DNA of 64,000 bases from Pseudorhodoplanes sinuspersici. Lineage in GTDB: Bacteria > Pseudomonadota > Alphaproteobacteria > Rhizobiales > Xanthobacteraceae. The translations under genes and the position numbers were made by a program. Location: NCBI RefSeq assembly GCF_002119765.1, contig NZ_CP021112.1, positions 4,272,501 through 4,336,500 of the forward strand. Reading direction: 5' to 3'. Below, piece after piece: positions 1 through 64,000 of this stretch (within the stretch, counting starts at the first letter, position 1; each line of letters opens with the position of its first letter). The notes under the pieces were generated by a model, which was not told the DNA's origin, made no database searches, and was given only the letters and a program-made list of their open reading frames with translations.

Positions 1-235
1 GGCCGACATGATCGATATAGGCGATGACGCGTTCACCGATCTGCGGTGAGACCGGCGCAACCACCGCCATGCCGCCGGGGGACATATTGACAACCTGGCA
101 TGGAAATTCACGGCGGTCCGGCAGCATGTAGCGGCCGAGCAAATTGACTTTCACGCGCTGAAAGCGGCGCCGTTCTTCACTGTACGGAAGAATGCGTGCG
201 CCGCCTTGAGGAACACCGGTATTCAAAATTGCCAT
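1..235 (-). CDS. PilZ domain protein (3' part cut by window edge)
   Basis: The reading frame opens at 235 and runs without a stop off the left edge, so only about 78 N-terminal residues are visible. It shows the two halves of a PilZ c-di-GMP site: an arginine-rich segment with RRRFQRVKV, fitting RxxxR, and NMSPGGM, fitting [DN]xSxxG about 30 residues later. PilZ domains are known to bind cyclic di-GMP and alter partner proteins in motility, exopolysaccharide or cell-cycle control. It is cytoplasmic, with no signal peptide or membrane segment visible. A PAS_5 gene lies upstream in the same direction. The start was read directly from the sequence. Confidence 0.85.
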   Translation of the reverse strand, partial: MAILNTGVPQGGARILPYSEERRRFQRVKVNLLGRYMLPDRREFPCQVVNMSPGGMAVVAPVSPQIGERVIAYIDHVG

Positions 236-315
236 GACGTTACGTCAATCACGCTACGCAATAAGCGATCCCCGCGGGCGATTGCACGCGGCGGTTAAAA
301 GCTATTGAAAGCGCG

Positions 316-331
316 TTAACGGCTGGTTAGC
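316..331. promoter_or_regulatory. Possible CtrA-type box upstream of the PilZ gene
   Basis: The sequence reads TTAA, seven bases, then TTAGC, one mismatch from the alphaproteobacterial CtrA consensus TTAA-N7-TTAAC. It lies about 80 bases upstream of the PilZ start. One-mismatch matches occur by chance roughly a dozen times in 64 kb, so this alone is weak. Confidence 0.25.
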
Positions 332-344
332 CCTGACAATTGGC

Positions 345-989
345 TTAAATTGCCTGACGATTTTGGGCCGGATAGATGACCAATCCTGCGCGCGGCAGCG
401 GATTGTTCCGTCCCGATATGAGCCCCCGCGTCGTATCGAGTGCGGGCCCGACGTAACGCAGATCCTCCAGATCGATAGCCTCGACCGCCCGCGAGCCGAT
501 CCAATAGGGCGCTCCGACCGGTGCGAATCCTCCCAGCAGGCGTGACACGCTGCCGCTCCCATCGAGCAACGGCAGCAGGATCATTTCGAGATCCAGGATC
601 TCATTCTCGAGATTGCGGCCGATGACATGGGCAACCGCGCCGACCTTGTCCTCGGCAATGCTATGCAGCAATGCACCGATCCGAGGTTGGCTGATCGGGG
701 ACCACAGATCGTGGAAAACGCCGCCTTTGAGTTCCTTGCCAAAAAGCGCGCAGACCGAACTGCCGGCCAGCCGGAAGGCATGACCATGTTCCATGTTCAA
801 GGCGAGCAAGAAGATATCCGCAAGGCGAGCGCGGATCGCACCGGGGTCGATATCGTCGCGCATAGGTGCGATCCGTGACCCCCGGAGCGCATTCCAATAC
901 TCGAACAATTCGCGGGTGACCGCCTGCTTCATCATTTTCTGTCCCAGCCGTCTCACTGGCGCCGCTGAATTTGTCCCGATGCGGGACAA
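345..989 (-). CDS. PAS_5 family PAS domain protein
   Basis: This 214-residue protein has the look of the alphaproteobacterial PAS_5 family (PF07310). It starts with a TRELFEYWNALRG-like segment and has a PAS core of LADIFLLAL, HAFRLAGSSVCALFG and FHDLWSP, then a less conserved C-terminus. Members are single-domain cytoplasmic proteins of unknown signal, often found beside PilZ genes as here. There is no output domain, so any signalling role must go through a partner. Internal methionines at residues 19 and 20 give a start (near 932-935) that matches the usual family length better than the first ATG. The upstream gap to the rhomboid gene is a divergent promoter region. Confidence 0.75.
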   Translation of the reverse strand: MSRIGTNSAAPVRRLGQKMMKQAVTRELFEYWNALRGSRIAPMRDDIDPGAIRARLADIFLLALNMEHGHAFRLAGSSVCALFGKELKGGVFHDLWSPISQPRIGALLHSIAEDKVGAVAHVIGRNLENEILDLEMILLPLLDGSGSVSRLLGGFAPVGAPYWIGSRAVEAIDLEDLRYVGPALDTTRGLISGRNNPLPRAGLVIYPAQNRQAI

Positions 990-1191
990 AAAGGCGGTGC
1001 AACAGAGAGTGCGAGACCAGAGGAGCAGGTCGCGTGCCCGGCGTCAGAGGGGACCTTGCGATATCCTCTGCGGGCGGCCGTTATGGTTAACAACAGCTTG
1101 CGCTTGGAGTGAGAGCAGGACGCCGCTACGGTTGTCATCGAACCAGACGGCAAGCGAAACATCGCTTTGAAATGACAAGACCAATTAAGGG

Positions 1192-1211
1192 GACGTGACC
1201 TCGGTCACGTC
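1192..1211. repeat. Perfect 9-bp inverted repeat (possible operator)
   Basis: The arms gacgtgacc and ggtcacgtc are perfect complements separated by two bases. The short spacer suits a dimeric regulator binding site better than a terminator, and no T-run follows. It lies about 100 bases upstream of the rhomboid start. Confidence 0.45.
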
Positions 1212-1222
1212 GGGACAGCGGA

Positions 1223-1256
1223 CGGGGAGAGCGAAAAGCTCTCCCCGTTGCATTTT
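1223..1256 (+). terminator. Hairpin with GAAAA loop and T-rich flank
   Basis: A perfect 10-bp stem, cggggagagc / gctctccccg, encloses a gaaaa loop and is followed by ttgcattttt on the plus strand. This is the form of a Rho-independent terminator reading rightward. No annotated plus-strand gene ends here, so it may terminate a short leader or an unrecognised small RNA, or act as an attenuator before the rhomboid gene. Confidence 0.5.
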
Positions 1257-1308
1257 TGACGGTCTGTTCTGGTAATCAGCAACCAATTCTTCGATTTCCC
1301 TTGAATAT

Positions 1309-2106
1309 ATGACCATCACGGGCGACCTATCGCCTTGGACAACCGCCCGAATGCTTTCTCCGACACCCCGCCGCGAGCCGATGCTGAATGTGCCTGCCGT
1401 TCTGGTCGGCACACTTTTGGTTTTATTGATTGTTCATGTCGTTCGCCTGTTCCTGTCGGAATCCGCCGAAGTCGAATTTCTGCTTCTGTTTGCGTTCATC
1501 CCGGCGCGCTACGACGCCAATATCATTGCCAATGCCGTGTGGCCGGGCGGTCTCGGCGCGGACGTTTGGACTTTCGTCACCTACGCGCTGATCCATGCGG
1601 ATTGGATGCATCTTGGTTTCAACGCGATCTGGTTCTTGGCATTCGGGACGCCGGTGGCGCGCCGATTCGGACCGCTGCGCTTTCTCGCATTTTGTGTGGT
1701 AACGGCTGCGGCCGGTGCGCTGGCGCATCTCGTGACGCATTTCGGTCAGCTGGTGCCGATGGTGGGCGCGTCCGGCACGGTTTCGGGCATGATGTCCGGT
1801 GCAATGCGTTTTGCATTCCAACGCGGCGGACCGCTTCGGTTCGGCGGCACGGATGAATCGTATCGCGTACCGGCTCTGCCGCTGTCGGAGGCGTTGCGCG
1901 ACATGCGGATTCTCGCATTCATCGCGGTATGGTTCGGGTTGAATTTGTTGTTCGGTCTCGGTTCGATAGCTCTAACCGGTGACGAACAGCCGATAGCATG
2001 GCAAGCGCATGTCGGTGGTTTTCTTGCCGGCTTGTTGTTGTTCAGTCTGTTCGACCCGGTAAAAACACCGTCGTACCGCAACGATCCGCCATCGCACGCA
2101 GCTTGA
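1309..2106 (+). CDS. Rhomboid family intramembrane serine protease
   Basis: This 265-residue polytopic inner-membrane protein carries the rhomboid active site. GASG holds the nucleophile Ser155, and His234 (WQAHVGG) is the general base of the dyad. HADWMHLGFN near residues 96-105 supplies the oxyanion-site histidine and asparagine. Rhomboids cut transmembrane helices of substrate proteins; the substrate here is unknown. A hydrophilic insertion at residues 170-200 separates the last helices. The first ATG has a poor ribosome site, and in-frame ATGs at 1351 and 1381 are possible starts. It is monocistronic, with the CBS protein gene starting 190 bases downstream. Confidence 0.9.
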   Translation: MTITGDLSPWTTARMLSPTPRREPMLNVPAVLVGTLLVLLIVHVVRLFLSESAEVEFLLLFAFIPARYDANIIANAVWPGGLGADVWTFVTYALIHADWMHLGFNAIWFLAFGTPVARRFGPLRFLAFCVVTAAAGALAHLVTHFGQLVPMVGASGTVSGMMSGAMRFAFQRGGPLRFGGTDESYRVPALPLSEALRDMRILAFIAVWFGLNLLFGLGSIALTGDEQPIAWQAHVGGFLAGLLLFSLFDPVKTPSYRNDPPSHAA

Positions 2107-2296
2107 TTGCAGTGCAGCACATCCGGCGCTAGCCAATGTGGCCATCTCGTGGAACACTCCAAGCTTCTTGCGATTGTCGTTCAGGCGCGGGTCCAGCCCG
2201 TTTCTGGCTCGCACCTCTGACGGATAAAGGTTGATCACGTTGATTTTGGATCGTTTCGACCCGAAATCATCGTGATCTAGAGGGAGGCGAACCCAA

Positions 2297-2728
2297 ATGA
2301 CCGTGAAGACGATCCTCTCGCAGAAGGGCAGCGACGTTGCGACGATCGCGCCGACTGCGAATGTCGCGGATGCCATTAAAATACTGTGTGAGCGCAAGAT
2401 CGGCGCACTCGTGATCACCGGCGCTGGCGGACGGATCATCGGGATTGTATCGGAGCGCGACATCGTGCGGATGTTCGGAGCGCATGGCGCCGCCGCATTG
2501 GATATGCCGTTGACCGAAGTCATGACGCGAAAAGTCGTGACATGCGAACCGGCCGACAAAATGCCGGAGATCATGGAATTGATGACGACCGGGAAATTCC
2601 GTCATCTGCCTGTGCTGGAAGAGGATCGTCTTGTAGGCATCATCTCCATTGGCGACGTCGTGAAGATGCGGCTTGCCCAGCTCGAACACGAGCAGGATGC
2701 ACTGAGGGATTATATCCAGACGGCGTGA
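2297..2728 (+). CDS. Tandem CBS domain protein
   Basis: This 143-residue protein is built almost entirely of two CBS motifs (about residues 8-65 and 75-130), each with the typical GIVSERDIV or GIISIGDVV ending. CBS pairs bind adenosyl ligands such as AMP, ATP or NADH and act as energy sensors. Stand-alone forms like this are common in Rhizobiales and their targets are mostly unknown. It is soluble and cytoplasmic. A good ribosome site (agggagg) precedes the ATG. The gene converges on the patatin gene with only about 28 bases between the stops. Confidence 0.9.
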   Translation: MTVKTILSQKGSDVATIAPTANVADAIKILCERKIGALVITGAGGRIIGIVSERDIVRMFGAHGAAALDMPLTEVMTRKVVTCEPADKMPEIMELMTTGKFRHLPVLEEDRLVGIISIGDVVKMRLAQLEHEQDALRDYIQTA

Positions 2729-2756
2729 TCATGCGTCGCAGATATTGGGTCGCCGC

Positions 2757-3755
2757 TCAGGTGAGGGCGGCGATCGCCTCTGCAACATCGTCGATCGATC
2801 GTTCGGCTGCATGTGCCCCGATCTCGATCGCTTCTTTTGCACGATGAAATTCGAACAAGCCGAGCTTCCCGAGCCGCGGTGAGATCATCACGTCCGGTGG
2901 ATCGCCGGCAAGGCGCGATCGCGTGACGCGATCCTGCATGATGTTGAATGCATCGCCCATGACGCTGGTGATGTTGGGGCTGCGCCTGCTGCCGACGAGT
3001 TGCCGCTTCAGCAGGAATTCGGGGCTGAGAATGCGCCGCAGTCCTTCGGGGCGCGAGCGCATCTCGTGCAACAGGCGTTCATCCTCTTCGTTCGGCCCGT
3101 GACTGGCGATAGTACCGCCGCGCCCCAAGAGATCGCTGTTGAGGTTGACGGCGATGACGAGGCGAGCGCCCAGCGCCCGCGCAGCCGAAACCGGAACAGG
3201 GTTCACCAGCGCGCCATCGACGAGCCAGCGTCCACCGAGCCGCACTGGTGTGAAAATGCCTGGCAATGCGTAGGAAGCGCGAGCGGCGTCAACCGCACGT
3301 CCATGTGTCAGCCAAATCTCGTGACCCGTGCCGAGTTCCGTGGCGATACAAGCGTACCGCTTCGGTAAGTCCTCGATCTGCGTGTCGCCGAGCGTTTCTT
3401 CCAACCGGGAGGCCAGCCGTTGGCCTCCGATCAGGCCGGAACCGCCGAGGCTGACATCGAGATAGCTCAGCACACCACGCGCCGTAAGACCACGGGCCCA
3501 GGTTTCGAATTCGGGCAGCTTTCCGTGTGCATAACACGCACCGACGACGGCGCCGATGGATGTGCCGACCACGATATCCGGTTCGATCCCATGTTTGGCC
3601 AGCACGCGCAAAACGCCGATATGGGCGAATCCACGCGCTGCCCCACCACCCAATGCAAGCCCGACGCTTGGCTTGGGTGGTGGGGCTTTTTTCTCGATCG
3701 TCGCTTCAACCGCGCGATCGCCATTGGTTGCGCGGCGGATCAGAGCCTGGAGCAC
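2757..3755 (-). CDS. Patatin-like phospholipase (RssA type)
   Basis: The 332-residue product has the patatin signature set: glycine-rich oxyanion hole GGGAARGFAHIG (residues 37-47), nucleophile elbow GTSIG with Ser66, and DGA with the catalytic Asp180. Ser-Asp dyad hydrolases of this family cleave acyl chains from membrane lipids. The arrangement and length match bacterial RssA-like proteins. There is no signal peptide, so it is probably cytoplasmic or membrane-peripheral. The N-terminal 25 residues are outside the domain. A copy of a dispersed repeat lies upstream of its promoter region. Confidence 0.9.
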   Translation of the reverse strand: MLQALIRRATNGDRAVEATIEKKAPPPKPSVGLALGGGAARGFAHIGVLRVLAKHGIEPDIVVGTSIGAVVGACYAHGKLPEFETWARGLTARGVLSYLDVSLGGSGLIGGQRLASRLEETLGDTQIEDLPKRYACIATELGTGHEIWLTHGRAVDAARASYALPGIFTPVRLGGRWLVDGALVNPVPVSAARALGARLVIAVNLNSDLLGRGGTIASHGPNEEDERLLHEMRSRPEGLRRILSPEFLLKRQLVGSRRSPNITSVMGDAFNIMQDRVTRSRLAGDPPDVMISPRLGKLGLFEFHRAKEAIEIGAHAAERSIDDVAEAIAALT

Positions 3756-3852
3756 GATTCATCCTCTATCGAGATGATTGGGGCGTCGGCGGAGGGAAAC
3801 AAGGGGATTTGACGAAAACTCGCAAAAATGGTGAAGGAAAAGGCAGGCTCAG

Positions 3853-3900
3853 AGCATGACGCCAAAAAGTGTAAAGCGGGTGTCGAACGACATTATGCTC
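3853..3900 (+). repeat. Dispersed 48-bp palindromic repeat, copy 1
   Basis: The element starts agcatga and ends tatgctc, with a central aaaagtg...gcgg core. The same 48-bp element occurs inverted at 25084-25132 with only scattered mismatches. It lies between the patatin and flavin reductase genes, outside coding sequence. Similar elements are numerous in Bradyrhizobium-like genomes, as far as I recall. Confidence 0.7.
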
Positions 3901-3952
3901 TCACGGATCAGAATCGATCACCTTTTATGAATTTGAATCACTCGAGCCGACG

Positions 3953-4561
3953 TCATGGTGATCTGGTAGGACGGACCAGCCGGAATTCGCTCTCGACCAC
4001 GGCGTAATTATGGTACCCGCACCGTGCGATCGGTTTCATGGCCGCGGTGTCGAGCAGACCATTCTTGATGAATTTATCATCGATGTGGACGCCGACGACC
4101 TGCCCGAACACCACATGGCAATCGAGCGGCCGGCCTTCGATGTCGTTGATCGGCACGATTTGCAGAAGCTGACATTCCAGCGCGCAGGGCGATGCGGCCA
4201 CACGCGGCGGCTTCACCAGTCGCGACGGCGCCGCAGCGAGCCCGGCTTGCTCCATCTCGTTGACACCGCGCGCCATCGGCGCGGACGTCTTGTTCATCGC
4301 GTCCCGTAGGTCCCAGGTCGCAAGGTTGCAGACGAATTCCTTCGTTTCGATGATGAATGCCAGCGAGTCTTTTCGTCCCTCGCTTGAGAACATGACCACA
4401 GAGGGCCGGCTCGAGACGCCGTTGAAGAAGGAATAAGGCGCGAGATTGATCTCGCCCTTGGCGCTCATCGAGGTGATCCAGCCGATCGGGCGCGGTGCGA
4501 TGATGGCCTTGACCGGATCGTGCGGAAGGCCGTGATCGTTTTTGCGCGCGTCATAGAACAT
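3953..4561 (-). CDS. Flavin reductase family protein (FMN-binding split barrel)
   Basis: This 202-residue protein has the features of flavin reductase-like domains. RPIGWITSMSAKGEINLAPYS at the N-terminus forms the FMN phosphate site, followed by a KDSLAFIIETKEFVCN segment and a C-terminal hydrophobic strand. Such proteins reduce FMN or FAD with NAD(P)H, or bind FMN as oxidoreductases. The nitroreductase gene lies just upstream on the same strand with a 9-base gap, so the two are very likely co-transcribed. The pairing of two flavoproteins suggests a shared redox or xenobiotic role, which is inference. Confidence 0.85.
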   Translation of the reverse strand: MFYDARKNDHGLPHDPVKAIIAPRPIGWITSMSAKGEINLAPYSFFNGVSSRPSVVMFSSEGRKDSLAFIIETKEFVCNLATWDLRDAMNKTSAPMARGVNEMEQAGLAAAPSRLVKPPRVAASPCALECQLLQIVPINDIEGRPLDCHVVFGQVVGVHIDDKFIKNGLLDTAAMKPIARCGYHNYAVVESEFRLVRPTRSP

Positions 4562-4570
4562 GACGCCGGC

Positions 4571-5140
4571 CTATGCGCCGTATCGGGTGACGATCTCCGA
4601 CAAAACCGGACGCGGCCGATCTTCCGGTGGCCGTGCCGGGCGTCCGACATGAACGAAGCCGGCGATGCGTTCATTGTCGCCGAGACCCAACGCTTTCAGG
4701 ATGCGCGGATCGTAGGCGTACCATTCGGTGATCCAGCTTCCGGCAAAGCCCATGGCGTGCGCAGCAGTCAACAGATTCATGGCGGCAGCGCCGGCCGAGA
4801 GAACCTGCTCCCATTCCGGAATCTTGGCATGCGGCGCGGCGCGGCTGACGACGCCGATCACCAGTGGCGCACGTGTAAAACGATTGCGCTCGAATTCGAT
4901 CTGATCGGCTGTCGCATCCGGCCGGTCAGCCGTGAACGCTGCGGCGAGTGTCTCGCCGATCTGCTTGCGCGCATCGCCCTCGAACAAAATGAAACGCCAC
5001 GGCGCCAGTTTTCCGTGATCGGGAACACGTGATGCAATGGTTAGAAGCGTTTCAATCTCGGCTTCGGTGGGGGCAGGGCCAATCAGCTCGATCGGCTTGA
5101 CCGAGCGGCGGGTGGTCAGAAGGGGGAGAGCATCTGTCAT
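4571..5140 (-). CDS. Nitroreductase family protein (YdjA-like)
   Basis: From the ATG at 5140 the product is 189 residues. An upstream in-frame start at 5179 is unlikely because family members begin with a segment like LLTTRRSVKP. RRSVKP and VPDHGKLAPWRF are FMN-contacting motifs, and FAGSWITEWYAYDP and IAGFVHVGRP match the C-terminal half of small single-domain nitroreductases. These FMN enzymes reduce nitro groups, quinones or related acceptors with NAD(P)H; the physiological substrate is unknown. It is first in a two-gene unit with the flavin reductase and divergent from the exported protein at 5237. Confidence 0.88.
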   Translation of the reverse strand: MTDALPLLTTRRSVKPIELIGPAPTEAEIETLLTIASRVPDHGKLAPWRFILFEGDARKQIGETLAAAFTADRPDATADQIEFERNRFTRAPLVIGVVSRAAPHAKIPEWEQVLSAGAAAMNLLTAAHAMGFAGSWITEWYAYDPRILKALGLGDNERIAGFVHVGRPARPPEDRPRPVLSEIVTRYGA

Positions 5141-5236
5141 GGCGATTGAGCGGCTATCACAGCCGCTTTCCACTGACAAACGGCAGCTCGACAGGGAAGG
5201 CTTGAATTCGCCGCGATTTCCGCCGAAAACGCGCGC

Positions 5237-6292
5237 ATGAGGGTTCGCGGAGCGACGGCCGGGTGGGCAGCGGCGCGGATGGCATTTGCCATCGCGGTGC
5301 TTTTAGCCGTGCCGGCTTTGGCGCAGCCCTTCACCAGCGGCACCGGTTCGGGCGGCCCGATGCCGATTGCGCCCGGCGCAGCACCTCCGGCCGCCAGTCT
5401 GGCTGCTCCAGGCCCTTCCGATGTGTTGCGGCCGCCGGGGAATATTCCGATTCCCGTCGCGCCATTGCCGCCGCCGGCGCAGGTGGAGCGAACGCCGGCC
5501 GGGCCTGCTTTGACTGCACCTTCGGTCCCGGCTGGGCAGGTCGCTCTCTATCTCACCGCGCGATTCGGCAAGGATCTGCCGCAAATCCCCAGCGGGATCG
5601 TCTGGCGCGTGTATCCGGAGCGTCCGGACCATACAGGCGCCATGCGCCTGATCCGCGAGGACAAGACGGCAGCACCGACCATGCTGCTGCCGCCCGGCAG
5701 CTACATCATTCATGCCAGTATCGGCAACGCGCAGGCCCTGAAGAAAGTGCAATTGCGCGCCGAGACCGTGCGCGAGACGTTCGATATTCCAGCCGGCGGC
5801 ATCCGCATCGAGGGCAAGGTTGGTGACGCCCGTATTCCGGCCGGACAGATTCACTTCGACATCTACAAAGGCAGCCAGTTCGAGCCCGGCGACAAGCACC
5901 CGCTGATGCAGAATGCGATGACCGGCGAAGTGATGCTGGTGCCCGAGGGCACCTATCACATCGTCTCGCATTATGGCGACGGCAACGCGGTGGTGCGTTC
6001 CGACATCCGTGTGCAGGCGGCAAAGGTGACGGATGTCTCCGTGACGCATCGCGCCGCCATTATCACGCTGAAGCTTGTCACCACCGCCGGCGGTGAAGCG
6101 CTTGCCAATACGCAATGGTCGGTGCTGACGCCGGGCGGCGACGTGATCAAGGAATCGATCGGCGCCTTCCCGCGGGTGATCCTCGCCGAGGGCGAGTATC
6201 GCGTGATCGCCCGCAATGAGGGCCGTTCCTTCCAGCACGACTTCAATGTCGTGACCGGCGTCGACAGCGAAATCGCTGTCGTCGCCCAGTAA
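5237..6292 (+). CDS. Exported protein with three beta-sandwich-like repeats, function unknown
   Basis: The 351-residue product starts with a signal peptide (hydrophobic FAIAVLLAVPALAQ, cleavage after about residue 30). A proline- and alanine-rich linker follows to about residue 95. The remainder holds three units of about 80 residues, each with an ending such as LPPGSYIIHA, VPEGTYHIVS or LAEGEYRVIA, then a glycine-turn and an alternating strand. This resembles carboxypeptidase-regulatory or PEGA-like modules. It is probably periplasmic, perhaps cell-wall associated. No enzyme motif is visible. It converges on thrS with six bases between the genes. Confidence 0.6.
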   Translation: MRVRGATAGWAAARMAFAIAVLLAVPALAQPFTSGTGSGGPMPIAPGAAPPAASLAAPGPSDVLRPPGNIPIPVAPLPPPAQVERTPAGPALTAPSVPAGQVALYLTARFGKDLPQIPSGIVWRVYPERPDHTGAMRLIREDKTAAPTMLLPPGSYIIHASIGNAQALKKVQLRAETVRETFDIPAGGIRIEGKVGDARIPAGQIHFDIYKGSQFEPGDKHPLMQNAMTGEVMLVPEGTYHIVSHYGDGNAVVRSDIRVQAAKVTDVSVTHRAAIITLKLVTTAGGEALANTQWSVLTPGGDVIKESIGAFPRVILAEGEYRVIARNEGRSFQHDFNVVTGVDSEIAVVAQ

Positions 6293-6298
6293 AAACAT

Positions 6299-8272
6299 TC
6301 AAGCCGCGTTCCGCGCTCGCTTCACGTCCGGCGGCGTCGCCTCTTCAGCCAGCAGCTTCAGCGCCTCGTCGAGCGGCATCACCTTCTGGCCTTCGCTGCC
6401 GAGGCGGCGGATCGACACGGTGCGCTCGGCCGCCTCCTTTTTGCCGACGACGAGAAGAGCAGGGACCTTGGCGAGCGAATGCTCGCGCACCTTGTAATTG
6501 ATCTTCTCGTTGCGAAGATCAGTGGTGACGCGCAGACCCATGCGGGTCGCAAGCCGCGCGACTTCGGCCGCGTAATCGTCGGCATCCGACACGATGGTGC
6601 AGACCACGGCCTCCTTCGGCGCCAGCCAGAGCGGCAGGTGCCCGGCATAATGTTCGAGCACGACGCCGAGGAAGCGCTCCATCGATCCGCAGATGGCGCG
6701 GTGGATCATCACCGGCGTCGTCTTGGCTCCGTCGGCGCCAATGTAGAAAGCGTCGAACCGCTCCGGCAGGTTGAAGTCCACCTGCGTCGTGCCGCATTGC
6801 CAGTCGCGGCCGATGGCATCGCGCAGCACGTATTCGAATTTCGGACCGTAGAACGCGCCTTCGCCGGGATTGATCGCGGTCTTGATCTTCTGGTTATGAT
6901 TGCGCGTCTCGATCTGCTTCAGCACATCCTGCATGATGCCTTCGGCATGATCCCACGCCTCATCCGAGCCGACCCGCTTTTCCGGCCGGGTCGAGAGCTT
7001 CACCGTCATCTCGCCCTCGAAACCGAAATCGGCATAGGTCGACAGGATCAGATCGTTGATCTTCAGGCATTCCTCGGCCATCTGGTCCTGCGTGCAGAAC
7101 ACATGCGCATCGTCCTGGGTGAAGCCGCGCACGCGCATCAGGCCGTGCAAAGCGCCCGACGGCTCATAGCGATGCACGATGCCGAACTCGGCCATGCGGA
7201 GCGGCAATTCACGATACGAGCGCAGGCCATGCTTGAAGATCTGGATATGGCCCGGGCAGTTCATCGGCTTGATCGCGTAGACGCGCTCGTCCTCGGTGTC
7301 GTCACCGGCAGACGTCGCTTGGAACATGTTCTCGCGGAACCAGCCCCAGTGGCCGGACGTCTCCCACAGCGACTTGTCGAGCAGCTGCGGCGCGTTCACT
7401 TCCTGATAGTCGCCCTTCAGGCGGCGCCGCATATAGGCGACGATCTCCTGAAACATGGTCCATCCGTTGGGATGCCAGAACACCGTGCCCGGACCTTCCT
7501 CCTGGAAGTGGAAGAGATCCATCTCGCGGCCGAGCTTGCGGTGGTCGCGCTTCTCGGCTTCCTCCATGCGGTGCAGGTAATCGTCGAGTTCATCCTGCTT
7601 GGCGAAGGCGGTACCGTAGATGCGCGACAGCATCTCGCGGTTTGAATCACCGCGCCAATAGGCGCCCGCGACCTTCATCAGCTTGAAGGCATTGCCGACC
7701 TTGCCGGTCGAGGTCATGTGCGGACCGCGGCACAGATCGAACCATTCGCCCTGTTTGTAGATCTTCAGGTCCTGGTCGGCCGGGATCGCGTCGATCAGTT
7801 CGACCTTGAAGTTCTCGCCCTTGTCGGCGAACACCTTTTTGGCCTGGTCGCGGGTCCAGACCTCCTTGGTGAAAGGCTGATCCCTGGCGATGATCTCGCG
7901 CATCTTCTTTTCGATGGCGCTGAGGTCTTCCGGCGTGAACGGCTGATTGCGGGCGAAATCGTAATAGAAGCCGTTCTCGATCACCGGGCCGATGGTGACC
8001 TGGGTGCCCGGCCACAGCGCCTGCACGGCCTCGGCGAGAACATGGGCGGCATCATGCCGGATCAGTTCCAGCGCGCGCGGATCCTCGCGGTTGAGGAACT
8101 CGATTTTGGCGTCTTTCTCGATCGGATCGGAAAGGTCGACCACCACGCCGTCCAGCGCCATGGCGACAGTGCGCTTGGCCAGCGAGGGCGAGATGCCCTT
8201 GGCGATATCGAGGCCGGAAATGCCATTGGGGAATTCACGGCGTGCGCCGTCGGGGAAGGTCAGCGAGACCAT
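6299..8272 (-). CDS. thrS: Threonine--tRNA ligase
   Basis: The product of about 657 residues is a full-length threonyl-tRNA synthetase, which charges tRNA-Thr with threonine. It has an N-terminal TGS domain and an editing/SAD region with [10 protein letters not shown]. The class II catalytic core contains [10 protein letters not shown] (zinc cysteine), [20 protein letters not shown] (motif 2) and [11 protein letters not shown] (motif 3). A C-terminal anticodon-binding domain completes it. Two ATG codons are adjacent; AGGAG is only 3 bases from the first and 6 from the second, so I chose the second. It is monocistronic, with a repeat-filled gap upstream. Confidence 0.97.
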
Positions 8273-8403
8273 CATTCACTCCTGTTGCTCACTCCCGCGA
8301 ACGAGCGCGGGTAAGCCAATTTCAGATGAGGCGGATATAGCAGGAGATTCGCAGACGGCAATGAGTTGTCTTTTTCATCGATGCGACGCCGCGCTCTTTT
8401 TAC

Positions 8404-8543
8404 CCCCCCTTGTGGGGAGGGGCGATCATTCGAACGAAGTGAGGATGATCGGGGTGGGGGCGCAGCGCGATCGATGGCTATTACCCACACCCCGTCCGCT
8501 TTCGCTTCGCTTCAGCGGCCGATCCTTCCCACAAGGGGGAGGG
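8404..8543. repeat. Inverted pair of a GC-rich intergenic repeat
   Basis: The left arm at 8404-8427 (ccccccttgtggggagggg and following gatc) is mirrored at 8521-8543 (gatccttcccacaaggggg and following). The spacer contains further short self-complementary pieces. This matches repetitive extragenic palindromes; a similar 'ctctccc...ggggagagg' element recurs at 31010-31130. Confidence 0.65.
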
Positions 8544-8550
8544 AAAATCA

Positions 8551-8705
8551 GCCTCGTGTCCCGGGCGCAGCGGAGTGCGAAGCAAAGCGCAGTATCGCGC
8601 TGCTGACCCGGGACCCATGCCGTTTGATGGCCCAAAGGGGTCCCGGCTCCGCGGAGCACCGCTCCGTGTTGCTACGCGCTGCACCGCGTTCGGGACACGC
8701 GCGCT
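8551..8705. repeat. Second dispersed repeat block built on gtcccggg/cccgggac
   Basis: Segments gtgtcccgggcgcagcg and cgctgctgacccgggacc are near-complementary. A third part, ggggtcccggctccgcgga to gttcgggacacg, repeats the theme in the other direction. The block is rich in gcgctgc units, typical of a mosaic intergenic repeat in Bradyrhizobium-like genomes. Confidence 0.55.
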
Positions 8706-8892
8706 AACAATGCCAAACGATCATTCTTTGGGCGTGTCAGTGCGCACCGGTCGCGGCGACAATGAGGCTGGATTTAGCTGGAACCTTTCCCGCTCTCCGG
8801 CGTTCCCGGTTCTGGCTTTGTGTATATCGGCTGGAGAGGGTGCGGCCGGCCTTGCGTTGATTCAAGAGCTTTTTCGGACTGCCGGACGATTA

Positions 8893-11022
8893 ATGGACAA
8901 TTCGCAATTCTCGGCGATCCGGCTGCTGCGCCTTGCCATGCTGGCGGCTCTGGTGCTGCCGGTGATCCTGTTCTTGTTCCTTGCCGTTACCAATTACCGG
9001 CACACGCAGTATGTCGCAGACCAGCGCATTGAGCGCACGGCCAATGTCCTGCATGAGCACGGCCTCAAGGTCTTCGAGACGGTCGAGCGCGCTATTGCCG
9101 AAACCAACGAAATCGTTCGCGGCATGTCGGACGACGACATCCGGGCCAACGAAAAGCAACTGCATGAGCGGCTGCGCGCCATGGTGGAGTCGCTGCCGCA
9201 ACTGAAGTCGCTCTGGATCTTCGGTTCGGACGGCCGGGCCCTGGTGAGTTCGCTTGCCTATCCCAACCCGAATGTCGATTTTTCCGACCGCGATTATTTC
9301 CGCGCCCATATCGACAAGGATGCCGGTCTGTTCTTCGGACGCGTGCTGCGGCCGCGCGAGCCTTATCCCGGCGGTGACTTCTTCAGTGTCAGCCGGCGCC
9401 GGCCAAGCGATGACGGCTCCTTCAGGGGAGTGGTCCAGATTTCGCTGCGACCGGAATATTTCGAACAGTTTTACGCCAAGCTGCAATCGGCCTATCCCGG
9501 AGGATATGCGGCGATGGTGCGTGAGGACGGAGCCGTGCTCGCACGCTTTCCCGTTCTGAACCAGGATGTCACCATTCGGAGCGCAAGCCCGCTTGGCGAT
9601 TCCATGCGAGCCCATCCCAGCGGTGGCTTCGTCGAACAACAATCGGTCGTCGATCAGATCGACAGACGTCTGTCGTGGCAGAAGCTGTCAGACCTGCCGG
9701 TCTTCGTACTCGCGGGCACGGAAACCAAAGCGATCCGTTCGGAATGGCTCTCATCGATGGCAGGTTATGTGCTGTTCGGCATTCCGGCGACCGCCGTGTT
9801 GCTTGGCGTGATGGGCATGGCGCTCGAGCGGACACGGCGTCTGTATGTGGAGCAGGGCCGCCGTGTTGCGGCAGAAGGCGCATTGCGTCAGGCGCAGCGT
9901 ATGGAGGCGATCGGCCAATTGACCGGTGGCGTCGCGCACGACTTCAACAACATCCTGATGATCGTGAAAGGCAATGTCCACCGGCTGCGACGCGACCTCG
10001 ACGACGCCAAGCTGATCCGCAAGCTGGACATGATCGATACCGCGGCGCAGCGCGGCGAGACCCTGACCCGGCAATTGCTCGCCTTTTCACGCCGGCAGAA
10101 TCTGACGCCGAGCGTGATCGATCTGGCCCAGCGCGTACGCGAATTCCGCTCGCTCTTGGCGCCGTCCCTGCGCGGCGATATCGAAATCCGCATCGATGTG
10201 CCATCGACCATCACCGCCGTGCGCGTGGATGTGAGCGAACTTGAACTCGCCGTGCTCAATCTCGCCGTCAATGCGCGCGATGCGATGCCCAATGGCGGCA
10301 CGATCGAAATCGGCGTGCGGCCGGTGACGCTGCGCGGCGAGGTGGCCTATGACAAGCTGCAGGGCGAGTTCGTTGCACTCTCCGTCGCCGATACCGGCTC
10401 CGGCATCGCACCGGACGTCATTGCAAGGATCTTCGAGCCGTTCTTCACCACCAAGGAGGTCGGCAAGGGGACGGGCCTTGGGCTCAGTCAGGTCTATGGC
10501 TTTGCCAAGCAATCCGGTGGCACCGTCACCGTGTGGAGCCGGATCGGTGTCGGCACCACATTCACGCTGTATCTGCCGCGCTCGCGCGAAGTGCCGCAGC
10601 GGTCGGCGCCGGTGCGGGCCGACGATGCGGCGACGGAGGAGGCGGGTTCGGTTCTCGTGGTCGAGGACAATACCGAAGTCGCCGATATCGCAACGGCGCT
10701 CCTGAACGAACTCGGCTATCGCGTGACACGGGTCGGCAGCGCTCTCGCCGCACTGGACCTGCTGCGCGACGGCGAACGTTTCGATCTGGTCTTCTCCGAC
10801 GTGGTGATGCCGGGCGGCATGAACGGCGTCGAACTCGCGCATGCGATCCGCAAGGACTATCCGGACCTGCCGGTGGTGCTGACGACCGGCTATTTCAATG
10901 CGCTCGACAAGCCGTTGCCGCGCGGTCTGCCGGTACTACGCAAGCCTTATGATATCGCCGAGCTGAAAAAGACATTGCAAACCGCCATGAGCCGCACCGG
11001 AAGCGCCGCCGCCACGGGCTAA
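8893..11022 (+). CDS. Hybrid sensor histidine kinase with periplasmic PDC-type sensor and receiver domain
   Basis: From ATG 8893 the product has 709 residues: helix 1 (12-33), an extracytoplasmic sensor of the dCache/PDC type (40-280) and helix 2 (290-310). Then come HisKA with phospho-acceptor His349 (GGVAHDFNN), an HATPase domain with an N-box, DTGSGI and GTGLGLS, and a C-terminal receiver with Asp636 (FSDVVMPGG). The PDC part contains SDRDYFRAH and SVSRRRP, typical of small-molecule sensors. It should autophosphorylate on sensing a periplasmic ligand and relay internally to its receiver. No response regulator is adjacent, so the partner is elsewhere or the receiver is the output. Confidence 0.92.
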
Positions 11023-11092
11023 ACGGTCACATCCGCGTCAAACGCGATGACGATGCTTCGTTCATTCGTACCGATGTGATAGGCGGGCGATT

Positions 11093-12010
11093 ATGGCACA
11101 GACGGTTCAGGTTCACGGCTATCAGCTTTGGCGCGACCGGCGCGGGCGGATTTCGGCTCTGCGCATCGCAGCGCTTGCCCTGCTGCTGGTTCCGGTGGCG
11201 CTGGCGCTGCAGGCCTGGTGGTCGGGCCAATTGGCGCCGCGGCTGCTCAACGATCTCGTGCATCGCACCGGCTATTGGGCGCTGCTGTTCATGCTCATTG
11301 CGCTGGCGATCACGCCGCTGCGGCGGAGCGGGCGCTTCAGCGGGCTGATCGATGTGCGCCGTCTGATCGGCGTCGGCGCATTCGTCTATGCGAGCCTGCA
11401 TATCGGCCTCTATATCGCCGATGAGAAGTTTGATCTGGTCAAGGTTGCACTGGAAATCGTCAAACGGCTCTATCTCACTATCGGCTTCATCGCCTGGCTC
11501 GGATTGCTGGCGCTGGCGATCACCTCGAACGACACCATGGTGAAGCGGCTCGGGGCGTTGCGATGGCGGCAATTGCATCAACTGACTTATGTCATCGCGT
11601 TCCTGTCGCTGATCCATTTCTTCCAGCAGACCAAGGCCGATTTCACCTTGCCGGCGACGATCTGCGGCCTGTTCGGCTGGCTGATGGTGTATCGCCTGGT
11701 TGCGTGGCGCGTCCGGGAGCCGTCGATGTTGGTGCTGTTCGCGATGACGATTGGAGTCGCGCTGCTGACATTCTTCGGCGAAGCGATCGGCATCGCACTC
11801 TGGTACAAGGTCTCGCCGATGACGGTGCTGTCCACCGTGTTCGATTTCGACCTTGCCATTCGCCCCGGCTGGTATGTGCTCGGTGCGGGATTGGCGGTGT
11901 GCCTTATCGATCTTGTTCGAAGTTTCATGCAGCCGGAACGCAAGCAGCGATCGCCCGGCGCCGGTCAACCGGCGGGCGGGGTCTCGTTGGTGCCGCGCCA
12001 GCGCGCATAA
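11093..12010 (+). CDS. msrQ: MsrQ heme-binding subunit of periplasmic methionine sulfoxide reductase
   Basis: This 305-residue membrane protein belongs to the ferric reductase-like/MsrQ (YedZ) family. Six hydrophobic segments are visible, with conserved heme-ligand histidines in HRTGYWALLF, ASLHIGLYIADE, and the paired QLHQLTYVIAFLSLIHFF segment. MsrQ passes electrons from the quinone pool to the periplasmic molybdoenzyme MsrP, which repairs oxidised methionines. No msrP gene is visible nearby, although the two are usually neighbours. The last 46 bases overlap the 3' end of convergent yidD. The C-terminal 100 residues extend beyond the typical core, with two further helices. Confidence 0.85.
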   Translation: MAQTVQVHGYQLWRDRRGRISALRIAALALLLVPVALALQAWWSGQLAPRLLNDLVHRTGYWALLFMLIALAITPLRRSGRFSGLIDVRRLIGVGAFVYASLHIGLYIADEKFDLVKVALEIVKRLYLTIGFIAWLGLLALAITSNDTMVKRLGALRWRQLHQLTYVIAFLSLIHFFQQTKADFTLPATICGLFGWLMVYRLVAWRVREPSMLVLFAMTIGVALLTFFGEAIGIALWYKVSPMTVLSTVFDFDLAIRPGWYVLGAGLAVCLIDLVRSFMQPERKQRSPGAGQPAGGVSLVPRQRA

Positions 12011-12312
12011 CGCCAGGGCAGATACCAACGCGCAACGTCGGGTTTCTTGTCCGGAACGAAATCGAGACCCGAGGTTCCATAAGGGTGGCAACGGCACAGC
12101 CGGCCGAGCGTCATCCAGCCACCCGCCCAAAGACCATGACGCGCAAGCGCTTCGTCGCCGTATTCGGAACAGGTCGGCAGGTGCCGGCAATGGAACCCGA
12201 TCAGCGGGGAGAGTGTGTAGCGATAGGCCTTGATCAACGCGCGCCCGATGGTCCGTGGTGCGTCGCGGACACACCCTCTGCAATTCGTTTGAGCAGGTTC
12301 CTTCGGTTCCAT
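11965..12312 (-). CDS. yidD: Membrane protein insertion efficiency factor YidD
   Basis: The product from ATG 12312 is 115 residues and carries the YidD signature: HCRHLPTCSEYG with its cysteines, then GRLCRCHPYGTSGLDFVP. YidD is a small membrane-associated protein that aids YidC-mediated insertion. An upstream in-frame ATG at 12390 would add 26 residues unlike family members. The gene overlaps the end of msrQ on the opposite strand, an antisense overlap of 46 bases. It is not next to yidC, rnpA or rpmH, which is not unusual in alphaproteobacteria. Confidence 0.93.
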   Translation of the reverse strand: MEPKEPAQTNCRGCVRDAPRTIGRALIKAYRYTLSPLIGFHCRHLPTCSEYGDEALARHGLWAGGWMTLGRLCRCHPYGTSGLDFVPDKKPDVARWYLPWRYARWRGTNETPPAG

Positions 12313-12547
12313 GACGGCTTCTTCTAAAGCACTACTAAAAAATGCGGAAAAATGCCTTAAATGCAGTGCAGCAAGCGAGTTCCACGCCACCTAAGTGTGC
12401 AGCCTTAGGGTTAAAACCACTAAAGTCTGTGCTGGACGGGAATCTCGGGCGCATATTAAAAATTGAAACAAGTGGGTGACGTGTCCCGCAGACCGGCGCG
12501 AACAAGCCGGGTGCCGAAACGGCGCGGGCCAGAGCACGGGGAGTTGC

Positions 12548-13855
12548 ATGAGACGGCGCCTGTTCGGTGCGATCGCACTGGGGTGTTTGTTCGTGTCTTT
12601 CGCGGCGCCGGTCGCGGAGAGCGACCCTTCGCGTTCGGCGCCGATGCAGTTCGTGCTGCGTCAGGACGCGGGCGCCTGCGGCGCCAAGTGCAGAACCTGG
12701 ATTTCCGCCACCGGCATGATCCGGGCAGAAACGGCGCGCGATTTCGAGGAGTTCGCCCGCAAGAACAATATCCGTGGTGGAACCATTGCGCTGAATTCCG
12801 AGGGCGGCTCGGTGCATGGCGCGATCGCGCTCGGCCGCGCCATCCGCAAGCTCGGTCTGACCACGACGGTCGGTCGCACCGTCGACCTGCCGGGCTATTC
12901 CGGCGCTGGCGGCAAGATCATTCCCGCCAATCTCGTCGCCCGCGCCGATTGTGAATCGATGTGCGCCTTCGTGCTGCTGGCGGGTTCCCGGCGTGTTGTG
13001 CCGAATGAGGCGCGCGTCCGCGTCCACCAGATCTGGCTGGGCGACCGGCGCGACGATGCGGCTGCTGCGACCTATTCGGCGGAGGACCTCGTGCTGGTCC
13101 AGCGCGATATCGGCAAGCTGGCGCAATACACGGTCGAAATGGGTGGCAGCGTCGAGCTGCTCGAAATCTCGCTCCGCATTCCGCCCTGGGAGCCGATGCG
13201 CTCGCTGACCCGCGACGAATTGCGGCGCATGAGTCTCGATACGTCAGATGCGACCGACGCGCGCTCCGCGCCGGCTGACACCACCTCGACCATCACCCCC
13301 TCGCCATCATCGGGCGGGCCGCTGAAGCGCATTGCGCTGAGGCCGGCGAAGGAGAGCGATCGAGCGCGTGGATGGACGATGATCGAGCGTTCCGGCTCGT
13401 CGACGCTGACGCGCCGGCACCCGCTGACGATCGAGGGCGAGGACCTCGGGTCGCTGGATATCACCTTTGCCTGTGGCACCACCGCGGGCGATGTCATGGT
13501 GCTGTACACCGAGAACCGTCGTGGCAGCGCCGATGCGCAAGCCAAGCCGCTCAAGAGCGTCGAGTTGAGGCTGTCCGGCAAGATCGTTCCGATGGCGCTT
13601 GGCCTGTCGCGCGAGACTGAGACCGCCGGCGAGCGTATGTCGGCGGCGAGTGCGGTGATCCCTGTGAGTGTGCTGCGTAGTTTCGCGTCCGGTTCGGCCC
13701 GCTCAATCACGGTCGAGACCGCGAGCGAGACCGACGAGGCATCCGTGATCCGGATCGGCAATACCGGCGCGGCGCAGAATGTGCCCCAGTTCCTGACCGC
13801 CTGCGCCAAGACCGACCGCAGCGAGCACGCCCGGTTGCAGCCGGCAGCGCAGTGA
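12548..13855 (+). CDS. Exported ClpP/crotonase-fold protein (COG3904-like)
   Basis: From ATG 12548, with a GGGGAG ribosome site, the product is 435 residues with a signal peptide (GAIALGCLFVSFAAPVAES). Residues about 75-215 have a ClpP-like fold: NSEGGSVHGAIALGRAI aligns with the oxyanion-hole motif, CESMCAFVLLAG sits where the nucleophile serine is found, and RVHQIW where the histidine is. A disordered linker (about 235-265) precedes a second, unrecognised beta-rich domain to the end. It could be a periplasmic serine peptidase of unknown substrate, since Ser and His are visible but the Asp cannot be assigned. The neighbours are unrelated. Confidence 0.7.
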   Translation: MRRRLFGAIALGCLFVSFAAPVAESDPSRSAPMQFVLRQDAGACGAKCRTWISATGMIRAETARDFEEFARKNNIRGGTIALNSEGGSVHGAIALGRAIRKLGLTTTVGRTVDLPGYSGAGGKIIPANLVARADCESMCAFVLLAGSRRVVPNEARVRVHQIWLGDRRDDAAAATYSAEDLVLVQRDIGKLAQYTVEMGGSVELLEISLRIPPWEPMRSLTRDELRRMSLDTSDATDARSAPADTTSTITPSPSSGGPLKRIALRPAKESDRARGWTMIERSGSSTLTRRHPLTIEGEDLGSLDITFACGTTAGDVMVLYTENRRGSADAQAKPLKSVELRLSGKIVPMALGLSRETETAGERMSAASAVIPVSVLRSFASGSARSITVETASETDEASVIRIGNTGAAQNVPQFLTACAKTDRSEHARLQPAAQ

Positions 13856-13884
13856 TCGACGGCTGTCGATAATTCGCCTGTCTC

Positions 13885-15561
13885 TCAGGACGTCTTGCGG
13901 CGATACATCGCCCAACAGGGCGTCAGCGGCTGTTCGGTGAATTGCTGTTTCAATGTCGCGCCGAACCACAATGCCGCCGGTTCGGTTGCAGACGTTTTGT
14001 TCAGCGCGCAGGCTGGCACGAAGACCGTATCGACATTGCTCAGATAGGCCTTCGCTTCATCGTCCGTCATCGGTGAGACCGTACGAATCGGATCCAGCAC
14101 GATCTTCGTCCCTTTGGGTGGTGGCGCTTTCAACGCCACGCCGAACATATCGGCGAAGGCGACGGTCATGACGCGGCCAAGATCGGTGATCCCGCGGTCT
14201 TTCAGAATCTTGATGGCGTCATCGACCGTCTTCCATTGCGCCAGATAAAGCTCCGCGTCTGCTGGGTTGAGGTAGGAGTGGCCTTTGTCTTCCAGCGCAC
14301 GCATCGTCGCCGCGCTCTCGGTCCAGAGCGCAACGCGGGATAACGCAGTCTCCACCATCGGCTCCGGCACGACGAGATGGGGCATGAAGGGATCAGTCCA
14401 CGCGACATGCTGAGGTGCACCTAGCCGGTTCACAAGGTTGCACATGCCTTTCTCGAAGGCGCCGATCGCAAGGTTGCCGCCGATCAACGTCGCCGCTGTG
14501 ACCAGCAAAACCAGCCGCGTCGTGTTGAATGGCTTGCCAAAAAGCCCCGGCGCAAACAGCAACCCGAGCGCTCCAACCATTTCGTGGCCATTGGTCGACT
14601 GGCTTTCCGCAACGATGATCGCGCCGATTGCCGCCGCCATGGCGACCGGCTGGCGGATGATCGACAGACGCGCGAACCAGTTGCCCGTGGCACGCGTGGC
14701 CAATGTCCAGCGCTCGAGCAAGAGGGCAAGGATGAGGCCGCCGAGCAGCAGCAATTCGAAGAATGATTTGTAGACGAAGGAAGCCAGGAAATAGAGTACG
14801 CGTCCCCGGTTCACCGCCGCCATGGCCCGAATATCGGCCAGGTAACCACCGAGGATACCGGTGGAGAGCTGAACCACGATCAATATCAGCGCCGTGATCG
14901 CGATGCTGATCAGGGCCGCCTTGCGCCAGCGGGCATCGAACAGGCTGTAGACGATCAGCGGTCCGAGGATGACACCGAGATAAACGAATTTACTGAAGAT
15001 CGCGATCAGCAGCAGGGCGGCAATGATGACTGTATTGAGCCAGACCCTTGTCGAGGAAGCGCGGAAAAACCACGCAAGAGAGACGAGCGTGAACGCTGCT
15101 CCGAAACGGTTGTAGCTTGCATAAAAGGCATTGCCGCACATTTCGTTTACGTTCGTGTTGAACGGCAGCAGGGTGGCGATGGCCACAGCAGCAACGAGCG
15201 CTGCGCCTGCGATCCGGTTTGGAATCTGTGCGCAGGCGGCGGCGAGGAGCGGTGAAAGCAGAAGAAAGCCGAAAAGATGAGAGCCGATATAGGCCGGAAT
15301 TTGTGGAAAAAGCTTTTCAGACAGGAAATACGAGAAATAGGGCAGTGCGCCGGTCGGAAGAGAGAAATCGATATGAGGAAGCTGACCCGCAGCGATGCGT
15401 CGGGCACCATCAGCGAGAAAGAGAGCGTCATTGCCGCCGGCGCCGGCGGTCAGGTGCGGAAACATGAACCAGACACCAGCATAGACGGCGGCAATGAAAA
15501 GAATAAGCAGGAAGGCCGCCAAGATGCGCGATCCAGTGTGATCCATCCTCGCTGTACTCAT
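13885..15561 (-). CDS. Polytopic membrane protein, GT-C-like (function unknown)
   Basis: The product of about 558 residues has some 11-12 hydrophobic helices in its first two thirds and a soluble C-terminal domain of about 170 residues. Between helices 1 and 2 a loop holds GGNDALFLADGARRIAAGQLPH, which resembles the acidic first loop of GT-C glycosyltransferases using polyprenyl-phosphate sugars. The start is uncertain: ATG at 15561 or at 15597. It is the last gene of a minus-strand cluster with a second GT-C-like protein, GtrA and a HAD-UbiA fusion. A role as a membrane glycosyltransferase is inference from topology and context. Confidence 0.55.
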   Translation of the reverse strand: MSTARMDHTGSRILAAFLLILFIAAVYAGVWFMFPHLTAGAGGNDALFLADGARRIAAGQLPHIDFSLPTGALPYFSYFLSEKLFPQIPAYIGSHLFGFLLLSPLLAAACAQIPNRIAGAALVAAVAIATLLPFNTNVNEMCGNAFYASYNRFGAAFTLVSLAWFFRASSTRVWLNTVIIAALLLIAIFSKFVYLGVILGPLIVYSLFDARWRKAALISIAITALILIVVQLSTGILGGYLADIRAMAAVNRGRVLYFLASFVYKSFFELLLLGGLILALLLERWTLATRATGNWFARLSIIRQPVAMAAAIGAIIVAESQSTNGHEMVGALGLLFAPGLFGKPFNTTRLVLLVTAATLIGGNLAIGAFEKGMCNLVNRLGAPQHVAWTDPFMPHLVVPEPMVETALSRVALWTESAATMRALEDKGHSYLNPADAELYLAQWKTVDDAIKILKDRGITDLGRVMTVAFADMFGVALKAPPPKGTKIVLDPIRTVSPMTDDEAKAYLSNVDTVFVPACALNKTSATEPAALWFGATLKQQFTEQPLTPCWAMYRRKTS

Positions 15562-15620
15562 TGCTTCACTTTCGAACTGCAAATGGTGGCTGGACAAGCC
15601 TCGTTGATCGAGCGGATCAG

Positions 15621-17144
15621 CTAGCGCGCTACAGCCTCGTAAATCGCATAGTAGGTCCCCTTCGGTCGCAATAACCGCGCGAAGACCGATTGATCATAGT
15701 TGTTCTCAACCAGCTTGAAGCCGGGGATTTCTGCCGGCGGAGCTCCAAACTCTCTCTGTGAACGATACAGCACGTCAACATTCGGAGGATTGTCATTCTC
15801 CTTGTGCGGCTGGCCAAAGAACAGAATGGTGATGTCTTTCAGTTTTCTGACGTCATCGACGCCAGCCATGAGCGGCGGATCCATTGCGATCCGGCGGTTG
15901 GCAGCCATGTACCGATCCACCGATTGGGTGATGCCTTGTGCAAGCCTGTGTTGATCGCGAATGAACGTGACTGTCTGCATGGCCCAAACAGCCTGGCCAA
16001 GACAACAAGCGGCAGCGAATAGCGCAAGCGGCGCTATCAATGCGATCTTGGCATAACGTGTATGGGCTCCGGTTGCGCTGACGATCATGACCGCGATGAG
16101 TGCGATTGCCGGAACCAGAACCGTGAGATTGTAGGCGGTCAGCGGAATACGGATTGCGGTATAATACAGTAAATACGCCGCGGCGAAGCAGATCAGGATG
16201 AACAGCGCAGAGAAAATCCGGCTTCCGGCGCGCCATATCTGCATTAGCGCATAACCGGCAATGCCGGCCAGAACCATAAACATCACGGCCTGGAACGGGA
16301 TCAGTCTTGCCGCCACATAGGCCTTCAGAAATCCGGAGGTGTCTTCGCGCGCCGCTGTTTTGGCGCTGTGCATGCGAATTCCCTCCAGCCAGTCTTGCGC
16401 CGCGTACGGATAGACGGCGGTCAGCATCACAGCGATCGTCACGAGCGCCGATACCAGACACACAAGGCCCTCCAGAGCGAAGCCGGTATAACCCGTGTCG
16501 CTCCGCCGGACATAAATCGTTGCGGCGGAGACGCCGATGCCGGTGAGGACACCGGCGACCGGGCTCGTCACTGTGACAAGTCCAACAAGCACGCCGGCGG
16601 CAAGGCCGCGTAAGGCGGCCCGCTCGTTGGGCAGAAAGTAAAAGAGTGCGGTGATCGCAACCAATCCCATCGCGGCCAGCAATTCGGGGCGTGCCGAGTA
16701 CTGAAGAATACAGGCAACGGCAATCACATAGAGCATCCAGCGCAATACGCGGCTGGACGTCACGGTGTTCACGAGCGGATACCATGCGGCAAGGAAGACG
16801 CCGCCGATGGCGATCACCGCGATATTCAGACAATCCAGCGTTCCGCATGGCGAAAGCCAGCCGACCAGCATGGGCTGCAGGAAGCCGTGCCAGTTGAAAA
16901 TGGCCGAGGAGATCGGATTGACCCAGACATTGTCGAAGCCAAGTCCGTTAAGCCACGAATAGCTCACCAGCAGGAAATAGGCGTCGTCGAAAAGGATTGG
17001 TGGCCCTTCAAGCCATCGAAAGGCGAGAGCCAAGCCACCGGCATAAAGGACGTACAACAGCAATCCACCAACTGCGCGGGAAGAGAGTCCAAGCTTTTTA
17101 GGGGAAGTAGAATGGATCGTTGATCCGAGATCGGATGCAGTCAT
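15621..17144 (-). CDS. Polytopic membrane protein, GT-C glycosyltransferase-like
   Basis: The 507-residue product has about 12 transmembrane segments. The first periplasmic loop contains GPPILFDDAYFLLVSYSW, where the DD pair resembles the catalytic aspartates of GT-C fold enzymes (PMT, ArnT and arabinofuranosyltransferase types). The soluble C-terminus (from about 410) has NPPNVDVLYRSQ and similar segments. It shares only general design, not clear sequence identity, with the next gene downstream. The gap to the upstream GtrA gene is 49 bases. It probably transfers a sugar from a polyprenyl carrier on the outer face of the inner membrane, judged from topology. Confidence 0.6.
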   Translation of the reverse strand: MTASDLGSTIHSTSPKKLGLSSRAVGGLLLYVLYAGGLALAFRWLEGPPILFDDAYFLLVSYSWLNGLGFDNVWVNPISSAIFNWHGFLQPMLVGWLSPCGTLDCLNIAVIAIGGVFLAAWYPLVNTVTSSRVLRWMLYVIAVACILQYSARPELLAAMGLVAITALFYFLPNERAALRGLAAGVLVGLVTVTSPVAGVLTGIGVSAATIYVRRSDTGYTGFALEGLVCLVSALVTIAVMLTAVYPYAAQDWLEGIRMHSAKTAAREDTSGFLKAYVAARLIPFQAVMFMVLAGIAGYALMQIWRAGSRIFSALFILICFAAAYLLYYTAIRIPLTAYNLTVLVPAIALIAVMIVSATGAHTRYAKIALIAPLALFAAACCLGQAVWAMQTVTFIRDQHRLAQGITQSVDRYMAANRRIAMDPPLMAGVDDVRKLKDITILFFGQPHKENDNPPNVDVLYRSQREFGAPPAEIPGFKLVENNYDQSVFARLLRPKGTYYAIYEAVAR

Positions 17145-17193
17145 GACGCAAACTCATGCTGTGGCGAATATCGAGTTGTATATGCAGCGATCA

Positions 17194-17613
17194 TCACGCC
17201 CTGTGCGTTCGCGCGACGCTGAAAGTCAGCAGCTTGTGGCCGAAGAAATTCACGACGGCACCGATGCCGATGGCGACGCCATGCGCGAGGCCTTCCTTGA
17301 TCGTGTCCGGCAGCGGCATCCCGCCTTGCAGATTGAGAAGCGCGAGCGTCAAGGCCAGCACCACGACCGCGCCGACAAGGTTGACCAGCAGAAACACAAT
17401 GATCTGCTGTGCCATCGGGCGGTTGGAGCCGGGGAACACATAAGTCCGATAAAGGCAGAAACCCGCCGACATGCCGATCGCATAGGCCACGAGCACGGCA
17501 GCGCTGAGCGGCATGATCAGCGACAGCGGAAAGCGCACCAGCCAGTTGATGGCGGCGGCAAGGCCCCCGAGCAACAGGAAGCGGACGACCTGGTTCTGAA
17601 GCAGGGCCTGCAT
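17194..17613 (-). CDS. GtrA family membrane protein
   Basis: This 139-residue protein has four transmembrane helices and matches the GtrA family (PF04138): RFLLLGGLAAAINWL at the start, YAIGMSAGFCLYRTYVFPGS at the first helix pair, and a C-terminal VNFFGHKLLTF. GtrA proteins are thought to flip or help use polyprenyl-phosphate-linked sugars for surface glycan modification, and a mycobacterial member acts with decaprenyl-phosphate-arabinose. The gene follows the HAD-UbiA gene by 14 bases, a strong sign of one transcript and one pathway. Confidence 0.88.
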   Translation of the reverse strand: MQALLQNQVVRFLLLGGLAAAINWLVRFPLSLIMPLSAAVLVAYAIGMSAGFCLYRTYVFPGSNRPMAQQIIVFLLVNLVGAVVVLALTLALLNLQGGMPLPDTIKEGLAHGVAIGIGAVVNFFGHKLLTFSVARTHRA

Positions 17614-17627
17614 CGGTGCGTCCGGTG

Positions 17628-19100
17628 TCAGACCAGCCAGCCGGCAAGGAATGCCGCGCCCATGATGCCGCCGAGCGCAATACTGATTTTGTCGCGGACC
17701 GCGAAGGCGACGGGATCGTCATTCAGTTCGCCGCGATGGCAAAGCAGCCAGATGCGCGAGATCCACATGAACAAGGCCGCCGGCAGGACCCAGAGCAATT
17801 GCGGCATGTGGTAGAAGCCAGCCGGATAAACGTCGTTCATGATGTAAAGCACCATGATGACGATCGCCGACATGCCGGTGGCCATGCCCATCGCCAGCAC
17901 AAGGCCGGAATCGGCACCGAGATAACCGCGGCCGCTGATCGTGGTCTGGCCCTTCGCAACGCTGCGCTGAATTTCGGTCTGCCGCTTGGCAAAGGACAGC
18001 GACGTGAACAGGAACATCGAGAAGACGAGCAGCCATGGCGAGGGTGGGGCCGCGACGGCGGTGATGCCGATGCCGAGCCGCAGCGTGAACAGGAAGGCCA
18101 GCGTGAACGCATCCACGATCGGCTGGCGCTTCAGATAGAAGGAATAGGCGAGCGTCGTCGCCATGTAGAGCGTCAGCACCGCCAGCGATGCGAGGCCGAG
18201 CCATGCTGCCGCCACGAAACTCGTGGCAATGAGGGCAGCCGCGATGGGAATGCCGTGCTTGATGCGCAACGCGCCGGAGGCCAGCGGCCGGTTGCGCTTG
18301 GTCCAGTGCTTGCGGTCGTCGGCCAGATCAAACAGGTCGTTGAGGAGGTAGGTGCCCGACGCCATCAGCGACATCGCCGCGAAGGCAACCACGCCCTGCA
18401 GCAAAGCCATCGGCTGGTCCGCCATGCCGGACAGGATGAGCGGCACGAACACCAGCGCATTCTTGGCCCATTGGTGAATGCGCAGCGCCTTGGCGAAACC
18501 CTTCAGGCCGAGTGAGGGACGTGGGAATTCCGCTTCGACCGGCTTGCCAAGGTTGCGGGCGGCTTGTGCAACGGATGGTGAGGCACCGGCCAGCACGATC
18601 GAACGCGATTGCCGCCACACTTTCAGATCGGCTTGGCTGTCGCCGGCATAGGCAAAGCCGCTCGGGAAACGGGCCGCGAGTTGCCGGGCTTTGTGTCCGC
18701 CCTTCAGATTGGTGACACCATCGCTGGCGATCACGAAACTGATGAAATCGAAGCGCCGGGCCAGGCGATGCGCGAGCAAGAGGTCGGCCGCTGTGGCGAG
18801 GCCGACCTTGCGTCCCTTGGCATGCTCTGCGGCCGCGAATGCGACGAGGTCTTCGTTGACCGGAAGATGATCGACGTCGAGGGGAACGCGCTCGCTCAGT
18901 TTGCGCTTGAGGACGGCCTTGCCCTGCAGCAGCCAAAGCCCAAGCTGAACAACACGAAGCGGATTGGCCTTCACGTAAGCGACTGCCGTCTCGTGCAAGA
19001 GGTCGGTGCGCAGCAGCGCATCATCGACATCGAGCACAAGAGGGGGCAGATCGGCCTGAAGAGCTTTCTGCTCCGCGGTCGCAAAATTAAGGGCACGCAT
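17628..19100 (-). CDS. HAD hydrolase-UbiA prenyltransferase fusion (DPPR synthase-like)
   Basis: The 490-residue product (start 19100; 19124 is also possible) joins two enzymes. Residues about 15-195 form a HAD phosphatase with LDVDDALLRTDL as motif I, KGGHKAR and YAGDSQADLKVW as motifs III-IV. Residues 205-490 are a UbiA transferase with the Asp-rich NDLFDLADDRKHWTKRNRPLASG-type motif seen in decaprenyl-phosphate phosphoribosyltransferases, plus about eight helices. The UbiA half would attach phosphoribose to decaprenyl phosphate, and the HAD half could remove the 5'-phosphate. Motif I has Ala where Thr is usual. It heads the cluster with GtrA and two GT-C-like genes. Confidence 0.8.
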   Translation of the reverse strand: MRALNFATAEQKALQADLPPLVLDVDDALLRTDLLHETAVAYVKANPLRVVQLGLWLLQGKAVLKRKLSERVPLDVDHLPVNEDLVAFAAAEHAKGRKVGLATAADLLLAHRLARRFDFISFVIASDGVTNLKGGHKARQLAARFPSGFAYAGDSQADLKVWRQSRSIVLAGASPSVAQAARNLGKPVEAEFPRPSLGLKGFAKALRIHQWAKNALVFVPLILSGMADQPMALLQGVVAFAAMSLMASGTYLLNDLFDLADDRKHWTKRNRPLASGALRIKHGIPIAAALIATSFVAAAWLGLASLAVLTLYMATTLAYSFYLKRQPIVDAFTLAFLFTLRLGIGITAVAAPPSPWLLVFSMFLFTSLSFAKRQTEIQRSVAKGQTTISGRGYLGADSGLVLAMGMATGMSAIVIMVLYIMNDVYPAGFYHMPQLLWVLPAALFMWISRIWLLCHRGELNDDPVAFAVRDKISIALGGIMGAAFLAGWLV

Positions 19101-19244
19101 TTGCAATATTCCCGTCGGCTGCATTCCGACGGGCTATCTAATGCGCAAAATTTGCTGGGTGTTTTGTTCCCTTTGTTAACCTGAATAGGCCCGGATTTCT
19201 TCGATCCTGGTAAGGTCCCGGTAAGGTCGGCGGACCTGCGACGA

Positions 19245-19706
19245 TTATTCCGCGGGCTCTGTTTCCTTGGCCGCCTTGCGTTTCTGCTCGATCTGGTCGA
19301 TCGCCGAGACGACCGCATCGAAGGTGAGAAGGGTCGAGGCGTGTCGGGCCTTGTAGTCGCGCACCGGCTCCAGCACCGCGATGTCGGCCCACTTGCCGGA
19401 GGGCGGGGCGCCGTTCTCCTTCAGCATCTGGCGCACCGTCTCGCGCAGCGACCGCAATTCCTCGGCCTGCGAGCCGATGACATGCCGCGCCATGATCGAG
19501 GACGAGGCCTGGCCGAGGGCGCAGGCTTTGACGTCATGGGAGAAGTCGGTGACGGTATCGCCGTCCATCTTCAGGTCCACGGTGACCGTGGAACCGCACA
19601 GTTTTGAATGCGCCGTAGCGCTGCCATGCGCGTCGGACATACGGCCGATCCGGGGGATGGAGCCGGCCAATTCGAGGATTTTGGTGTTGTAGACGTCGTT
19701 GATCAT
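19245..19706 (-). CDS. NifU/IscU-like scaffold protein lacking usual ligands
   Basis: This 153-residue protein has the NifU_N fold: SKLCGSTVTVDLKMDG, KACALGQASSSIMARHV and a C-terminal RHASTLLTFDAV. IscU-type scaffolds build Fe-S clusters on three cysteines with an Asp next to the first. Here Cys37 and Cys62 remain, but the Asp position after CG is Ser and the third cysteine position is Ala123 after His122. It may not hold a cluster in the standard way. It is divergent from folE; no suf or isc genes are near. The C-terminus is a charged lysine- and glutamate-rich tail. Confidence 0.85.
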   Translation of the reverse strand: MINDVYNTKILELAGSIPRIGRMSDAHGSATAHSKLCGSTVTVDLKMDGDTVTDFSHDVKACALGQASSSIMARHVIGSQAEELRSLRETVRQMLKENGAPPSGKWADIAVLEPVRDYKARHASTLLTFDAVVSAIDQIEQKRKAAKETEPAE

Positions 19707-19885
19707 GAAAAAAGCTGACTGGTTCGTTCAGGAACCGTTATTGGAGTTGCAGCGCCAACCGATTATATAGGCGCTTGGGAATGCGGCGTCCAAGCCCGGA
19801 GGGGTGACGCGGCCGACCCGGTGACACCCCCGGTGGCCCAATCCGTTTCTGAATTGAGAGCCCCGGTCGAACGGAGAGACCTCGT

Positions 19886-20524
19886 ATGGACGCCATTATC
19901 AAGCCCTGGCCCAAGACCGGCCAGCAGACTGCCGACACTTCCGATATTGCCCGCCCGACCCGCGAACAGGCGGAAGAGGCGGTGCGGACCCTGATCGCCT
20001 TTGCCGGCGACAACCCGGCGCGCGACGGCGTGCTGGATACGCCGGGCCGCGTGGTCGAGGCTTATGAGGAAATGTTCCGCGGCTATCGCGAAAATCCGAA
20101 GGAGGTGCTCGACCGGACCTTCTCGGAGAGCGAAGCCTATGACGATTTCGTGCTGGTGCGCGACATCACCTTCAACTCCCATTGCGAACACCACATGATG
20201 CCGTTTTACGGCCGGGCGCATGTGGCTTATCGGCCGGTCGATCGCGTGGTCGGCCTGTCGAAGCTGGCGCGCCTTGTCGATATCTACGCGCATCGCCTGC
20301 AGACGCAGGAGCACATGACCGCGCAGATCGTCACCGCGATCGACGAGATCCTGAAGCCGAAGGGCGTCGCCGTGATGATCGAGGCGGAGCATATGTGCAT
20401 GTCGATCCGCGGCGTCACCAAGCCGGGCGCGCTGACGGTGACCACGCAATTCCGCGGCACCTTCCGCGAGGATCCGAACGAGCAGGTGCGTTTTTTGACC
20501 TCGATCCGCGCCGGACAGCGCTGA
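19886..20524 (+). CDS. folE: GTP cyclohydrolase I
   Basis: The 212-residue product is a full-length GTP cyclohydrolase I, which opens GTP to 7,8-dihydroneopterin triphosphate for folate and pterin synthesis. The zinc and substrate motifs are intact: [24 protein letters not shown], and HMCMSIRG with the second cysteine. The N-terminal 30 residues vary as usual. The start has an upstream cggagag ribosome site. The next gene is hisI in the same direction, 150 bases downstream across a repeat element, so the two are probably separate transcripts. Confidence 0.97.
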
Positions 20525-20552
20525 TTGTCTGATCCGAGCGGGCGAAGCTTTT

Positions 20553-20640
20553 CGTCCGCTCATTCCCGCGCATTCGGGAATCCAGATAGACTGAATTTGT
20601 ATGCCGACTCGATGCCGGGGCCCTGCCTGCGCGGGGACGA
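20553..20640. repeat. Dispersed inverted repeat (cattcccgcg ... cgcggggacgagcgg)
   Basis: Between folE and hisI, a left piece ctcattcccgcgcattcggga and a right piece gcctgcgcggggacgagcg form a loose inverted pair. The same element in cleaner form is at 24478-24555. These look like intergenic repeats rather than coding sequence or terminators. Confidence 0.6.
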
Positions 20641-20676
20641 GCGGCATTGTCGCTGGCTTTTTTCTGGAGCGCCGTC

Positions 20677-21105
20677 ATGGTCGCCACATCCGAAATCGAA
20701 GAAGGCCTGACGCTTCTTCCCAAATTCGACGCCGACGGTCTCGTCACCGCGGTGGCGACCGACGCTGCGACCGGCGAATTGCTGATGGTCGCGCATATGA
20801 ACGAAGAGGCGCTGGCGAAGACCATCGCATCTGGCGAGGCGCATTATTTCAGCCGCTCGCGCAGGAAGCTGTGGCGAAAGGGCGAGGAATCCGGCCACAC
20901 CCAGCGGGTGATCGAGATGCGCGTCGATTGCGATCAGGATGCCGTGTGGCTGCGGGTAGAGCAGAAGGGGCCGGGCGCCTGCCATACCGGTCGCAAAAGC
21001 TGCTTCTACCGCGCGGTGCCGCTCGGACAGACCGGCGAGGCGGCGCTGGAATTTCGCGAGGCGGACAAGGCCTTCGATCCGGCGAGTGCTTATCGGAAAG
21101 ACTGA
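20677..21105 (+). CDS. hisI: Phosphoribosyl-AMP cyclohydrolase
   Basis: The product of 142 residues from ATG 20677 (with ggagcg 8 bases upstream; the ATG at 20647 lacks this) is HisI, which opens the adenine ring of phosphoribosyl-AMP in histidine synthesis. It has the metal-binding [12 protein letters not shown] and the C-terminal [12 protein letters not shown] zinc ligands, plus [21 protein letters not shown]. It lacks the HisE domain, as is normal in alphaproteobacteria. It stands apart from other his genes, again common in this group. Confidence 0.95.
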
Positions 21106-21149
21106 ACGTAGAAAATCCGGCTCTCGCGTCATGCACCGTGACGGCACAT

Positions 21150-21983
21150 TCAGCGCATTATCTTTTCTTTCTCCGCGATCAGCGTCTTAATCCTATCGGC
21201 ATCCGCAGGCGTTGCCGGATTATAGACCACCATCCCAAGATCCGGCCGGCCATCGACGGCAAAGGCTGAATATTCCATCGCAAGCGGTCCAACGACCGGA
21301 TGGTGCAGCGTCTTAGCGCCATCGCTATAGGCGCGCACGTCATTGTCGCGCCACATCGCCGCAAATTCAGGGCTCGACTGACAAAGGTCATCGACCAGCG
21401 CCTGGATCGAATGCACGGCGCCGGCGCGTGCGACATCGGCCCGGAACGCAGCGACCACAAAGCGCGCCACGCTTTCCCAATCGACCTGCGCCGCCCGCAC
21501 GCGAGAGTCGCGAAAGACGAGCCGCAGGATGTTGCGTTGCTCGGGTGGGAGTGCACCATAGTCGGTCAGCACCGCTGCGGCGGCTTTGTTCCACGCGACG
21601 ACATCCCAGGTCGGCGTCTTCACAAAAGCGGGGCTGATCTCCAGGGCGTCGAGCACGCGTTGCAATCGCGGCGTTACGCCGGTGACGGCCCGATAACGAA
21701 TCTCGGGCGGGCGGCCGAGGCCGAGCAGGAACAGATGCTCGCGCTCGATGTCCGTCAGCATCATGGCGCGGGCAATGCGATCGAGCACATCGGACGACGG
21801 CGCGCCACCGCGTCCTTGCTCCAGCCATGTGTACCAGGTGGCGCTGACGTTGGCGCGCTGGGCGACTTCCTCGCGCCGCAGGCCCGGCGTGCGTCTGCGT
21901 TTCAGCGGCAAGCCGAACGCCGCGGGATCGAGCTTGGCGCGGCGATCTTTCAGGTAAGCGCCAAGGAGATTGCTGTCCGCCAT
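21150..21983 (-). CDS. HTH-type transcriptional regulator with MmyB-like ligand domain
   Basis: The 277-residue protein has an N-terminal helix-turn-helix of the XRE type (about residues 8-75; RTPGLRREEVAQRANVSATWYTWLEQGRG). The rest is an MmyB-like domain (about 100-265), with PTWDVVAWNKAA, RNILRLVFRD and HHPVVGPLAMEYSAF. MmyB-type regulators probably bind lipids or fatty acids and often control a divergent dehydrogenase gene. That is the arrangement here, with an SDR gene 100 bases away. The short shared intergenic segment is AT-rich and holds a ttataac-type near-palindrome that could be its operator. Confidence 0.87.
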   Translation of the reverse strand: MADSNLLGAYLKDRRAKLDPAAFGLPLKRRRTPGLRREEVAQRANVSATWYTWLEQGRGGAPSSDVLDRIARAMMLTDIEREHLFLLGLGRPPEIRYRAVTGVTPRLQRVLDALEISPAFVKTPTWDVVAWNKAAAAVLTDYGALPPEQRNILRLVFRDSRVRAAQVDWESVARFVVAAFRADVARAGAVHSIQALVDDLCQSSPEFAAMWRDNDVRAYSDGAKTLHHPVVGPLAMEYSAFAVDGRPDLGMVVYNPATPADADRIKTLIAEKEKIMR

Positions 21984-22083
21984 CGCGTCGTCCAGTTAGT
22001 TTTTATAACAGTATAACACCACTACTTTACCAGAATATATTGGGCGACGACAGTACCCTCATCACATAAAGAGGGTTTTGAAG

Positions 22084-22971
22084 ATGCGTGTGTTCGTCAC
22101 CGGAGCGACGGGCTTCGTCGGCTCGGCTGTTGTTCGCGACTTGATGGTTGCCGGGCATGAGGTGCTTGGACTTGCCCGCTCTGAAGCGGCGGCCGCATCG
22201 CTGGCTGCGGCCGGAGTCGGGGTGCATCGTGGCTCGCTCGAGGATCTCGACAGCCTGCGGAAGGGAGCTGCGGCTGCAGATGGTGTGATCCACACCGCTT
22301 TCGACCACGACTTCTCGAAGTTCAAGGAGAATTGCGAAGCGGACCGGCACGTCATCAAGGCGCTTGGCTCTGCGCTTGTCGGTTCCAACCGGCCGCTGAT
22401 CATCACATCGGGAATAGGACTTTTGCCGCAGGGCCGTCTTGTGACCGAAGGCGACGTGCCGGCGTCGTCCATCCCCCGCGTTGCGTCGGAGGAGGCGGCG
22501 AATTCGGTGGCGGCAGGCGGTGTGCGAGTCTCTATCGTTCGCCTATCGCCATCGGTGCATGGCGTCGGCGATCATGGCTTCGTGCCGATGCTGATCAACC
22601 TTGCACGCGAGAAAGGCGTTTCGGCCTATGTCGGTGACGGGCTGAACCGCTGGCCGGCGGTGCATCGGCTCGATGCCGCGCGCCTTTACAGGCTGGCGCT
22701 TGAGAAGAATGCTGCGGGCGCGCGCTATCACGGTGTCGCCGAGGAGGGCGTGCCGTTTCGCGCGATTGCCGAGGTGATCGGCCGCCGTCTGAATGTGCCG
22801 GTGGTCAGCAAGACCGCCGAGGAAGCCGCAGAACATTTCGGCTGGTTCGCCCATTTCGCCAGCATGAATGTGCCGGCCTCGAGTGCGAAAACGCGCGAAT
22901 TGCTGGGATGGCAGCCACGACAGCGCGGGCTTATCGAGGATATCGATCAGCCCGGCTATTTCGGAAGCTAG
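22084..22971 (+). CDS. Extended SDR family NAD(P)-dependent oxidoreductase/epimerase
   Basis: The product is 295 residues from ATG 22084, which has gaggg eight bases upstream; the TTG six bases earlier is not needed. It has the Rossmann motif [15 protein letters not shown] at the N-terminus and an IITSGIG strand, but the usual YxxxK is replaced by a region with [10 protein letters not shown], so catalysis is atypical. Members often reduce ketones or aldehydes, or act as NAD-dependent epimerases. The substrate is unknown. It is divergent from the MmyB-type regulator, which likely controls it. Confidence 0.8.
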
Positions 22972-22984
22972 AAACTAACTGCGC

Positions 22985-23428
22985 TCAGGGCGCGCAGCGC
23001 TCCTGCCATGGCGTCGGCCGCTTGAGCGAAAGCACCACGCCGTTGCGCACGCTGAACCGGCCTTTGCTGTCGTGATTGGCCATCGCGCGAATGCGCCCCG
23101 CCGCATCCTTGGCGAGGATATTGGTGCGCGTACCGGCTTTGCCGAAATCGATCACGATCGAGATCGTTCCGTCGGGCAAAGCCGACGCATCGACGATGGC
23201 GAGCGAGTCCTGGTTGCTGCCGACATCGCGATCCAGGAACACGGCTGCCTCGCGCTGCACATAACGCGCATAGGCGTTATCGGGCGACGGCGGCCTGGCG
23301 CAATTCACCGCGAAGGTGCCCAGCAGGTCCCAGCCGCGGACAACGTCGAGAACGTCGGCGGATGACGGCCCTGTCGTTGCGATGAAAGCAAACAGCATGG
23401 CGACGCCTCGATGGAGAATTGCCGCCAC
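22985..23428 (-). CDS. Small exported protein, function unknown
   Basis: The 147-residue product has a signal peptide (AMLFAFIATTGPSSA). The mature part contains DVVRGWDLLGTFAVNCARPPS near the N-terminus and two cysteines (in NCARPP and QERCAP) that could form a disulfide. I cannot match it to a named family; similar small exported hypotheticals occur in Rhizobiales. It is convergent with the SDR gene. Confidence 0.55.
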   Translation of the reverse strand: MAAILHRGVAMLFAFIATTGPSSADVLDVVRGWDLLGTFAVNCARPPSPDNAYARYVQREAAVFLDRDVGSNQDSLAIVDASALPDGTISIVIDFGKAGTRTNILAKDAAGRIRAMANHDSKGRFSVRNGVVLSLKRPTPWQERCAP

Positions 23429-23566
23429 TTCAAACCTCGCCGCCGCCCTGACTAGCGGTTATCTGTAGTCGATCGCGCCGCGCGCAAGCGTCATTGTCCA
23501 CGCGCTGATACAGTATTTTGGTTCAATCCGGTTGGGTTGCAGCTGTTCAGAAAAAGGTTCAACGCG

Positions 23567-24448
23567 TTAAACGGATTTCGCAGCCGCAGCGCGCGCCAAC
23601 AGTTGCTGCGCGCGGACAAGATGAGGACGATCATACATCTTGCCGCCGATTCCCACGACGCCCGCGCCCGGCTGCGTCTCGAACGCGGCGATGATGCTTT
23701 CCGCCTGCGCGATCGCTTCGGCATTCGGCGTGAAGACGTCGTTGATAATCGCGACCTGCGCCGGGTGGATCGCCATCTTGGCCGTGAACCCGTCGCGGCG
23801 GGCCTCTTCCGCCTCGCGGCAAAGGCCGGCTTCATTGCGAAAATCGACATAGACGGTGTCGATGGCCGTGACGCCCGCGGCCGAAGCGCCGGCAAGGCAC
23901 AGGACCCGCGCCAGACGATAGGGATCCAGGAAGTCGCCGCGTTCGTCGCGATTGGCTTCGGCGCCGAGATCTGCGGAGAGGTCCTCGGCGCCCCAGGTGA
24001 GGCCGGTGAGGCGAGGCGAGGAGCCGCCATAGGTGTCGGTCGTGAACAATGATGCCGCCGTTTCCGTCGCGATGGCGATGATGCCGATGGCGGCGTCCGG
24101 CAAACCGGCAATCGCTTCCCGGGCCGACAGCTTGGCATGCAGATGCGTGACCGATACACCGCCCGCGGCCTTCGGCAGCATGATCGCATCCGGCTTGCCG
24201 GCGACGACGGCATCGAGGTCTTCATCGGTCAGGCCGGTATCAAGAGCATTGACGCGGACGAAGAGGCGCGGGCGGTGCGCTTTCTTTGCAGCACCCTGCA
24301 GAAAGGCCAATGCGGTCGCGCGGGCCTCCGCCTTGCGGTCGGCGGCAACCGAATCCTCAAGATCGACGATCAGCGCATCGGCGCCGCTCGATAGACCCTT
24401 GTCGAGCTTCTTTGGACTGTCACCGGGAACGAAGAGCAGGGAGCGCAT
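23567..24448 (-). CDS. HpcH/HpaI aldolase-family CoA ester lyase (CitE-like)
   Basis: This 293-residue protein has the CitE/Mcl fold: RSLLFVPGDSPKKLDK at the start, DLEDSVAADRK (metal-binding acidic residues), RVNALDTG, IATETAAS, and GLTWGAEDLSADLG near the active site. The family cleaves malyl-CoA, citramalyl-CoA or methylmalyl-CoA, or hydrolyses malyl-CoA esters. The upstream gene on the same strand is a MaoC hydratase, suggesting a joint step such as mesaconyl-CoA or crotonyl-type acid metabolism, which is inference. The two genes are 123 bases apart across an intergenic repeat. Confidence 0.9.
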   Translation of the reverse strand: MRSLLFVPGDSPKKLDKGLSSGADALIVDLEDSVAADRKAEARATALAFLQGAAKKAHRPRLFVRVNALDTGLTDEDLDAVVAGKPDAIMLPKAAGGVSVTHLHAKLSAREAIAGLPDAAIGIIAIATETAASLFTTDTYGGSSPRLTGLTWGAEDLSADLGAEANRDERGDFLDPYRLARVLCLAGASAAGVTAIDTVYVDFRNEAGLCREAEEARRDGFTAKMAIHPAQVAIINDVFTPNAEAIAQAESIIAAFETQPGAGVVGIGGKMYDRPHLVRAQQLLARAAAAKSV

Positions 24449-24477
24449 ATCGGATGTCTCGATGGCTGTGAACCTAT

Positions 24478-24555
24478 CCTCCGTTCATTCCCGCGAAAGC
24501 GGGAATCCAGCGCGACTGTTCTGGGTCCCCGCTTTCGCGGGGACGAACGGAGCCT
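24478..24555. repeat. Dispersed palindromic repeat (clear copy)
   Basis: The left arm cattcccgcgaaagcgggaat pairs with itself around gcgaaagc, and ccccgctttcgcggggacgaa repeats it inverted. This is a typical intergenic palindrome of alphaproteobacteria, located between the CitE-like and MaoC genes. A diverged copy is at 20553-20640. Confidence 0.75.
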
Positions 24556-24571
24556 CAGTTGCTTGCCGCAA

Positions 24572-25057
24572 CTACACCACCGGCCGCTTCTTGATGAACG
24601 CCGACCGCCGGCATTCGGCCACCAGCTTGTTGTCCTGGTTGAAGGCGCGGTGGAGCAGTTCGACGATACCGGCATCGGATCGCGATTTCGATTCGCGTTT
24701 GCCGACGATCTCGGTCGAGGAATGCAGGGTGTCGTTCTCGAAGACCGGATGCGGGAAGCGCGTCTCCTGCATGCCGAGATTGGCGATGGTCGTGCCGGTG
24801 GAGATGTCACTCACCGACATGCCGATCATCAGCCCGAGGGTGAACAGCGAATTCATCAGCGGCTGGCCCCATTCGGTCTCGGTGGCGCAGAAATGCCGGT
24901 CGATATGCAGCGGCTGCGGGTTCAGCGTCATGTTGGAGAACAGCATGTTGTCCATCTGCGTGACCGTGCGGTAATAGCGATGCTCGTAGGTCCGGCCGAC
25001 CTCGAAATCCTCGAAATACATGCCGCCGCGCGGGTGCCGCTTTGCTGTGTCCGTCAT
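24572..25057 (-). CDS. MaoC family dehydratase
   Basis: The 161-residue product is a single hotdog-fold MaoC dehydratase. FEDFEVGRTYEH is the typical start; NPQPLHIDRHFC with Asp and His matches the R-hydratase-like active site, and LMNSLFTLGLMIG the central helix. Such enzymes hydrate trans-enoyl-CoA, including mesaconyl-CoA. It lies upstream of and co-directional with the CitE-like lyase, probably in one transcript despite the repeat in between. The extra N-terminal residues MTDTAKRHPRGGMY suggest residue 13 as an alternative start. Confidence 0.9.
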   Translation of the reverse strand: MTDTAKRHPRGGMYFEDFEVGRTYEHRYYRTVTQMDNMLFSNMTLNPQPLHIDRHFCATETEWGQPLMNSLFTLGLMIGMSVSDISTGTTIANLGMQETRFPHPVFENDTLHSSTEIVGKRESKSRSDAGIVELLHRAFNQDNKLVAECRRSAFIKKRPVV

Positions 25058-25083
25058 TCGCTTCCTCGATTTCTTTGAAGTTG

Positions 25084-25132
25084 GAGCATGATGTCACCCG
25101 AAAACCGCTTCACACTTTTCGGCATCATGCTC
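25084..25132 (-). repeat. Dispersed 48-bp palindromic repeat, copy 2
   Basis: This is the inverted copy of the element at 3853-3900, again starting gagcatga and ending atgctc on the reverse strand with an aaaagtgtgaagcgg core. It sits between the MaoC and SLT genes. Confidence 0.7.
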
Positions 25133-25163
25133 CTGCGGCAAAAAGTGCCGCTTGTCACACTCA

Positions 25164-25179
25164 TTAAGGTCTCGTTTAC
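25164..25179 (+). promoter_or_regulatory. Possible CtrA-type box before the SLT gene
   Basis: TTAA, seven bases, TTTAC differs from the TTAA-N7-TTAAC consensus at one position. It lies 74 bases upstream of the SLT gene start. A second near match lies before the next gene, which raises the interest, but single one-mismatch matches are expected by chance. Confidence 0.3.
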
Positions 25180-25252
25180 CATAGTTCGACAAGGTCGCTT
25201 CGTCAGGGGGAGAATCGGCACACCGATTGCCTGACGACAGGGGCAGGAGATC

Positions 25253-26425
25253 ATGGCCGTAGAAGCCACGCAGCCGATCGGTACCAGAGCAACCCACTCG
25301 GCGACAGCAGCGATACGGCAGGCCTCGCAGGTCACGGGCGCAAGGTTCAGCTATCTCCTCGCCACCGCCAAAGTCGAATCCAACCTCAATCCCAATGCCG
25401 CGGCGAAGACCTCGTCCGCCGGTGGCCTGTTCCAGTTCATCGATCGCACCTGGCTCGGCACCTTGAAAGAGGCGGGGCCTTATCTCGGCTACGACCGATA
25501 TGCCGACGCGATCACCCGCACCGACGACGGCCGTTACATCGTCAACGATCCGTCGATGCGCCGCGAGATTATGGCGCTGCGGCAGGATCCCACCGCCAAT
25601 GCGCTGATGGCCGGCGTCTTCACCAACAGCAACGCCAAGCAGCTCACCAACAATCTCGGCCGCGCACCGACCGACGGCGAATTGTATGTCGCGCATTTCA
25701 TGGGTGCGACGGGAGCATCGCGCCTGATCGGCATGTCGGAGTCCAATCCCTCCGGCAAGGCGGCCGATGCATTTCCCGTTGCCGCGCGCGCCAACCGTTC
25801 GATCTTCTTCGATCAGAGCGGCCGGGCCCGCAGTTTTGCCGAAGTCGCCCGCAACCTGACCAACCGCTATGACGTCGCCCAGGCGCGCATGCGCGGGATC
25901 GATGCGGCCGATGCGACGACGGCGGCAACGCCATCGACCGCCTTCGTGCCGGAATCGCCGAATGTCGCGCGCGCCTATCAGGTGGCGGAAACCGCATCGC
26001 GCATTCCCGCCTTGCGCAACAATCCGCAGGCGATGGCGCACTATGTCACGCAGGCTGCCGCCGTGCAGAACCCGTTGCCCGGCGAGTCGATGTTCCACAA
26101 TCCATACCGCTCCGCCCAGCCACGGCAGGCGGTGTCGAGCACGGTCGCCAATCTGTGGACCAACCAGAACCGCACCAGCCAGCAGGAAATGGCGCGGCAG
26201 ATGGCGCTCGAGCTTGAGGGCAAGACACGGCCGCAAGCGCAGAGGCAGGCTAACTATTCGGTTCAAGCGCCACGCTATCAGACGCATCCGCAATATCCGG
26301 TTCAGCAGCCACAGACCGTCGCGCAGGCCGACACCCATGGCGCACCGAACAACGGGGCGCTCGGCCTGTTCCAGGATTCAGCGCCTGATGTCCGCTCGCT
26401 GTTCACGCACGGCGTGCGCGGTTAA
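25253..26425 (+). CDS. Lytic transglycosylase (SLT domain)
   Basis: The 390-residue protein has an SLT domain in residues about 20-170: ATAKVESNLNPNA carries the catalytic Glu42, SSAGGLFQFIDRTWL is the GLMQ-like motif, and VAHFMGATGA follows. It cuts glycan strands of peptidoglycan. There is no obvious N-terminal signal peptide, which suggests non-classical export. The C-terminal 130 residues are glutamine- and proline-rich, ending PDVRSLFTHGVRG. It precedes the DUF2336 gene in the same direction, and both have CtrA-like boxes upstream. Confidence 0.85.
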   Translation: MAVEATQPIGTRATHSATAAIRQASQVTGARFSYLLATAKVESNLNPNAAAKTSSAGGLFQFIDRTWLGTLKEAGPYLGYDRYADAITRTDDGRYIVNDPSMRREIMALRQDPTANALMAGVFTNSNAKQLTNNLGRAPTDGELYVAHFMGATGASRLIGMSESNPSGKAADAFPVAARANRSIFFDQSGRARSFAEVARNLTNRYDVAQARMRGIDAADATTAATPSTAFVPESPNVARAYQVAETASRIPALRNNPQAMAHYVTQAAAVQNPLPGESMFHNPYRSAQPRQAVSSTVANLWTNQNRTSQQEMARQMALELEGKTRPQAQRQANYSVQAPRYQTHPQYPVQQPQTVAQADTHGAPNNGALGLFQDSAPDVRSLFTHGVRG

Positions 26426-26454
26426 GACTTCGGCAACAATCGCAAAGATTTATG

Positions 26455-26470
26455 GTGAACCCTTTATTAA
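26455..26470 (-). promoter_or_regulatory. Possible CtrA-type box before the DUF2336 gene
   Basis: On the minus strand this reads TTAA, seven bases, TTCAC, one mismatch from consensus. It lies 67 bases upstream of the DUF2336 start at 26537. A ccctttattaaggg palindrome overlaps it. Confidence 0.3.
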
Positions 26471-26536
26471 GGGGGTATCTGCTAGCCTCACTGCAAGCCG
26501 GCGGGTGTGTCGTCGTCTTGTAGCGTTGAGCCAGAC

Positions 26537-28006
26537 ATGATTGTTCGACAGTTCCTTTTTTGGTTGCGTAGCGCGCCCGCCGGCGAGCGAGCCGAAGCGA
26601 CTGCCGCTCTGGCCCGTGCTTATCTTTATTCCGACTTGTCGAATGACGACCTCGCCGCCGCCGAAGGCGCGATGACCATGCTGCTCGACGATCCGTCGCC
26701 GCTGGTCCGTGCGGCCATGGCGGAAGTGCTGGCGGCCAGCGAATACGCGCCGGCATCGGTGATCTACGCTTTGGCGGCTGACCAGCCCGAGATTTCCATC
26801 GTCATCCTTGAACGTTCGCCGCTGTTGCTCGATGCCGAACTCGTCGATGCCGTGGCGGCGTATGGCACGATGGCGCAGAGCGCGGTTGCACGCAGAGCCA
26901 AACTGCCGCGCTCCGTCGCCGCGGCGATCGCCGAAGTCGGGACCGCGGAGGCCTGTCTCGAGCTTGTGGAAAATCCCGGTGCCGATATCGCGCCATTCTC
27001 GATGGAACGTCTTGTCGAACGGTTCGGGCATCTCGCGGCGATCCGCGAGGCCTTGCTGGCGCGAAGCGATCTTCCGGCCTCGATGCGTCAGGCTTTGGTC
27101 GCGACATTGTCGCGGACACTCGCCGAATTTGTCATCGCTCGCGACTGGCTGAACGCGGATCGCGCTCACCGTATCGCCAAGGAAGCCTGCGAAAAGGCCA
27201 CCGTCGCGCTTGCCGCATCGTCGTCAAAGGATGGAGTGCGGCCGCTGATCCGCCATCTGCGCGAAAGTGGGCAGCTGACCGCGGGGCTGATCCTGCGGGC
27301 GCTGCTGTCGGGCAACATGGCGATGTTCGAGGAGGCGCTGGCCGAACTGTCCGGCACGACAAGGACTCGCGTTTCGGCGTTGATCCAGGACCGGGGCGGG
27401 GCCGGCCTGCGCGCGCTCTACCACAAGGCGGGTCTGCCGGCTTTAGCCTATCCGGCTTTCCGCGAAGCGGTCGCGACCTTGAATGAGGACGGCTTCCTCG
27501 GTGATCCGTCCGGCGCGGCGCGTCTCAAGCGCCGGATGATCGAGCGTGTGCTGACGCGTTGCGCGGGCCTCGACAGCGACGATATCGAGCCGTTGATGAT
27601 GCTGCTGCGCCGCTTCGCCACCGAGGCCGCGCGGGAAGAGGCGCGGATGTTCTGCGACGATCTCGTGGACGGCATGATGTCTGGCGGTGACCAGTGGCAG
27701 GATGTCGGTGCGCCTCACGACAACGCCGATCATCACGACGCCGCCGGCAATGCTGTCCAGGACAATGCCGGCTATGATTATGCTGACTACGGCAGTGCTG
27801 AATATGCCGGCGCTGATCACGGAAACTGGAACGATCTCAGTCCCGATGCCGGCTTGCTCGCTGAAGTGAGTGCGAACGACAGCTATGCGAATGATAGCGA
27901 CGCTTATTACGATGATCCGTTGACTGGTGGAGTTGCGGACTACGAGAGTTTCGATGAGCTTGCGTCGCACTATTCCAACTATAACGACGAGCGCTTTGCG
28001 GCCTGA
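26537..28006 (+). CDS. DUF2336 domain protein with acidic disordered tail
   Basis: From ATG 26537 the product is 489 residues. Residues about 5-380 are helical, HEAT-like repeats of the DUF2336 type (LRSAPAGERAEATAALARAYL, VRAAMAEVLAASEYAP and following). From about residue 390 the chain becomes a low-complexity acidic tail rich in Asp, Asn, Ala and Tyr (for example YDYADYGSAEYAG). Alphaproteobacterial DUF2336 proteins are of unknown function. The response regulator-Hpt operon downstream on the other strand suggests a place in signalling or the cell cycle, which is inference. Confidence 0.8.
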   Translation: MIVRQFLFWLRSAPAGERAEATAALARAYLYSDLSNDDLAAAEGAMTMLLDDPSPLVRAAMAEVLAASEYAPASVIYALAADQPEISIVILERSPLLLDAELVDAVAAYGTMAQSAVARRAKLPRSVAAAIAEVGTAEACLELVENPGADIAPFSMERLVERFGHLAAIREALLARSDLPASMRQALVATLSRTLAEFVIARDWLNADRAHRIAKEACEKATVALAASSSKDGVRPLIRHLRESGQLTAGLILRALLSGNMAMFEEALAELSGTTRTRVSALIQDRGGAGLRALYHKAGLPALAYPAFREAVATLNEDGFLGDPSGAARLKRRMIERVLTRCAGLDSDDIEPLMMLLRRFATEAAREEARMFCDDLVDGMMSGGDQWQDVGAPHDNADHHDAAGNAVQDNAGYDYADYGSAEYAGADHGNWNDLSPDAGLLAEVSANDSYANDSDAYYDDPLTGGVADYESFDELASHYSNYNDERFAA

Positions 28007-28012
28007 CAGGGG

Positions 28013-28246
28013 CTAGCGCCGGCTGCGCTTTCGTCTCTCGGCAGGGCGGGGCTTGGCCGCGGCTTTTTCGTCATCGCGGCTGCTGTGGGTCAATGCGGCG
28101 CGCAGATCGGTAAACTTGCCATGCTTGCGCAGCACATCGCGCACTGCTTCATCGACCAGTTCCTGTAACGTCGAGGAGCGATCCTCCGCTAGCTCCTGCA
28201 GCGCGCGCAGATCTTCGGTGTGGAAGTCGATCAGCTTGCGGGGCAT
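28013..28246 (-). CDS. Small ribbon-helix-helix-like protein
   Basis: The 77-residue protein begins MPRKLIDFHTEDLRALQ with a strand-helix-helix pattern typical of Arc/MetJ-type DNA-binding proteins. It ends with a basic lysine- and arginine-rich tail. It may be an antitoxin-like or transcriptional regulator; no toxin partner is seen. It is the last of four co-directional genes: response regulator, Hpt, a 74-residue protein and this one. Confidence 0.6.
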   Translation of the reverse strand: MPRKLIDFHTEDLRALQELAEDRSSTLQELVDEAVRDVLRKHGKFTDLRAALTHSSRDDEKAAAKPRPAERRKRSRR

Positions 28247-28255
28247 GCGGCGTCG

Positions 28256-28480
28256 CTATTGCTGCTCCGTGCGTGGATGCCGGTCATGCAGGAAAACGGC
28301 GAGCTGTTCGCGCAGGGATTCGTCGCGCTCGGTGTGATGCCCGGCCACGACGGCATCCTCGAACAATCGCTGCTGTATATCCTGCGGCAGCTTGCCCCAG
28401 GCCTTGATCACGGCTTTGCCGAGCGCCACGGCGTAGCGTGTATCTGTTTCCGCGTAGCGTGTGTCTGTGTCGATCGTCAT
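28256..28480 (-). CDS. Small protein of unknown function
   Basis: The 74-residue product starts MTIDTDTRYAETDTRYAV, an exact short tandem duplication (TDTRYA twice), followed by helical segments WGKLPQDIQQRLFEDAVVAG and RDESLREQLAVFLHDRHP. No family is recognised. It is 9 bases upstream of the ribbon-helix-helix gene and 57 bases downstream of Hpt, in the same direction, so it is probably in the same transcript. Confidence 0.65.
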   Translation of the reverse strand: MTIDTDTRYAETDTRYAVALGKAVIKAWGKLPQDIQQRLFEDAVVAGHHTERDESLREQLAVFLHDRHPRTEQQ

Positions 28481-28537
28481 GGCTCACCCCGCTATTCGCC
28501 CGGTAACGCAAAAAGGGCGAGAGGAGTTCCGTAACGG

Positions 28538-29131
28538 TCAATCGCCGACGGCAGCGCGAGGCGCGTCGAACAGGCCATCGAGATAGCCGGGGCGGTGGCG
28601 GTTTTCCCGGATCAGGAAATCCTGCGCCACTTCGGTCAGCCGCATGGTCAGCGCCCCTGCGACCTGTTCGATATCCGGCCGGCCATATTCGCGAACGATC
28701 GCACGGACCGCATCGACGTGCTGATCGATCAGCAGCAGCGGAATGCGATCGTGTTTTGGCGAATGCTCCAGAAGCATGCAAAGGCTGTTGGCCACCGGCG
28801 TGGTGAGCGGATAGCCGAATGTCGCGGCGTCGCCTTTCAGGTCATGGGCGGAATGAAACAATTCGGCGGTGGTCGCTTTGTTGAAGCCGTGCTGCCTGAT
28901 GCTGGCGCGGGCCGCATCGAGACGGTCGCATTCCTTGACCATCCAATCGGCGAACTCGCTCGATAATTGCTCCATTGCCGCTTCAGCACGGGCGACGGGA
29001 TCGTCATCGGGCAGCGAAACCCGCGCAATCGCCTTCGCCAGCGTGTTGACCGGCTTGATGATCTCGTGATCGGCAAAGGTGAGAACGCCAGGACGGTCAT
29101 TGTAATGACGATCATTGTTATCGTTTGTCAT
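28538..29131 (-). CDS. Histidine phosphotransfer (Hpt) domain protein
   Basis: From ATG 29131 the product is 197 residues; an upstream in-frame start at 29245 is unlikely as it would overlap the response regulator. The Hpt site is LFHSAHDLKGDAATFGYP with His96. Hpt proteins relay phosphate between a hybrid kinase and a response regulator. The response regulator gene ends 10 bases upstream, so the two are translationally linked and probably partners. The hybrid histidine kinase at 8893 is one candidate donor, though unlinked. Confidence 0.88.
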   Translation of the reverse strand: MTNDNNDRHYNDRPGVLTFADHEIIKPVNTLAKAIARVSLPDDDPVARAEAAMEQLSSEFADWMVKECDRLDAARASIRQHGFNKATTAELFHSAHDLKGDAATFGYPLTTPVANSLCMLLEHSPKHDRIPLLLIDQHVDAVRAIVREYGRPDIEQVAGALTMRLTEVAQDFLIRENRHRPGYLDGLFDAPRAAVGD

Positions 29132-29141
29132 GACGGCCCCA

Positions 29142-29690
29142 TCAGCTCGATATATTCGCTTTGTCGTAAAGCGAATGCTGCTCGATGATGTCTGCCTTTT
29201 CTCCCTTGCGGCGTTCCGGTCCGGTATAGTTCGAGACGACACCACGCCGGCGATCGGGGCCGAAATAGGTCTTGGTCCGCACGAATGGCCGCGGGTTGAT
29301 CACCACATTGAGAATGCGCTCATAGAGCGCCTTGGCCGATAGCGGCTTGGCCAGGAATTCGGTGACGCCGGCGTCGCGCGCCGCCATCACATGTTTCTTT
29401 TCCGAATGTCCCGTCACCATGATGATCGGCACGAACGGGTTGGCGTTTGCACCCGGCTGGCGGATCATCCGTGTCAGTTCCAGCCCGTCGAAGATCGGCA
29501 TGGCCCAGTCGGTGATGACGATATCGGGGACGTGCTGCATGAAGGCTTCGAGGCCTGCGGCGCCGTCTTCCGCTTCAATGACCTCGCGCGCGCCGAAACT
29601 GTGCAACAGGGTGCGCAAAATGCGCCGCATATGTGCATTGTCGTCGATGATGACGAAACGCAGGCGATTGAAGTCGATGCGGGCAGCCAT
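29142..29690 (-). CDS. CheY-like response regulator with C-terminal extension
   Basis: The 182-residue protein has a receiver domain (1-130) with the Asp16/Asp17 acidic pair, phospho-acceptor Asp61 (VITDWAMPIFDGLEL) and a C-terminal lysine in EFLAKPLS. After it comes a 50-residue basic extension with GPDRRRG and GPERRKG motifs and no DNA-binding domain. It is first in the operon with the Hpt protein. The absence of an output domain suggests it works by protein contact. Confidence 0.9.
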   Translation of the reverse strand: MAARIDFNRLRFVIIDDNAHMRRILRTLLHSFGAREVIEAEDGAAGLEAFMQHVPDIVITDWAMPIFDGLELTRMIRQPGANANPFVPIIMVTGHSEKKHVMAARDAGVTEFLAKPLSAKALYERILNVVINPRPFVRTKTYFGPDRRRGVVSNYTGPERRKGEKADIIEQHSLYDKANISS

Positions 29691-29781
29691 AGCGAAGCGA
29701 GGACGAAAGTCGCGGGAAAGCCAAGCTACGGTTGCCGCATTAACGAAGCCCTAACCATACCAGGGCGCGACGGCCAGTGCG

Positions 29782-30561
29782 CTAATAACCAAATTGCTCG
29801 CGCAGAATCCGCTCGTCGAGGCTGTGGCCCGGATCGAACAGCATGTGCATCGAGATGGCATGATCCATGGAGATTTCGACCCGCACGACATCGCGCATTT
29901 CGGCATGGTCGGCCACCGCGGCCACCGGACGTTTGACCGGATCCAGCACGTCGACCGCGACGCGTGCCGTATCCGGAAGCAGCGCGCCATGCCAGCGGCG
30001 CGGGCGGAACGGGCTGATCGGGGTGAGGGCGAGGAGCGGGGCCTTGATCGGGATGATCGGCCCTTGCACCGACAGGTTATAGGCGGTGGAGCCGGCCGGA
30101 GTGGCGACCATGACGCCGTCGGCGACTAGCTCCGGCAGCCGCTCCTTGCCGTCGATCAGGATCCGCAGCCGCGCCGCCTGGTAGGTCTGCCGGAAGATCG
30201 AGACTTCGTTGATGGCATAATGCTCGACGCTTGCGCCGTCGTTGTCGCGTGCGAGCATGACGAGCGGGTGAATGACCGTCGGCTCGGCCGCGGCGAGGCG
30301 TTCGGGCAGGCCGTCCAGCTGGAATTCGTTCATCAGGAAGCCGACGGTGCCGCGATGCATGCCATAGATCGGCTTGCCGCTGCGCATCAGGCTGCGTAGC
30401 GTCTGCAGCATGAGGCCGTCGCCGCCCAGTGCGACGATGACATCGGCTTGCGCCGGCTCGCAATTGCCGTAGCGATTGACGAGATGCGCGTGCGCCTCGA
30501 CCGCCTCCGGGCTCTGGCTCGCCACGAAGGCGATCTTGTCGTACCGGCGGGCCGGGCTCAT
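29782..30561 (-). CDS. nadK: NAD kinase
   Basis: From ATG 30561 the product is 259 residues. It has the GGDG motif ([13 protein letters not shown]) and a [11 protein letters not shown] segment, both diagnostic of NAD kinase, which makes NADP from NAD and ATP. Upstream in-frame starts to 30864 are not used because the added residues are unlike the family. It reads toward the response regulator gene with a 91-base gap. The cutA gene starts 73 bases away on the other strand. Confidence 0.95.
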
Positions 30562-30633
30562 CGGTCGCCCCTCGCACTTCCTGTCGCAATTGCTATAACG
30601 CGGTCCGCTGAAAGTTAAGGCAAGAGGTGTCAG

Positions 30634-30966
30634 ATGGAACGCGTGGTGCTCGTCTATACGACTTATCCGTCGCTTGTCGAGGCGGAGAAAGCCGGGCGGG
30701 ATGTGGTCGAGCAGCGGCTGGCGGCTTGCGTCAATATCCTGCCGGGCATGGTGTCGCATTACTGGTGGGAGGGGAAAATCGAGCGGGGGCAGGAGGCGGT
30801 GATGATCGTCAAGACGAGAGCTTCGTTTTCCGACCGTGTCCGCAGGGCGCTGAAGGCCTCGCACCCCAACAAGACGCCGGCCATCATGGTGATCCCGACC
30901 GAAATGGTCGAGGACACGTATCTGCGCTGGATCATGCAGGAGACCGATCGCGCCGCGCTGGCGTGA
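30634..30966 (+). CDS. cutA: Divalent cation tolerance protein CutA
   Basis: The 110-residue product matches CutA1: a [19 protein letters not shown]-terminus, [11 protein letters not shown], a [21 protein letters not shown] core and [17 protein letters not shown]. CutA trimers are linked to copper and other metal tolerance, although the exact role is unclear. The aggcaagaggtg segment before the start is a usable ribosome site. It is divergent from NAD kinase. Confidence 0.95.
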
Positions 30967-31009
30967 GTTAGCCGATGCCTGGTTTAACCACGCGGTGACA
31001 GCGAGCAGT

Positions 31010-31130
31010 CTGCACCCTCTCCCGTGTGGGGAGAGGGTTGGGTGAGCGGGATCAGCTATTCATCAGGACCCAAACCCCTCACCCGACCGAGCTGAGCTCG
31101 GCCGAACCTCTCCAAAACGGAGAGGCGGGG
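31010..31130. repeat. Dispersed GC-rich palindromic repeat
   Basis: The segment ccctctcccgtgtggggagagggttgggtgag is mirrored by the later ctcacccgaccgagc... and cctctccaaaacggagaggcgg. It has the layout of a common Rhizobiales intergenic repeat, related to that at 8404-8543. It separates cutA from the exported protein at 31133. Confidence 0.65.
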
Positions 31131-31132
31131 CA

Positions 31133-31390
31133 TCAACGCTGCTTACCCATGATGCAACCGTCGATGAACATCATGACGGCCATGTCCTGACCGTCATCGT
31201 CGCTGCTGGTGCCGCTCAGGCGGAAGCCTCGTGATGTCGCAAGATTCAGGCAGTCATTGAAGGTTTGACCGTGCTTTGCTTTCATTTCACTCATCATCTC
31301 ACTCACGCTGCGTCTCTGGGATTGCGCGAGAGCGCTGGTGGCGAAGCTAACCGTGGCGAGCGCGGTGATGGCAACAATCAAAGTTCGCAT
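31133..31390 (-). CDS. Small exported protein, function unknown
   Basis: From ATG 31390, with AGGAG 6 bases upstream, the product is 85 residues with a signal peptide (MRTLIVAITALATVSFATSALAQ). The mature part of about 60 residues has EMMSEMKAKHGQTFNDCLNLATSRGFRL and two cysteines (in DCLNL and DGCIMG). No family is recognised. An upstream in-frame start at 31453 would destroy the signal peptide. Confidence 0.65.
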   Translation of the reverse strand: MRTLIVAITALATVSFATSALAQSQRRSVSEMMSEMKAKHGQTFNDCLNLATSRGFRLSGTSSDDDGQDMAVMMFIDGCIMGKQR

Positions 31391-31792
31391 GAGTTGCTCC
31401 TTCTGCAAAAGCGGCCGTAGCGTGCTAGGGCGCGAGTGGGGAGATCGACGCAAGTCTTGATTTGAAAACAGGCTTGGTTTTTTTAAGTTTTTTGATCAGC
31501 GAAGTTCATCAACGGCGCTTCGGCTGATGCCGGTCACTTCCGCTGAGAATTTGGATGCAATCACGACGGACGTCGATGTCATCACGGCGATGTGCGCAGA
31601 CGACGTCGGATGGTTTATTCGCGATTACTGTTTCAAGGCGATTTTATCTTTCAATGGATCAAGATCGTTCTCGCCGACGTGAGTGATCGAAAAACACTTT
31701 TGTCGCACCAGCCCATTCCGCCCCATCCTTCGAGACGTTGCTTGGCAACGCTCCTCAGGATGAGGCCGATTGCAATCAGCAAGGTTGCAATC
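31391..31792. other. Intergenic region with one repeat copy
   Basis: No convincing gene is present. A dispersed repeat lies at about 31715-31765 (cattccgccccatccttcgag, cgttgcttggcaacgctcc, tcaggatgagg), a sequence typical of Bradyrhizobium-like genomes. The rest carries the promoter of the small exported protein. Confidence 0.5.
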
Positions 31793-33613
31793 TCAATACA
31801 CATGCAGCGGCAATAATCCGCCGGGCCCGATGATGAGGCCCCAGGCCTCGTCGGCGCCGACCGTGATCGTTTCGCGTTCCGACCTGCCGCCGATCTTGAG
31901 CGAAACCTGATACTGGCCGGGCGCGAGATCGAGCATCGGCCCGTCCGGATTCTTCGCGCCAGCGCCGGGCTTCACCCGGAAGGTCTGCTTGTTGATCGTG
32001 ACGACCGCTTCGCTGTCGCCCGGATTGCCGATCAGCACCTTGGCCTGGCCCGGCTTCGGCAACACGCCCGCCTTCTGCGCAACCTCCGGCTTGCGCAAGG
32101 CGAGCCGTACTTGCGTATCGTTGCCCTTGCGTTCGAGCGTGAGCACGGCCGGTCCCTCCGGCGCCGTGAAAGCGGCTTGCGAACGCACTTCGCTGACCGA
32201 CGCGCCCTGAGCTTCGCTCCAGCCGCGCGCGGTCAGTTCGCGCCGATAGAAGGCAAGCATGGTCGCGACATCCATTGGCACGGTGGCGTTGAGCACGACA
32301 CGGTATTGCGTACGCTCGCTGCCGCTCGCTGTGCGGCGTTTCGGGACGGGATGGCCGGCGACATCCTCGGCCGTCAGATCGTCGTCGTTGAATTGTTGCG
32401 TTACTTTCGCTGCGGCGGCTGTTTTGCCCGGTGGCTGTGCCGCCGCGGTGACGAGGCCCGAGCCCGAGGCGCGCACCCGCACGCCCTGACCGAACTGCAT
32501 GATGGTGAAGGAGAGCTTCTGGCCGCCCTTGGTGAAGTCTAACACCACCATATTGTCGCGGTCGATGGTCGGCTTGCGCGTGCTCCAGCCCGCGTTCGTC
32601 ATCTCGGCTTTGTAGAAGGCGGCGAGCGAACGCACGTTCGGGCCGCCCATGAATTCCAGTTCGCCCTTGTCGCCATTGAATGCGACGTCATCGGCGCTCT
32701 CCGGTACCGGCACCGGTGCGGCATTGTCGCTCTTTGCCCGCAAGACTGTGACCGGCGCGTCGCTCTTGGCGGCGGGCGCTGCGGGGGCGCGCAGCGACTG
32801 CTGCACGTCGCGCAGCACATTGTCGATCTGCGCGTTGATCTGTGCATCGATGGCCGCGCTTGCGCGTTCATGTTGTTCGCGCGCGGCGGCCTTCGCCCGT
32901 GCTTGCTCCGGAGTTTCGGCCGGCGGCGTCTGCCGCTGTTCGGCGGTGAGCACGCGAGCGGTGGTCGGCGTGATGTCGATGCGTGTGCGGCCTTCGTCGT
33001 TGCGTGTCAGCGAGAGCACGAGGATCTTCTGGTTGTCGCGGGTAAAGAAGGTGAGCGCGCCTTTCTCCGACACCTGTTCGGGCTTTCCCGCCCAGGGCTG
33101 ATAACCGAGTGCGGCCATGTCCTTGCGGAAGAAATCGAGCAGCGCCGCGACCGTCTCCCCCGACACGGCGCGCAGATGCGGGCGCTCGGGCGCGAAGCCG
33201 ATCTCGGTCGCGTCCTTCGGGAAGGGCAGGTCGTTGGCGAGCGCATTGGCGCTGTAGCTCACACTCGTCGCGTTGCCCTGCGCAGGGGCCGCAGTGACGA
33301 AGGCGACGATCGCCTGCGCTCCCTTCTTGAAGGTCATGATCCGTTGCGGCGCGTCCGGCGCGCTCTGCGAGAACGGATCGCCATAGGTCTGCCAGCCTGC
33401 GGCGGCGAGCGCCCTGACAACGGCTTCGGCCGCCTGCGCGACACTGCCCGAGGTCGTGTAGATGGTCGAGGCCGGGCCGGCATAGGTCAGCTTGGCTCCG
33501 GCGACGCGCGGCAGCGTCGCGGTGTCGAGACCTTGCGCCAAAGCGGGAGTCAGGCCTGCAAGGCTGCCGAGAACGATGACGGAAAAGAAGGTGCGGCGCG
33601 CCGCGCGGATCAT
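31793..33613 (-). CDS. Exported repeat protein, four-fold repeat of a two-helix/strand unit
   Basis: From ATG 33613 the product is 606 residues with a signal peptide (ends about residue 26). It holds four copies of a unit of about 80 residues: a short strand, then a helix ending in A(x)3(x)GW. The marks are ALAAAGWQTYG (residue 72), KDMAALGYQPW (172), KAEMTNAGWSTR (342) and RRELTARGWSEA (about 467). A coiled linker at 235-275 (QARAKAAAREQHERASAAIDAQINAQ) lies between units 2 and 3, and a PEGA-like C-terminus (about 530-606) ends in PLHVY. It is periplasmic with unknown function. Monocistronic. Confidence 0.6.
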   Translation of the reverse strand: MIRAARRTFFSVIVLGSLAGLTPALAQGLDTATLPRVAGAKLTYAGPASTIYTTSGSVAQAAEAVVRALAAAGWQTYGDPFSQSAPDAPQRIMTFKKGAQAIVAFVTAAPAQGNATSVSYSANALANDLPFPKDATEIGFAPERPHLRAVSGETVAALLDFFRKDMAALGYQPWAGKPEQVSEKGALTFFTRDNQKILVLSLTRNDEGRTRIDITPTTARVLTAEQRQTPPAETPEQARAKAAAREQHERASAAIDAQINAQIDNVLRDVQQSLRAPAAPAAKSDAPVTVLRAKSDNAAPVPVPESADDVAFNGDKGELEFMGGPNVRSLAAFYKAEMTNAGWSTRKPTIDRDNMVVLDFTKGGQKLSFTIMQFGQGVRVRASGSGLVTAAAQPPGKTAAAAKVTQQFNDDDLTAEDVAGHPVPKRRTASGSERTQYRVVLNATVPMDVATMLAFYRRELTARGWSEAQGASVSEVRSQAAFTAPEGPAVLTLERKGNDTQVRLALRKPEVAQKAGVLPKPGQAKVLIGNPGDSEAVVTINKQTFRVKPGAGAKNPDGPMLDLAPGQYQVSLKIGGRSERETITVGADEAWGLIIGPGGLLPLHVY

Positions 33614-33904
33614 GAGTTTGCCCCTGATGGAAATTTTTGGTGCGTTGGAAAAGCTTTGGAATACGTTCGTCGCGTGAGGGCGGGAAAGGTTCAATAGATG
33701 CAGGGAGGGTGGGACTGAAGCGTTTCAGCGCAAGACATAGCGGCCTTCATCGAATTGATGCAAATTCGATGGAGTCACAAAACGGTGAGATCGCTCAGCG
33801 TTGTAAGGCGGGTTAGCGCAGCGTAACCCGCCGTCGTTGCGTTTGCGATGGTGGGTTACGCGATCGGGCCACGCGTCGCGTGCCGTCGATGGCGAAGGCA
33901 TTGG

Positions 33905-34471
33905 TCAGTAAGTCTGATTCCCATCCAGCGCCGCCAGCAGCGATTTATAATCCTCGCAAGTCTCGCCGCAGATCGCCTTGATCGTGTCGAGATGATCTTC
34001 CGCCTTCAGGCGGTTGCCCTGTTCGAGATGCCACATCCCGTAATATTGCCAGGTGCGGGTGTGTTTCGGATCGGCGGCGAGCGCCTTCTCGTACCAGGTC
34101 CTGGCGTCGTCGGTACGGCCAAGCTTGCGGCTGGAGAAGCCGATCAGATTGGCGACATCGGGATGGTTGTCATGGTCGAGGGCACGCAACGCTGTGATCG
34201 CTGCCGCGTAATCCTGCTTCTTGTAGATGAGATCATGGGCGTGATGATAACGCTCGATGAAATCCCGCTCGGATTTCTTCGCCGGTGCTTTTTTCTTTTT
34301 CGGTGCGCTCTTCTTCGCCGGTTTGGCGGTGCTGCCGCCCGGCTTGGCCGATTGCAATTGCGGGCCGGTCATCACCGGATCGCGGGTATCGACAGCGAAG
34401 GTCGGTGTTGCAGTGATTGCGACGGCACTGATCAGCGCCGTCGCCAGAACAGTGATTCCAGGTGACTGCAT
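33905..34471 (-). CDS. Exported TPR protein, paralogue A
   Basis: The 188-residue product has a signal peptide (TALISAVAITATPTFA), then a low-complexity Lys/Ala/Pro region (AKKSAPKKKKAPAKK), and from about residue 68 tetratricopeptide motifs with YHHAHDLIYKKQDYAAAITAL and LGRTDDARTWYEKALAADPKH. The gene immediately upstream (paralogue B) is near identical in the second half. They are 21 bases apart and co-directional, so a tandem duplication in one transcript is likely. AGGAGG precedes the start. Confidence 0.85.
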   Translation of the reverse strand: MQSPGITVLATALISAVAITATPTFAVDTRDPVMTGPQLQSAKPGGSTAKPAKKSAPKKKKAPAKKSERDFIERYHHAHDLIYKKQDYAAAITALRALDHDNHPDVANLIGFSSRKLGRTDDARTWYEKALAADPKHTRTWQYYGMWHLEQGNRLKAEDHLDTIKAICGETCEDYKSLLAALDGNQTY

Positions 34472-34492
34472 GACAGCCTCCTTGGGTTGACG

Positions 34493-35092
34493 TTAGTAGG
34501 TCGAATTGCCCTCCAGCGCACTCTTCAGCGAGGTGTAGTCGTCGCAGCCCTGGCCGCAGATCAGACGGATCTGTTCGAGATGATCTTCTGCTTTCAGGCG
34601 GTTCCCCTGTTCGAGATGCCACATCCCATAATATTGCCAGGTGCGGGTGTGTTTCGGATCGGCGGCAAGAGCCTTCTCGTACCAGGTCTTGGCGTCCTCG
34701 ACGCGGCCGAGCTTGCGGCTGGAGAAGCCGACGAGGTTGGCGACATCGGGATGGTCGTCGTGGCCGAGCGTCTTCAATACGGTGATGCCGCCGGCATAAT
34801 CCTTCTGTTTGTAGATCAGGTCATAGGCCTGCTTGTAGCCGTCACGAAATTCGCGGTCCGATTTCTTCTCCGGGGCGGGCTTGGTTTCGGCTGGCTTTGA
34901 GGTCCCGGCCTTGCTGTCGGACGGTTTGGCATCCGGCTTGGTCTCGGATTTGGCGTCCGGTTTCTTGTCGGACGGTGCGGTTGCGGGGGTGGCCGGCTCG
35001 TCGATCGCCGCGGCATAAGCCTGGCCGGAGACGACAAGACCGATAATGGCGGCCGCGGCGAGAAGGTGAAGGCGTGGAATAAAGCGGGTCAT
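34493..35092 (-). CDS. Exported TPR protein, paralogue B
   Basis: From ATG 35092 the product is 199 residues with a signal peptide (RLHLLAAAAIIGLVVSGQAYA) and a long proline, lysine and aspartate linker, followed by the same TPR block as paralogue A. The blocks share runs such as PKHTRTWQYYGMWHLEQGN without change. The linkers and ends (SALEGNSTY versus AALDGNQTY) have diverged. The first ATG at 35194 adds residues that do not resemble the family. Confidence 0.85.
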   Translation of the reverse strand: MTRFIPRLHLLAAAAIIGLVVSGQAYAAAIDEPATPATAPSDKKPDAKSETKPDAKPSDSKAGTSKPAETKPAPEKKSDREFRDGYKQAYDLIYKQKDYAGGITVLKTLGHDDHPDVANLVGFSSRKLGRVEDAKTWYEKALAADPKHTRTWQYYGMWHLEQGNRLKAEDHLEQIRLICGQGCDDYTSLKSALEGNSTY

Positions 35093-35703
35093 GGTCTGAT
35101 GCTCGCTGTGGATAAGGGAAAGATGGCGTGCAGCTTCGTCCCCGCTGATCTGTCGCTCCGAGCCGGCGCAACGTTCAGCCTCACCAACATACATGATCCC
35201 TGTGTCATTCGGCGGTCACATGCTCAAAACGGCGTGATCTTGACTCTGGGCGCGCCGGATCGGACATTGCCGCAACGCACTGGTTCTCCGGTACGCACCG
35301 GAGAGGCAAGAGGGAACACGGAACGGCTTTCGGGCCGAAGCCGTGGCTGCCCCCGCAACTGTGAGCGGCGAGTTTGCTGTCCAATCTTGGCCACTGGGCA
35401 ACCGGGAAGGCCGGACGGTAAATCAGGACCCGCAAGCCAGGAGACCTGCCAGCGCAGTCACCCAACCGGTGGGCGGGGCGTCCATACGGAGCGGCTGTTC
35501 GCAGCGGTGACGCTTGAGAGCCGATGCGAAGGCCGTACGAGAAATTTTTCTCCTGCGACTTTCCGTAAGGCGTGAGCGGTGCTGGCCGGCGCGATGGCGG
35601 ATTGCCATTGCTGATGGTGTTCTCTGTTCGCGTGTTCTTCGCATCGGGTTTTGTTCACCGAACGCTCCGGCCAAGGCCGGGGCAGCGAAGGGCTAAAAGG
35701 GCG
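35093..35703. other. Intergenic region with the cobalamin riboswitch
   Basis: Between the TPR gene (minus) and the btuB-like gene (plus), about 611 bases hold a riboswitch (35283-35455). The rest is the leader between the riboswitch and the receptor start, where upstream ATGs exist in frame but encode no recognisable signal peptide. Confidence 0.6.
35283..35455 (+). ncRNA. Cobalamin (B12) riboswitch
   Basis: The core of the class is visible in order: a gaacacgg segment, gaagccgtggctgcccccgc with aactgtga, a gccactgg...ccgggaagg segment, and the B12 box agccaggagacctgcc at 35435-35450. These are the most conserved parts of the adenosylcobalamin riboswitch, which represses downstream expression when B12 is plentiful. 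It precedes the btuB-like receptor by about 250 bases. Exact end points are estimated. Confidence 0.93.
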
Positions 35704-37872
35704 ATGGGGGCGATACTTCAAAGATTTTGTGCAGGCGCGATGGCATCGGCTGCATTCGTGGCCGTGACGGCCGGCAACGAGGCGGCAGCGCAGGTCACGC
35801 TGCCAGAGATCAATGTTACGGATACGCGGTTGAGCGGTGTCGGCAATGTGGACGGTGTCGTCCCGTTAGGGGCCGGTATCGTCGGCGCGTCAACGTCGGT
35901 CATTACCGCCGAGGATATCGCGCGATCGCCGGAACAAACGCTGCCGGGTATCCTGTCGCGCGAACCCGGTGTTCAGGTCACCAACCCTTTTGGTGCCGTC
36001 AACGGCGCGCGTAGCGTCGTCGATATGCGCGGCTTCGGCGCGTCGGCTGGATCCAATACGCTGATCCTTATCAACGGGCGGCGCGTCAACGATGTTGACA
36101 TCGCTTCTTTCGATCTTGCTTCCATTCCGCGCGAGAGCATCGAACGAATCAAAATCACCCGCGGTAATAGCGGTGCCGTCCTGTATGGCGATGGGGCAAT
36201 GGGTGGTGTCATCAATATCGTGACAAAGACCGGTGTGGCGTTGCCGCCGAAGTTGCGTCTCGATGGTGCATTCGGTTCGTTCAATTACAAAGAAGGCAAT
36301 CTCTCGGTGAGCGGCTCGAACGGTCCGTGGTCAGCAAGCGTTTACTCAAATGCGATTGGATCGGATGGTTATCGTCAGAACAATCATTACACGCAATATA
36401 ACGGCGTCGCGGACATTCGTTATACTGTGCAAGAGGGCAGCTTCTATCTGAACCTGTCCGCCGACGATCAATCGCTCGGGCTGCCCGGCGGCCGGCGCGT
36501 TCAGCCCGATATCGGCATGAACCAGCTGATCACCAATCGCCGGGGCGCGACGACGCCGTACGATTTCGGTGACAAGCAGGGATATAGCGGAACGATCGGC
36601 TTCACGCGGATGCTTGCGCCTGGCGCTGAACTGATCGTGGATGGCGGTATCCGTCAAAGACTGCAGCAAGCGGCATTTTTCAACGCAACGCCGACAATGG
36701 CGACAACGGACCCATTAAGAGCGGTCGATACCACGCTGACCACCAGCTCCTTCACGCCTCGCATTAAGCTCGATTCAGTCTTTGCGGGTATGAAGTGGAA
36801 TGCGCTCGGCGGCATTGATTATTACAATGCCGACTACAATTCGGATCGGTCGCTGCAGCTGGGGTCTGCTCCGATCAACAAATACGATCTCAACCAGAGT
36901 TCGCTCGCGGCCTACTGGATGCAGACGATCTCGGTGTTGCCGACCACGGACATTTCCGGCGGCGGCCGTATTCAGCGCACCTCGATCGGTGCGCGCGACA
37001 AGTTCGACGCGAATGCGCCGGGTGGCTCGTCATGCTTTCCCCCATTTGGCTGTTTTCCGAACGGCGTGCAGGGCATTCCGCTGGACGAAAGCCAGACCAA
37101 CCATGCCTTCCATCTCGGCATTGAGCACCGCTTTACGCCGGACTTCGCTTTGTTCGGGCGCTGGGCCCAGAGCTTCCGCGTGCCGAATGTCGATGAGCGC
37201 GTCGGCATGGTAACATCGGGAGGAATAGATCCCACCACTTTCAGATTGCGGACGCAGAAGTCGCACGATGTGGAAGGTGGCGTGCGCTTCAGCAACGGTC
37301 CGCTGAAGGTACAGTGGAGCATCTACAACATGAATCTAACGGATGAAATCCACTTCCGTTACGCACCGAACTTCATCGCCGACAATACCAACCTCGATCC
37401 GACGCGGCGCTACGGCAACGAAACCATCGTCACTTACGCGTTCAACGATGCGGTGCGTTTCAAAGGCGGCCTTGCTTACACGCGATCGGTGTTCCGTGAA
37501 GGCATCTTTGCCGGCAATGACGTGCCGCTGATTTCGAAATGGACCGGCAGTGGCGGCGTGTCATGGGATATCTGGCAGAAATATCTCACGCTCGACACGG
37601 TCGTTCGCTATGTCGGCGATCGCCGTATGGACAACGACCAGCGCAATCTTCAACCGCTGATCCCGGCGGCAACGACGGTCGATATGCGTCTCGGCGGCCA
37701 GTATGAACAGTTCTTCTGGTCGGTCGCGGTGGTGAATCTCTTCAACAAGCAATATTTCGATTACGCGATTGCCAGCCCGTTTCCGGACGGGCCGGGGAGC
37801 TCGCTCGGCACCTACAATGCCTATCCGTTGCCCGGCCGAACCTTCATGGTGAAGGCGGGCATGACGTGGTGA
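35704..37872 (+). CDS. btuB: TonB-dependent receptor, BtuB-like (vitamin B12 uptake)
   Basis: From ATG 35704 the product is 722 residues. It has a signal peptide to about residue 30, a plug domain with VITAEDIARSPEQTLPGILSREPG and TLILINGRRVND, and a C-terminal beta-barrel ending in the aromatic FMVKAGMTW. It is an outer-membrane active transporter energised by TonB/ExbBD. The riboswitch in front supports cobalamin or a related corrinoid as ligand; BtuCDF genes are not in this window. Earlier in-frame starts to 35572 are discarded for lack of a signal peptide. Confidence 0.88.
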   Translation: MGAILQRFCAGAMASAAFVAVTAGNEAAAQVTLPEINVTDTRLSGVGNVDGVVPLGAGIVGASTSVITAEDIARSPEQTLPGILSREPGVQVTNPFGAVNGARSVVDMRGFGASAGSNTLILINGRRVNDVDIASFDLASIPRESIERIKITRGNSGAVLYGDGAMGGVINIVTKTGVALPPKLRLDGAFGSFNYKEGNLSVSGSNGPWSASVYSNAIGSDGYRQNNHYTQYNGVADIRYTVQEGSFYLNLSADDQSLGLPGGRRVQPDIGMNQLITNRRGATTPYDFGDKQGYSGTIGFTRMLAPGAELIVDGGIRQRLQQAAFFNATPTMATTDPLRAVDTTLTTSSFTPRIKLDSVFAGMKWNALGGIDYYNADYNSDRSLQLGSAPINKYDLNQSSLAAYWMQTISVLPTTDISGGGRIQRTSIGARDKFDANAPGGSSCFPPFGCFPNGVQGIPLDESQTNHAFHLGIEHRFTPDFALFGRWAQSFRVPNVDERVGMVTSGGIDPTTFRLRTQKSHDVEGGVRFSNGPLKVQWSIYNMNLTDEIHFRYAPNFIADNTNLDPTRRYGNETIVTYAFNDAVRFKGGLAYTRSVFREGIFAGNDVPLISKWTGSGGVSWDIWQKYLTLDTVVRYVGDRRMDNDQRNLQPLIPAATTVDMRLGGQYEQFFWSVAVVNLFNKQYFDYAIASPFPDGPGSSLGTYNAYPLPGRTFMVKAGMTW

Positions 37873-37895
37873 GCGCGCCTATTTGATGGAAACAG

Positions 37896-37927
37896 AAAGG
37901 GCCGCGTCGCGGCGGCCCTTTCTCTCA
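37896..37927 (+). terminator. Rho-independent terminator after the receptor gene
   Basis: A perfect 10-bp stem (aaagggccgc / gcggcccttt) with a six-base loop is followed by ctctcattc. It lies 24 bases after the receptor stop and before the convergent MBL-fold gene, and may serve both. Confidence 0.75.
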
Positions 37928-37945
37928 TTCTGAAATACGCCCCGC

Positions 37946-38926
37946 TCAAAGCTGCGGCGACCACATTGCCGGCACGAGCTCGTAGCCCTTGGCGGTTTTG
38001 GCGATGTAGCCCGAGGCGGGGAAGGGCCAGTGATAGCCGTGTGCCCGCATCTTGTCGGCGGAGGCGCGGTCGAGCAGCGCCTTGCGCGTGGCGACGGCCT
38101 GATTGCCATCCATGTCGAAGGCGACCTGCCATTCCGGATTGCGCACGAACAGCCATGGATTGTTGGTGACATCGGCGAGATACAGCATCGACTGGTTGCC
38201 GGACGCGATCGAAAAGGCCGTGTGCCCCGGTGTGTGACCGGGCGCGGCAATGGCGGTGATGCCGCTTTCGACGTCCTTGCCGGGTTCGAAGCGCTGCACC
38301 TTGGCGGCGATATCGCCGAACACGCGCCGCGCGTTCTTGAACGAGCCTTGCGCCGCTTCCGGCGCCTTGCTCATGTTGCTGTCGTCCATCCAGAACGCCC
38401 ATTCGGCTGCCGGCACGTTGATCGCGGCATTCGGGAAGAACAGCGCATTGTCCTTGGTCTTGATGCCGTTGATATGGTCGGGATGGAAATGCGAGATGTA
38501 GATCGCATCCACCGCTTTCGGATCGATGCCGGCCGCGGCGAGGTTGGCGGCAAAGGTGCCCGATTGCGGTGCCATCGAACCGAGTTGGCCGCCGGTGCCT
38601 GTGTCGAGCGCAATCAGCTTCGAGCCGGTATTGACGAGCAGCGTCGTGAACGGAATGGGCACGACGTCGGTGGGCAGGAACGCATCGGCCAAGGCCTTCT
38701 GCACATCGGCATTTTCCGCGTTGCGGACCCAGTTGGGCGCGAGTTTGAGGAACCAGGTGCCATCGTTGATGGCGGTCACTTCATAATCGCCGACCTTGAA
38801 ACGGTAAAAACCCGGACCCTGCTGGCCGCTTTGCGGCGCGGCGGCAGGGACCGCTTTCGGCAACGCCATGCTGGCCGCCGCCAGAGCGGTACCGGCGAAC
38901 AGGTGACGGCGAGACAATTCGATCAT
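37946..38926 (-). CDS. MBL-fold metallo-hydrolase, Tat-exported
   Basis: From ATG 38926 the product is 326 residues. It starts with a Tat-type signal (LSRRHLFAGTALAAASMALPKAVPAAA). The zinc site is complete: HFHPDH, then APGHTPGH, an Asp in YLADVTN, and a late His in MRAHGYHW. Such periplasmic metallo-beta-lactamase fold enzymes hydrolyse lactones, thioesters or peptides; the substrate is unknown. It converges on the btuB-like gene through a shared terminator. It may belong with the catabolic block downstream, which starts 250 bases away on the other strand. Confidence 0.88.
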   Translation of the reverse strand: MIELSRRHLFAGTALAAASMALPKAVPAAAPQSGQQGPGFYRFKVGDYEVTAINDGTWFLKLAPNWVRNAENADVQKALADAFLPTDVVPIPFTTLLVNTGSKLIALDTGTGGQLGSMAPQSGTFAANLAAAGIDPKAVDAIYISHFHPDHINGIKTKDNALFFPNAAINVPAAEWAFWMDDSNMSKAPEAAQGSFKNARRVFGDIAAKVQRFEPGKDVESGITAIAAPGHTPGHTAFSIASGNQSMLYLADVTNNPWLFVRNPEWQVAFDMDGNQAVATRKALLDRASADKMRAHGYHWPFPASGYIAKTAKGYELVPAMWSPQL

Positions 38927-39177
38927 GACGATTTCTCCCCTTGCTGAGACTGGTTGCATTCGGGACTTGTTCTGATGCAGTGGGCCGATCGCGCCAACAC
39001 CGCCTGCCTATGTCTATTCCATGAAGCTTCGATGGCGATGTGCCGCACAAACGTTATGGTGGGCAAGATATTTCCGCATCCATGCTTGCGGCCGGCCTTG
39101 TCGCCTGTCATCGCCACCTCTAGTCTTCCCGCACAAAAAATGACTGCCGCCTGACGGCAGCTATGGGGAGGTCAGCA

Positions 39178-40173
39178 ATGGTGTTTCCGGTTCACGTCCG
39201 TACTGCGTGTCTTGCTCTATCGTTTGCCCTTTTTGCCGTGACGGGTTTTTCGACCGGGACTCTGGCGCAATCCTATCCATCGCGGCCGGTCACCCTGATG
39301 GTGCCGTTTCCGGCCGGTAGCACCACCGATCTGGTTGGACGGATTCTGGCCGACGAATTGTCCAAAGCTGTTGGGCAGAGCGTGGTGATCGACAATCGCG
39401 GCGGCGCAGGTGGCAGTGTCGGCTCCGAAGCGGTCGCGCGTTCCACGCCGGACGGTTACACGCTGCTGATGGGAACGATCGGCACGCACTCGATCAATCC
39501 GGCCGTCTATGCAAAGATCAACTACGATCCGATCAACGATTTCTCGCCGATCATCCAGTTCGGCACCGCGCCGAATGTGCTGGTCGTCAATCCCGATCTG
39601 CCGGTCAAGAATGTCAAGGATCTGATCGCCTATGTCGCCGCCAATCCGGGCAAGGTGAATTACGGATCGTCCGGCAACGGCACATCCAACCATCTGTCGG
39701 GCGCGATGTTCGTTGCCCGCAATGGGTTGAAGGCGACGCATGTGCCGTATCGCGGCGGCTCGCAGGCGATCACCGATCTTTTGCGGGGCGAAGTGCAGTT
39801 CATGTTCTATCACTATCTGCCGCTGCTCGGTCACATCAAGGACGGCAAGCTGCGTGCGATCGCCATCACCAGCGCCAACCGCATCGATGCCTTGCCGGGC
39901 GTGCCGGTGATGAAAGAGGCCGGCATGGACGATTTCGAAGTGTCGGCCTGGTTCGGCGTCTGGGCGCCGGCCAAGACACCGAAGGACGTCGTGGCCAAAC
40001 TCAACCAGACGATCCTGAAAATCATCAAATCGCCCGAGGTACAGAAGAGCCTGCAGGCGCAGGGCATCGATCCGGTCGCCGGTTCGCCGGAAGACTTGCT
40101 CAATCTCAATAAGGCCGAACTGGCGCGATGGTCCAAGGCGGTGGAGCAGGCGGGCGCGAAATTGTCGAATTGA
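39178..40173 (+). CDS. Bug-family tripartite tricarboxylate transporter binding protein, copy 1
   Basis: From ATG 39178 (ggggagg ribosome site seven bases upstream) the product is 331 residues. A signal peptide is followed by VTLMVPFPAGSTTDLVGRILAD, DNRGGAGGSVGSEAVAR and THVPYRGGSQAITDLLRGEV, hallmarks of Bug/TctC periplasmic binding proteins. These bind carboxylic acids such as aromatic or dicarboxylic acids. The membrane parts TctA and TctB are absent from the window, as is usual for Bug orphans. It leads a catabolic block with a second Bug gene. Confidence 0.93.
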   Translation: MVFPVHVRTACLALSFALFAVTGFSTGTLAQSYPSRPVTLMVPFPAGSTTDLVGRILADELSKAVGQSVVIDNRGGAGGSVGSEAVARSTPDGYTLLMGTIGTHSINPAVYAKINYDPINDFSPIIQFGTAPNVLVVNPDLPVKNVKDLIAYVAANPGKVNYGSSGNGTSNHLSGAMFVARNGLKATHVPYRGGSQAITDLLRGEVQFMFYHYLPLLGHIKDGKLRAIAITSANRIDALPGVPVMKEAGMDDFEVSAWFGVWAPAKTPKDVVAKLNQTILKIIKSPEVQKSLQAQGIDPVAGSPEDLLNLNKAELARWSKAVEQAGAKLSN

Positions 40174-40285
40174 ACGTGGGTGCCATCCCGCCGCGGTGTC
40201 CGACCGAGTGTTTGAGGAACCAAAAGCTGAGGGAGATCGGCCGACCTCCCTCTCATCACAAAATGATCGCTAGGGAGAAAGTCGA

Positions 40286-41269
40286 ATGCTGAATGTTCGC
40301 ACGGCTGCTGCTGTCCTCCTTGCTACACTGGCCGGTCTGGCGTCAGGTTCTGTGTCTGCCGCCGCACAGCAATGGCCGACCAAACCTGTCACCGTCATCG
40401 TGCCCTTCGCGGCGGGCGGCAATGTCGATGCGGCGGCGCGTCTGTTTTCCGAGCGCCTGTCGCAGCGGCTTGGCCAGCAATTCGTGATCGAGAACAAGAG
40501 CGGTGCCGGCGGCAGCATCGGCATTGCCGCGATGGCGAATGCCAAGCCGGATGGTTATACGCTCGCGGTGGTGTCCGCCGGCACGCTGTTCATCCTGCCG
40601 CACATCTACAAGGAGAAGCTCGGTTACAACAGCCAGAAGGACATTCTTCCGATCGCGATGGTCGCCTATCAGCCGAATATGGTGATCGTCGATCCGAAGG
40701 TGCCGGCCAAGACCGTTCCGGAATTCCTGGCCTATCTGAAGAACAATCCCGACAAGCTCAGCTATGGCTCGTCCGGCATCGGCACCTCGCAGCATCTGTG
40801 CATGGAGCTGATTGTGCAGCACACGGGGGCGAAGATCGCGCACGTGCCGTATCGTGCATCCAACCAGATCATTCAGGACCTGATCGGCGGCCAGATCCAG
40901 ATGACCTGCGATCAATTCTCCACGGCCTATCCGCAGGTGCAGGGCGGCAAGGCGCGGGCGATCGCGGTGTCGTCGCTGGAGCGCTATTCCGTCGACCCGT
41001 CGATCCCGGCTCTGGCCGAGACGGTGCCCGGGCTGGAGGTGACATGGACCGCGGTCTTCGTTGCGCCCAGCAAGGTGCCGCCGGAGATCGCCGGAAAGTT
41101 GGCCGCAGAGTTGCGCGAGATCGCCAAGGATCCGGCGATGATCGAGAAGCTCAAGGGGCTTGGCGTGACGCCGATGAGTGTCACCGGCCCCGAACTGCAG
41201 AAGATGATCGCGAGCGATTACGACAAGTGGAAGCCGATTGTCGAGCGTGCGAAGATTCCGCAGCCTTAA
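40286..41269 (+). CDS. Bug-family tripartite tricarboxylate transporter binding protein, copy 2
   Basis: The 327-residue product has a signal peptide (LLATLAGLASGSVSAAAQ) and the same domain plan as its neighbour: VTVIVPFAAGGNVDAAARLF, ENKSGAGGSIGIAAMANAKPDGYTL and HVPYRASNQIIQDLIGGQI. The two are clear paralogues. The gap to the bicupin gene is 21 bases, so they may be co-transcribed. The ligand pocket differs from copy 1, suggesting a distinct but related acid. Confidence 0.93.
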   Translation: MLNVRTAAAVLLATLAGLASGSVSAAAQQWPTKPVTVIVPFAAGGNVDAAARLFSERLSQRLGQQFVIENKSGAGGSIGIAAMANAKPDGYTLAVVSAGTLFILPHIYKEKLGYNSQKDILPIAMVAYQPNMVIVDPKVPAKTVPEFLAYLKNNPDKLSYGSSGIGTSQHLCMELIVQHTGAKIAHVPYRASNQIIQDLIGGQIQMTCDQFSTAYPQVQGGKARAIAVSSLERYSVDPSIPALAETVPGLEVTWTAVFVAPSKVPPEIAGKLAAELREIAKDPAMIEKLKGLGVTPMSVTGPELQKMIASDYDKWKPIVERAKIPQP

Positions 41270-41290
41270 ATCTCCGTTTAGCAAGACTGC

Positions 41291-42574
41291 ATGATTCGCG
41301 CGGACTGGCCGCGCGATCCGCAAAAAAGTTTGTCGCGCTGTGTTAAAAAACAGCGCGGCAATCTGGGTGCGTATGGCGCAAGAGCGCAACAGCGCTTCAC
41401 GCTAGAGACGGATAGTACCGGCCTATCGCGGCGCGACCTGATGGGAGCGGCCGCAGCGACAGGGAGCCTGATCGTGGCTGCGAGCGGTTCGAACACATAT
41501 GGCGACGGCGGACAGCCGCCATTCGGTCCGGGGCCCTCCGTCCTGCAAGGCAAGGAACTGCCGTCCTTCCGCTTTGACTTCAGCGCGCAGAAGCCAAGGA
41601 CAAGCGATGGCGGCTGGGCGAAAGAAGCGACCGTCCTGAAATTTCCGGTTTCGGAAAAGCTCGCCGCTGTGCTGATGCAGCTGGTGCCGGGGGGCTTGCG
41701 TGAATTGCACTGGCACGCCAATGCGGCGGAGTGGGCCTACGTGATCAAGGGACGCTGCCGCGTCACGACGATCGATCCGGACGGACGTTCGGAGATCGTC
41801 GATTTTAATCCGGGCGATGTCTGGTATTTCCCGCGCGGTCACGGTCATTCCATTCAGGGGCTCGGGCCTGACGATTGCGAATTCCTTCTCGTGTTCGACA
41901 ACGGCTATTTCTCCGAGTTCGGCACCTTCAGCATCACCGACTGGATCGGCCATGCACCGGCTGAGGTGTTGTCGAAGAATTTCGGCGTTCCGCCTTCGAC
42001 CTTCGCATCCTTCCCGAAGGATGAGGTGTATCTGGTGAAAGGCGAAGTGCCGGCGCCATTGCCGCCTGAACCGGTGCCCGGTTCACTCGATATCCCGGCG
42101 CTATCTCACCGCTACCCATTCCTCGCACAACGTCCGCAGATTTTCGAGGGCGGCACGTTGCGGCTAGTATCAGAGCGCGAATTCCCGATTTCGACGACGA
42201 TGACCGGCGGCCTGTTGCAGATCAAACCGGGCGGGATGCGCGAGCTGCATTGGCATCCGAATGCCGACGAGTGGCAATATTATCTCAAAGGCAAGGCGCG
42301 GATGACCGTGTTCGGCTCCGGCGGCCGCGCGCGCACCGAGGAATTTGCCGCCGGCGATGTCGGCTATGTGCCGCAGGGCTTTGGCCATTACATCGAGAAT
42401 ATCGGGCCCGACGATCTCGAGGTGGTGCTGGCGTTCAATAGCGGTATCTATCAGTCCATCTCGATCACCGCCTGGATGGCCGCCAATCCGGCGTTGTTGC
42501 TGTCTACCAATTTCGGCGTACCGCAATCGGTCTTTGCGAGTTTCCCGAAGGGCGAGACAACGATGCCGGATTGA
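41291..42574 (+). CDS. Bicupin of the oxalate decarboxylase family, Tat-exported
   Basis: The 427-residue product has an RR signal (LSRRDLMGAAAATG, RR at 47-48) and two cupin domains. Each has a complete metal set: His140, His142, Glu147, His186 in the first and His320, His322, Glu327, His366 in the second. The family turns oxalate into formate and CO2 using manganese. In the lid loop, Bacillus OxdC has SENST; here it is SEFGT (208-212), so the catalytic-type Glu209 is kept while the neighbours differ. The N-terminal 46 residues before RR are long, so a later start is possible. Confidence 0.85.
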   Translation: MIRADWPRDPQKSLSRCVKKQRGNLGAYGARAQQRFTLETDSTGLSRRDLMGAAAATGSLIVAASGSNTYGDGGQPPFGPGPSVLQGKELPSFRFDFSAQKPRTSDGGWAKEATVLKFPVSEKLAAVLMQLVPGGLRELHWHANAAEWAYVIKGRCRVTTIDPDGRSEIVDFNPGDVWYFPRGHGHSIQGLGPDDCEFLLVFDNGYFSEFGTFSITDWIGHAPAEVLSKNFGVPPSTFASFPKDEVYLVKGEVPAPLPPEPVPGSLDIPALSHRYPFLAQRPQIFEGGTLRLVSEREFPISTTMTGGLLQIKPGGMRELHWHPNADEWQYYLKGKARMTVFGSGGRARTEEFAAGDVGYVPQGFGHYIENIGPDDLEVVLAFNSGIYQSISITAWMAANPALLLSTNFGVPQSVFASFPKGETTMPD

Positions 42575-42616
42575 ATCCGGCTTTGTGCGCCGTCCGTTGT
42601 GCTGGGGCGGGATCGG

Positions 42617-43720
42617 TCAGTTGGCCAGAATCTGCTGCCCGCTGTTGTCGCCATAGGCTTCTTCGCGATAGAGCCCTAAGGCTTCCATCACCGGAAGATC
42701 GTTGAAGCTGAACAGGCACGCGTCTTCGCTTTCAGAGGCGTTGGCATGCTCATGCCACATCCATGACGGTACGCAGAAGATATCACGTTCGCGCCAGTCG
42801 AAACGTTTGCCGCCGATGATCGAGTAGCCGCGGCCCTTGGCGACCTGATAGATGAAACTGCCGGTGTGGCGGTGGGCCCGTGTTTTCTCACCGGGCCGGA
42901 GCATCTGCATGCTGGCGCCGATCGTCTGCATCACATGCCCGCCGGTGATCGGATTGACATACTTCATCATGACGCCGTCGAACGGCGAGCCGTCGGTGGC
43001 CTTGCCATAGTCCTGCAGGGCTTCGTAGGTCGGTGCCCATTCATACTTGAACAGCGGCGAATATCCTTTTGACCAGGTGGTGTTGACCGGTGTCAGCCCA
43101 GGATGTCCCCAGGTCTTGCTCGTATCGTTTACCGGATAAGTCACCTCCTGCTGGAGGTTTGGGTGGACGGCATAGAAATTGGCTTCAAGCGCGTTCACCA
43201 ACGGGATATCCAGCCCGTCCTGCCAGATGCAGGGTGTACCGTCCGGCTCGACGCCGTGTTCATGCCAGGTGCCGTTGGGTGTCAGTACGAAGTCGTTGGC
43301 ACCGAGCGTCATCTTGTGTCCGTCGACGATCGTATAAGCGCCGCTGCCTTCCATGATGAAGCGCAGCGCCGAGGCGGAATGCGCATGAGCGGATGCGACT
43401 TCGCCCGGATTCATCACCTGCAGACCGGAATACAGCCAGCCGACCGCCGCTGATACGTCGCGGCGGCCCGGATTGTTGAGATAGACGACCCGCCGTCCGG
43501 CCTTTTCAGGTGTCACCAGTTGCACAGAGCGCAGCACATGGTCGCGCAGGTCGGCGTAGCGCCACAGCACCGGCACGGAGGATGATTGCGGCGCCCATGG
43601 TTCGATCGTGTTGGCGACAGTCCATAACGCGCCGGTTTCGTACTGTTCGAGCTCGCGGTAGTAAGCCTCAAGCTCGGGCGTGTCTTCGACATTGGCGCGG
43701 CCGATGATGTTTTCTCTCAT
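42617..43720 (-). CDS. Gentisate 1,2-dioxygenase-type bicupin (may be salicylate/hydroxynaphthoate dioxygenase)
   Basis: The 367-residue protein is a bicupin ring-cleaving Fe(II) dioxygenase. HAHSASALRFIMEGSGAYT gives His112 and His114, and NGTWHEHG the third ligand His153; the C-terminal cupin is also complete (HRHTGSFIYQV). Family members cleave gentisate, salicylate or 1-hydroxy-2-naphthoate between adjacent ring carbons. It overlaps the nitrilase gene by ATGA, so they are translationally coupled. The neighbouring fumarylpyruvate-hydrolase-like gene fits a gentisate- or salicylate-type route. The exact substrate cannot be told from sequence. Confidence 0.85.
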   Translation of the reverse strand: MRENIIGRANVEDTPELEAYYRELEQYETGALWTVANTIEPWAPQSSSVPVLWRYADLRDHVLRSVQLVTPEKAGRRVVYLNNPGRRDVSAAVGWLYSGLQVMNPGEVASAHAHSASALRFIMEGSGAYTIVDGHKMTLGANDFVLTPNGTWHEHGVEPDGTPCIWQDGLDIPLVNALEANFYAVHPNLQQEVTYPVNDTSKTWGHPGLTPVNTTWSKGYSPLFKYEWAPTYEALQDYGKATDGSPFDGVMMKYVNPITGGHVMQTIGASMQMLRPGEKTRAHRHTGSFIYQVAKGRGYSIIGGKRFDWRERDIFCVPSWMWHEHANASESEDACLFSFNDLPVMEALGLYREEAYGDNSGQQILAN

Positions 43721-44811
43721 TGCGCTCTCCCTGGCTTGCCCGCGCCGCGACCTGCAAAAGCACTGGCCGCTTCGGGGCGTTCGAGCGGCAAATCCATGCG
43801 GTCCCAGTCGGTCTCGGCGGATATGTCCGGCTCGTTTGCACGAGCCGCAGCATCTCCCGAGCCGAGCGGGGAGTGCGCGCGGCGGTTGACGCGAAGATCG
43901 AAGATGTCGAAGCGGTTATAATGGCCGATGATGTCGTGCATCTGCTTGGGCTGAATGCACCGGGCGAGGTCGATCTCGGCATAGACGATGCCTTCGTCGT
44001 CGATCAGCGGCGAACCCACAGTGCGTCCGTCAGGGCCGATGATGCCGGTAAAGGCGCTCGACTTGCGTTCAAGCTTGGCTCGCGCATCGGGGACAAGGCT
44101 TTCCATCGCTTCGATGATCTCTTCAGAAACGGTCGAACACGACACGATGGTGAACAGCTTGCCTTCGAAGGAATGCGCGATCGCGCGCAGCTTGATGGCT
44201 TCCGCCATATCGTAATCGGGAGGCGCGACGGGGAGGGAGATGTAGCTTGCAACATGCACAAGCTCGCCCTGGGCCAGCAGCGAAAACCGCGCCAGCGTGT
44301 TGGTATTCTCGCCGCAGGCCAGTCCGCCCAGCGGGCCGATGGCGGTGTCGTAGACGCGAAGACTGGAGCCGTCGCCGTTTGTCCATGTCAGCTTTTCAGC
44401 CCAGGTCGGCACAAGTTTGCGATGCTTGCCGAGAAGCTTGCCGTCGGGGCCGATGAAGACCAGCGTGTTGTAGACCGCGCCAAGCGAGACCGGGCTGCGT
44501 TCATTCACGCCGATCACCACGTATATTTCCGCCTCGCGCGCAACACGCCGGAGTGCATCGATTTCGGCGCCGGGAACAAGGATCGATGCGCGCACCAACT
44601 TTTCGAACCACGCGCCGCCGCTCACCGGATCGGTGATCCAGTTCCAGTACGGATATCCCGGAACGAACACCTCCGGAAAGGCGACGATCTGCGCGCCGTT
44701 TCTCGCTGCCTCGCGGATCAGCGAACAGGCTTTTTCGATCGTCGCGGGCGTGTCGAGGAAGACAGGTGCCGCTTGCACAGCCGCCGCCTTAAAGCGTGGG
44801 AGCTTCAGCAT
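43717..44811 (-). CDS. Nitrilase (carbon-nitrogen hydrolase)
   Basis: From ATG 44811, with GAGG eight bases upstream, the product is 364 residues (a GTG nine bases earlier is less likely). The catalytic triad is visible: Glu47 (FPEVFVPGYP), Lys132 (HRKLVPT) and Cys166 (ACGENTN). CGENTN is the nitrilase-branch form, as opposed to amidase branches, so it should hydrolyse a nitrile to an acid and ammonia. The product acid may feed the coupled dioxygenase, which is inference from the 4-base overlap. Confidence 0.92.
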   Translation of the reverse strand: MLKLPRFKAAAVQAAPVFLDTPATIEKACSLIREAARNGAQIVAFPEVFVPGYPYWNWITDPVSGGAWFEKLVRASILVPGAEIDALRRVAREAEIYVVIGVNERSPVSLGAVYNTLVFIGPDGKLLGKHRKLVPTWAEKLTWTNGDGSSLRVYDTAIGPLGGLACGENTNTLARFSLLAQGELVHVASYISLPVAPPDYDMAEAIKLRAIAHSFEGKLFTIVSCSTVSEEIIEAMESLVPDARAKLERKSSAFTGIIGPDGRTVGSPLIDDEGIVYAEIDLARCIQPKQMHDIIGHYNRFDIFDLRVNRRAHSPLGSGDAAARANEPDISAETDWDRMDLPLERPEAASAFAGRGAGKPGRAQ

Positions 44812-44844
44812 GATTGTCACCTCGCGGTCAGCGGTCAGCGTCTG

Positions 44845-44856
44845 ATTTTCGAAAAT
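44845..44856. promoter_or_regulatory. Palindromic attttcgaaaat site in front of the nitrilase gene
   Basis: A perfect palindrome lies about 35 bases upstream of the nitrilase start in an AT-rich promoter. The sequence attttcg(a/t)aaatc also appears in the GntR/FAH intergenic region, so one regulator could bind both. Confidence 0.45.
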
Positions 44857-44916
44857 AAATATAATTTTGGAATATGAGTCAATGCGGTTTGCGGTTGTCC
44901 TCTTGATGAGAGGGGC

Positions 44917-45696
44917 TTAGGCCGCACGATGAAAATTGCGTTCGATGGCTTCGCCGGTTTTCCGATAGTGGGCCTTGAGGAGTTCCACGGCCCGCGCGGC
45001 ATCGCGTTTGAGCGCCGCTTTCATGATCGCTTCGTGCTCGGCGTGGATATTGCGGCCTGACGGTTTGCCTTGCGTGCCGGCGATCAGGATCGGTCGACGG
45101 TAACGCTCGGTCTGTGCGTAAAGTTGCGCGGACATGTCGAGCAGGCAGCGTGAATCCGCTGCCCCGATCAGAGCGGCGTGAAAATCGCGATGTCGGCGTT
45201 CCAGTTCTTCATTTTCATCCTCGGTTCTCGGGCGAAGAAGCGCCGACAGGCGCTTGGCGCAACCCGACAGCGCCTGAAACGTGCCCATGACCGATCCCTC
45301 CCAATCGTCGTCGCCATGTTGCACCGAGCGCCGTAACGCCTCACCCTCGATCAGAATGCGAGTCTCAATGCAGTCCCACATTTCGCTCAGCGATAATTCG
45401 GCCACGCGAAAGCCGCGCAAGGCTGATGCCACCACAAGGCGCTCGCTTTGCAGCCGGCTCAAAGCCTCCCGCAGGGGCGAGAAGCTCAAGCCGTATCGCT
45501 CTTTCAGGACCTCCAGGCGCAGCGGCCTGCCGGCGCCGAAGAACCCGTTGAGAATGTCGGCATGCAGACGCTTGTAGGCCTGTTCGCCAAGCGTCGGTCC
45601 GGCTTCCTGGGCGACTGCTGGAGCGTTGCCGTTCCGGCTCGACGCGACGGCGAGGGGCTTGCCCGTGCGCCTGGTGGAATTGCCCTGATCTTTCAT
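44917..45696 (-). CDS. GntR-family regulator with FCD domain
   Basis: The 259-residue protein has a winged-helix domain (about residues 34-100: TLGEQAYKRLHADILNGFFGAG and LSFSPLREALSRLQSERLVV) and an FCD ligand domain (about 105-250) with the metal-binding pattern FHAALIGAADS and NIHAEHEAIMKAAL. FCD regulators sense small carboxylates and usually repress catabolic genes. It lies between the nitrilase (minus) and FAH (plus) genes and very likely controls the block. The N-terminal 30 residues are unstructured. Confidence 0.92.
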   Translation of the reverse strand: MKDQGNSTRRTGKPLAVASSRNGNAPAVAQEAGPTLGEQAYKRLHADILNGFFGAGRPLRLEVLKERYGLSFSPLREALSRLQSERLVVASALRGFRVAELSLSEMWDCIETRILIEGEALRRSVQHGDDDWEGSVMGTFQALSGCAKRLSALLRPRTEDENEELERRHRDFHAALIGAADSRCLLDMSAQLYAQTERYRRPILIAGTQGKPSGRNIHAEHEAIMKAALKRDAARAVELLKAHYRKTGEAIERNFHRAA

Positions 45697-45772
45697 CAGC
45701 CGAACCCTTCGACCTGTTGCCTGTTGAATGCCGCCGCTCAGCGCCTTGTTCGCCCCTGAGCGCCAGTTCCCC

Positions 45773-45810
45773 TATCACATATTATCGTGAATATCACATA
45801 TTTTCGTAAA
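45773..45810. promoter_or_regulatory. Tandem 19-bp repeat operator between the GntR and FAH genes
   Basis: Two adjacent direct copies with exact 19-bp period, tatcacatattatcgtgaa then tatcacatattttcgtaaa, lie in the divergent promoter region. Directly after comes TTGACT, 17 bases, CTAAGT, a plausible promoter for the FAH gene. This has the form of a GntR-type operator. It is too short and single to be a CRISPR array. Confidence 0.7.
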
Positions 45811-45813
45811 TCC

Positions 45814-45842
45814 TTGACTCGGGCCCTTGGTCGCGACTAAGT
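45814..45842 (+). promoter_or_regulatory. Candidate sigma-70 type promoter of the FAH gene
   Basis: TTGACT (45814-45819) and CTAAGT (45837-45842) are separated by 17 bases, 38 bases upstream of the FAH start. The -35 box abuts the tandem operator repeats, so a regulator bound there would block RNA polymerase. Confidence 0.4.
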
Positions 45843-45879
45843 CGCCGACGATGCCGTGCGTCGAAAAGGACTGCGATCC

Positions 45880-46779
45880 ATGAAGCTGGTCACTTATGAG
45901 CGAGAAGGGCAGCGTCGTCTGGGCGTGATCGTCGCTGACTCCGTTGTCGATTTGCCGGACCTCGCCGCCGCAGCGGGAAAAACCTGTCCGCAGGACATGC
46001 TGTCATTCATTCAGCAGAGCCCCGGCGCGCTGGAATTGGCCAAGGCTCTGCTCACCAAGGCCGATTTGATGGCGAGATCGTCCATCCCTCTTAGTCAGAC
46101 GAAGTTGCTCGCGCCGCTGCCGCAAACGCCAAAGGGTGTGATCGGTGTCGGACTGAACTATGTCGCGCACGTTGCGGAATCGAGCCGCACCATGGAAACG
46201 CAGAAGGATGTGCCGTCGCATCCGGTCATCTTCATCAAGCCATCGACATCGATCGTCGGGCCGGAAGAGGCGATCGTGCATGACGCACAGCTGACAAAGA
46301 TGCTGGACTGGGAGGCCGAGCTCGGCGCCGTGATCGGCCGGCGATGCAGGAATGTGTCTGAAACCGAGGCCATGGATTACGTCTTTGGCTACACCTGCGT
46401 GAATGACGTATCGGCAAGGGACTTGCGGCATGGCGGGCAATGGTGCTTCGCCAAGGGGCAGGACACCTATGCGCCGATGGGCCCCTGGATCGTGACCGCG
46501 GACGAGATTGCCGATGCGCACGATCTGGACATCAGTCTGGTCCTGAATGGTGTCGAAAAGCAAAAGAGCAACACGCGGCATATGATTTTCAATATTCCGA
46601 AGCTGATCGCTCATTTGTCGTCGGGCATCACGCTGGAGCCGGGCGATGTCATCGCCACGGGAACGCCGGAGGGTGTGGGCATCAGCCGGACGCCGCCGGA
46701 ATTCATGAAGGCAGGCGATGTGGTGGAGGTGGTGATCGAAAGCGTCGGCACCTTGCGCAATCACGTCATCGCCGCATGA
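45880..46779 (+). CDS. Fumarylacetoacetate hydrolase family protein (fumarylpyruvate hydrolase-like)
   Basis: From ATG 45880 (aaaagga ribosome site) the product is 299 residues. It has the FAH motifs: VIGVGLNYVAHVAESS, FIKPSTSIVGPEEAI, DWEAELGAVIGRR (metal-binding acidic residues) and GDVIATGTPEGVG. FAH-family enzymes cleave fumarylpyruvate, oxaloacetate-type or other beta-diketo acids. With a gentisate-type dioxygenase in the same block, hydrolysis of the ring-cleavage product is the likely job. An upstream in-frame GTG at 45856 is discarded. Confidence 0.9.
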   Translation: MKLVTYEREGQRRLGVIVADSVVDLPDLAAAAGKTCPQDMLSFIQQSPGALELAKALLTKADLMARSSIPLSQTKLLAPLPQTPKGVIGVGLNYVAHVAESSRTMETQKDVPSHPVIFIKPSTSIVGPEEAIVHDAQLTKMLDWEAELGAVIGRRCRNVSETEAMDYVFGYTCVNDVSARDLRHGGQWCFAKGQDTYAPMGPWIVTADEIADAHDLDISLVLNGVEKQKSNTRHMIFNIPKLIAHLSSGITLEPGDVIATGTPEGVGISRTPPEFMKAGDVVEVVIESVGTLRNHVIAA

Positions 46780-46905
46780 TCGCGGGCTCGCGCGAGAACG
46801 ACATGCTCCCGTGACTGAGGCTGCTGTGTCGTTGCGGCGAGCGCAATACGCTGGGCTATCCTCCCGGCGCGCGATGGGTTAGGACGCCTCCGCCTTGGAG
46901 GTTCC

Positions 46906-47346
46906 ATGAAATTCCCGTTTGCGGCATTGTGCGTCCTGCTCGTGGTCGATGCGGCGCAAGCCCAGCAGCTTGAGCCAGGGCGTTGGCGGGTGATGACCAC
47001 GCAACTTAATCAAGGGCCGGTATCCGAACCGCCGCAGATCAAGATGCGCTGTCTGACGCCGGCGGAGGTGGCGGATCCGGCCAAGACTTTCACACCGGAA
47101 GTGTCGACCGTGAACGCCATTTGCGAGCGGACGGAATACAGCCTCGAAGGGAACTTCCTGAAATGGAGGCTGCAATGCCGCGGCCAGATCGACATGGATG
47201 TGGCCGGGCAATTCATCTTCGAAAGTCCGACGCGCTACACCGCCATGATCGCGACCAAGGCAACCGCCATGGAGCGGATCGTGCATTCGACATTGTCGAC
47301 CATCGACGGCCAGCGGGTCGGAGATTGCTCCAAGACCGGCGAATGA
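46906..47346 (+). CDS. DUF3617 family exported protein
   Basis: The 146-residue product has a signal peptide (FAALCVLLVVDAAQAQ) and matches the DUF3617 layout: LEPGRWRV at the start of the mature part, RCLTPAEVADP and a GDCSKTGE end. The family is common in alphaproteobacteria with unknown function. Four cysteines remain in the mature part. A cttggagg ribosome site precedes the ATG. It converges on the AI-2E permease gene with six bases between stops. Confidence 0.8.
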   Translation: MKFPFAALCVLLVVDAAQAQQLEPGRWRVMTTQLNQGPVSEPPQIKMRCLTPAEVADPAKTFTPEVSTVNAICERTEYSLEGNFLKWRLQCRGQIDMDVAGQFIFESPTRYTAMIATKATAMERIVHSTLSTIDGQRVGDCSKTGE

Positions 47347-47352
47347 TATGCG

Positions 47353-48513
47353 TCAGTCCGGCAGCATGTTCTTCTGGCGCGGATAAAGGTGGTCGCTGGC
47401 GACCGTCGCCATGATCAGGATCGGGGTGGCGAGAAAGGCGCCGATCGGCCCCCACAGCCACGCCCAGAAGGCAAGCGACAGAAACACCGCCAGAGGATGC
47501 ATGAGCAGCTGTTTTCCGATGATGCTCGGCACGAGGAAGTGACCTTCTATGAAGGTGAAGGTCATGAAGATCGCAGGCGCAATCAGCGCCGGCCACAAGG
47601 TGTCGAAAGTCAGCAAGCCGATGAAAAACAAGATGGCGTGCATGATCCCGGGGCCGACATACGGGATGTAGTTGAGGATGAAGGCGAGGGCGCCCCATAA
47701 CAGCGGCGCCGGAAATCCAAGTACCCATGTCACGGCGACTGCAAACAATCCGACACCAGCATTGATGATCGTCACGGTGATGAGATAGCCGCTCAAGCTG
47801 CGCTCGATATCGTTGACGATTTTCAGCGCCCGCAATCGGCCGTCACGCGTGCTGAAGATGTTGACGACATAGCGGCGCATCGCGGCGCGGCCGAACACGA
47901 AAAAGAACAGCGTCGCAAAAAATAGAACGAACTGAAGGACGGCTGGTGTCACGGCGCCGAGCACGTTGCCGATAACTTCGGCCGGTTGATTGACATCCAC
48001 CGAAAGGCCGCTGGCGCCCATGATCTCGGCACGCAATTCCTGGATGGCGGCGAGCGGCCGATCCATGAAACGGAATTTTTCCTTGATCGCGGTGCCGATT
48101 TCGGATGAGCGCGCGATGAGATCCGATGCCGGTTCGGATACCAGGACGATTGCGACATAGAGCGCGGCCGCGATCAGTATGACGATCGCCAGCGCCGGGA
48201 CCCAGGCGGGCAAACCGTGCCGTGTTGCAGAACCGGCGAGGGGCCCGAGCGTCAGGCTCACGATCAGCGCGCCAAGGATCGGCATCAGCAACGGCCGTGC
48301 AACGTAGAGAAACGCACCGAACATGATCACGGCCATCAGGATGGTCGCGACTTGCGCCATGGTGCGCCAGAACGCGGCTGTATCTTCGAATGGAAACGGA
48401 TCATGAGCACCGACGCGGATATTGCGTCCGGCGAAGGTCCAGTTCGAAACGGGCGTGGATGCAGACCCAGAGTTTGCCGCGATCGGCGTTTCGCTTTCGG
48501 CTTCGCGTGCCAT
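47353..48513 (-). CDS. AI-2E family transporter (permease)
   Basis: From ATG 48513 the product is 386 residues; the long in-frame extension up to 48882 overlaps a divergent gene and looks artefactual. It has eight or so hydrophobic segments, with FILNYIPYVGPGI and GHFLVPSIIGKQLLMHPLAVFLSLAFW typical of the PF01594 family. Members are annotated as AI-2 exporters, although many work as Na+/H+ antiporters or metabolite efflux proteins. No quorum-sensing gene is nearby. The 60-residue N-terminus is hydrophilic. Confidence 0.85.
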   Translation of the reverse strand: MAREAESETPIAANSGSASTPVSNWTFAGRNIRVGAHDPFPFEDTAAFWRTMAQVATILMAVIMFGAFLYVARPLLMPILGALIVSLTLGPLAGSATRHGLPAWVPALAIVILIAAALYVAIVLVSEPASDLIARSSEIGTAIKEKFRFMDRPLAAIQELRAEIMGASGLSVDVNQPAEVIGNVLGAVTPAVLQFVLFFATLFFFVFGRAAMRRYVVNIFSTRDGRLRALKIVNDIERSLSGYLITVTIINAGVGLFAVAVTWVLGFPAPLLWGALAFILNYIPYVGPGIMHAILFFIGLLTFDTLWPALIAPAIFMTFTFIEGHFLVPSIIGKQLLMHPLAVFLSLAFWAWLWGPIGAFLATPILIMATVASDHLYPRQKNMLPD

Positions 48514-48747
48514 TCGAGTATCCGGCCGGACCTCCGGCAATGGGCGCTGCAGACGCAAACTCCGCACGAGGGCCGGTCCGTCGGCATCGTCGGGATCGCG
48601 CTTCGTTTCGAGACAATCCGTTAGCCATACCGAAGTTCCATTTGGGTCTGAGGGCCTGGAACCTGTGCCGGATTGGCACGTTTTCGATGGCACTGCGCTT
48701 GCTAACCTTTCCTTAACCATAAACTGTCCGCTCGGACGGAGGCAGGA

Positions 48748-49086
48748 ATGATCGGCAAGCTGGCGATTGCGTATGTCTTGGCTGTATTGGGTCTGCCGGC
48801 GGCGATGACCGGATCGGCGTTCGCCCAGCCGGTCACTGACAGGGCTGTTGGAAGCTGCGTGTTTTCCGGCGGGCTCCGCCATTGTGTGCGCCAGTATCGC
48901 TACGACGCCGGCGCGACTGGTATCAAGACAGTGCGTGAGTCAGGACCGGAGGATGTGGCCGAGAACCGCGAGCGCGAACGCAAGTGGGTCGAGCATTGCA
49001 AACCGATCGTGCGTCAGGATGCGTATGGTGTTGGCCGCTACGCCTATGCCGCGCGCGGTTGCGAATACGGCCGGATCGGGGATTGA
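48748..49086 (+). CDS. Exported protein of unknown function, cysteine-containing
   Basis: The 112-residue product has a signal peptide (LAIAYVLAVLGLPAAMTGSAFAQ), then a mature domain with GSCVFSGGLRHCVRQYRY, a charged helix ENRERERKWVEHCKP and RGCEYGRIGD. Four cysteines suggest two disulfides. I recognise no named family, but similar short proteins occur in Bradyrhizobium-like genomes. An acggaggcagga ribosome site precedes the ATG. Confidence 0.7.
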   Translation: MIGKLAIAYVLAVLGLPAAMTGSAFAQPVTDRAVGSCVFSGGLRHCVRQYRYDAGATGIKTVRESGPEDVAENRERERKWVEHCKPIVRQDAYGVGRYAYAARGCEYGRIGD

Positions 49087-49114
49087 GCTTCGCCACGTGC
49101 AGCGGCAGCGCAGG

Positions 49115-49201
49115 TCAATAATATTGGCTCCGGCGTGACGTCATGAGCGGCACGACCAACAGCACGAGAAAAACCAGTCCCACGGTCATCAATGCGGCCA
49201 T
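49115..49201 (-). CDS. 28-residue single-helix membrane protein
   Basis: A short frame of 28 codons runs MAALMTVGLVFLVLLVVP, then LMTSRRSQYY and a stop. It has one hydrophobic helix of about 18 residues followed by a basic stretch, so it should span the inner membrane with its C-terminus in the cytoplasm. The ATG has GGGAGG five bases upstream. No homologue can be asserted from memory; coding status rests on the ribosome site and the helix. Confidence 0.55.
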   Translation of the reverse strand: MAALMTVGLVFLVLLVVPLMTSRRSQYY

Positions 49202-49326
49202 CGGCACCTCCCAGGGCGCCGCGATCGTGCGCGTGGACTGCTAATGCGCGCTGAAGAAAGACGGTTAATGGTGTGATTGTCGGCCTACGTGCCACCGATG
49301 ATGCGCACCGGAATCGTCGGTGGCCG

Positions 49327-49482
49327 CTATCCATCGTGCGCTTCGTTGATCACGAGCGTATGCGGCCGCGACTTCACGTCCGCCAATTCCCATGTCGCCT
49401 GTCGAGGCCGTGGCGGCTTGACGTTTCCCTGTGTGGTCATAACCGCGACAAAGGCGGCGGCGAGGATAGCAATCATTCGCAT
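49327..49482 (-). CDS. Small exported protein (51 residues), probable
   Basis: The frame starts with a short signal-like segment (RMIAILAAAFVAVMTTQG) and ends in VKSRPHTLVINEAHDG. GGGAG lies seven bases upstream of the ATG at 49482. It is too short to judge strongly, and no family is recognised. Confidence 0.4.
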   Translation of the reverse strand: MRMIAILAAAFVAVMTTQGNVKPPRPRQATWELADVKSRPHTLVINEAHDG

Positions 49483-49629
49483 GGCAGAACTCCCGGCACT
49501 GGGTCGTTGCTGCACTGCGGTAGGTTCAAGCCGGGCCGGGAAAATGCGACGGGTGAGGGGCGGAGGCGGCCTCCGTGGGGATGGCGCTTAAAATGAACGG
49601 CAATTTTTATTACATCTTTGTAACGTTGC

Positions 49630-49729
49630 TTGCCGGTGGGCTGACGGCCACTATCTGACCGTCAGACGGATGGGCTTTGACGCCCCTGAGCCTGTCTGTT
49701 CAAGCCCGGCCTTCGTGCCGGGCTTTTTT
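49630..49729 (+). ncRNA. Candidate small RNA ending in a strong terminator
   Basis: A short hairpin (tgacgg ... ccgtca) at about 49643-49665 is followed by a stable terminator (agcccggc / gccgggct with loop cttcgt, then T6) at 49703-49729. No protein gene ends before it on the plus strand. The unit looks like a small RNA. A second partial terminator arm (gccgggcttttttat) follows at 49734-49747. The 5' end is a guess. Confidence 0.35.
49703..49729 (+). terminator. Rho-independent terminator
   Basis: An 8-bp perfect GC-rich stem (agcccggc / gccgggct) with a six-base loop and a run of six T. The 3' half of the stem and T-run are repeated 10 bases further, at 49734-49747. Confidence 0.8.
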
Positions 49730-49851
49730 ATGTGCCGGGCTTTTTTATTTTTCGAGCCGCCCGCGAACGGGATGGAGCTTCGTCTGCGCTGTTGGCAGCG
49801 GCATCTCGGTGCTTGCGAACATGTATCGGCGCTGTTAGCTCTGCCCGCCGT

Positions 49852-49926
49852 GCCGGCATAGCTCAGCGGTAGAGCAGCGGTTTTGTAAACCGAAGGTCGG
49901 GAGTTCAATCCTCTCTGCCGGCACCA
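49852..49926 (+). tRNA. tRNA-Thr (anticodon TGT)
   Basis: A cloverleaf is readable: acceptor gccggca pairing with tgccggc, D-arm with gctcagcggtagagc, anticodon loop ttttgtaaa giving TGT, and T-arm tcgggagttcaatcctc. The CCA end is encoded at 49924-49926. Confidence 0.95.
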
Positions 49927-50119
49927 CTGCGGCCCCGACGAAAGCCTCAGCATTACCGGCCGGAATCCCGCCTGGGGCCATTTCACAGCGACCGGAACGG
50001 TATGGACGGAGGGTTATGGCCCATTCCGGCCACGCTATCGCCCCGTTCCCCCGGCACAGATCGCACTCCCCGGGGCAGTCCTCTTCCACTTCGACAACAT
50101 TGCAGGTCCAGACCTCTTG

Positions 50120-51175
50120 ATGGCGTTCGCAGCAATCCAGACAACCGTCCTTGCGCGCTGTTGTGCGCTGCTGTTCGGGCTTGCCGGATTGTCCGCCGGT
50201 GTCAGCGGCTGTTCGACCTCGCCCGAAGGGCCGGCGGCCTTTGCCGCGACGACCACGCAGGCGCCCGCTCAGGCGGGCATCGCCAACAATCCGACTTTGG
50301 TGGCGGTGACCACACGCAACGCCGTGAAAGGCGCCCGGTCGAAGCCGTGGTTCGGCACGCAGCGGGCCAACCAGCCGAGCAATGTGCGCATTCACTTGTC
50401 GTCTCCCGCCGATGGTCCGCTCTCCGCGGTCGGCATCGGCGACTGGAGCATCAAGACGGTCGAGACGGTGCCGTTCGGAGAAAGTTTCTCCGCCAGCTAC
50501 GGCCGCCGCGACGTGCTGGTCTATGTTCACGGCTTCAATCAGACCTTCGAGACGGCAGCTCTCGACGCGGCACGGTTGTCCGATGGTCTGAAATTCCGCG
50601 GCGACACGATGCTGTTCTCTTGGCCGTCCAAGAACAGCCTCTTGAATTACATCTACGACCGCGAGAGCGCGCTGTGGTCGCGCGACGCGCTGGAGGAGAT
50701 GCTCGATCAGTTGATGGCAGACCCATCTGTCGGCACCATCCACATTGTCGCGCATTCCATGGGCACGATGGTGACGGTCGAAGCGCTGCGGCAGCTTTAC
50801 GACCGTCGTGCTGCGGCCATGGCGAGCCGCCTTGGCGCCGTCGTTCTGGCGTCTCCCGATATCGACATGGATGGTTTCAAATCGTCGATCACGCGGCTTG
50901 GCGGCTTTTCGCGCAAGATCACCGTGCTGACGGTGGCGAACGATCGCGCGCTCAGCGCGATGCGCAACATGGCGGGCGGCGTCACCCGCGTCGGCATCGC
51001 GGAAAAAGCTCAGCTCGAAGCGTTGGGCCTGCGCGTCATTGATGCGTCCGATTATGCCGGTGGCGGCCTCAACCACGATCTGTTCCTGACCAACGGGCAG
51101 GTGCGGGAGGTGATCCGCCGCGTCATGGACGATGGCCGGCCGCCCGCTTTCGCGAGCGGCGGCGCAATCCAATAG
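50120..51175 (+). CDS. Alpha/beta hydrolase lipoprotein (DUF900/COG4782 type)
   Basis: The product from ATG 50120 is 351 residues with a lipobox-like signal (GLSAGVSGC). The hydrolase core has DVLVYVHGFNQTFE near residue 130, VAHSMGT with the nucleophile serine, and a late HD (GLNHDLF). The DUF900 family is predicted esterase or lipase of unknown substrate. Cysteine processing would anchor it in the periplasm. A TTG three bases earlier is not needed. It converges on the RTX gene with 13 bases between stops. Confidence 0.85.
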   Translation: MAFAAIQTTVLARCCALLFGLAGLSAGVSGCSTSPEGPAAFAATTTQAPAQAGIANNPTLVAVTTRNAVKGARSKPWFGTQRANQPSNVRIHLSSPADGPLSAVGIGDWSIKTVETVPFGESFSASYGRRDVLVYVHGFNQTFETAALDAARLSDGLKFRGDTMLFSWPSKNSLLNYIYDRESALWSRDALEEMLDQLMADPSVGTIHIVAHSMGTMVTVEALRQLYDRRAAAMASRLGAVVLASPDIDMDGFKSSITRLGGFSRKITVLTVANDRALSAMRNMAGGVTRVGIAEKAQLEALGLRVIDASDYAGGGLNHDLFLTNGQVREVIRRVMDDGRPPAFASGGAIQ

Positions 51176-51188
51176 GCTGTCGACGCAG

Positions 51189-52499
51189 CTAAATGATCAG
51201 GAAGTCGTTCTGCGTCAGCAACGGAGCGCCGGTCAGCGTCGCGAAATACACCGCCGCTTCACCGCCCGATCCATCCGCGTCCCAGCTCAGATTGCCGCTG
51301 CGGGAATCGTAGATCATGGTCGGCATGTCGGTCAGTGGGTCCGAGGTCCGCGCGAAGACGAAATCGTCGACACTTTCCAGTCCGAATCCCTCGGCCGACA
51401 GTGCGATGTGATCGCTAAAAAAGTCGGTAATCGTATCGCCGGCCTCGGCCGCGGAGGCGAAGTAAAACGTATCTGGGGCGTCGCCGATGCCAGCACCGCC
51501 GGTCAGCACATCCCGGTTGGCGCCGCCGTCGATGAAATCGCTGCCGGCGCCGCCGCGGACGGTGTCGCCGCCTTCGCGGCCAAACAGCCGGTCATTGCCG
51601 TCGCCGCCTTCAAGCATGTTGCGGCTCTGCCCGCCGGACAGCGTATCGTTGAAGGCGGAGCCGATCAGGTTCTCGATCGAGAACAGATACTCGCCGGTGG
51701 CGCTGCCGCCATTGTTATACGGCCGGGTGAGATCGATGATCACCGCGGACTCGGCATCCGCGAACACGCCGGTGTCGTTGCCGCCGCTGCCGCTCAGCAT
51801 GTCGACGCCGCGGCCGCCATAGAGCATGTCGTCGCCGAGGCCGCCATACAGGAAATCGTCGCCCTCGCCACCATAGAGAATGTCATTGCCAGCATAGGGC
51901 GCATTGAGGTCGTCGCCATAGATGCGGTCGGTGCCGCCCATGCCATAGACGATGTCATCGCCGCCGTATGCCAGGATCAGGTTTTCGCTCTCGGAGCCGA
52001 TGATGAAGTTGTCCTGCGTGTTGCCTTCGCCCATCTGCCAGCCGGAGCCGGTCATGATCATCTGTTCGACATTGAGAGCCATCCGGTGGCTGTTGCCGTA
52101 GATGCCGTCCGGATTCGTGAACATGATATCGTAGCCGCCATCGGCCTCTTCGATGATGACGTCTTGGAAGTGATCGACATAGTAGATGTCGTTGCCTGCA
52201 CCGCCTTCCAGCCGGTCCGCTTCGGTTCCGCCGTCGAGGATGTCGTTGCCGTCCTGGCCGAACAGCTGGTCATTGTGCGCGCCGCCATACAATCTGTTAT
52301 CTCTTTCGTCGCCGGTGAGCCGGTCGGCGCCAGTGAGACCGGCAAGATGCGGATATTGCGGAGTTGTGAACAGCACGTCATCGCGGTTGGTGCCGTAGAG
52401 GATACCATTCTCCAATGTTGCCGCGCTTGGCTGTACGATAGTGCTGCTTGTGCGCAATGTTGCAGCGGTATTGACCGACTCGAACCGAGCATTCTGCAT
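51189..52499 (-). CDS. RTX-type calcium-binding secreted protein
   Basis: The 436-residue protein has about a dozen nonapeptide repeats of the GGxGxDxLx type (for example GGDGNDRLFG and GGAGSDFIDG), which fold into a calcium-filled beta-roll. Its C-terminus ends LLTQNDFLII, typical of a type I secretion signal of RTX proteins. No ABC exporter (HlyBD-like) genes are adjacent, so the exporter is elsewhere. The N-terminal 30 residues are unstructured. Function may be adhesion or an enzyme-less matrix protein; no catalytic motif is visible. Confidence 0.9.
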   Translation of the reverse strand: MQNARFESVNTAATLRTSSTIVQPSAATLENGILYGTNRDDVLFTTPQYPHLAGLTGADRLTGDERDNRLYGGAHNDQLFGQDGNDILDGGTEADRLEGGAGNDIYYVDHFQDVIIEEADGGYDIMFTNPDGIYGNSHRMALNVEQMIMTGSGWQMGEGNTQDNFIIGSESENLILAYGGDDIVYGMGGTDRIYGDDLNAPYAGNDILYGGEGDDFLYGGLGDDMLYGGRGVDMLSGSGGNDTGVFADAESAVIIDLTRPYNNGGSATGEYLFSIENLIGSAFNDTLSGGQSRNMLEGGDGNDRLFGREGGDTVRGGAGSDFIDGGANRDVLTGGAGIGDAPDTFYFASAAEAGDTITDFFSDHIALSAEGFGLESVDDFVFARTSDPLTDMPTMIYDSRSGNLSWDADGSGGEAAVYFATLTGAPLLTQNDFLII

Positions 52500-53055
52500 T
52501 ACAGTTTTCTCCCCAGGGGTGATGCACAGCGGGCATAGGCAATCACAGAAACGGCTGACATCGAGTCCAACTGCGCCGGATTTCTCCTGATGTTACACTC
52601 GGCCTGAAGTGTGAACGACATTGCACTGTTTGCTTCAAAATGCATGTCACGAAAGAAAGACAAAATGATCTGATGCGACACATCGCGTGCTGGTGTGATG
52701 TGAGATGTTATGCGTGATGATGTTGTGAGTGGTATGATGCGCACGCGTTAGCAGATACCAGGTACGAGCCAACCGCTGCTCCTAGATTCGCGTTTCAATC
52801 GCGGTATTTTCAGCGCGAAATTTTTTGCAAGCTAATCGCGATCTGGTGGACATCGCGCGTACGTTCAGCCCGCATGTAATTCGTCGATCATCGGAAGTGC
52901 GTCGGTATTTTTGCACGTGCCTGATGTCCGGTGCGCGCAAGCGTTGCCGGCATGGATTGTTGCGCGGCTTTCGTTCTGATGTCGTGCTGAGGGACAAAAA
53001 GAAAACGGCCCACGCCGATGCGCGAGCCGTCTCATATTTCAGATGTCCATTGTAA
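52500..53055. other. Intergenic region upstream of the RTX gene, with a terminator
   Basis: I see no gene here. The segment is AT-richer than its neighbours in the first 300 bases and holds the promoter of the RTX gene (minus). A terminator for the next gene lies at 52995-53030. Confidence 0.5.
52995..53030 (-). terminator. Terminator of the exported protein gene at 53056
   Basis: On the minus strand, acggctcgcgcatcggcg ending gggccgt forms a GC-rich imperfect hairpin followed by ttttctttttg. It lies 26 bases after the stop of the 53056-53475 gene. Confidence 0.6.
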
Positions 53056-53475
53056 TCAGATAATGCGGTCTTTCGTCTGCTGCACCGAATAATACATTTT
53101 CGGTTCGACGATCTTGAGTCCGCTCGGCGTTCCGACCGCCAGGACCAGCACCTCGATCACGTTCACGACCGAACCATTCTTCTCAAGCTCGGCAACCTTC
53201 TGTCCCGGAAAAAAGCCCACAGTCGCGACAACGCAGGCATCGCTCTGGCCGGCTTCGTTATTCACGGTCGTCAAGGTGTTCTGGATATCTGCCGAGGCAT
53301 CGTCGCCCATCAGGCTGACAAATCGTTCGGCTTGCTGCTTGGTGTCGCAAATGAGACCCGATCCGACCATGATCTCATTGGCTGTCGTCGTCTGAGTCCT
53401 TGCCTTGTCTTTGGCATTCGCCACGACAGTACAGGACAAAACGGTGGCCAGCACCAAACCCGCACATAATTTCAT
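53056..53475 (-). CDS. Small exported protein, function unknown
   Basis: The 139-residue product has a signal peptide (KLCAGLVLATVLSCTVVANA), followed by EIMVGSGLICDTKQQAERFVSLMGDDASADIQNTL and a conserved-looking DACVVATVGFFPGQKVAELE. Two mature cysteines may form a disulfide. The body has a predicted alpha/beta character with no known motif. It is monocistronic. Confidence 0.7.
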   Translation of the reverse strand: MKLCAGLVLATVLSCTVVANAKDKARTQTTTANEIMVGSGLICDTKQQAERFVSLMGDDASADIQNTLTTVNNEAGQSDACVVATVGFFPGQKVAELEKNGSVVNVIEVLVLAVGTPSGLKIVEPKMYYSVQQTKDRII

Positions 53476-53962
53476 TGCTGCCTCCTAAGGCGTCACCGGA
53501 GCGGTGAGGACGCATTTCCTGCGTCCTGCACCAACGTCCCCATGTAGTCAGCAGTTCCTCTTTAGCCACGCGCTGATGGCATGGCGTGACCGCAATGGCG
53601 CGGGAACTGTGACCTTGTTCTTGTCTGACGGGCCTTATTCGCCGCCGATGGGCCGCAATGAAAACGCGTTCGCACAATCGTGAAGACGAAGGTTTAAAGG
53701 GGGCGTCCAGAAACCCTTAGACTTTAGTCGCTTCCAGCGGATTCAGGCGATGTCCCAATGGACCGTGCTGAAGCCTCCGCTCGGGGAGACGCGTCGGCAC
53801 AATGGCGGCGCATGCGGCCATATCCGCCCGGCGCTCCGGTCACTTTGAATTAATCGTAAGCGGAGAAAGCCGTGTGGTATTAACGGCCTGACCAGTTCGC
53901 ATTGTCATAACTCACCCGCAGCGGCCGGCGCAGGACGCCGCCGTCGGGAGTGTGTTGTGTAC
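53476..53962. other. Intergenic region, nothing recognised
   Basis: About 490 bases without a supported gene separate the exported protein (minus) and the proline-rich protein (plus). A small inverted repeat (ggacgca / tgcgtcc) is near 53509-53525. The promoters of both neighbours must lie here. Confidence 0.5.
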
Positions 53963-54466
53963 ATGCGTGGGCTTTTGGTGGCGCTCTGCGTCACATCTTT
54001 TTGCACGGGTGATCTTGCGCGGGCCGATCATCAGCCGGCTTTCGTCGTCCCCGGACGATCGAACGTGCCTGTGCCGATCAACGGCATGAATGCGGCATGG
54101 GGTATCGTCAACGGCGATATCGGTCTGTACCGGCCGGGCGCCGTGCCGGTGACCGTCCTTCCATCGCCATACGTGCCGCCGCTGCAGCCGGATCCGCCGG
54201 TGCATTACCGGCCGGCGCGCCCCTATTATCCGACGATGGGCCGGCAGCCCTATGTCGGCCGCCTCGAAGTCGAGCCGTCCCCCAATCAGCCGCCGCCGAA
54301 ACCGGCAAAGAGCTTCAGCCGCTCGTGGTCTGCGGAATCGCCCGACGTGCCTCCGACGCAATACCCGCCATCACCGCCGATGATGGTGAGTCCGGAAGTG
54401 AATTTCGGCGAACCCTGGGGAGGAAATGTGCCTCCTCGTCCTCCGCGTCCGCCTCATCGCCGCTGA
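53963..54466 (+). CDS. Exported proline-rich protein
   Basis: From ATG 53963 (a GTG six bases earlier is also in frame) the product is 167 residues with a signal peptide (RGLLVALCVTSFCTGDLARA). The rest is unusually proline-rich, with VPPLQPDPPVHYRPARPYYP, PSPNQPPPKPAKSFSR and a C-terminus of PPRPPRPPHRR. No fold is expected beyond polyproline helix; it may be a cell-wall or surface linker. The next gene is another low-complexity exported protein 24 bases away, so they are probably a unit. Confidence 0.7.
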   Translation: MRGLLVALCVTSFCTGDLARADHQPAFVVPGRSNVPVPINGMNAAWGIVNGDIGLYRPGAVPVTVLPSPYVPPLQPDPPVHYRPARPYYPTMGRQPYVGRLEVEPSPNQPPPKPAKSFSRSWSAESPDVPPTQYPPSPPMMVSPEVNFGEPWGGNVPPRPPRPPHRR

Positions 54467-54490
54467 ACCAATTGTAGAGAAGGACATCCT

Positions 54491-54880
54491 ATGTCTCGCG
54501 TTGCATTTTCCATTCTTGCCGCCGCTGCTATTTCGGTCTCCGCAGTCGGCTCCGCTCAGGCCGGATGCGGCTGCAATACCGATTACGCGGTTGCGTCGGT
54601 GGTCGTTCAACCGGCGCCGGTCCTCGTGCAGCCCGCGCCGGTCATGGTCGCCGTTCAGCCACCGCCGGTCCTCGTACAGCCTGCGCCGATCGTGCAGCAA
54701 TATGTCGTCAATCAAGGACCGCTTTATGCCGGCCCCATGCTGACCGACTACAATCCAGCGATTTATTATGCGCCGCGCGCTGTCGGTGGTTTCCCGTATG
54801 TGTCGGGTTATCGCGCCGCTTACGGGCCGCGGCCATATCGTCCGTATCGCGGCTATCCGCCGCTCCGCCGTTATTACTGA
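54491..54880 (+). CDS. Exported Val/Pro/Gln-repeat protein
   Basis: The 129-residue product has a signal peptide (FSILAAAAISVSAVGSAQA), then CGC, then short repeats (VVQPAPVLVQPAPVMVAVQP and similar). A tyrosine-, arginine- and glycine-rich tail (YRPYRGYPPLRRYY) ends it. This fits small surface or matrix-type proteins of Rhizobiales whose roles are unknown. It follows the proline-rich gene in the same direction and converges on rlmB. Confidence 0.7.
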   Translation: MSRVAFSILAAAAISVSAVGSAQAGCGCNTDYAVASVVVQPAPVLVQPAPVMVAVQPPPVLVQPAPIVQQYVVNQGPLYAGPMLTDYNPAIYYAPRAVGGFPYVSGYRAAYGPRPYRPYRGYPPLRRYY

Positions 54881-54899
54881 GCGCAAACCCGGCTGACGC

Positions 54900-55706
54900 T
54901 CAGCGCTTCAGCCGCGTGGTTGCGACGTAGAGCGCCAGAGCTGCAGCGTTCGAGACGTTGAGGCTCTTGATCTCGCCCGGAAGATCGAGACGCGCGGTCC
55001 TGTCACAGGTCTCGCGCGTCAATTGGCGCAGGCCCTTGCCTTCGGCGCCGAGCACCAGAGCCAGCGGAGCGGTGAGGGCGGTCTCGGCGAGGTCGGCGTG
55101 GCCCTCGCTGTCGAGTCCGACGACCAGGAAGCCGCGGTCCTTCAGCGCCCCGAGCGCACGCGCCAAATTCTGCACCAGCACCAGCGGCACATAATCCAGC
55201 GCACCGGAGGCGGACTTGGCCAGCACGCCGGTGGCTTCCGGCGAATGCCGCGCGGTGGTGATGAGCGCCTTCACACCGAAGGCGGCGGCGCTGCGCATGA
55301 TGGCGCCGACGTTATGCGGGTCGGTGATCTGATCGAGCACCAACACCACGCCATCGTCCGGCACCTCGGCAATGTCGGGATTGTCGAGCGGGTCGGCCTC
55401 CGCAAGGAGGCCGTTATGGACCGCATCTGGCCCGAGCTTGCGCGCGATTTCATCCGGCCGGACGATCTGCGCCGTGACCTTCAGGGGAACACCTTCCTCG
55501 GCCAGCCGCTTGGCGGCGTTTTCGGTGGCGAACAGGGTGCGGATGCGCCGCTTGGGGTTTGCCAACGCCGCCTGGACCGTGTGCCAGCCATAGAGAATGG
55601 CGACCGACACGTCGGTCTGCGGACGAGCACGACCGCGAGCAGCGAAGGTGGAGGGGCCACCTTTCTTTCGCGTAAATGGCTTTTTCCGTATCCCGTCTCG
55701 GGCCAT
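54900..55706 (-). CDS. rlmB: TrmH/RlmB-type 2'-O-ribose methyltransferase
   Basis: The product from ATG 55706 is 268 residues; ATG 55748 is also possible but would overlap the transcribed leader of the next gene. It has the SpoU motifs: VLVLDQITDPHNVGAIMRSA, LVLGAEGKGLRQL and a C-terminal SLNVSNAAALALY. This is the trefoil-knot family that methylates 23S rRNA guanosine 2251 (RlmB) or tRNA position 18. The substrate-binding N-terminal domain supports the RlmB branch. The first 25 residues are basic and unstructured. Confidence 0.9.
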   Translation of the reverse strand: MARDGIRKKPFTRKKGGPSTFAARGRARPQTDVSVAILYGWHTVQAALANPKRRIRTLFATENAAKRLAEEGVPLKVTAQIVRPDEIARKLGPDAVHNGLLAEADPLDNPDIAEVPDDGVVLVLDQITDPHNVGAIMRSAAAFGVKALITTARHSPEATGVLAKSASGALDYVPLVLVQNLARALGALKDRGFLVVGLDSEGHADLAETALTAPLALVLGAEGKGLRQLTRETCDRTARLDLPGEIKSLNVSNAAALALYVATTRLKR

Positions 55707-55804
55707 CCGAAATCGCGTCCTGACAGTTCGATCAAACGTAGATGGCATGGTCTTTGCTGATTCACGAGTCTGCGGTTTGTGCCGTGAAAAGGGGAGGACA
55801 AGGC

Positions 55805-57421
55805 ATGTCGTTTGGCGGATTCGGCCGGCGGAATTTCTTAAAGGGGATGTTGGGCGCGGGCGCCGCCCTGCCATTCGGTGTGAACCCTGCTTTTTCGCAG
55901 TCGCGGGCAGAGACCCTGCTGGTGGTCCAGGAGCTGGGGCCCAACAGCCTCGACATGCACGGCGTGGGCTCCAACCAGACAGTCAATGGCCTGTCGTGGA
56001 ATTGCTATGACCGTCTTCTGAGCTATGCGGCAAAAACACTGCCGGACGGGACGCCATCCTACGACCGAGGCACCCTCGCGCCCGAACTGGCAGAGAGCTG
56101 GCAGGTCGCGTCGGACGGCATGTCCTGCACATTCAATCTGCGCAAGGATGCGACCTTTCATAACGGCGCGCCGGTCACCGCACGCGATGTGAAATGGTCG
56201 TTCGATCGAGCTGTGAAAGTCGGCGGCTTTCCGACGTTCCAGATGTCGGCCGGCTCGCTTCTCGATCCCGAGCAATTCGTCGTTGTCGACGATCACACCT
56301 TTCGCATTGATTACGTGCGCAAGGACAAGATGCTGTTGTTCAACGTCGCGGTGGTGGTGCCGTTCGTGATCAATTCCGAACTGGCCAAGAAGCACGCGAC
56401 CGAGGCGGACCCCTGGGCGATGAACTGGCTGCGCAACAACGAAGCCGGGGGCGGAGCCTATCGGATCGAAAGCTGGAAGCCGGGGACTGAGACAGTCCTT
56501 GCGCGCTTCGACGGCTGGAAGAGCGGGCCGTTACCGAAAATCCGGCGGATCATCGCGCGTGATGTGCCATCGGCGGGCACGCGCCGTGCGCTGCTGGAGA
56601 AGGGCGATGTGGATTTCTCCACTGGCTTCGCGCCGAAAGATTTCGATCAGCTGATCAAGGACGGCAAGGTGCAGGTCTCCGGCGTTCCGATCCCCAATTG
56701 TCTCTGGTATGTCGCGCTCAACACGGCGAAGCCGCCGTTCGACAACGTCAAGCTGCGGCAGGCCATCGCCTATGCGATGCCTTATGAGCAGATCCAGAAT
56801 GCCGCATTCTTCGGCCGCGCCGTGCCGATGTATGGTGGTTCGGCTACCGTCGAAAAAGTGACCTGGCCGCAAGCCTTTCCGTATGTCACCGATCTCGACA
56901 AGGCGAAGGCGTTGGTGGCTGAGGCTGGCTTTGCGCAAGGCCTGGAAACGACGCTCGGTTTTGACACCGGAACAGCCACGGTGGGTGAGCCGACGGCGAC
57001 GCTGATCGCAGAAAATCTCGGGCAGATCGGTATCAAGGTGACGCTCGACAAGATCCCCGGCGCCAACTGGCGCTCGACGCTGAACAAGAAGGAGCTGCCG
57101 ATGGCGCTCAACCGGTTCAGCGGATGGCTCGACTATCCCGAATATTACTTTTACTGGAATTTCCACGGCAACAATTCGATCTTCAACATCTCGGCCTACA
57201 GGAACCCGCAGATGGATGCCCTGATTGACAAGGCGCGATTCACCGAGGACCCGGCCGAATATGACGCTGCTGTCAGGGCGTTCGTGACCCTGTCCGTGCA
57301 GGAGGTCCCGGTCGTGCCGCTCAACCAGCCGATCCACGACGTGGCCTTGAAAAAAGGCGTGGGCGGGTACCAATTCTGGTTCCACCGGGAGCCAGATTAC
57401 CGGCAATTCGCCAAGGGTTGA
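55805..57421 (+). CDS. ABC transporter substrate-binding protein (SBP_bac_5), Tat-exported
   Basis: From ATG 55805 (ggggagga ribosome site) the product is 538 residues. It has a Tat signal (GRRNFLKGMLGAGAALPFG) and the family 5 architecture: LAPELAESWQVASDG, FHNGAPVTARDVKWSFDR, GGGAYRIESWKPG and a C-terminal PVVPLNQP. Such proteins bind peptides, nickel or opines for ABC import. No permease or ATPase genes follow, as a tRNA gene is next, so it is an orphan whose partners lie elsewhere. Confidence 0.92.
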   Translation: MSFGGFGRRNFLKGMLGAGAALPFGVNPAFSQSRAETLLVVQELGPNSLDMHGVGSNQTVNGLSWNCYDRLLSYAAKTLPDGTPSYDRGTLAPELAESWQVASDGMSCTFNLRKDATFHNGAPVTARDVKWSFDRAVKVGGFPTFQMSAGSLLDPEQFVVVDDHTFRIDYVRKDKMLLFNVAVVVPFVINSELAKKHATEADPWAMNWLRNNEAGGGAYRIESWKPGTETVLARFDGWKSGPLPKIRRIIARDVPSAGTRRALLEKGDVDFSTGFAPKDFDQLIKDGKVQVSGVPIPNCLWYVALNTAKPPFDNVKLRQAIAYAMPYEQIQNAAFFGRAVPMYGGSATVEKVTWPQAFPYVTDLDKAKALVAEAGFAQGLETTLGFDTGTATVGEPTATLIAENLGQIGIKVTLDKIPGANWRSTLNKKELPMALNRFSGWLDYPEYYFYWNFHGNNSIFNISAYRNPQMDALIDKARFTEDPAEYDAAVRAFVTLSVQEVPVVPLNQPIHDVALKKGVGGYQFWFHREPDYRQFAKG

Positions 57422-57676
57422 GCCTGTCTGGGGATATCTCGCCGGCGCCTGAATTCGCAGGATGTGCCTGATTTCCCATTGACTTAACGGGACTGTGCCT
57501 CGATAAAGCGCGCCGCTGGCCGCTGTGGCGGGAACGCCCTGCGGCTTTGCGTTTTACATGGCGCCGATCCGGGTTAAACCTTTTATCGGCGTCGTGCGTC
57601 TAAGGATCAGACGCGCGAGCATGATGCCGGGAAAACGAACGGTTTCACGCTCTGACGTCGATCTTGCGATGGCCCC

Positions 57677-57761
57677 GGAGGGGTGCCCGAGTGGCTAAAG
57701 GGGACGGACTGTAAATCCGTTGGCTATGCCTACGTTGGTTCGAATCCAACCCCCTCCACCA
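57677..57761 (+). tRNA. tRNA-Tyr (anticodon GTA)
   Basis: The acceptor ggagggg pairs with cccctcc. The anticodon loop in ggactgtaaatcc gives GTA. A long variable arm (about 57720-57733) marks a class II tRNA, and the T-arm is gttggttcgaatccaac. CCA is encoded at 57759-57761. Confidence 0.95.
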
Positions 57762-57947
57762 GCCGTCGCATGACGTTACGACCGGTACGCAGAGCCTTCG
57801 CGCAGGCGGCGGCAATTTATTTATGTCATTCTGCCGAGCGGATAGCAGCGCCAGGAGAGGCCTGCAGGAATCGAGTCTGCAGGAATCGGGTTTGGTTGTC
57901 GCGGTTGCCATGTAAAGTCGGCACGGACAAACAAATCGGGGACCGTC

Positions 57948-59498
57948 ATGGCCGCAGACCGCACTCGCCGTACGATTCTGAAATCGTTTCTGGGCGCAGC
58001 CACAGGGCCGGCCATAACCTCTTTCGCCTATGTCGCCCCGGCGATGGCTCAAGGCGCATCCTCGCCGATGACAGCCGCCGATATCGTCGGCGCGATCCGC
58101 GCGAAGAAAATGTCCGCCGTTGACGCTGTACAGGCCGCGCTCGCCCGCGCCGAGCAGGTGAAGCATCTGAACGCGCTGATCACGCTGAACCGGGATGGCG
58201 CGCTCGCAGCGGCACGGAAAGTGGACGCGGCGGTTGCGGCTGGAGAAAAGTTGCCTGTCCTTGCCGGCCTGCCGATCGTGGTGAAGGACAATATCAATAC
58301 GGCCGACATGCCGACCAGCGGCGGCACACCCGCGTTGCAGAATGCGCGGCCGAAAGGAAATGCGCCGTCGCTGCAGAAGCTGCTCGATGCCGGCGCCATC
58401 GTCATCGGCAAGACCAACATGCATGAGCTGGCGTTCGGCATCACCAGCACGAATCTGGCGTCCTTTGCGGGCCCCGTGAAGAATCCTCATGACGAAAGCC
58501 GCATTCCCGGCGGTTCCTCGGGCGGAACAGCGGCGGCGATCGCCGCCGGGATCGTGACCTGCGGGCTCGGCAGCGATACCGGCGGTTCGACGCGTATTCC
58601 TGCCGCCTTGACAGGAACAGTCGGCTTGCGCCCGTCGGTCGGCAATGGCGGCGCGCAGCGGCGCTATCACGACGATGGCGCGGTCATCCCGATCAGCCAC
58701 ACCCGTGACACGGTCGGACCGATGGGACGCACGGTCGCAGATGTCGCCTTGCTCGACAGTGTTATCACAGGAGCGCCGATGCCTACCGCTGTGTCCTTGC
58801 GCGGCAAGCGCGTCGGCATTCCTGCATCTTTCTGGGCCGGACTCGACAGCGAGTTGGAAGCGGTGGCGAAGGCTGCGCGCGAAAAGCTTGCCGGCGCGGG
58901 CGTTGAATTCGTCGAAGCCGATCTTCCGGGCTGGTCGGAACTGAACGCGAAAATGTCGTTCCCGATCGCGCTGCACGAGCCGATCGCCGACATTCCGGCT
59001 TATTTGAAGGCATCAGGCATCGAAGGTGTGACGCTCGCCGACATCGCCGGCAAGATTTCAAGCCCTGATGTGAAAGGCGCTTTCGGCGCGATCATGAACG
59101 ATGCATTTGGTAGCGCTTATCCGGACGCGATCAATGTGCAGCGGCCGCTGTTGCAGAAGCTCTATGCAACCTATTTCAGCGACAACAAGCTCGACGCCAT
59201 GCTGTTTCCGACCACAATCGCACCGGCCATTCCGATCGACGCCGAGAAAGGATCGGGCGAGATGACCATTAATGGCGGCAAGCCGGTTCCGGCTTTCGCC
59301 ACCATGATCCGCAATACCGATCCGGGCAGCAATGCCGGCATTCCCGGCTTGTCGTTGTTCGGCGGCATGACGCGCGGCGGCCTGCCGGTCGGCCTCGAAA
59401 TCGACGGCCCGCTTGGCAGCGACCAGATGCTGCTGGCTCTTGGGCTTGCGATCGAGGCCGTGCTCGGCACGGCGCCGCTGCCGGGAAGGGCCCGTTAG
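57948..59498 (+). CDS. Amidase (amidase signature family), Tat-exported
   Basis: The 516-residue protein begins with a Tat-type signal (RTRRTILKSFLGAATGPAITS) cut after PAMAQ. It has the amidase-signature triad: Lys113 (VVKDN), cis-Ser190/191 (GGSSGG) and nucleophile Ser214 (DTGGSTRIPAA). Family members hydrolyse amides, including indoleacetamide, with sequence closest in feel to indoleacetamide hydrolases. A periplasmic form is less usual. It lies between tRNA-Tyr and tRNA-Gly and stands alone. Confidence 0.9.
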   Translation: MAADRTRRTILKSFLGAATGPAITSFAYVAPAMAQGASSPMTAADIVGAIRAKKMSAVDAVQAALARAEQVKHLNALITLNRDGALAAARKVDAAVAAGEKLPVLAGLPIVVKDNINTADMPTSGGTPALQNARPKGNAPSLQKLLDAGAIVIGKTNMHELAFGITSTNLASFAGPVKNPHDESRIPGGSSGGTAAAIAAGIVTCGLGSDTGGSTRIPAALTGTVGLRPSVGNGGAQRRYHDDGAVIPISHTRDTVGPMGRTVADVALLDSVITGAPMPTAVSLRGKRVGIPASFWAGLDSELEAVAKAAREKLAGAGVEFVEADLPGWSELNAKMSFPIALHEPIADIPAYLKASGIEGVTLADIAGKISSPDVKGAFGAIMNDAFGSAYPDAINVQRPLLQKLYATYFSDNKLDAMLFPTTIAPAIPIDAEKGSGEMTINGGKPVPAFATMIRNTDPGSNAGIPGLSLFGGMTRGGLPVGLEIDGPLGSDQMLLALGLAIEAVLGTAPLPGRAR

Positions 59499-59604
59499 GG
59501 GTTTGCGAGGCTTTTAGGGCTAAGTGGGACTTTTCGCGGCAGGCCCTTGTTTCGGGCGGCAAAATATGAAACCAAGCGGGCCGGCCGCCTGACCGGTTGG
59601 TACT

Positions 59605-59678
59605 TTGCGGGTGTAGCTCAATGGTAGAGCAGCAGCCTTCCAAGCTGAATACGAGGGTTCGATTCCCTTCACCCGCTC
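59605..59678 (+). tRNA. tRNA-Gly (anticodon TCC)
   Basis: The acceptor gcgggtg pairs with cacccgc. The anticodon in agccttccaagct gives TCC, and the T-arm is gagggttcgattccctt. CCA is encoded at 59676-59678. A decayed integrase follows within 110 bases, making the 3' end of this tRNA a likely attachment site. Confidence 0.95.
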
Positions 59679-59781
59679 CACTTTATTAGCCCCTGAAGAT
59701 CCATAAGCGATTGAAAAACAAGCGGACTTTCTAAGTCCGGTGTTACCGTTTGCCTGTCTGTGCGATATTGCATGATACAAA

Positions 59782-60633
59782 TTGGGATACACGCTGGGAC
59801 ACTTGACAGGCGTCGATATTCTCCAGAAGTCCGACCAGGATCGTTTCCTGCTTTCGCGGTATGGAGTGCTGTATTATTGGCGCCGCGTGCCCAAGGCGCT
59901 CGCTGAGATTGACGGCCGCGCACCGATCATTCGCCATTCCCTCAAGACCGACGACCTAGCAAAGGCGCGAGCGCAGCGCGACGTTCTTGAGAAAGCGGAC
60001 AATCAACTCTAGGCGGCGATGTTGCTGGAGGGAAGGAGTCCCCCCTCGAGCCGCCGAGAGGTACCAGGCCGCAAGACTGCTCTGCGAAGTAATGGGCTTC
60101 AACTGCCAGCCCGTTGATGAATTGGCGGAGTACCCTATCCAGCACATCCTCCAGCGCATGAACGCGGTCATGCCGGCGCACACGCCCGCGGTTGTCGTCG
60201 AGGCGGTCCTGGGAGCCGAGCCACGCCCCAAGGTCAAGGTCAGCGGAGCGTTCAAAATTTATTGTGAGGAAATTGTTGCAGGCGAGCTTGCGGGAAAGAG
60301 TCCGGCACAGCGCGAGCGCTGGAAGAACGTCAAGAAACGAGCAATCAACTCGTTCATCAACGTCGTTGGTGACAAGCCAATTGTCAACATCACGCGCGAT
60401 GACGGAAGGGCCTTCTACAAATTTTGGCTCGCCAAACTCGTGAACAAAAGCGCCAAGGACCCAGATCCGCATCCATGTGCAATCGTATGGTCGGAAATCT
60501 GCGGGTGCTTTATGACGCGTACTTCCTTGATCGTCAAAACCCGTTTGCCAGCTCGCTGACAAGTTTAAAAAGACGCGTCCGCCCTTCGCGGTTGATTGGA
60601 TCAAGGAAAAAGTTGAGCCGTGCGCTGTCATGA
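59782..60633 (+). pseudogene. Decayed tyrosine-type integrase behind tRNA-Gly
   Basis: The N-terminal piece (DRFLLSRYGVLYYWRRVPKAL, TDDLAKARAQRDVLEKADNQL) stops at TAG 60010, where homologues would be expected to have a Trp codon. The same protein continues in other frames: AAERYQAARLLCEVMGF and VSGAFKIYCEEIVAGELAGK in phase 2, NRMVGNLRVLYDAYF in phase 1, and KFKKTRPPFAVDWIKEKV in phase 3. That makes one nonsense and at least three frameshifts. The catalytic domain with the R-H-R-Y residues is absent. It is a dead phage- or island-type integrase next to its tRNA target. Confidence 0.8.
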
Positions 60634-60867
60634 GGCAGTTAAATTTTTGTTAAAATCACCTGCTTTGGTCCCGCCCAAGTCGGAACGGCAGACGCTGTTT
60701 TCGGTAGCTAGTTTGTTTTTGTCCAATCCATCGCCCACGGAAAGATCAACTCGCACCATCCCTCTCTTTAGCTAGCCCGCCCGCTCGTCCACCCCCTTTG
60801 GTCTCACCCACGTGGAAACATCGGTTTCTGCGAGCAAGCTTTTGCATCTTTATTTCAGGAGAATTCC

Positions 60868-63800
60868 ATGCGCCCCGAGTCTGTCACTCTTGCTGGTTAC
60901 AAGGCTGATGGCAAAAAGAGTGTCGCCTTTGTCCTGCCTGAGAAAGTTGCCCCTGGCACGGTCGTCAATTTTACGGATGGCACATGGCAGAAAAGCGATT
61001 CCAGCGAATGGAAACTGTCTCACGTAAAAAACCACTGGAGCTGGACCGCAACGGATAACGTGGATGCCGGTACGGCGATCAACATCGACGATCTGTTGAC
61101 AACAGGCTCGGCCACACCAGGTTCGGGTGACGTCGCGACGAGCAATAATGCGGATGGCAGCAAACATGCTGTTTCGGCTTACATTGGCAGCTCGACCAAC
61201 CCGACATTCCTTGCGCCCGTTGATACAAACACATCCTCGAATGAATCCGGATTGACGGCGGGCCTGTACAGGGTTGCTGCGCCGACCATCGTTCTTGACA
61301 GGGCGAAGGTTTACGAAAGCACCGGTTTTCAGACACCTCAGTTGATTGGGACTTACTCGGCCGCCTCCATTGAGCAGAATGCAGAAGACAGCATGGATGG
61401 CGACGACACCGTCGAAGTCCGCGCCGGCGCCCCAGTCAATGGGCCACTTGATGGCGGTACGGGTGAAGACACACTCAAGCTGATCGGTCCGGGCGTCGGC
61501 ACACTCGGTGCCAATGCCAATTTCGAAAATCTCGATGTGCAGAGCGGCATGTGGACGCTGCAAAGCGATGCCTATGACACTGTGAATGTCGCGACTGGCG
61601 CGATAGTGACGTCGCAGCTCAAGCTTGCCGATCAGGGTAAGATGAAGGTTGCTCTCGGCGGCTCGGTGCTCGTCACCAATGGCGATGATGCCGTCGTGGC
61701 CGAAGGCGCAGCCAGCATCGAGAATGCCGGCTTGGTCCAGGCGCTCGGTATGCAAGGCACCACGCCCGCGCGGGCGGTCAACCTCGCCGGCGGTTCTGTC
61801 TACAACAAACTCGGCGGCATCATTCTGGCGCAGGGCGCAGCCATCGTCTCGACCGCGGCTCCTGCCCCCGGCGTCGAAATCGTCAACGATGGCATGATTC
61901 AGAGCCTGTCGGGTCAGGCTATCGTCCTCAACGGCAACGAGGGCGATCTTCTGGTCAATACCCGGTCGGGTTCGATCGTCGGTACGGTGTCCACCGGCGG
62001 CGGCAATGATCTGGTAACGAACCAAGGTTCGGTCTCCGCGGCCAACGGCACGGCATTCGACCTCGGCGATGGAAACGATACCCTCAATCTCCACGATGGT
62101 TCGACGGTCGTCGGCAAGATCCTGCTCGGCGCAGGCAATGATGTGCTGTCGTCGCAATCGGCGAGCGATCTGGTAATCGATGCGGGTGCTGGTCAGGATT
62201 CGATCGCCACGGGCGATGGTAACGACCACATCATCGGCGGCGCCGGTATCGATCTGATCCACGCGGGAGGCGGCAATGATTTCGTCGATGGTGGTGCAGA
62301 CAATGACCAAATCCGCGGCGGTGACGGCAACGATGAACTGAGCGGCGGTGCTGGCAACGACTATCTCGAAGGCGGCAATGGCAATGACATCATCCGCGGC
62401 GATGATGGCAACGACGAGATCCACGGCAACGACGGTGACGACAACCTGCAGGGTGCGGCCGGGTCCGACACCATCTGGGGTGGCGCCGGAAATGACAAGA
62501 TCAACGGCGGCGGGTCTGCCGACTTGCTCTACGGCGACGCCGGGCAGGACACGATCTATGGCAGCGATGGCAATGATGAAATCCATGGTGGCGCCGACAA
62601 CGATCAGCTTCATGGCGAAGGCGGCGATGACACGATCTATGGCGATGCCGGCAACGACACGCTGTACGGCGGCATTGGGCGGGACACGCTGACCGGCGGC
62701 GACGGCAACGACCAGATCTATGGTCAGGACGGCGACGATACGCTGATCGGCGGCGCCGGGTTCGATAAGCTGCATGGCGGCACGGGGATCGACACCGCGG
62801 ATTATTCGCAGGACGGCGAAGCTATCTATGCTCGGCTCGATCAAGGTTGGGCCATGGCTCAGGCCGGCCGGCTGCCGAACTGGACGGATCTCGTTGCCGG
62901 TATCAATCGCAACACGATCGAGCACGACGATCTGATCGAAATCGAGAACATTACCGGGACGGCCTTCAACGACGAAATCGTGGGTAATTCCGGTGACAAC
63001 GTCATCAAGGGCGGCGCCGGGAATGACCTTCTTGCCGGCCTCGGCGGCAACGACACGATCTATGGCGGCGAAGGCGACGACACCATCGTGGCGGGGGGCG
63101 GCGATCAGATCTATGGCGATCAGGGCAATGACACGATCGAAATTTCGGTCGCGGACGGCACCCCAGCCTCGATTGATGGCGGCGAAGGCAACGACACCGT
63201 GAAGCTGCTTGGCACCGGTACGGGTTCTCTTGGCGCGACAAGCAGCATCGAGAACTTGCTTGTCCAGTCCGGCATCTGGTCAGTTGCGGCCAGCGACTAT
63301 TCGTCGGTCACCATCGAGAATGGCGCGACCGTCACCAGCACGCTCACGCTCAACAATCACGATGCGCTGACGGTCGAAAATGGCGGCACGCTGAGAGCCG
63401 CCACCGCGATGAACTGGGCCGGCGGCGGCAATGCGGTGGTGGACAATGCAGGGCTGATCGAAGCGGTAACCCGTGTTCTCAACACCACCACGGGCGCCAC
63501 TGGCTCCCTGACCTTGAACAACGCTGCCGGCGGCGTAGTCCGCGGCGCGTTGAGCCCGCAGCAGGCTGCTCATGCCGATGCGACCATCACGATCAACAAT
63601 GCCGGTGTGATGGAGGCCAACGGTCGCGTTATGGACTTCCGCAATTTCGATGGAAACGGCGCCTCGGTGGTGATCAACAATCTCGCTGGCGGCGTCATCC
63701 GGCAATATGGCAGCAACACCGACGTGATCCGCCCGGGCAATGACGGTGTTGTCAACAACTGGGGAACAATCACGACAGATCCCGGCTTTGTCGGTGGTGG

Positions 63801-64000
63801 CGACCTGATTGATTTCCAGAGCGACACCGGCGGTAAGGTCAACAACTATGCCGGCGGCTGGATGGAAGGCGCGCGTCATGCTGTGACCGGCGACAATGCC
63901 GTCACCGTTGTCAACGATGGCACGATGATCGGCCGCAACGGCTCGGCGGTGAACATCGACAATGATGGCACGGAAGCCGACAAAGTGTTCATCACCAACC
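60868..64000 (+). CDS. Giant RTX/beta-helix calcium-binding surface protein (3' end cut by window edge)
   Basis: The frame opens at ATG 60868 (caggagaa ribosome site) and runs to the window end without a stop, so at least 1044 residues. Residues 1-170 form an N-terminal domain beginning MRPESVTLAGYKADGKKS. Residues about 194-420 are a beta-helix region of repeated glycine/valine turns. Some fifteen GGxGxDxLx calcium nonapeptides follow (about 440-645), then a shorter RTX set (697-757). The beta-helix unit recurs with VQSGIW matching VQSGMW earlier, then NAG repeats to the end. It is probably a type I-secreted adhesin. The 691-residue frame antisense to it is a composition artefact. Confidence 0.93.
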   Translation, partial: MRPESVTLAGYKADGKKSVAFVLPEKVAPGTVVNFTDGTWQKSDSSEWKLSHVKNHWSWTATDNVDAGTAINIDDLLTTGSATPGSGDVATSNNADGSKHAVSAYIGSSTNPTFLAPVDTNTSSNESGLTAGLYRVAAPTIVLDRAKVYESTGFQTPQLIGTYSAASIEQNAEDSMDGDDTVEVRAGAPVNGPLDGGTGEDTLKLIGPGVGTLGANANFENLDVQSGMWTLQSDAYDTVNVATGAIVTSQLKLADQGKMKVALGGSVLVTNGDDAVVAEGAASIENAGLVQALGMQGTTPARAVNLAGGSVYNKLGGIILAQGAAIVSTAAPAPGVEIVNDGMIQSLSGQAIVLNGNEGDLLVNTRSGSIVGTVSTGGGNDLVTNQGSVSAANGTAFDLGDGNDTLNLHDGSTVVGKILLGAGNDVLSSQSASDLVIDAGAGQDSIATGDGNDHIIGGAGIDLIHAGGGNDFVDGGADNDQIRGGDGNDELSGGAGNDYLEGGNGNDIIRGDDGNDEIHGNDGDDNLQGAAGSDTIWGGAGNDKINGGGSADLLYGDAGQDTIYGSDGNDEIHGGADNDQLHGEGGDDTIYGDAGNDTLYGGIGRDTLTGGDGNDQIYGQDGDDTLIGGAGFDKLHGGTGIDTADYSQDGEAIYARLDQGWAMAQAGRLPNWTDLVAGINRNTIEHDDLIEIENITGTAFNDEIVGNSGDNVIKGGAGNDLLAGLGGNDTIYGGEGDDTIVAGGGDQIYGDQGNDTIEISVADGTPASIDGGEGNDTVKLLGTGTGSLGATSSIENLLVQSGIWSVAASDYSSVTIENGATVTSTLTLNNHDALTVENGGTLRAATAMNWAGGGNAVVDNAGLIEAVTRVLNTTTGATGSLTLNNAAGGVVRGALSPQQAAHADATITINNAGVMEANGRVMDFRNFDGNGASVVINNLAGGVIRQYGSNTDVIRPGNDGVVNNWGTITTDPGFVGGGDLIDFQSDTGGKVNNYAGGWMEGARHAVTGDNAVTVVNDGTMIGRNGSAVNIDNDGTEADKVFITN

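Follow-up and report, generated by a model that had tools for sequence, protein, structure and literature searches.

The window, meaning the whole 64,000-nucleotide stretch of the Pseudorhodoplanes sinuspersici genome analysed here, contains seven genes that an initial annotation had assigned to one job, and all seven are open at the positions claimed and match the families claimed (Table 1). The 4-bp overlap (ATGA) between the start of the dioxygenase gene (GDO) and the stop of the nitrilase-like gene (NIT) was likewise confirmed, and in the annotation of Sulfitobacter pTHAF37_e NIT and GDO overlap by 4 bp as well. The end of the Tat-type bicupin gene abuts the end of GDO. Homologues place the NIT start at ATG 44811, the longer frame beginning at GTG 44820, and the FAH gene could alternatively begin at GTG 45856, from where its frame is open too.

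Table 1. Genes and putative operators at the locus, with positions in the window.
Feature	Position	Strand	Basis
Bug1 receptor, neighbour	39178..40173	+	Pfam TctC
Bug2 receptor, neighbour	40286..41269	+	Pfam TctC
Tat-type bicupin, oxalate decarboxylase family, neighbour	41291..42574	+	TIGR03404 above cut-off (407.9 bits, cut-off 254.2); RR motif
GDO, gentisate-dioxygenase-like, GDOsp-type bicupin	42617..43720	-	Similarity to 3BU7; TIGR02272 below cut-off
NIT, CN_hydrolase, nitrilase branch	43717..44811	-	Pfam CN_hydrolase; overlaps GDO by ATGA
Operator O1 (putative)	44845..44875	.	Exact ATTTTCGAAAAT, then a weaker copy 19 bp further; lies 33 bp ahead of NIT start
GntR regulator, FCD-type	44917..45696	-	Pfam GntR and FCD (PF00392 and PF07729, both above cut-off)
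Operator O2 (putative)	45781..45811	.	Copies ATTATCGTGAAT and ATTTTCGTAAAT 19 bp apart; GntR/FAH divergent gap
FAH, FAA_hydrolase	45880..46779	+	Pfam FAA_hydrolase

The conserved unit consists of the FCD-type GntR regulator, NIT, GDO and FAH, that is, four genes and not seven. A GDO relative is encoded in 533 stretches, of which the best 80 were kept (at least 77% identity, mostly Bradyrhizobium), so that the counts cover the nearest kin only. Among these 80 loci, found by GDO alone, FAH is present in at least 71 (a lower bound, since the FAH of L053 and L058 dropped out through the merging of matches or through length), NIT at 55% identity or more in 34, and an FCD regulator near GDO in 17, being divergent from GDO in 15. 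In each of the nine plasmid records where NIT reaches at least 60% identity, GDO lies no further than 1.5 kb from NIT. Nine plasmid regions were also considered alongside the 80 loci, seven chosen from NIT matches and two from the GDO list, and therefore the figure with these regions included (41/89) is inflated and 34/80 is the plain one. The linkage spans many genera and reaches Actinomycetota, with the order NIT-GDO-FAH-isomerase in the actinomycete Embleya. When the gene order was sought in other genomes, it was thus the four-gene set that recurred across relatives and not the seven genes; the set is not private to P. sinuspersici and belongs to iad-type auxin-degradation loci in Bradyrhizobium. 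No described link among these genes was recognised in the open-licence PMC literature, which does not show that the link is unpublished.

The four genes share putative operators of one type. The second copy in O1, at 44864, has 2 mismatches, and the tandem operator based on ATTTTCGAAAAT recurs in the GntR–GDO gaps of relatives. In P. sinuspersici the tandem form is confined, across the 5.97-Mb genome, to NIT–GDO and GntR/FAH; like the families and the linkage, the sites and this absence are direct observations on the sequence. Binding of GntR to the sites is predicted, and the regulator would recognise tandem ATTTTCGAAAAT-type sites and control both promoters. The operator search gave no match near Bug1, Bug2 or the Tat bicupin and placed no hydroxylase in the regulon. 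The idea that the genes are unrelated chance neighbours draws on the opposite strand of FAH and on Bug genes being common orphans, but linkage across so many genera and shared operators absent in tandem form from the rest of the genome leave it strongly disfavoured.

The bicupin was rejected as a pathway member because its linkage is not conserved: with flanks of up to 1.5 kb, 0/18 loci of bicupin homologues contained Bug, GDO, NIT or FAH. Bug-like genes occur near GDO or FAH in three relatives (L033, L034 and L073) in no clear pattern, and R. pomeroyi has a full tripartite transporter near GDO or FAH. These genes in relatives allow the Bugs an uptake role, but with no operator near either they were not retained as members. 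A seven-gene pathway from nitrile to acid to ring cleavage, with dedicated uptake and a bicupin, is consistent with physical proximity and with the transporter genes of these relatives; nevertheless, it is very improbable, as the bicupin is unlinked in the 18 homologous loci, the Bug and bicupin genes are without operator, and aromatic nitrile genes were not seen in the neighbourhoods read. The shared job initially proposed therefore stands for GntR, NIT, GDO and FAH, a conserved module with shared operators, and is not supported for the bicupin and the Bugs. The hydroxybenzonitrile substrate that had been guessed, and the pathway built on it, were rejected because no supporting neighbours were seen.

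GDO matched GDOsp (3BU7) with 599 bits (phmmer) and 68.5% identity over 99% of the query, and reached 336.8 bits against the gentisate 1,2-dioxygenase equivalog TIGR02272, under the cut-off of 442.1. The N-terminal three-histidine iron site (His112, His114 and His153) is present in 96/96 clade rows and 14/14 other rows, clade rows having at least 60% identity (some perhaps repeating a genome) and other rows less than 55%. The second, C-terminal cupin three-histidine site (His283, His285 and His323) is present in all 96 clade rows, whereas in the 14 other rows His283 and His285 are found in none and His323 in two, and the site is complete in none. Furthermore, the clade shows many fixed differences from GDO-like relatives outside it. 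These features bear on the reading that the locus serves degradation of gentisate or a substituted salicylate, NIT stripping an amide or nitrile from some other compound. GDOsp carries the name gentisate 1,2-dioxygenase, GDO-FAH-flavin reductase occurs in many relatives that lack NIT, and the salicylyl-CoA 5-hydroxylase of relatives would yield gentisate if its substrate were salicylyl-CoA. However, the second metal site and the fixed differences argue against this reading, as does the association of NIT with maleate isomerase described below, and two further GDO-like genes in the same genome (36% and 39% identical) could serve gentisate, so we regard it as unlikely. GDO is instead predicted to be a 5-hydroxyanthranilate 1,2-dioxygenase.

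By sequence, NIT falls in the nitrilase branch, its closest solved relatives being nitrilases, and enzymes of this branch usually prefer nitriles over amides. E47, K132, E139 and C166, which we take to be the catalytic Glu-Lys-Glu-Cys of the branch, are intact in 41/41 GDO-linked NIT relatives and in 17/17 others. Against TIGR04048 (Nit6803-family nitrilase) NIT scored 237.1 bits, under the cut-off of 502.6. In trees from which partial matches were excluded, the GDO-linked NIT copies lie on one side of a branch with support 88/94, and the nearest NIT homologues without GDO (L164-L166) stand in differing contexts, none of which names a substrate. A second CN-hydrolase clade (c120), located after FAH, bears the classical CWEN nitrilase motif. 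In 22 loci with neither clade, GDO is accompanied by flavin reductase, which indicates that GDO does not require NIT.

In relatives, the module genes lie in iad auxin loci, or together with isatin hydrolase, indolepyruvate oxidoreductase (IOR), salicylyl-CoA 5-hydroxylase, thioesterase and maleate isomerase. Caballeronia pSBC1_4 has the order IORalpha-IORbeta-thioesterase-salicylyl-CoA 5-hydroxylase-GDO-FAH-NIT-maleate isomerase-MarR-isatin hydrolase, its 5-hydroxylase scoring 1333 bits (cut-off, 1078) and its isatin hydrolase 461 bits against 5NMP, and NIT appears to be the only obvious enzyme for nitrogen release there. RidA (c74), another nitrogen-releasing candidate, is seen in loci of the IOR/acyl-CoA-dehydrogenase type. 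Auxin-degrading iad loci are known from Bradyrhizobium and Variovorax; in the iad-type loci of Bradyrhizobium, NIT-GDO-FAH-thioesterase is found next to IOR and MarR, and the regulator of one such locus matches PDB 7KYM (iad regulator). Unlike these, the window locus has an FCD regulator in the place of MarR and no IOR: neither Rieske oxygenase, MarR nor IOR, the marks of an iad locus, was found among the ten window genes searched (35-47 kb), and the window has no IOR match. When the FAH of an iad-type locus from Bradyrhizobium is compared with the P. sinuspersici genome, the window FAH is its closest counterpart (52%, against 44% for the runner-up). The genome also holds matches to isatin hydrolase (62% and 58%), IOR (64%), 5-hydroxylase (51%) and maleate isomerase (67%), the isomerase unlinked at 2,553,411. 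In B. japonicum, IAA induces iorB 7.6-fold and iotA 30.7-fold, according to the accessible part of one report (PMC3788728), and the iad pathway, in the portions of its descriptions available to us, ends at anthranilate (PMC9613470, PMC12633357, PMC11630574).

An indication of where NIT acts comes from maleate isomerase, the Shinella copy of which scored 332 bits against maleate cis-trans isomerase 4FQ7 with both cysteine stretches kept. The comparison was made among loci that lack an iad-type IOR (defined as IORalpha of at least 85%) and have flanks of 4 kb on each side: the isomerase accompanies NIT in 12/12 and occurs in 0/30 without NIT; 7/49 loci were excluded for shorter flanks, among them L033, whose short contig has NIT and no isomerase. 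Without the nine plasmid regions, the counts are 5/5 against 0/28 (p = 4e-6, kinship ignored), and independent pairs, with loci closer than 3.5 kb to a contig end excluded, agree in 4/4 (p = 0.125, only four such comparisons existing). NIT immediately precedes the isomerase in L087, L091, L110 and L115. In contrast, an isomerase is missing from the surroundings of 27/28 NIT-bearing iad-type loci, and none is found near the window module or in L033, its nearest GDO relative. Outside iad-type loci, NIT thus pairs with an enzyme for maleate, which would place it after cleavage and leaves the initially proposed order of nitrile, acid and ring cleavage unsupported.

NIT could also be a true nitrilase at the top of the pathway, for example converting indole-3-acetonitrile to IAA in iad loci, with GDO and FAH as an ordinary gentisate-type lower pathway. 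The nitrilase-branch sequence with its intact Glu-Lys-Glu-Cys and the concern of iad loci with auxin agree with this, and an accessory upstream step would explain why 12/40 iad-type loci keep GDO without intact NIT, four of them holding NIT remnants of 39-52 residues. In nine such NIT-lacking Bradyrhizobium genomes, the best NIT match elsewhere is 47% in one and 38-39% in the other eight; maleate isomerase is found in 1/9 against 3/12 NIT-bearing genomes (one of those 29% identical), and a NicF-like hydrolase in 3/9 against 2/12. Substitutes for NIT were therefore mostly not found, which counts against the amidase reading unless some unrecognised substitute exists. On the other hand, five loci (L087, L091, L097, L110 and L116) hold NIT together with GDO, FAH and maleate isomerase although neither IOR nor isatin hydrolase was found in them, NIT pairs with the isomerase outside iad-type loci, and the window NIT overlaps GDO in a pair sharing its operator type with FAH/GntR. 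We therefore consider the true-nitrilase role improbable, and predict that NIT is a maleamate (or maleamylpyruvate) amidase.

Considering all the above, we propose that GntR, NIT-GDO and FAH make up a small regulon serving the lower pathway of 2-amino-5-hydroxybenzoate (5-hydroxyanthranilate), with NIT as an amidase, a proposal with an even chance of being correct in which we infer every substrate and each reaction. In relatives, IAA or isatin would feed the module via isatin hydrolase, the indolepyruvate-type oxidoreductase would convert isatinate to anthraniloyl-CoA, and a 5-hydroxylase would act on the CoA ester, followed by a thioesterase. GDO would then open the ring at the bond linking the carboxyl-bearing C1 to the amino-bearing C2, whereby C2 would become an amide carbon, giving maleamylpyruvate. 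FAH is predicted to release pyruvate from this ring-cleavage product, leaving maleamate, which NIT would hydrolyse to maleate and ammonia, or NIT may act on maleamylpyruvate before FAH. Finally, maleate isomerase, encoded with NIT in many relatives, would convert maleate to fumarate.

The locus may thus represent a further aerobic anthranilate/auxin route and the missing lower part of iad degradation, with dual-site GDOsp-type cleavage of 5-hydroxyanthranilate, nitrogen kept as an amide and a nitrilase-fold maleamate amidase, although we hold this broader claim at somewhat less than even. If true, it would tell what ultimately becomes of the ring and its nitrogen, and bear on the benefit that Bradyrhizobium and other rhizobacteria draw from destroying auxin. 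GDOsp (3BU7), a solved enzyme, would also gain a natural substrate open to testing; amidase activity would be predicted for a clade of nitrilase-like proteins, and a local regulon with a defined putative operator would be provided.

The predicted last steps, from maleamate to maleate and fumarate, are those of the nicotinate lower pathway, in which NicF is the maleamate amidase and NicE the maleate isomerase, the isomerase here being homologous to maleate cis-trans isomerases. NicF belongs to the isochorismatase-type hydrolases, whereas a nitrilase-fold protein would act at this step in the proposed route. In the anthranilate gentisate route of Nocardia opaca (Cain 1968), 5-hydroxyanthranilate is an intermediate and the amine is lost before ring cleavage, through gentisate and maleylpyruvate, as far as the accessible part of the account goes (PMC4539516); in the route proposed here the amine nitrogen would still be in place once the ring is open. 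GDO is of the same subfamily as GDOsp of Ruegeria (Silicibacter) pomeroyi, noted for two ferrous centres in the available portion of one paper (PMC10306065), and keeps the second three-histidine site. The GDOsp gene is flanked by NIT and FAH, followed by maleate isomerase, and although the enzyme is named for gentisate, these surroundings suggest that its natural substrate carries an amino group. 5-Nitrosalicylate 1,2-dioxygenase (5NSDO), like GDO, is a cupin enzyme cleaving the ring of an ortho-substituted benzoate; it is reported in the same portion to be inactive on gentisate and on 5-hydroxyanthranilate (PMC10306065), and is a monocupin, unlike the bicupin GDO.

The seven genes and the families assigned to them in the initial annotation were borne out at the locus, as was the ATGA overlap between the nitrilase-branch CN-hydrolase gene (NIT) and the GDOsp-type bicupin dioxygenase gene (GDO). 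NIT, GDO and the FCD-type regulator gene (GntR) are on the leftward strand, with the FAH-family hydrolase gene (FAH) divergent from GntR, and the two TctC binding-protein genes (Bug1, Bug2) and the bicupin gene run rightward, converging end-to-end with GDO. The best reading is a co-regulated module of four genes (GntR, NIT, GDO, FAH), acting in the lower degradation pathway for an amino-aromatic acid; judged from sequence, its linkage and putative common operators are well supported, and we infer its chemistry. An MBL-fold protein (N-terminus with RR; AidB-lactonase-like at 167 bits, under the cut-off of 360) is encoded between a TonB receptor gene and the Bug genes.

A GDO scan of named genomes was limited to the best 80 of 533 relatives' loci, mostly from Bradyrhizobium. 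Among these best 80, NIT (at least 55% identity across 150 residues, at any position within a locus) was present in 34, FAH was close to GDO in at least 71, and an FCD GntR in 17; NIT presence became 41/89 with nine added plasmid regions, seven of them picked via NIT hits. In a plasmid collection, NIT matches of at least 60% occurred in nine records, with GDO no more than 1.5 kb away in 9/9, and GDO matches of at least 60% in 17 records. The set extends to Rhodobacterales, Burkholderiales and one actinomycete, Embleya. GDO-linked NIT proteins lie on one side of a tree branch (support 88/94) and have fixed changes around the catalytic residues. Bicupin homologues had Bug, GDO, NIT or FAH in flanks of up to 1.5 kb in 0/18 fetched relatives' loci. 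Bug-like genes, which are common, were close to GDO or FAH in L033, L034 and L073, and their recurrence near relatives' GDO/FAH showed no pattern. In L119 (Leisingera thetidis pBMJM1_2), GDO, FAH and isomerase matches were in several pieces and the copy appears decayed; a different plasmid record of this species gave a GDO match in one piece.

A repeated palindrome was seen in relatives' GntR-GDO gaps: TTTCGAAAA was present in 13/15 gaps (2,739 bp), with five hits in the remaining sequence of these loci (247,184 bp). The 12-mer ATTTTCGAAAAT (at most one mismatch) was in 10/15 gaps versus four hits elsewhere, and the tandem CGAAAAT-N12-CGAA (19-bp spacing) in 10/15 versus none elsewhere in 246,884 bp. 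The window contained three 12-mer sites at this tolerance against 0.16 expected, of which the third is probably due to chance. The other two are each tandem with 19-bp spacing; the repeat in the GntR/FAH gap was noticed first, and the exact site was still unseen when the motif was drawn. A degenerate tandem pattern, written so as to fit both locus sites, was found nowhere else in the 5.97-Mb genome (reversed control, 0 hits), and in relatives it occurred in 6/15 gaps and 0 times in the remainder of those loci. Since operator sites were located at NIT-GDO and GntR/FAH, and none at Bug or bicupin genes in the window 12-mer search, a candidate regulon of GntR, NIT-GDO and FAH is suggested. The seven-gene nitrile pathway proposed initially is unsupported, with the bicupin unlinked in the 18 relatives' loci and operators at neither Bug nor bicupin genes.

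Features of the window locus and NIT remnants in relatives
Feature	Position	Remark
MBL-fold protein	37946-38959	
Bug1	39178-40173 (+)	
Bug2	40286-41269 (+)	
Bicupin	41291-42574 (+)	Tat-type, oxalate-decarboxylase family
GDO	42617-43720 (-)	
NIT	43717-44811 (-)	
GntR	44917-45696 (-)	
FAH	45880-46779 (+)	
Exact 12-mer site	44845	33 bp ahead of NIT start codon
12-mer site, at most one mismatch	45800	GntR/FAH gap
Near-operator AATTTCGAAAAT	61519-61530	within 691-codon open frame
NIT remnant, L043 and L050	7827	60-75% identity, just upstream of GDO
NIT remnant, L054	7784	60-75% identity, just upstream of GDO
NIT remnant, L084	2941	60-75% identity, just upstream of GDO

GDO-type enzymes cleave between the carboxyl-bearing carbon and the ortho-substituted carbon, and with an amino group at the latter, cleavage would give an amide. 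Caballeronia pSBC1_4 encodes, in this order, both subunits of an indolepyruvate-type oxidoreductase (IORalpha, IORbeta), thioesterase, salicylyl-CoA 5-hydroxylase, GDO, FAH, NIT, maleate isomerase, MarR and finally a 'cyclase' matching isatin hydrolase 5NMP (461 bits). This set could convert isatin via isatinate, anthraniloyl-CoA and 5-hydroxyanthraniloyl-CoA to 5-hydroxyanthranilate, whose ring would be opened to maleamylpyruvate; this would be split into maleamate and pyruvate, maleamate would give maleate and ammonia, and maleate would become fumarate. For release of the nitrogen, the set has NIT as its only obvious candidate. In Shinella, the 'cyclase' matched 5NNA (336 bits) and the 'Asp/Glu racemase' matched maleate cis-trans isomerase 4FQ7 (332 bits, both cysteine stretches intact). 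In R. pomeroyi, whose GDO is the crystallised GDOsp (3BU7), IOR, NIT, GDO, FAH and isomerase genes share the locus with a tripartite transporter. The window's genome also has isatin-hydrolase-like genes (62% and 58%), IOR genes (64% and 55%), a 5-hydroxylase that scores above its family's cut-off and has a CoA ligase close by, and a maleate isomerase (67%) in what we take to be a nicotinate locus (L140); the tandem operator was at none of these in the 5.97-Mb search. Two more GDO-like genes, elsewhere in this genome, are 36% and 39% identical.

Among loci lacking an iad-type (auxin-degradation) IOR (at least 85%) and with at least 4 kb on both sides, isomerase was present in 12/12 with NIT versus 0/30 without (Fisher p = 9e-11, kinship ignored), and in 5/5 versus 0/28 of loci not chosen by NIT (p = 4e-6, kinship ignored). 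Well-supported branches of the GDO tree gave only four independent pairs, of which 4/4 agree (sign test p = 0.125); over all loci including iad-type, four pairs agree and two have no difference in isomerase. Counting against NIT as an amidase are the absence of an isomerase near NIT in the window locus and in L033, its nearest GDO relative, and the NIT sequence itself, which is nearest to nitrilases. The classical CWEN motif of a second CN-hydrolase clade, encoded after FAH, likewise counts against it. The naming of GDOsp as a gentisate dioxygenase counts against 5-hydroxyanthranilate as substrate; 5NSDO, a different cupin, is reported to be inactive on this compound (PMC10306065). GDO is paired with flavin reductase in 22 loci that have neither CN-hydrolase clade, so members of this dioxygenase family probably take part in several pathways. 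The CWEN clade immediately follows FAH in L099, L100, L108, L112 and L121, with flavin reductase and an FCD regulator. Alternative nitrogen handling is possible in nitrilase-free loci with IOR, an acyl-CoA-dehydrogenase-like protein, RidA and flavin reductase (L069, L071, L075, L077, L078, L080, L083, L086, L106, L107).

The Bradyrhizobium loci found were mostly iad-type, in the order Rieske small subunit, CoA ligase, SDR, two MarR, IOR subunits, and then NIT-GDO-FAH-thioesterase. Intact NIT is missing in 12/40 iad-type loci, and remnants of 39-52 residues upstream of GDO, retained in four of the 12, point to NIT loss. When nine NIT-lacking genomes were searched for NIT elsewhere, the best match was 47% and the others 38-39%. 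Maleate isomerase matches occurred in 1/9 NIT-lacking versus 3/12 NIT-bearing iad-type genomes (one at 29%), and NicF-like matches in 3/9 versus 2/12; with so few matches, either the last steps of the route must be different in iad-type strains or the amidase reading must be wrong for them. The L035 MarR gave a full-length match (306.8 bits) to PDB 7KYM, a regulator of B. japonicum according to PMC11630574, and IAA induces B. japonicum iorB 7.6-fold and iotA 30.7-fold (PMC3788728). The main texts of PMC9613470 and PMC12633357, in which the word 'gentisate' is absent, give the iad pathway as isatin to isatinic acid to anthranilic acid. Thioesterase and IOR genes are beside NIT-GDO-FAH in L035, L038, L053 and L115, which suggests that isatinate is converted there to anthraniloyl-CoA, not directly to free anthranilate.
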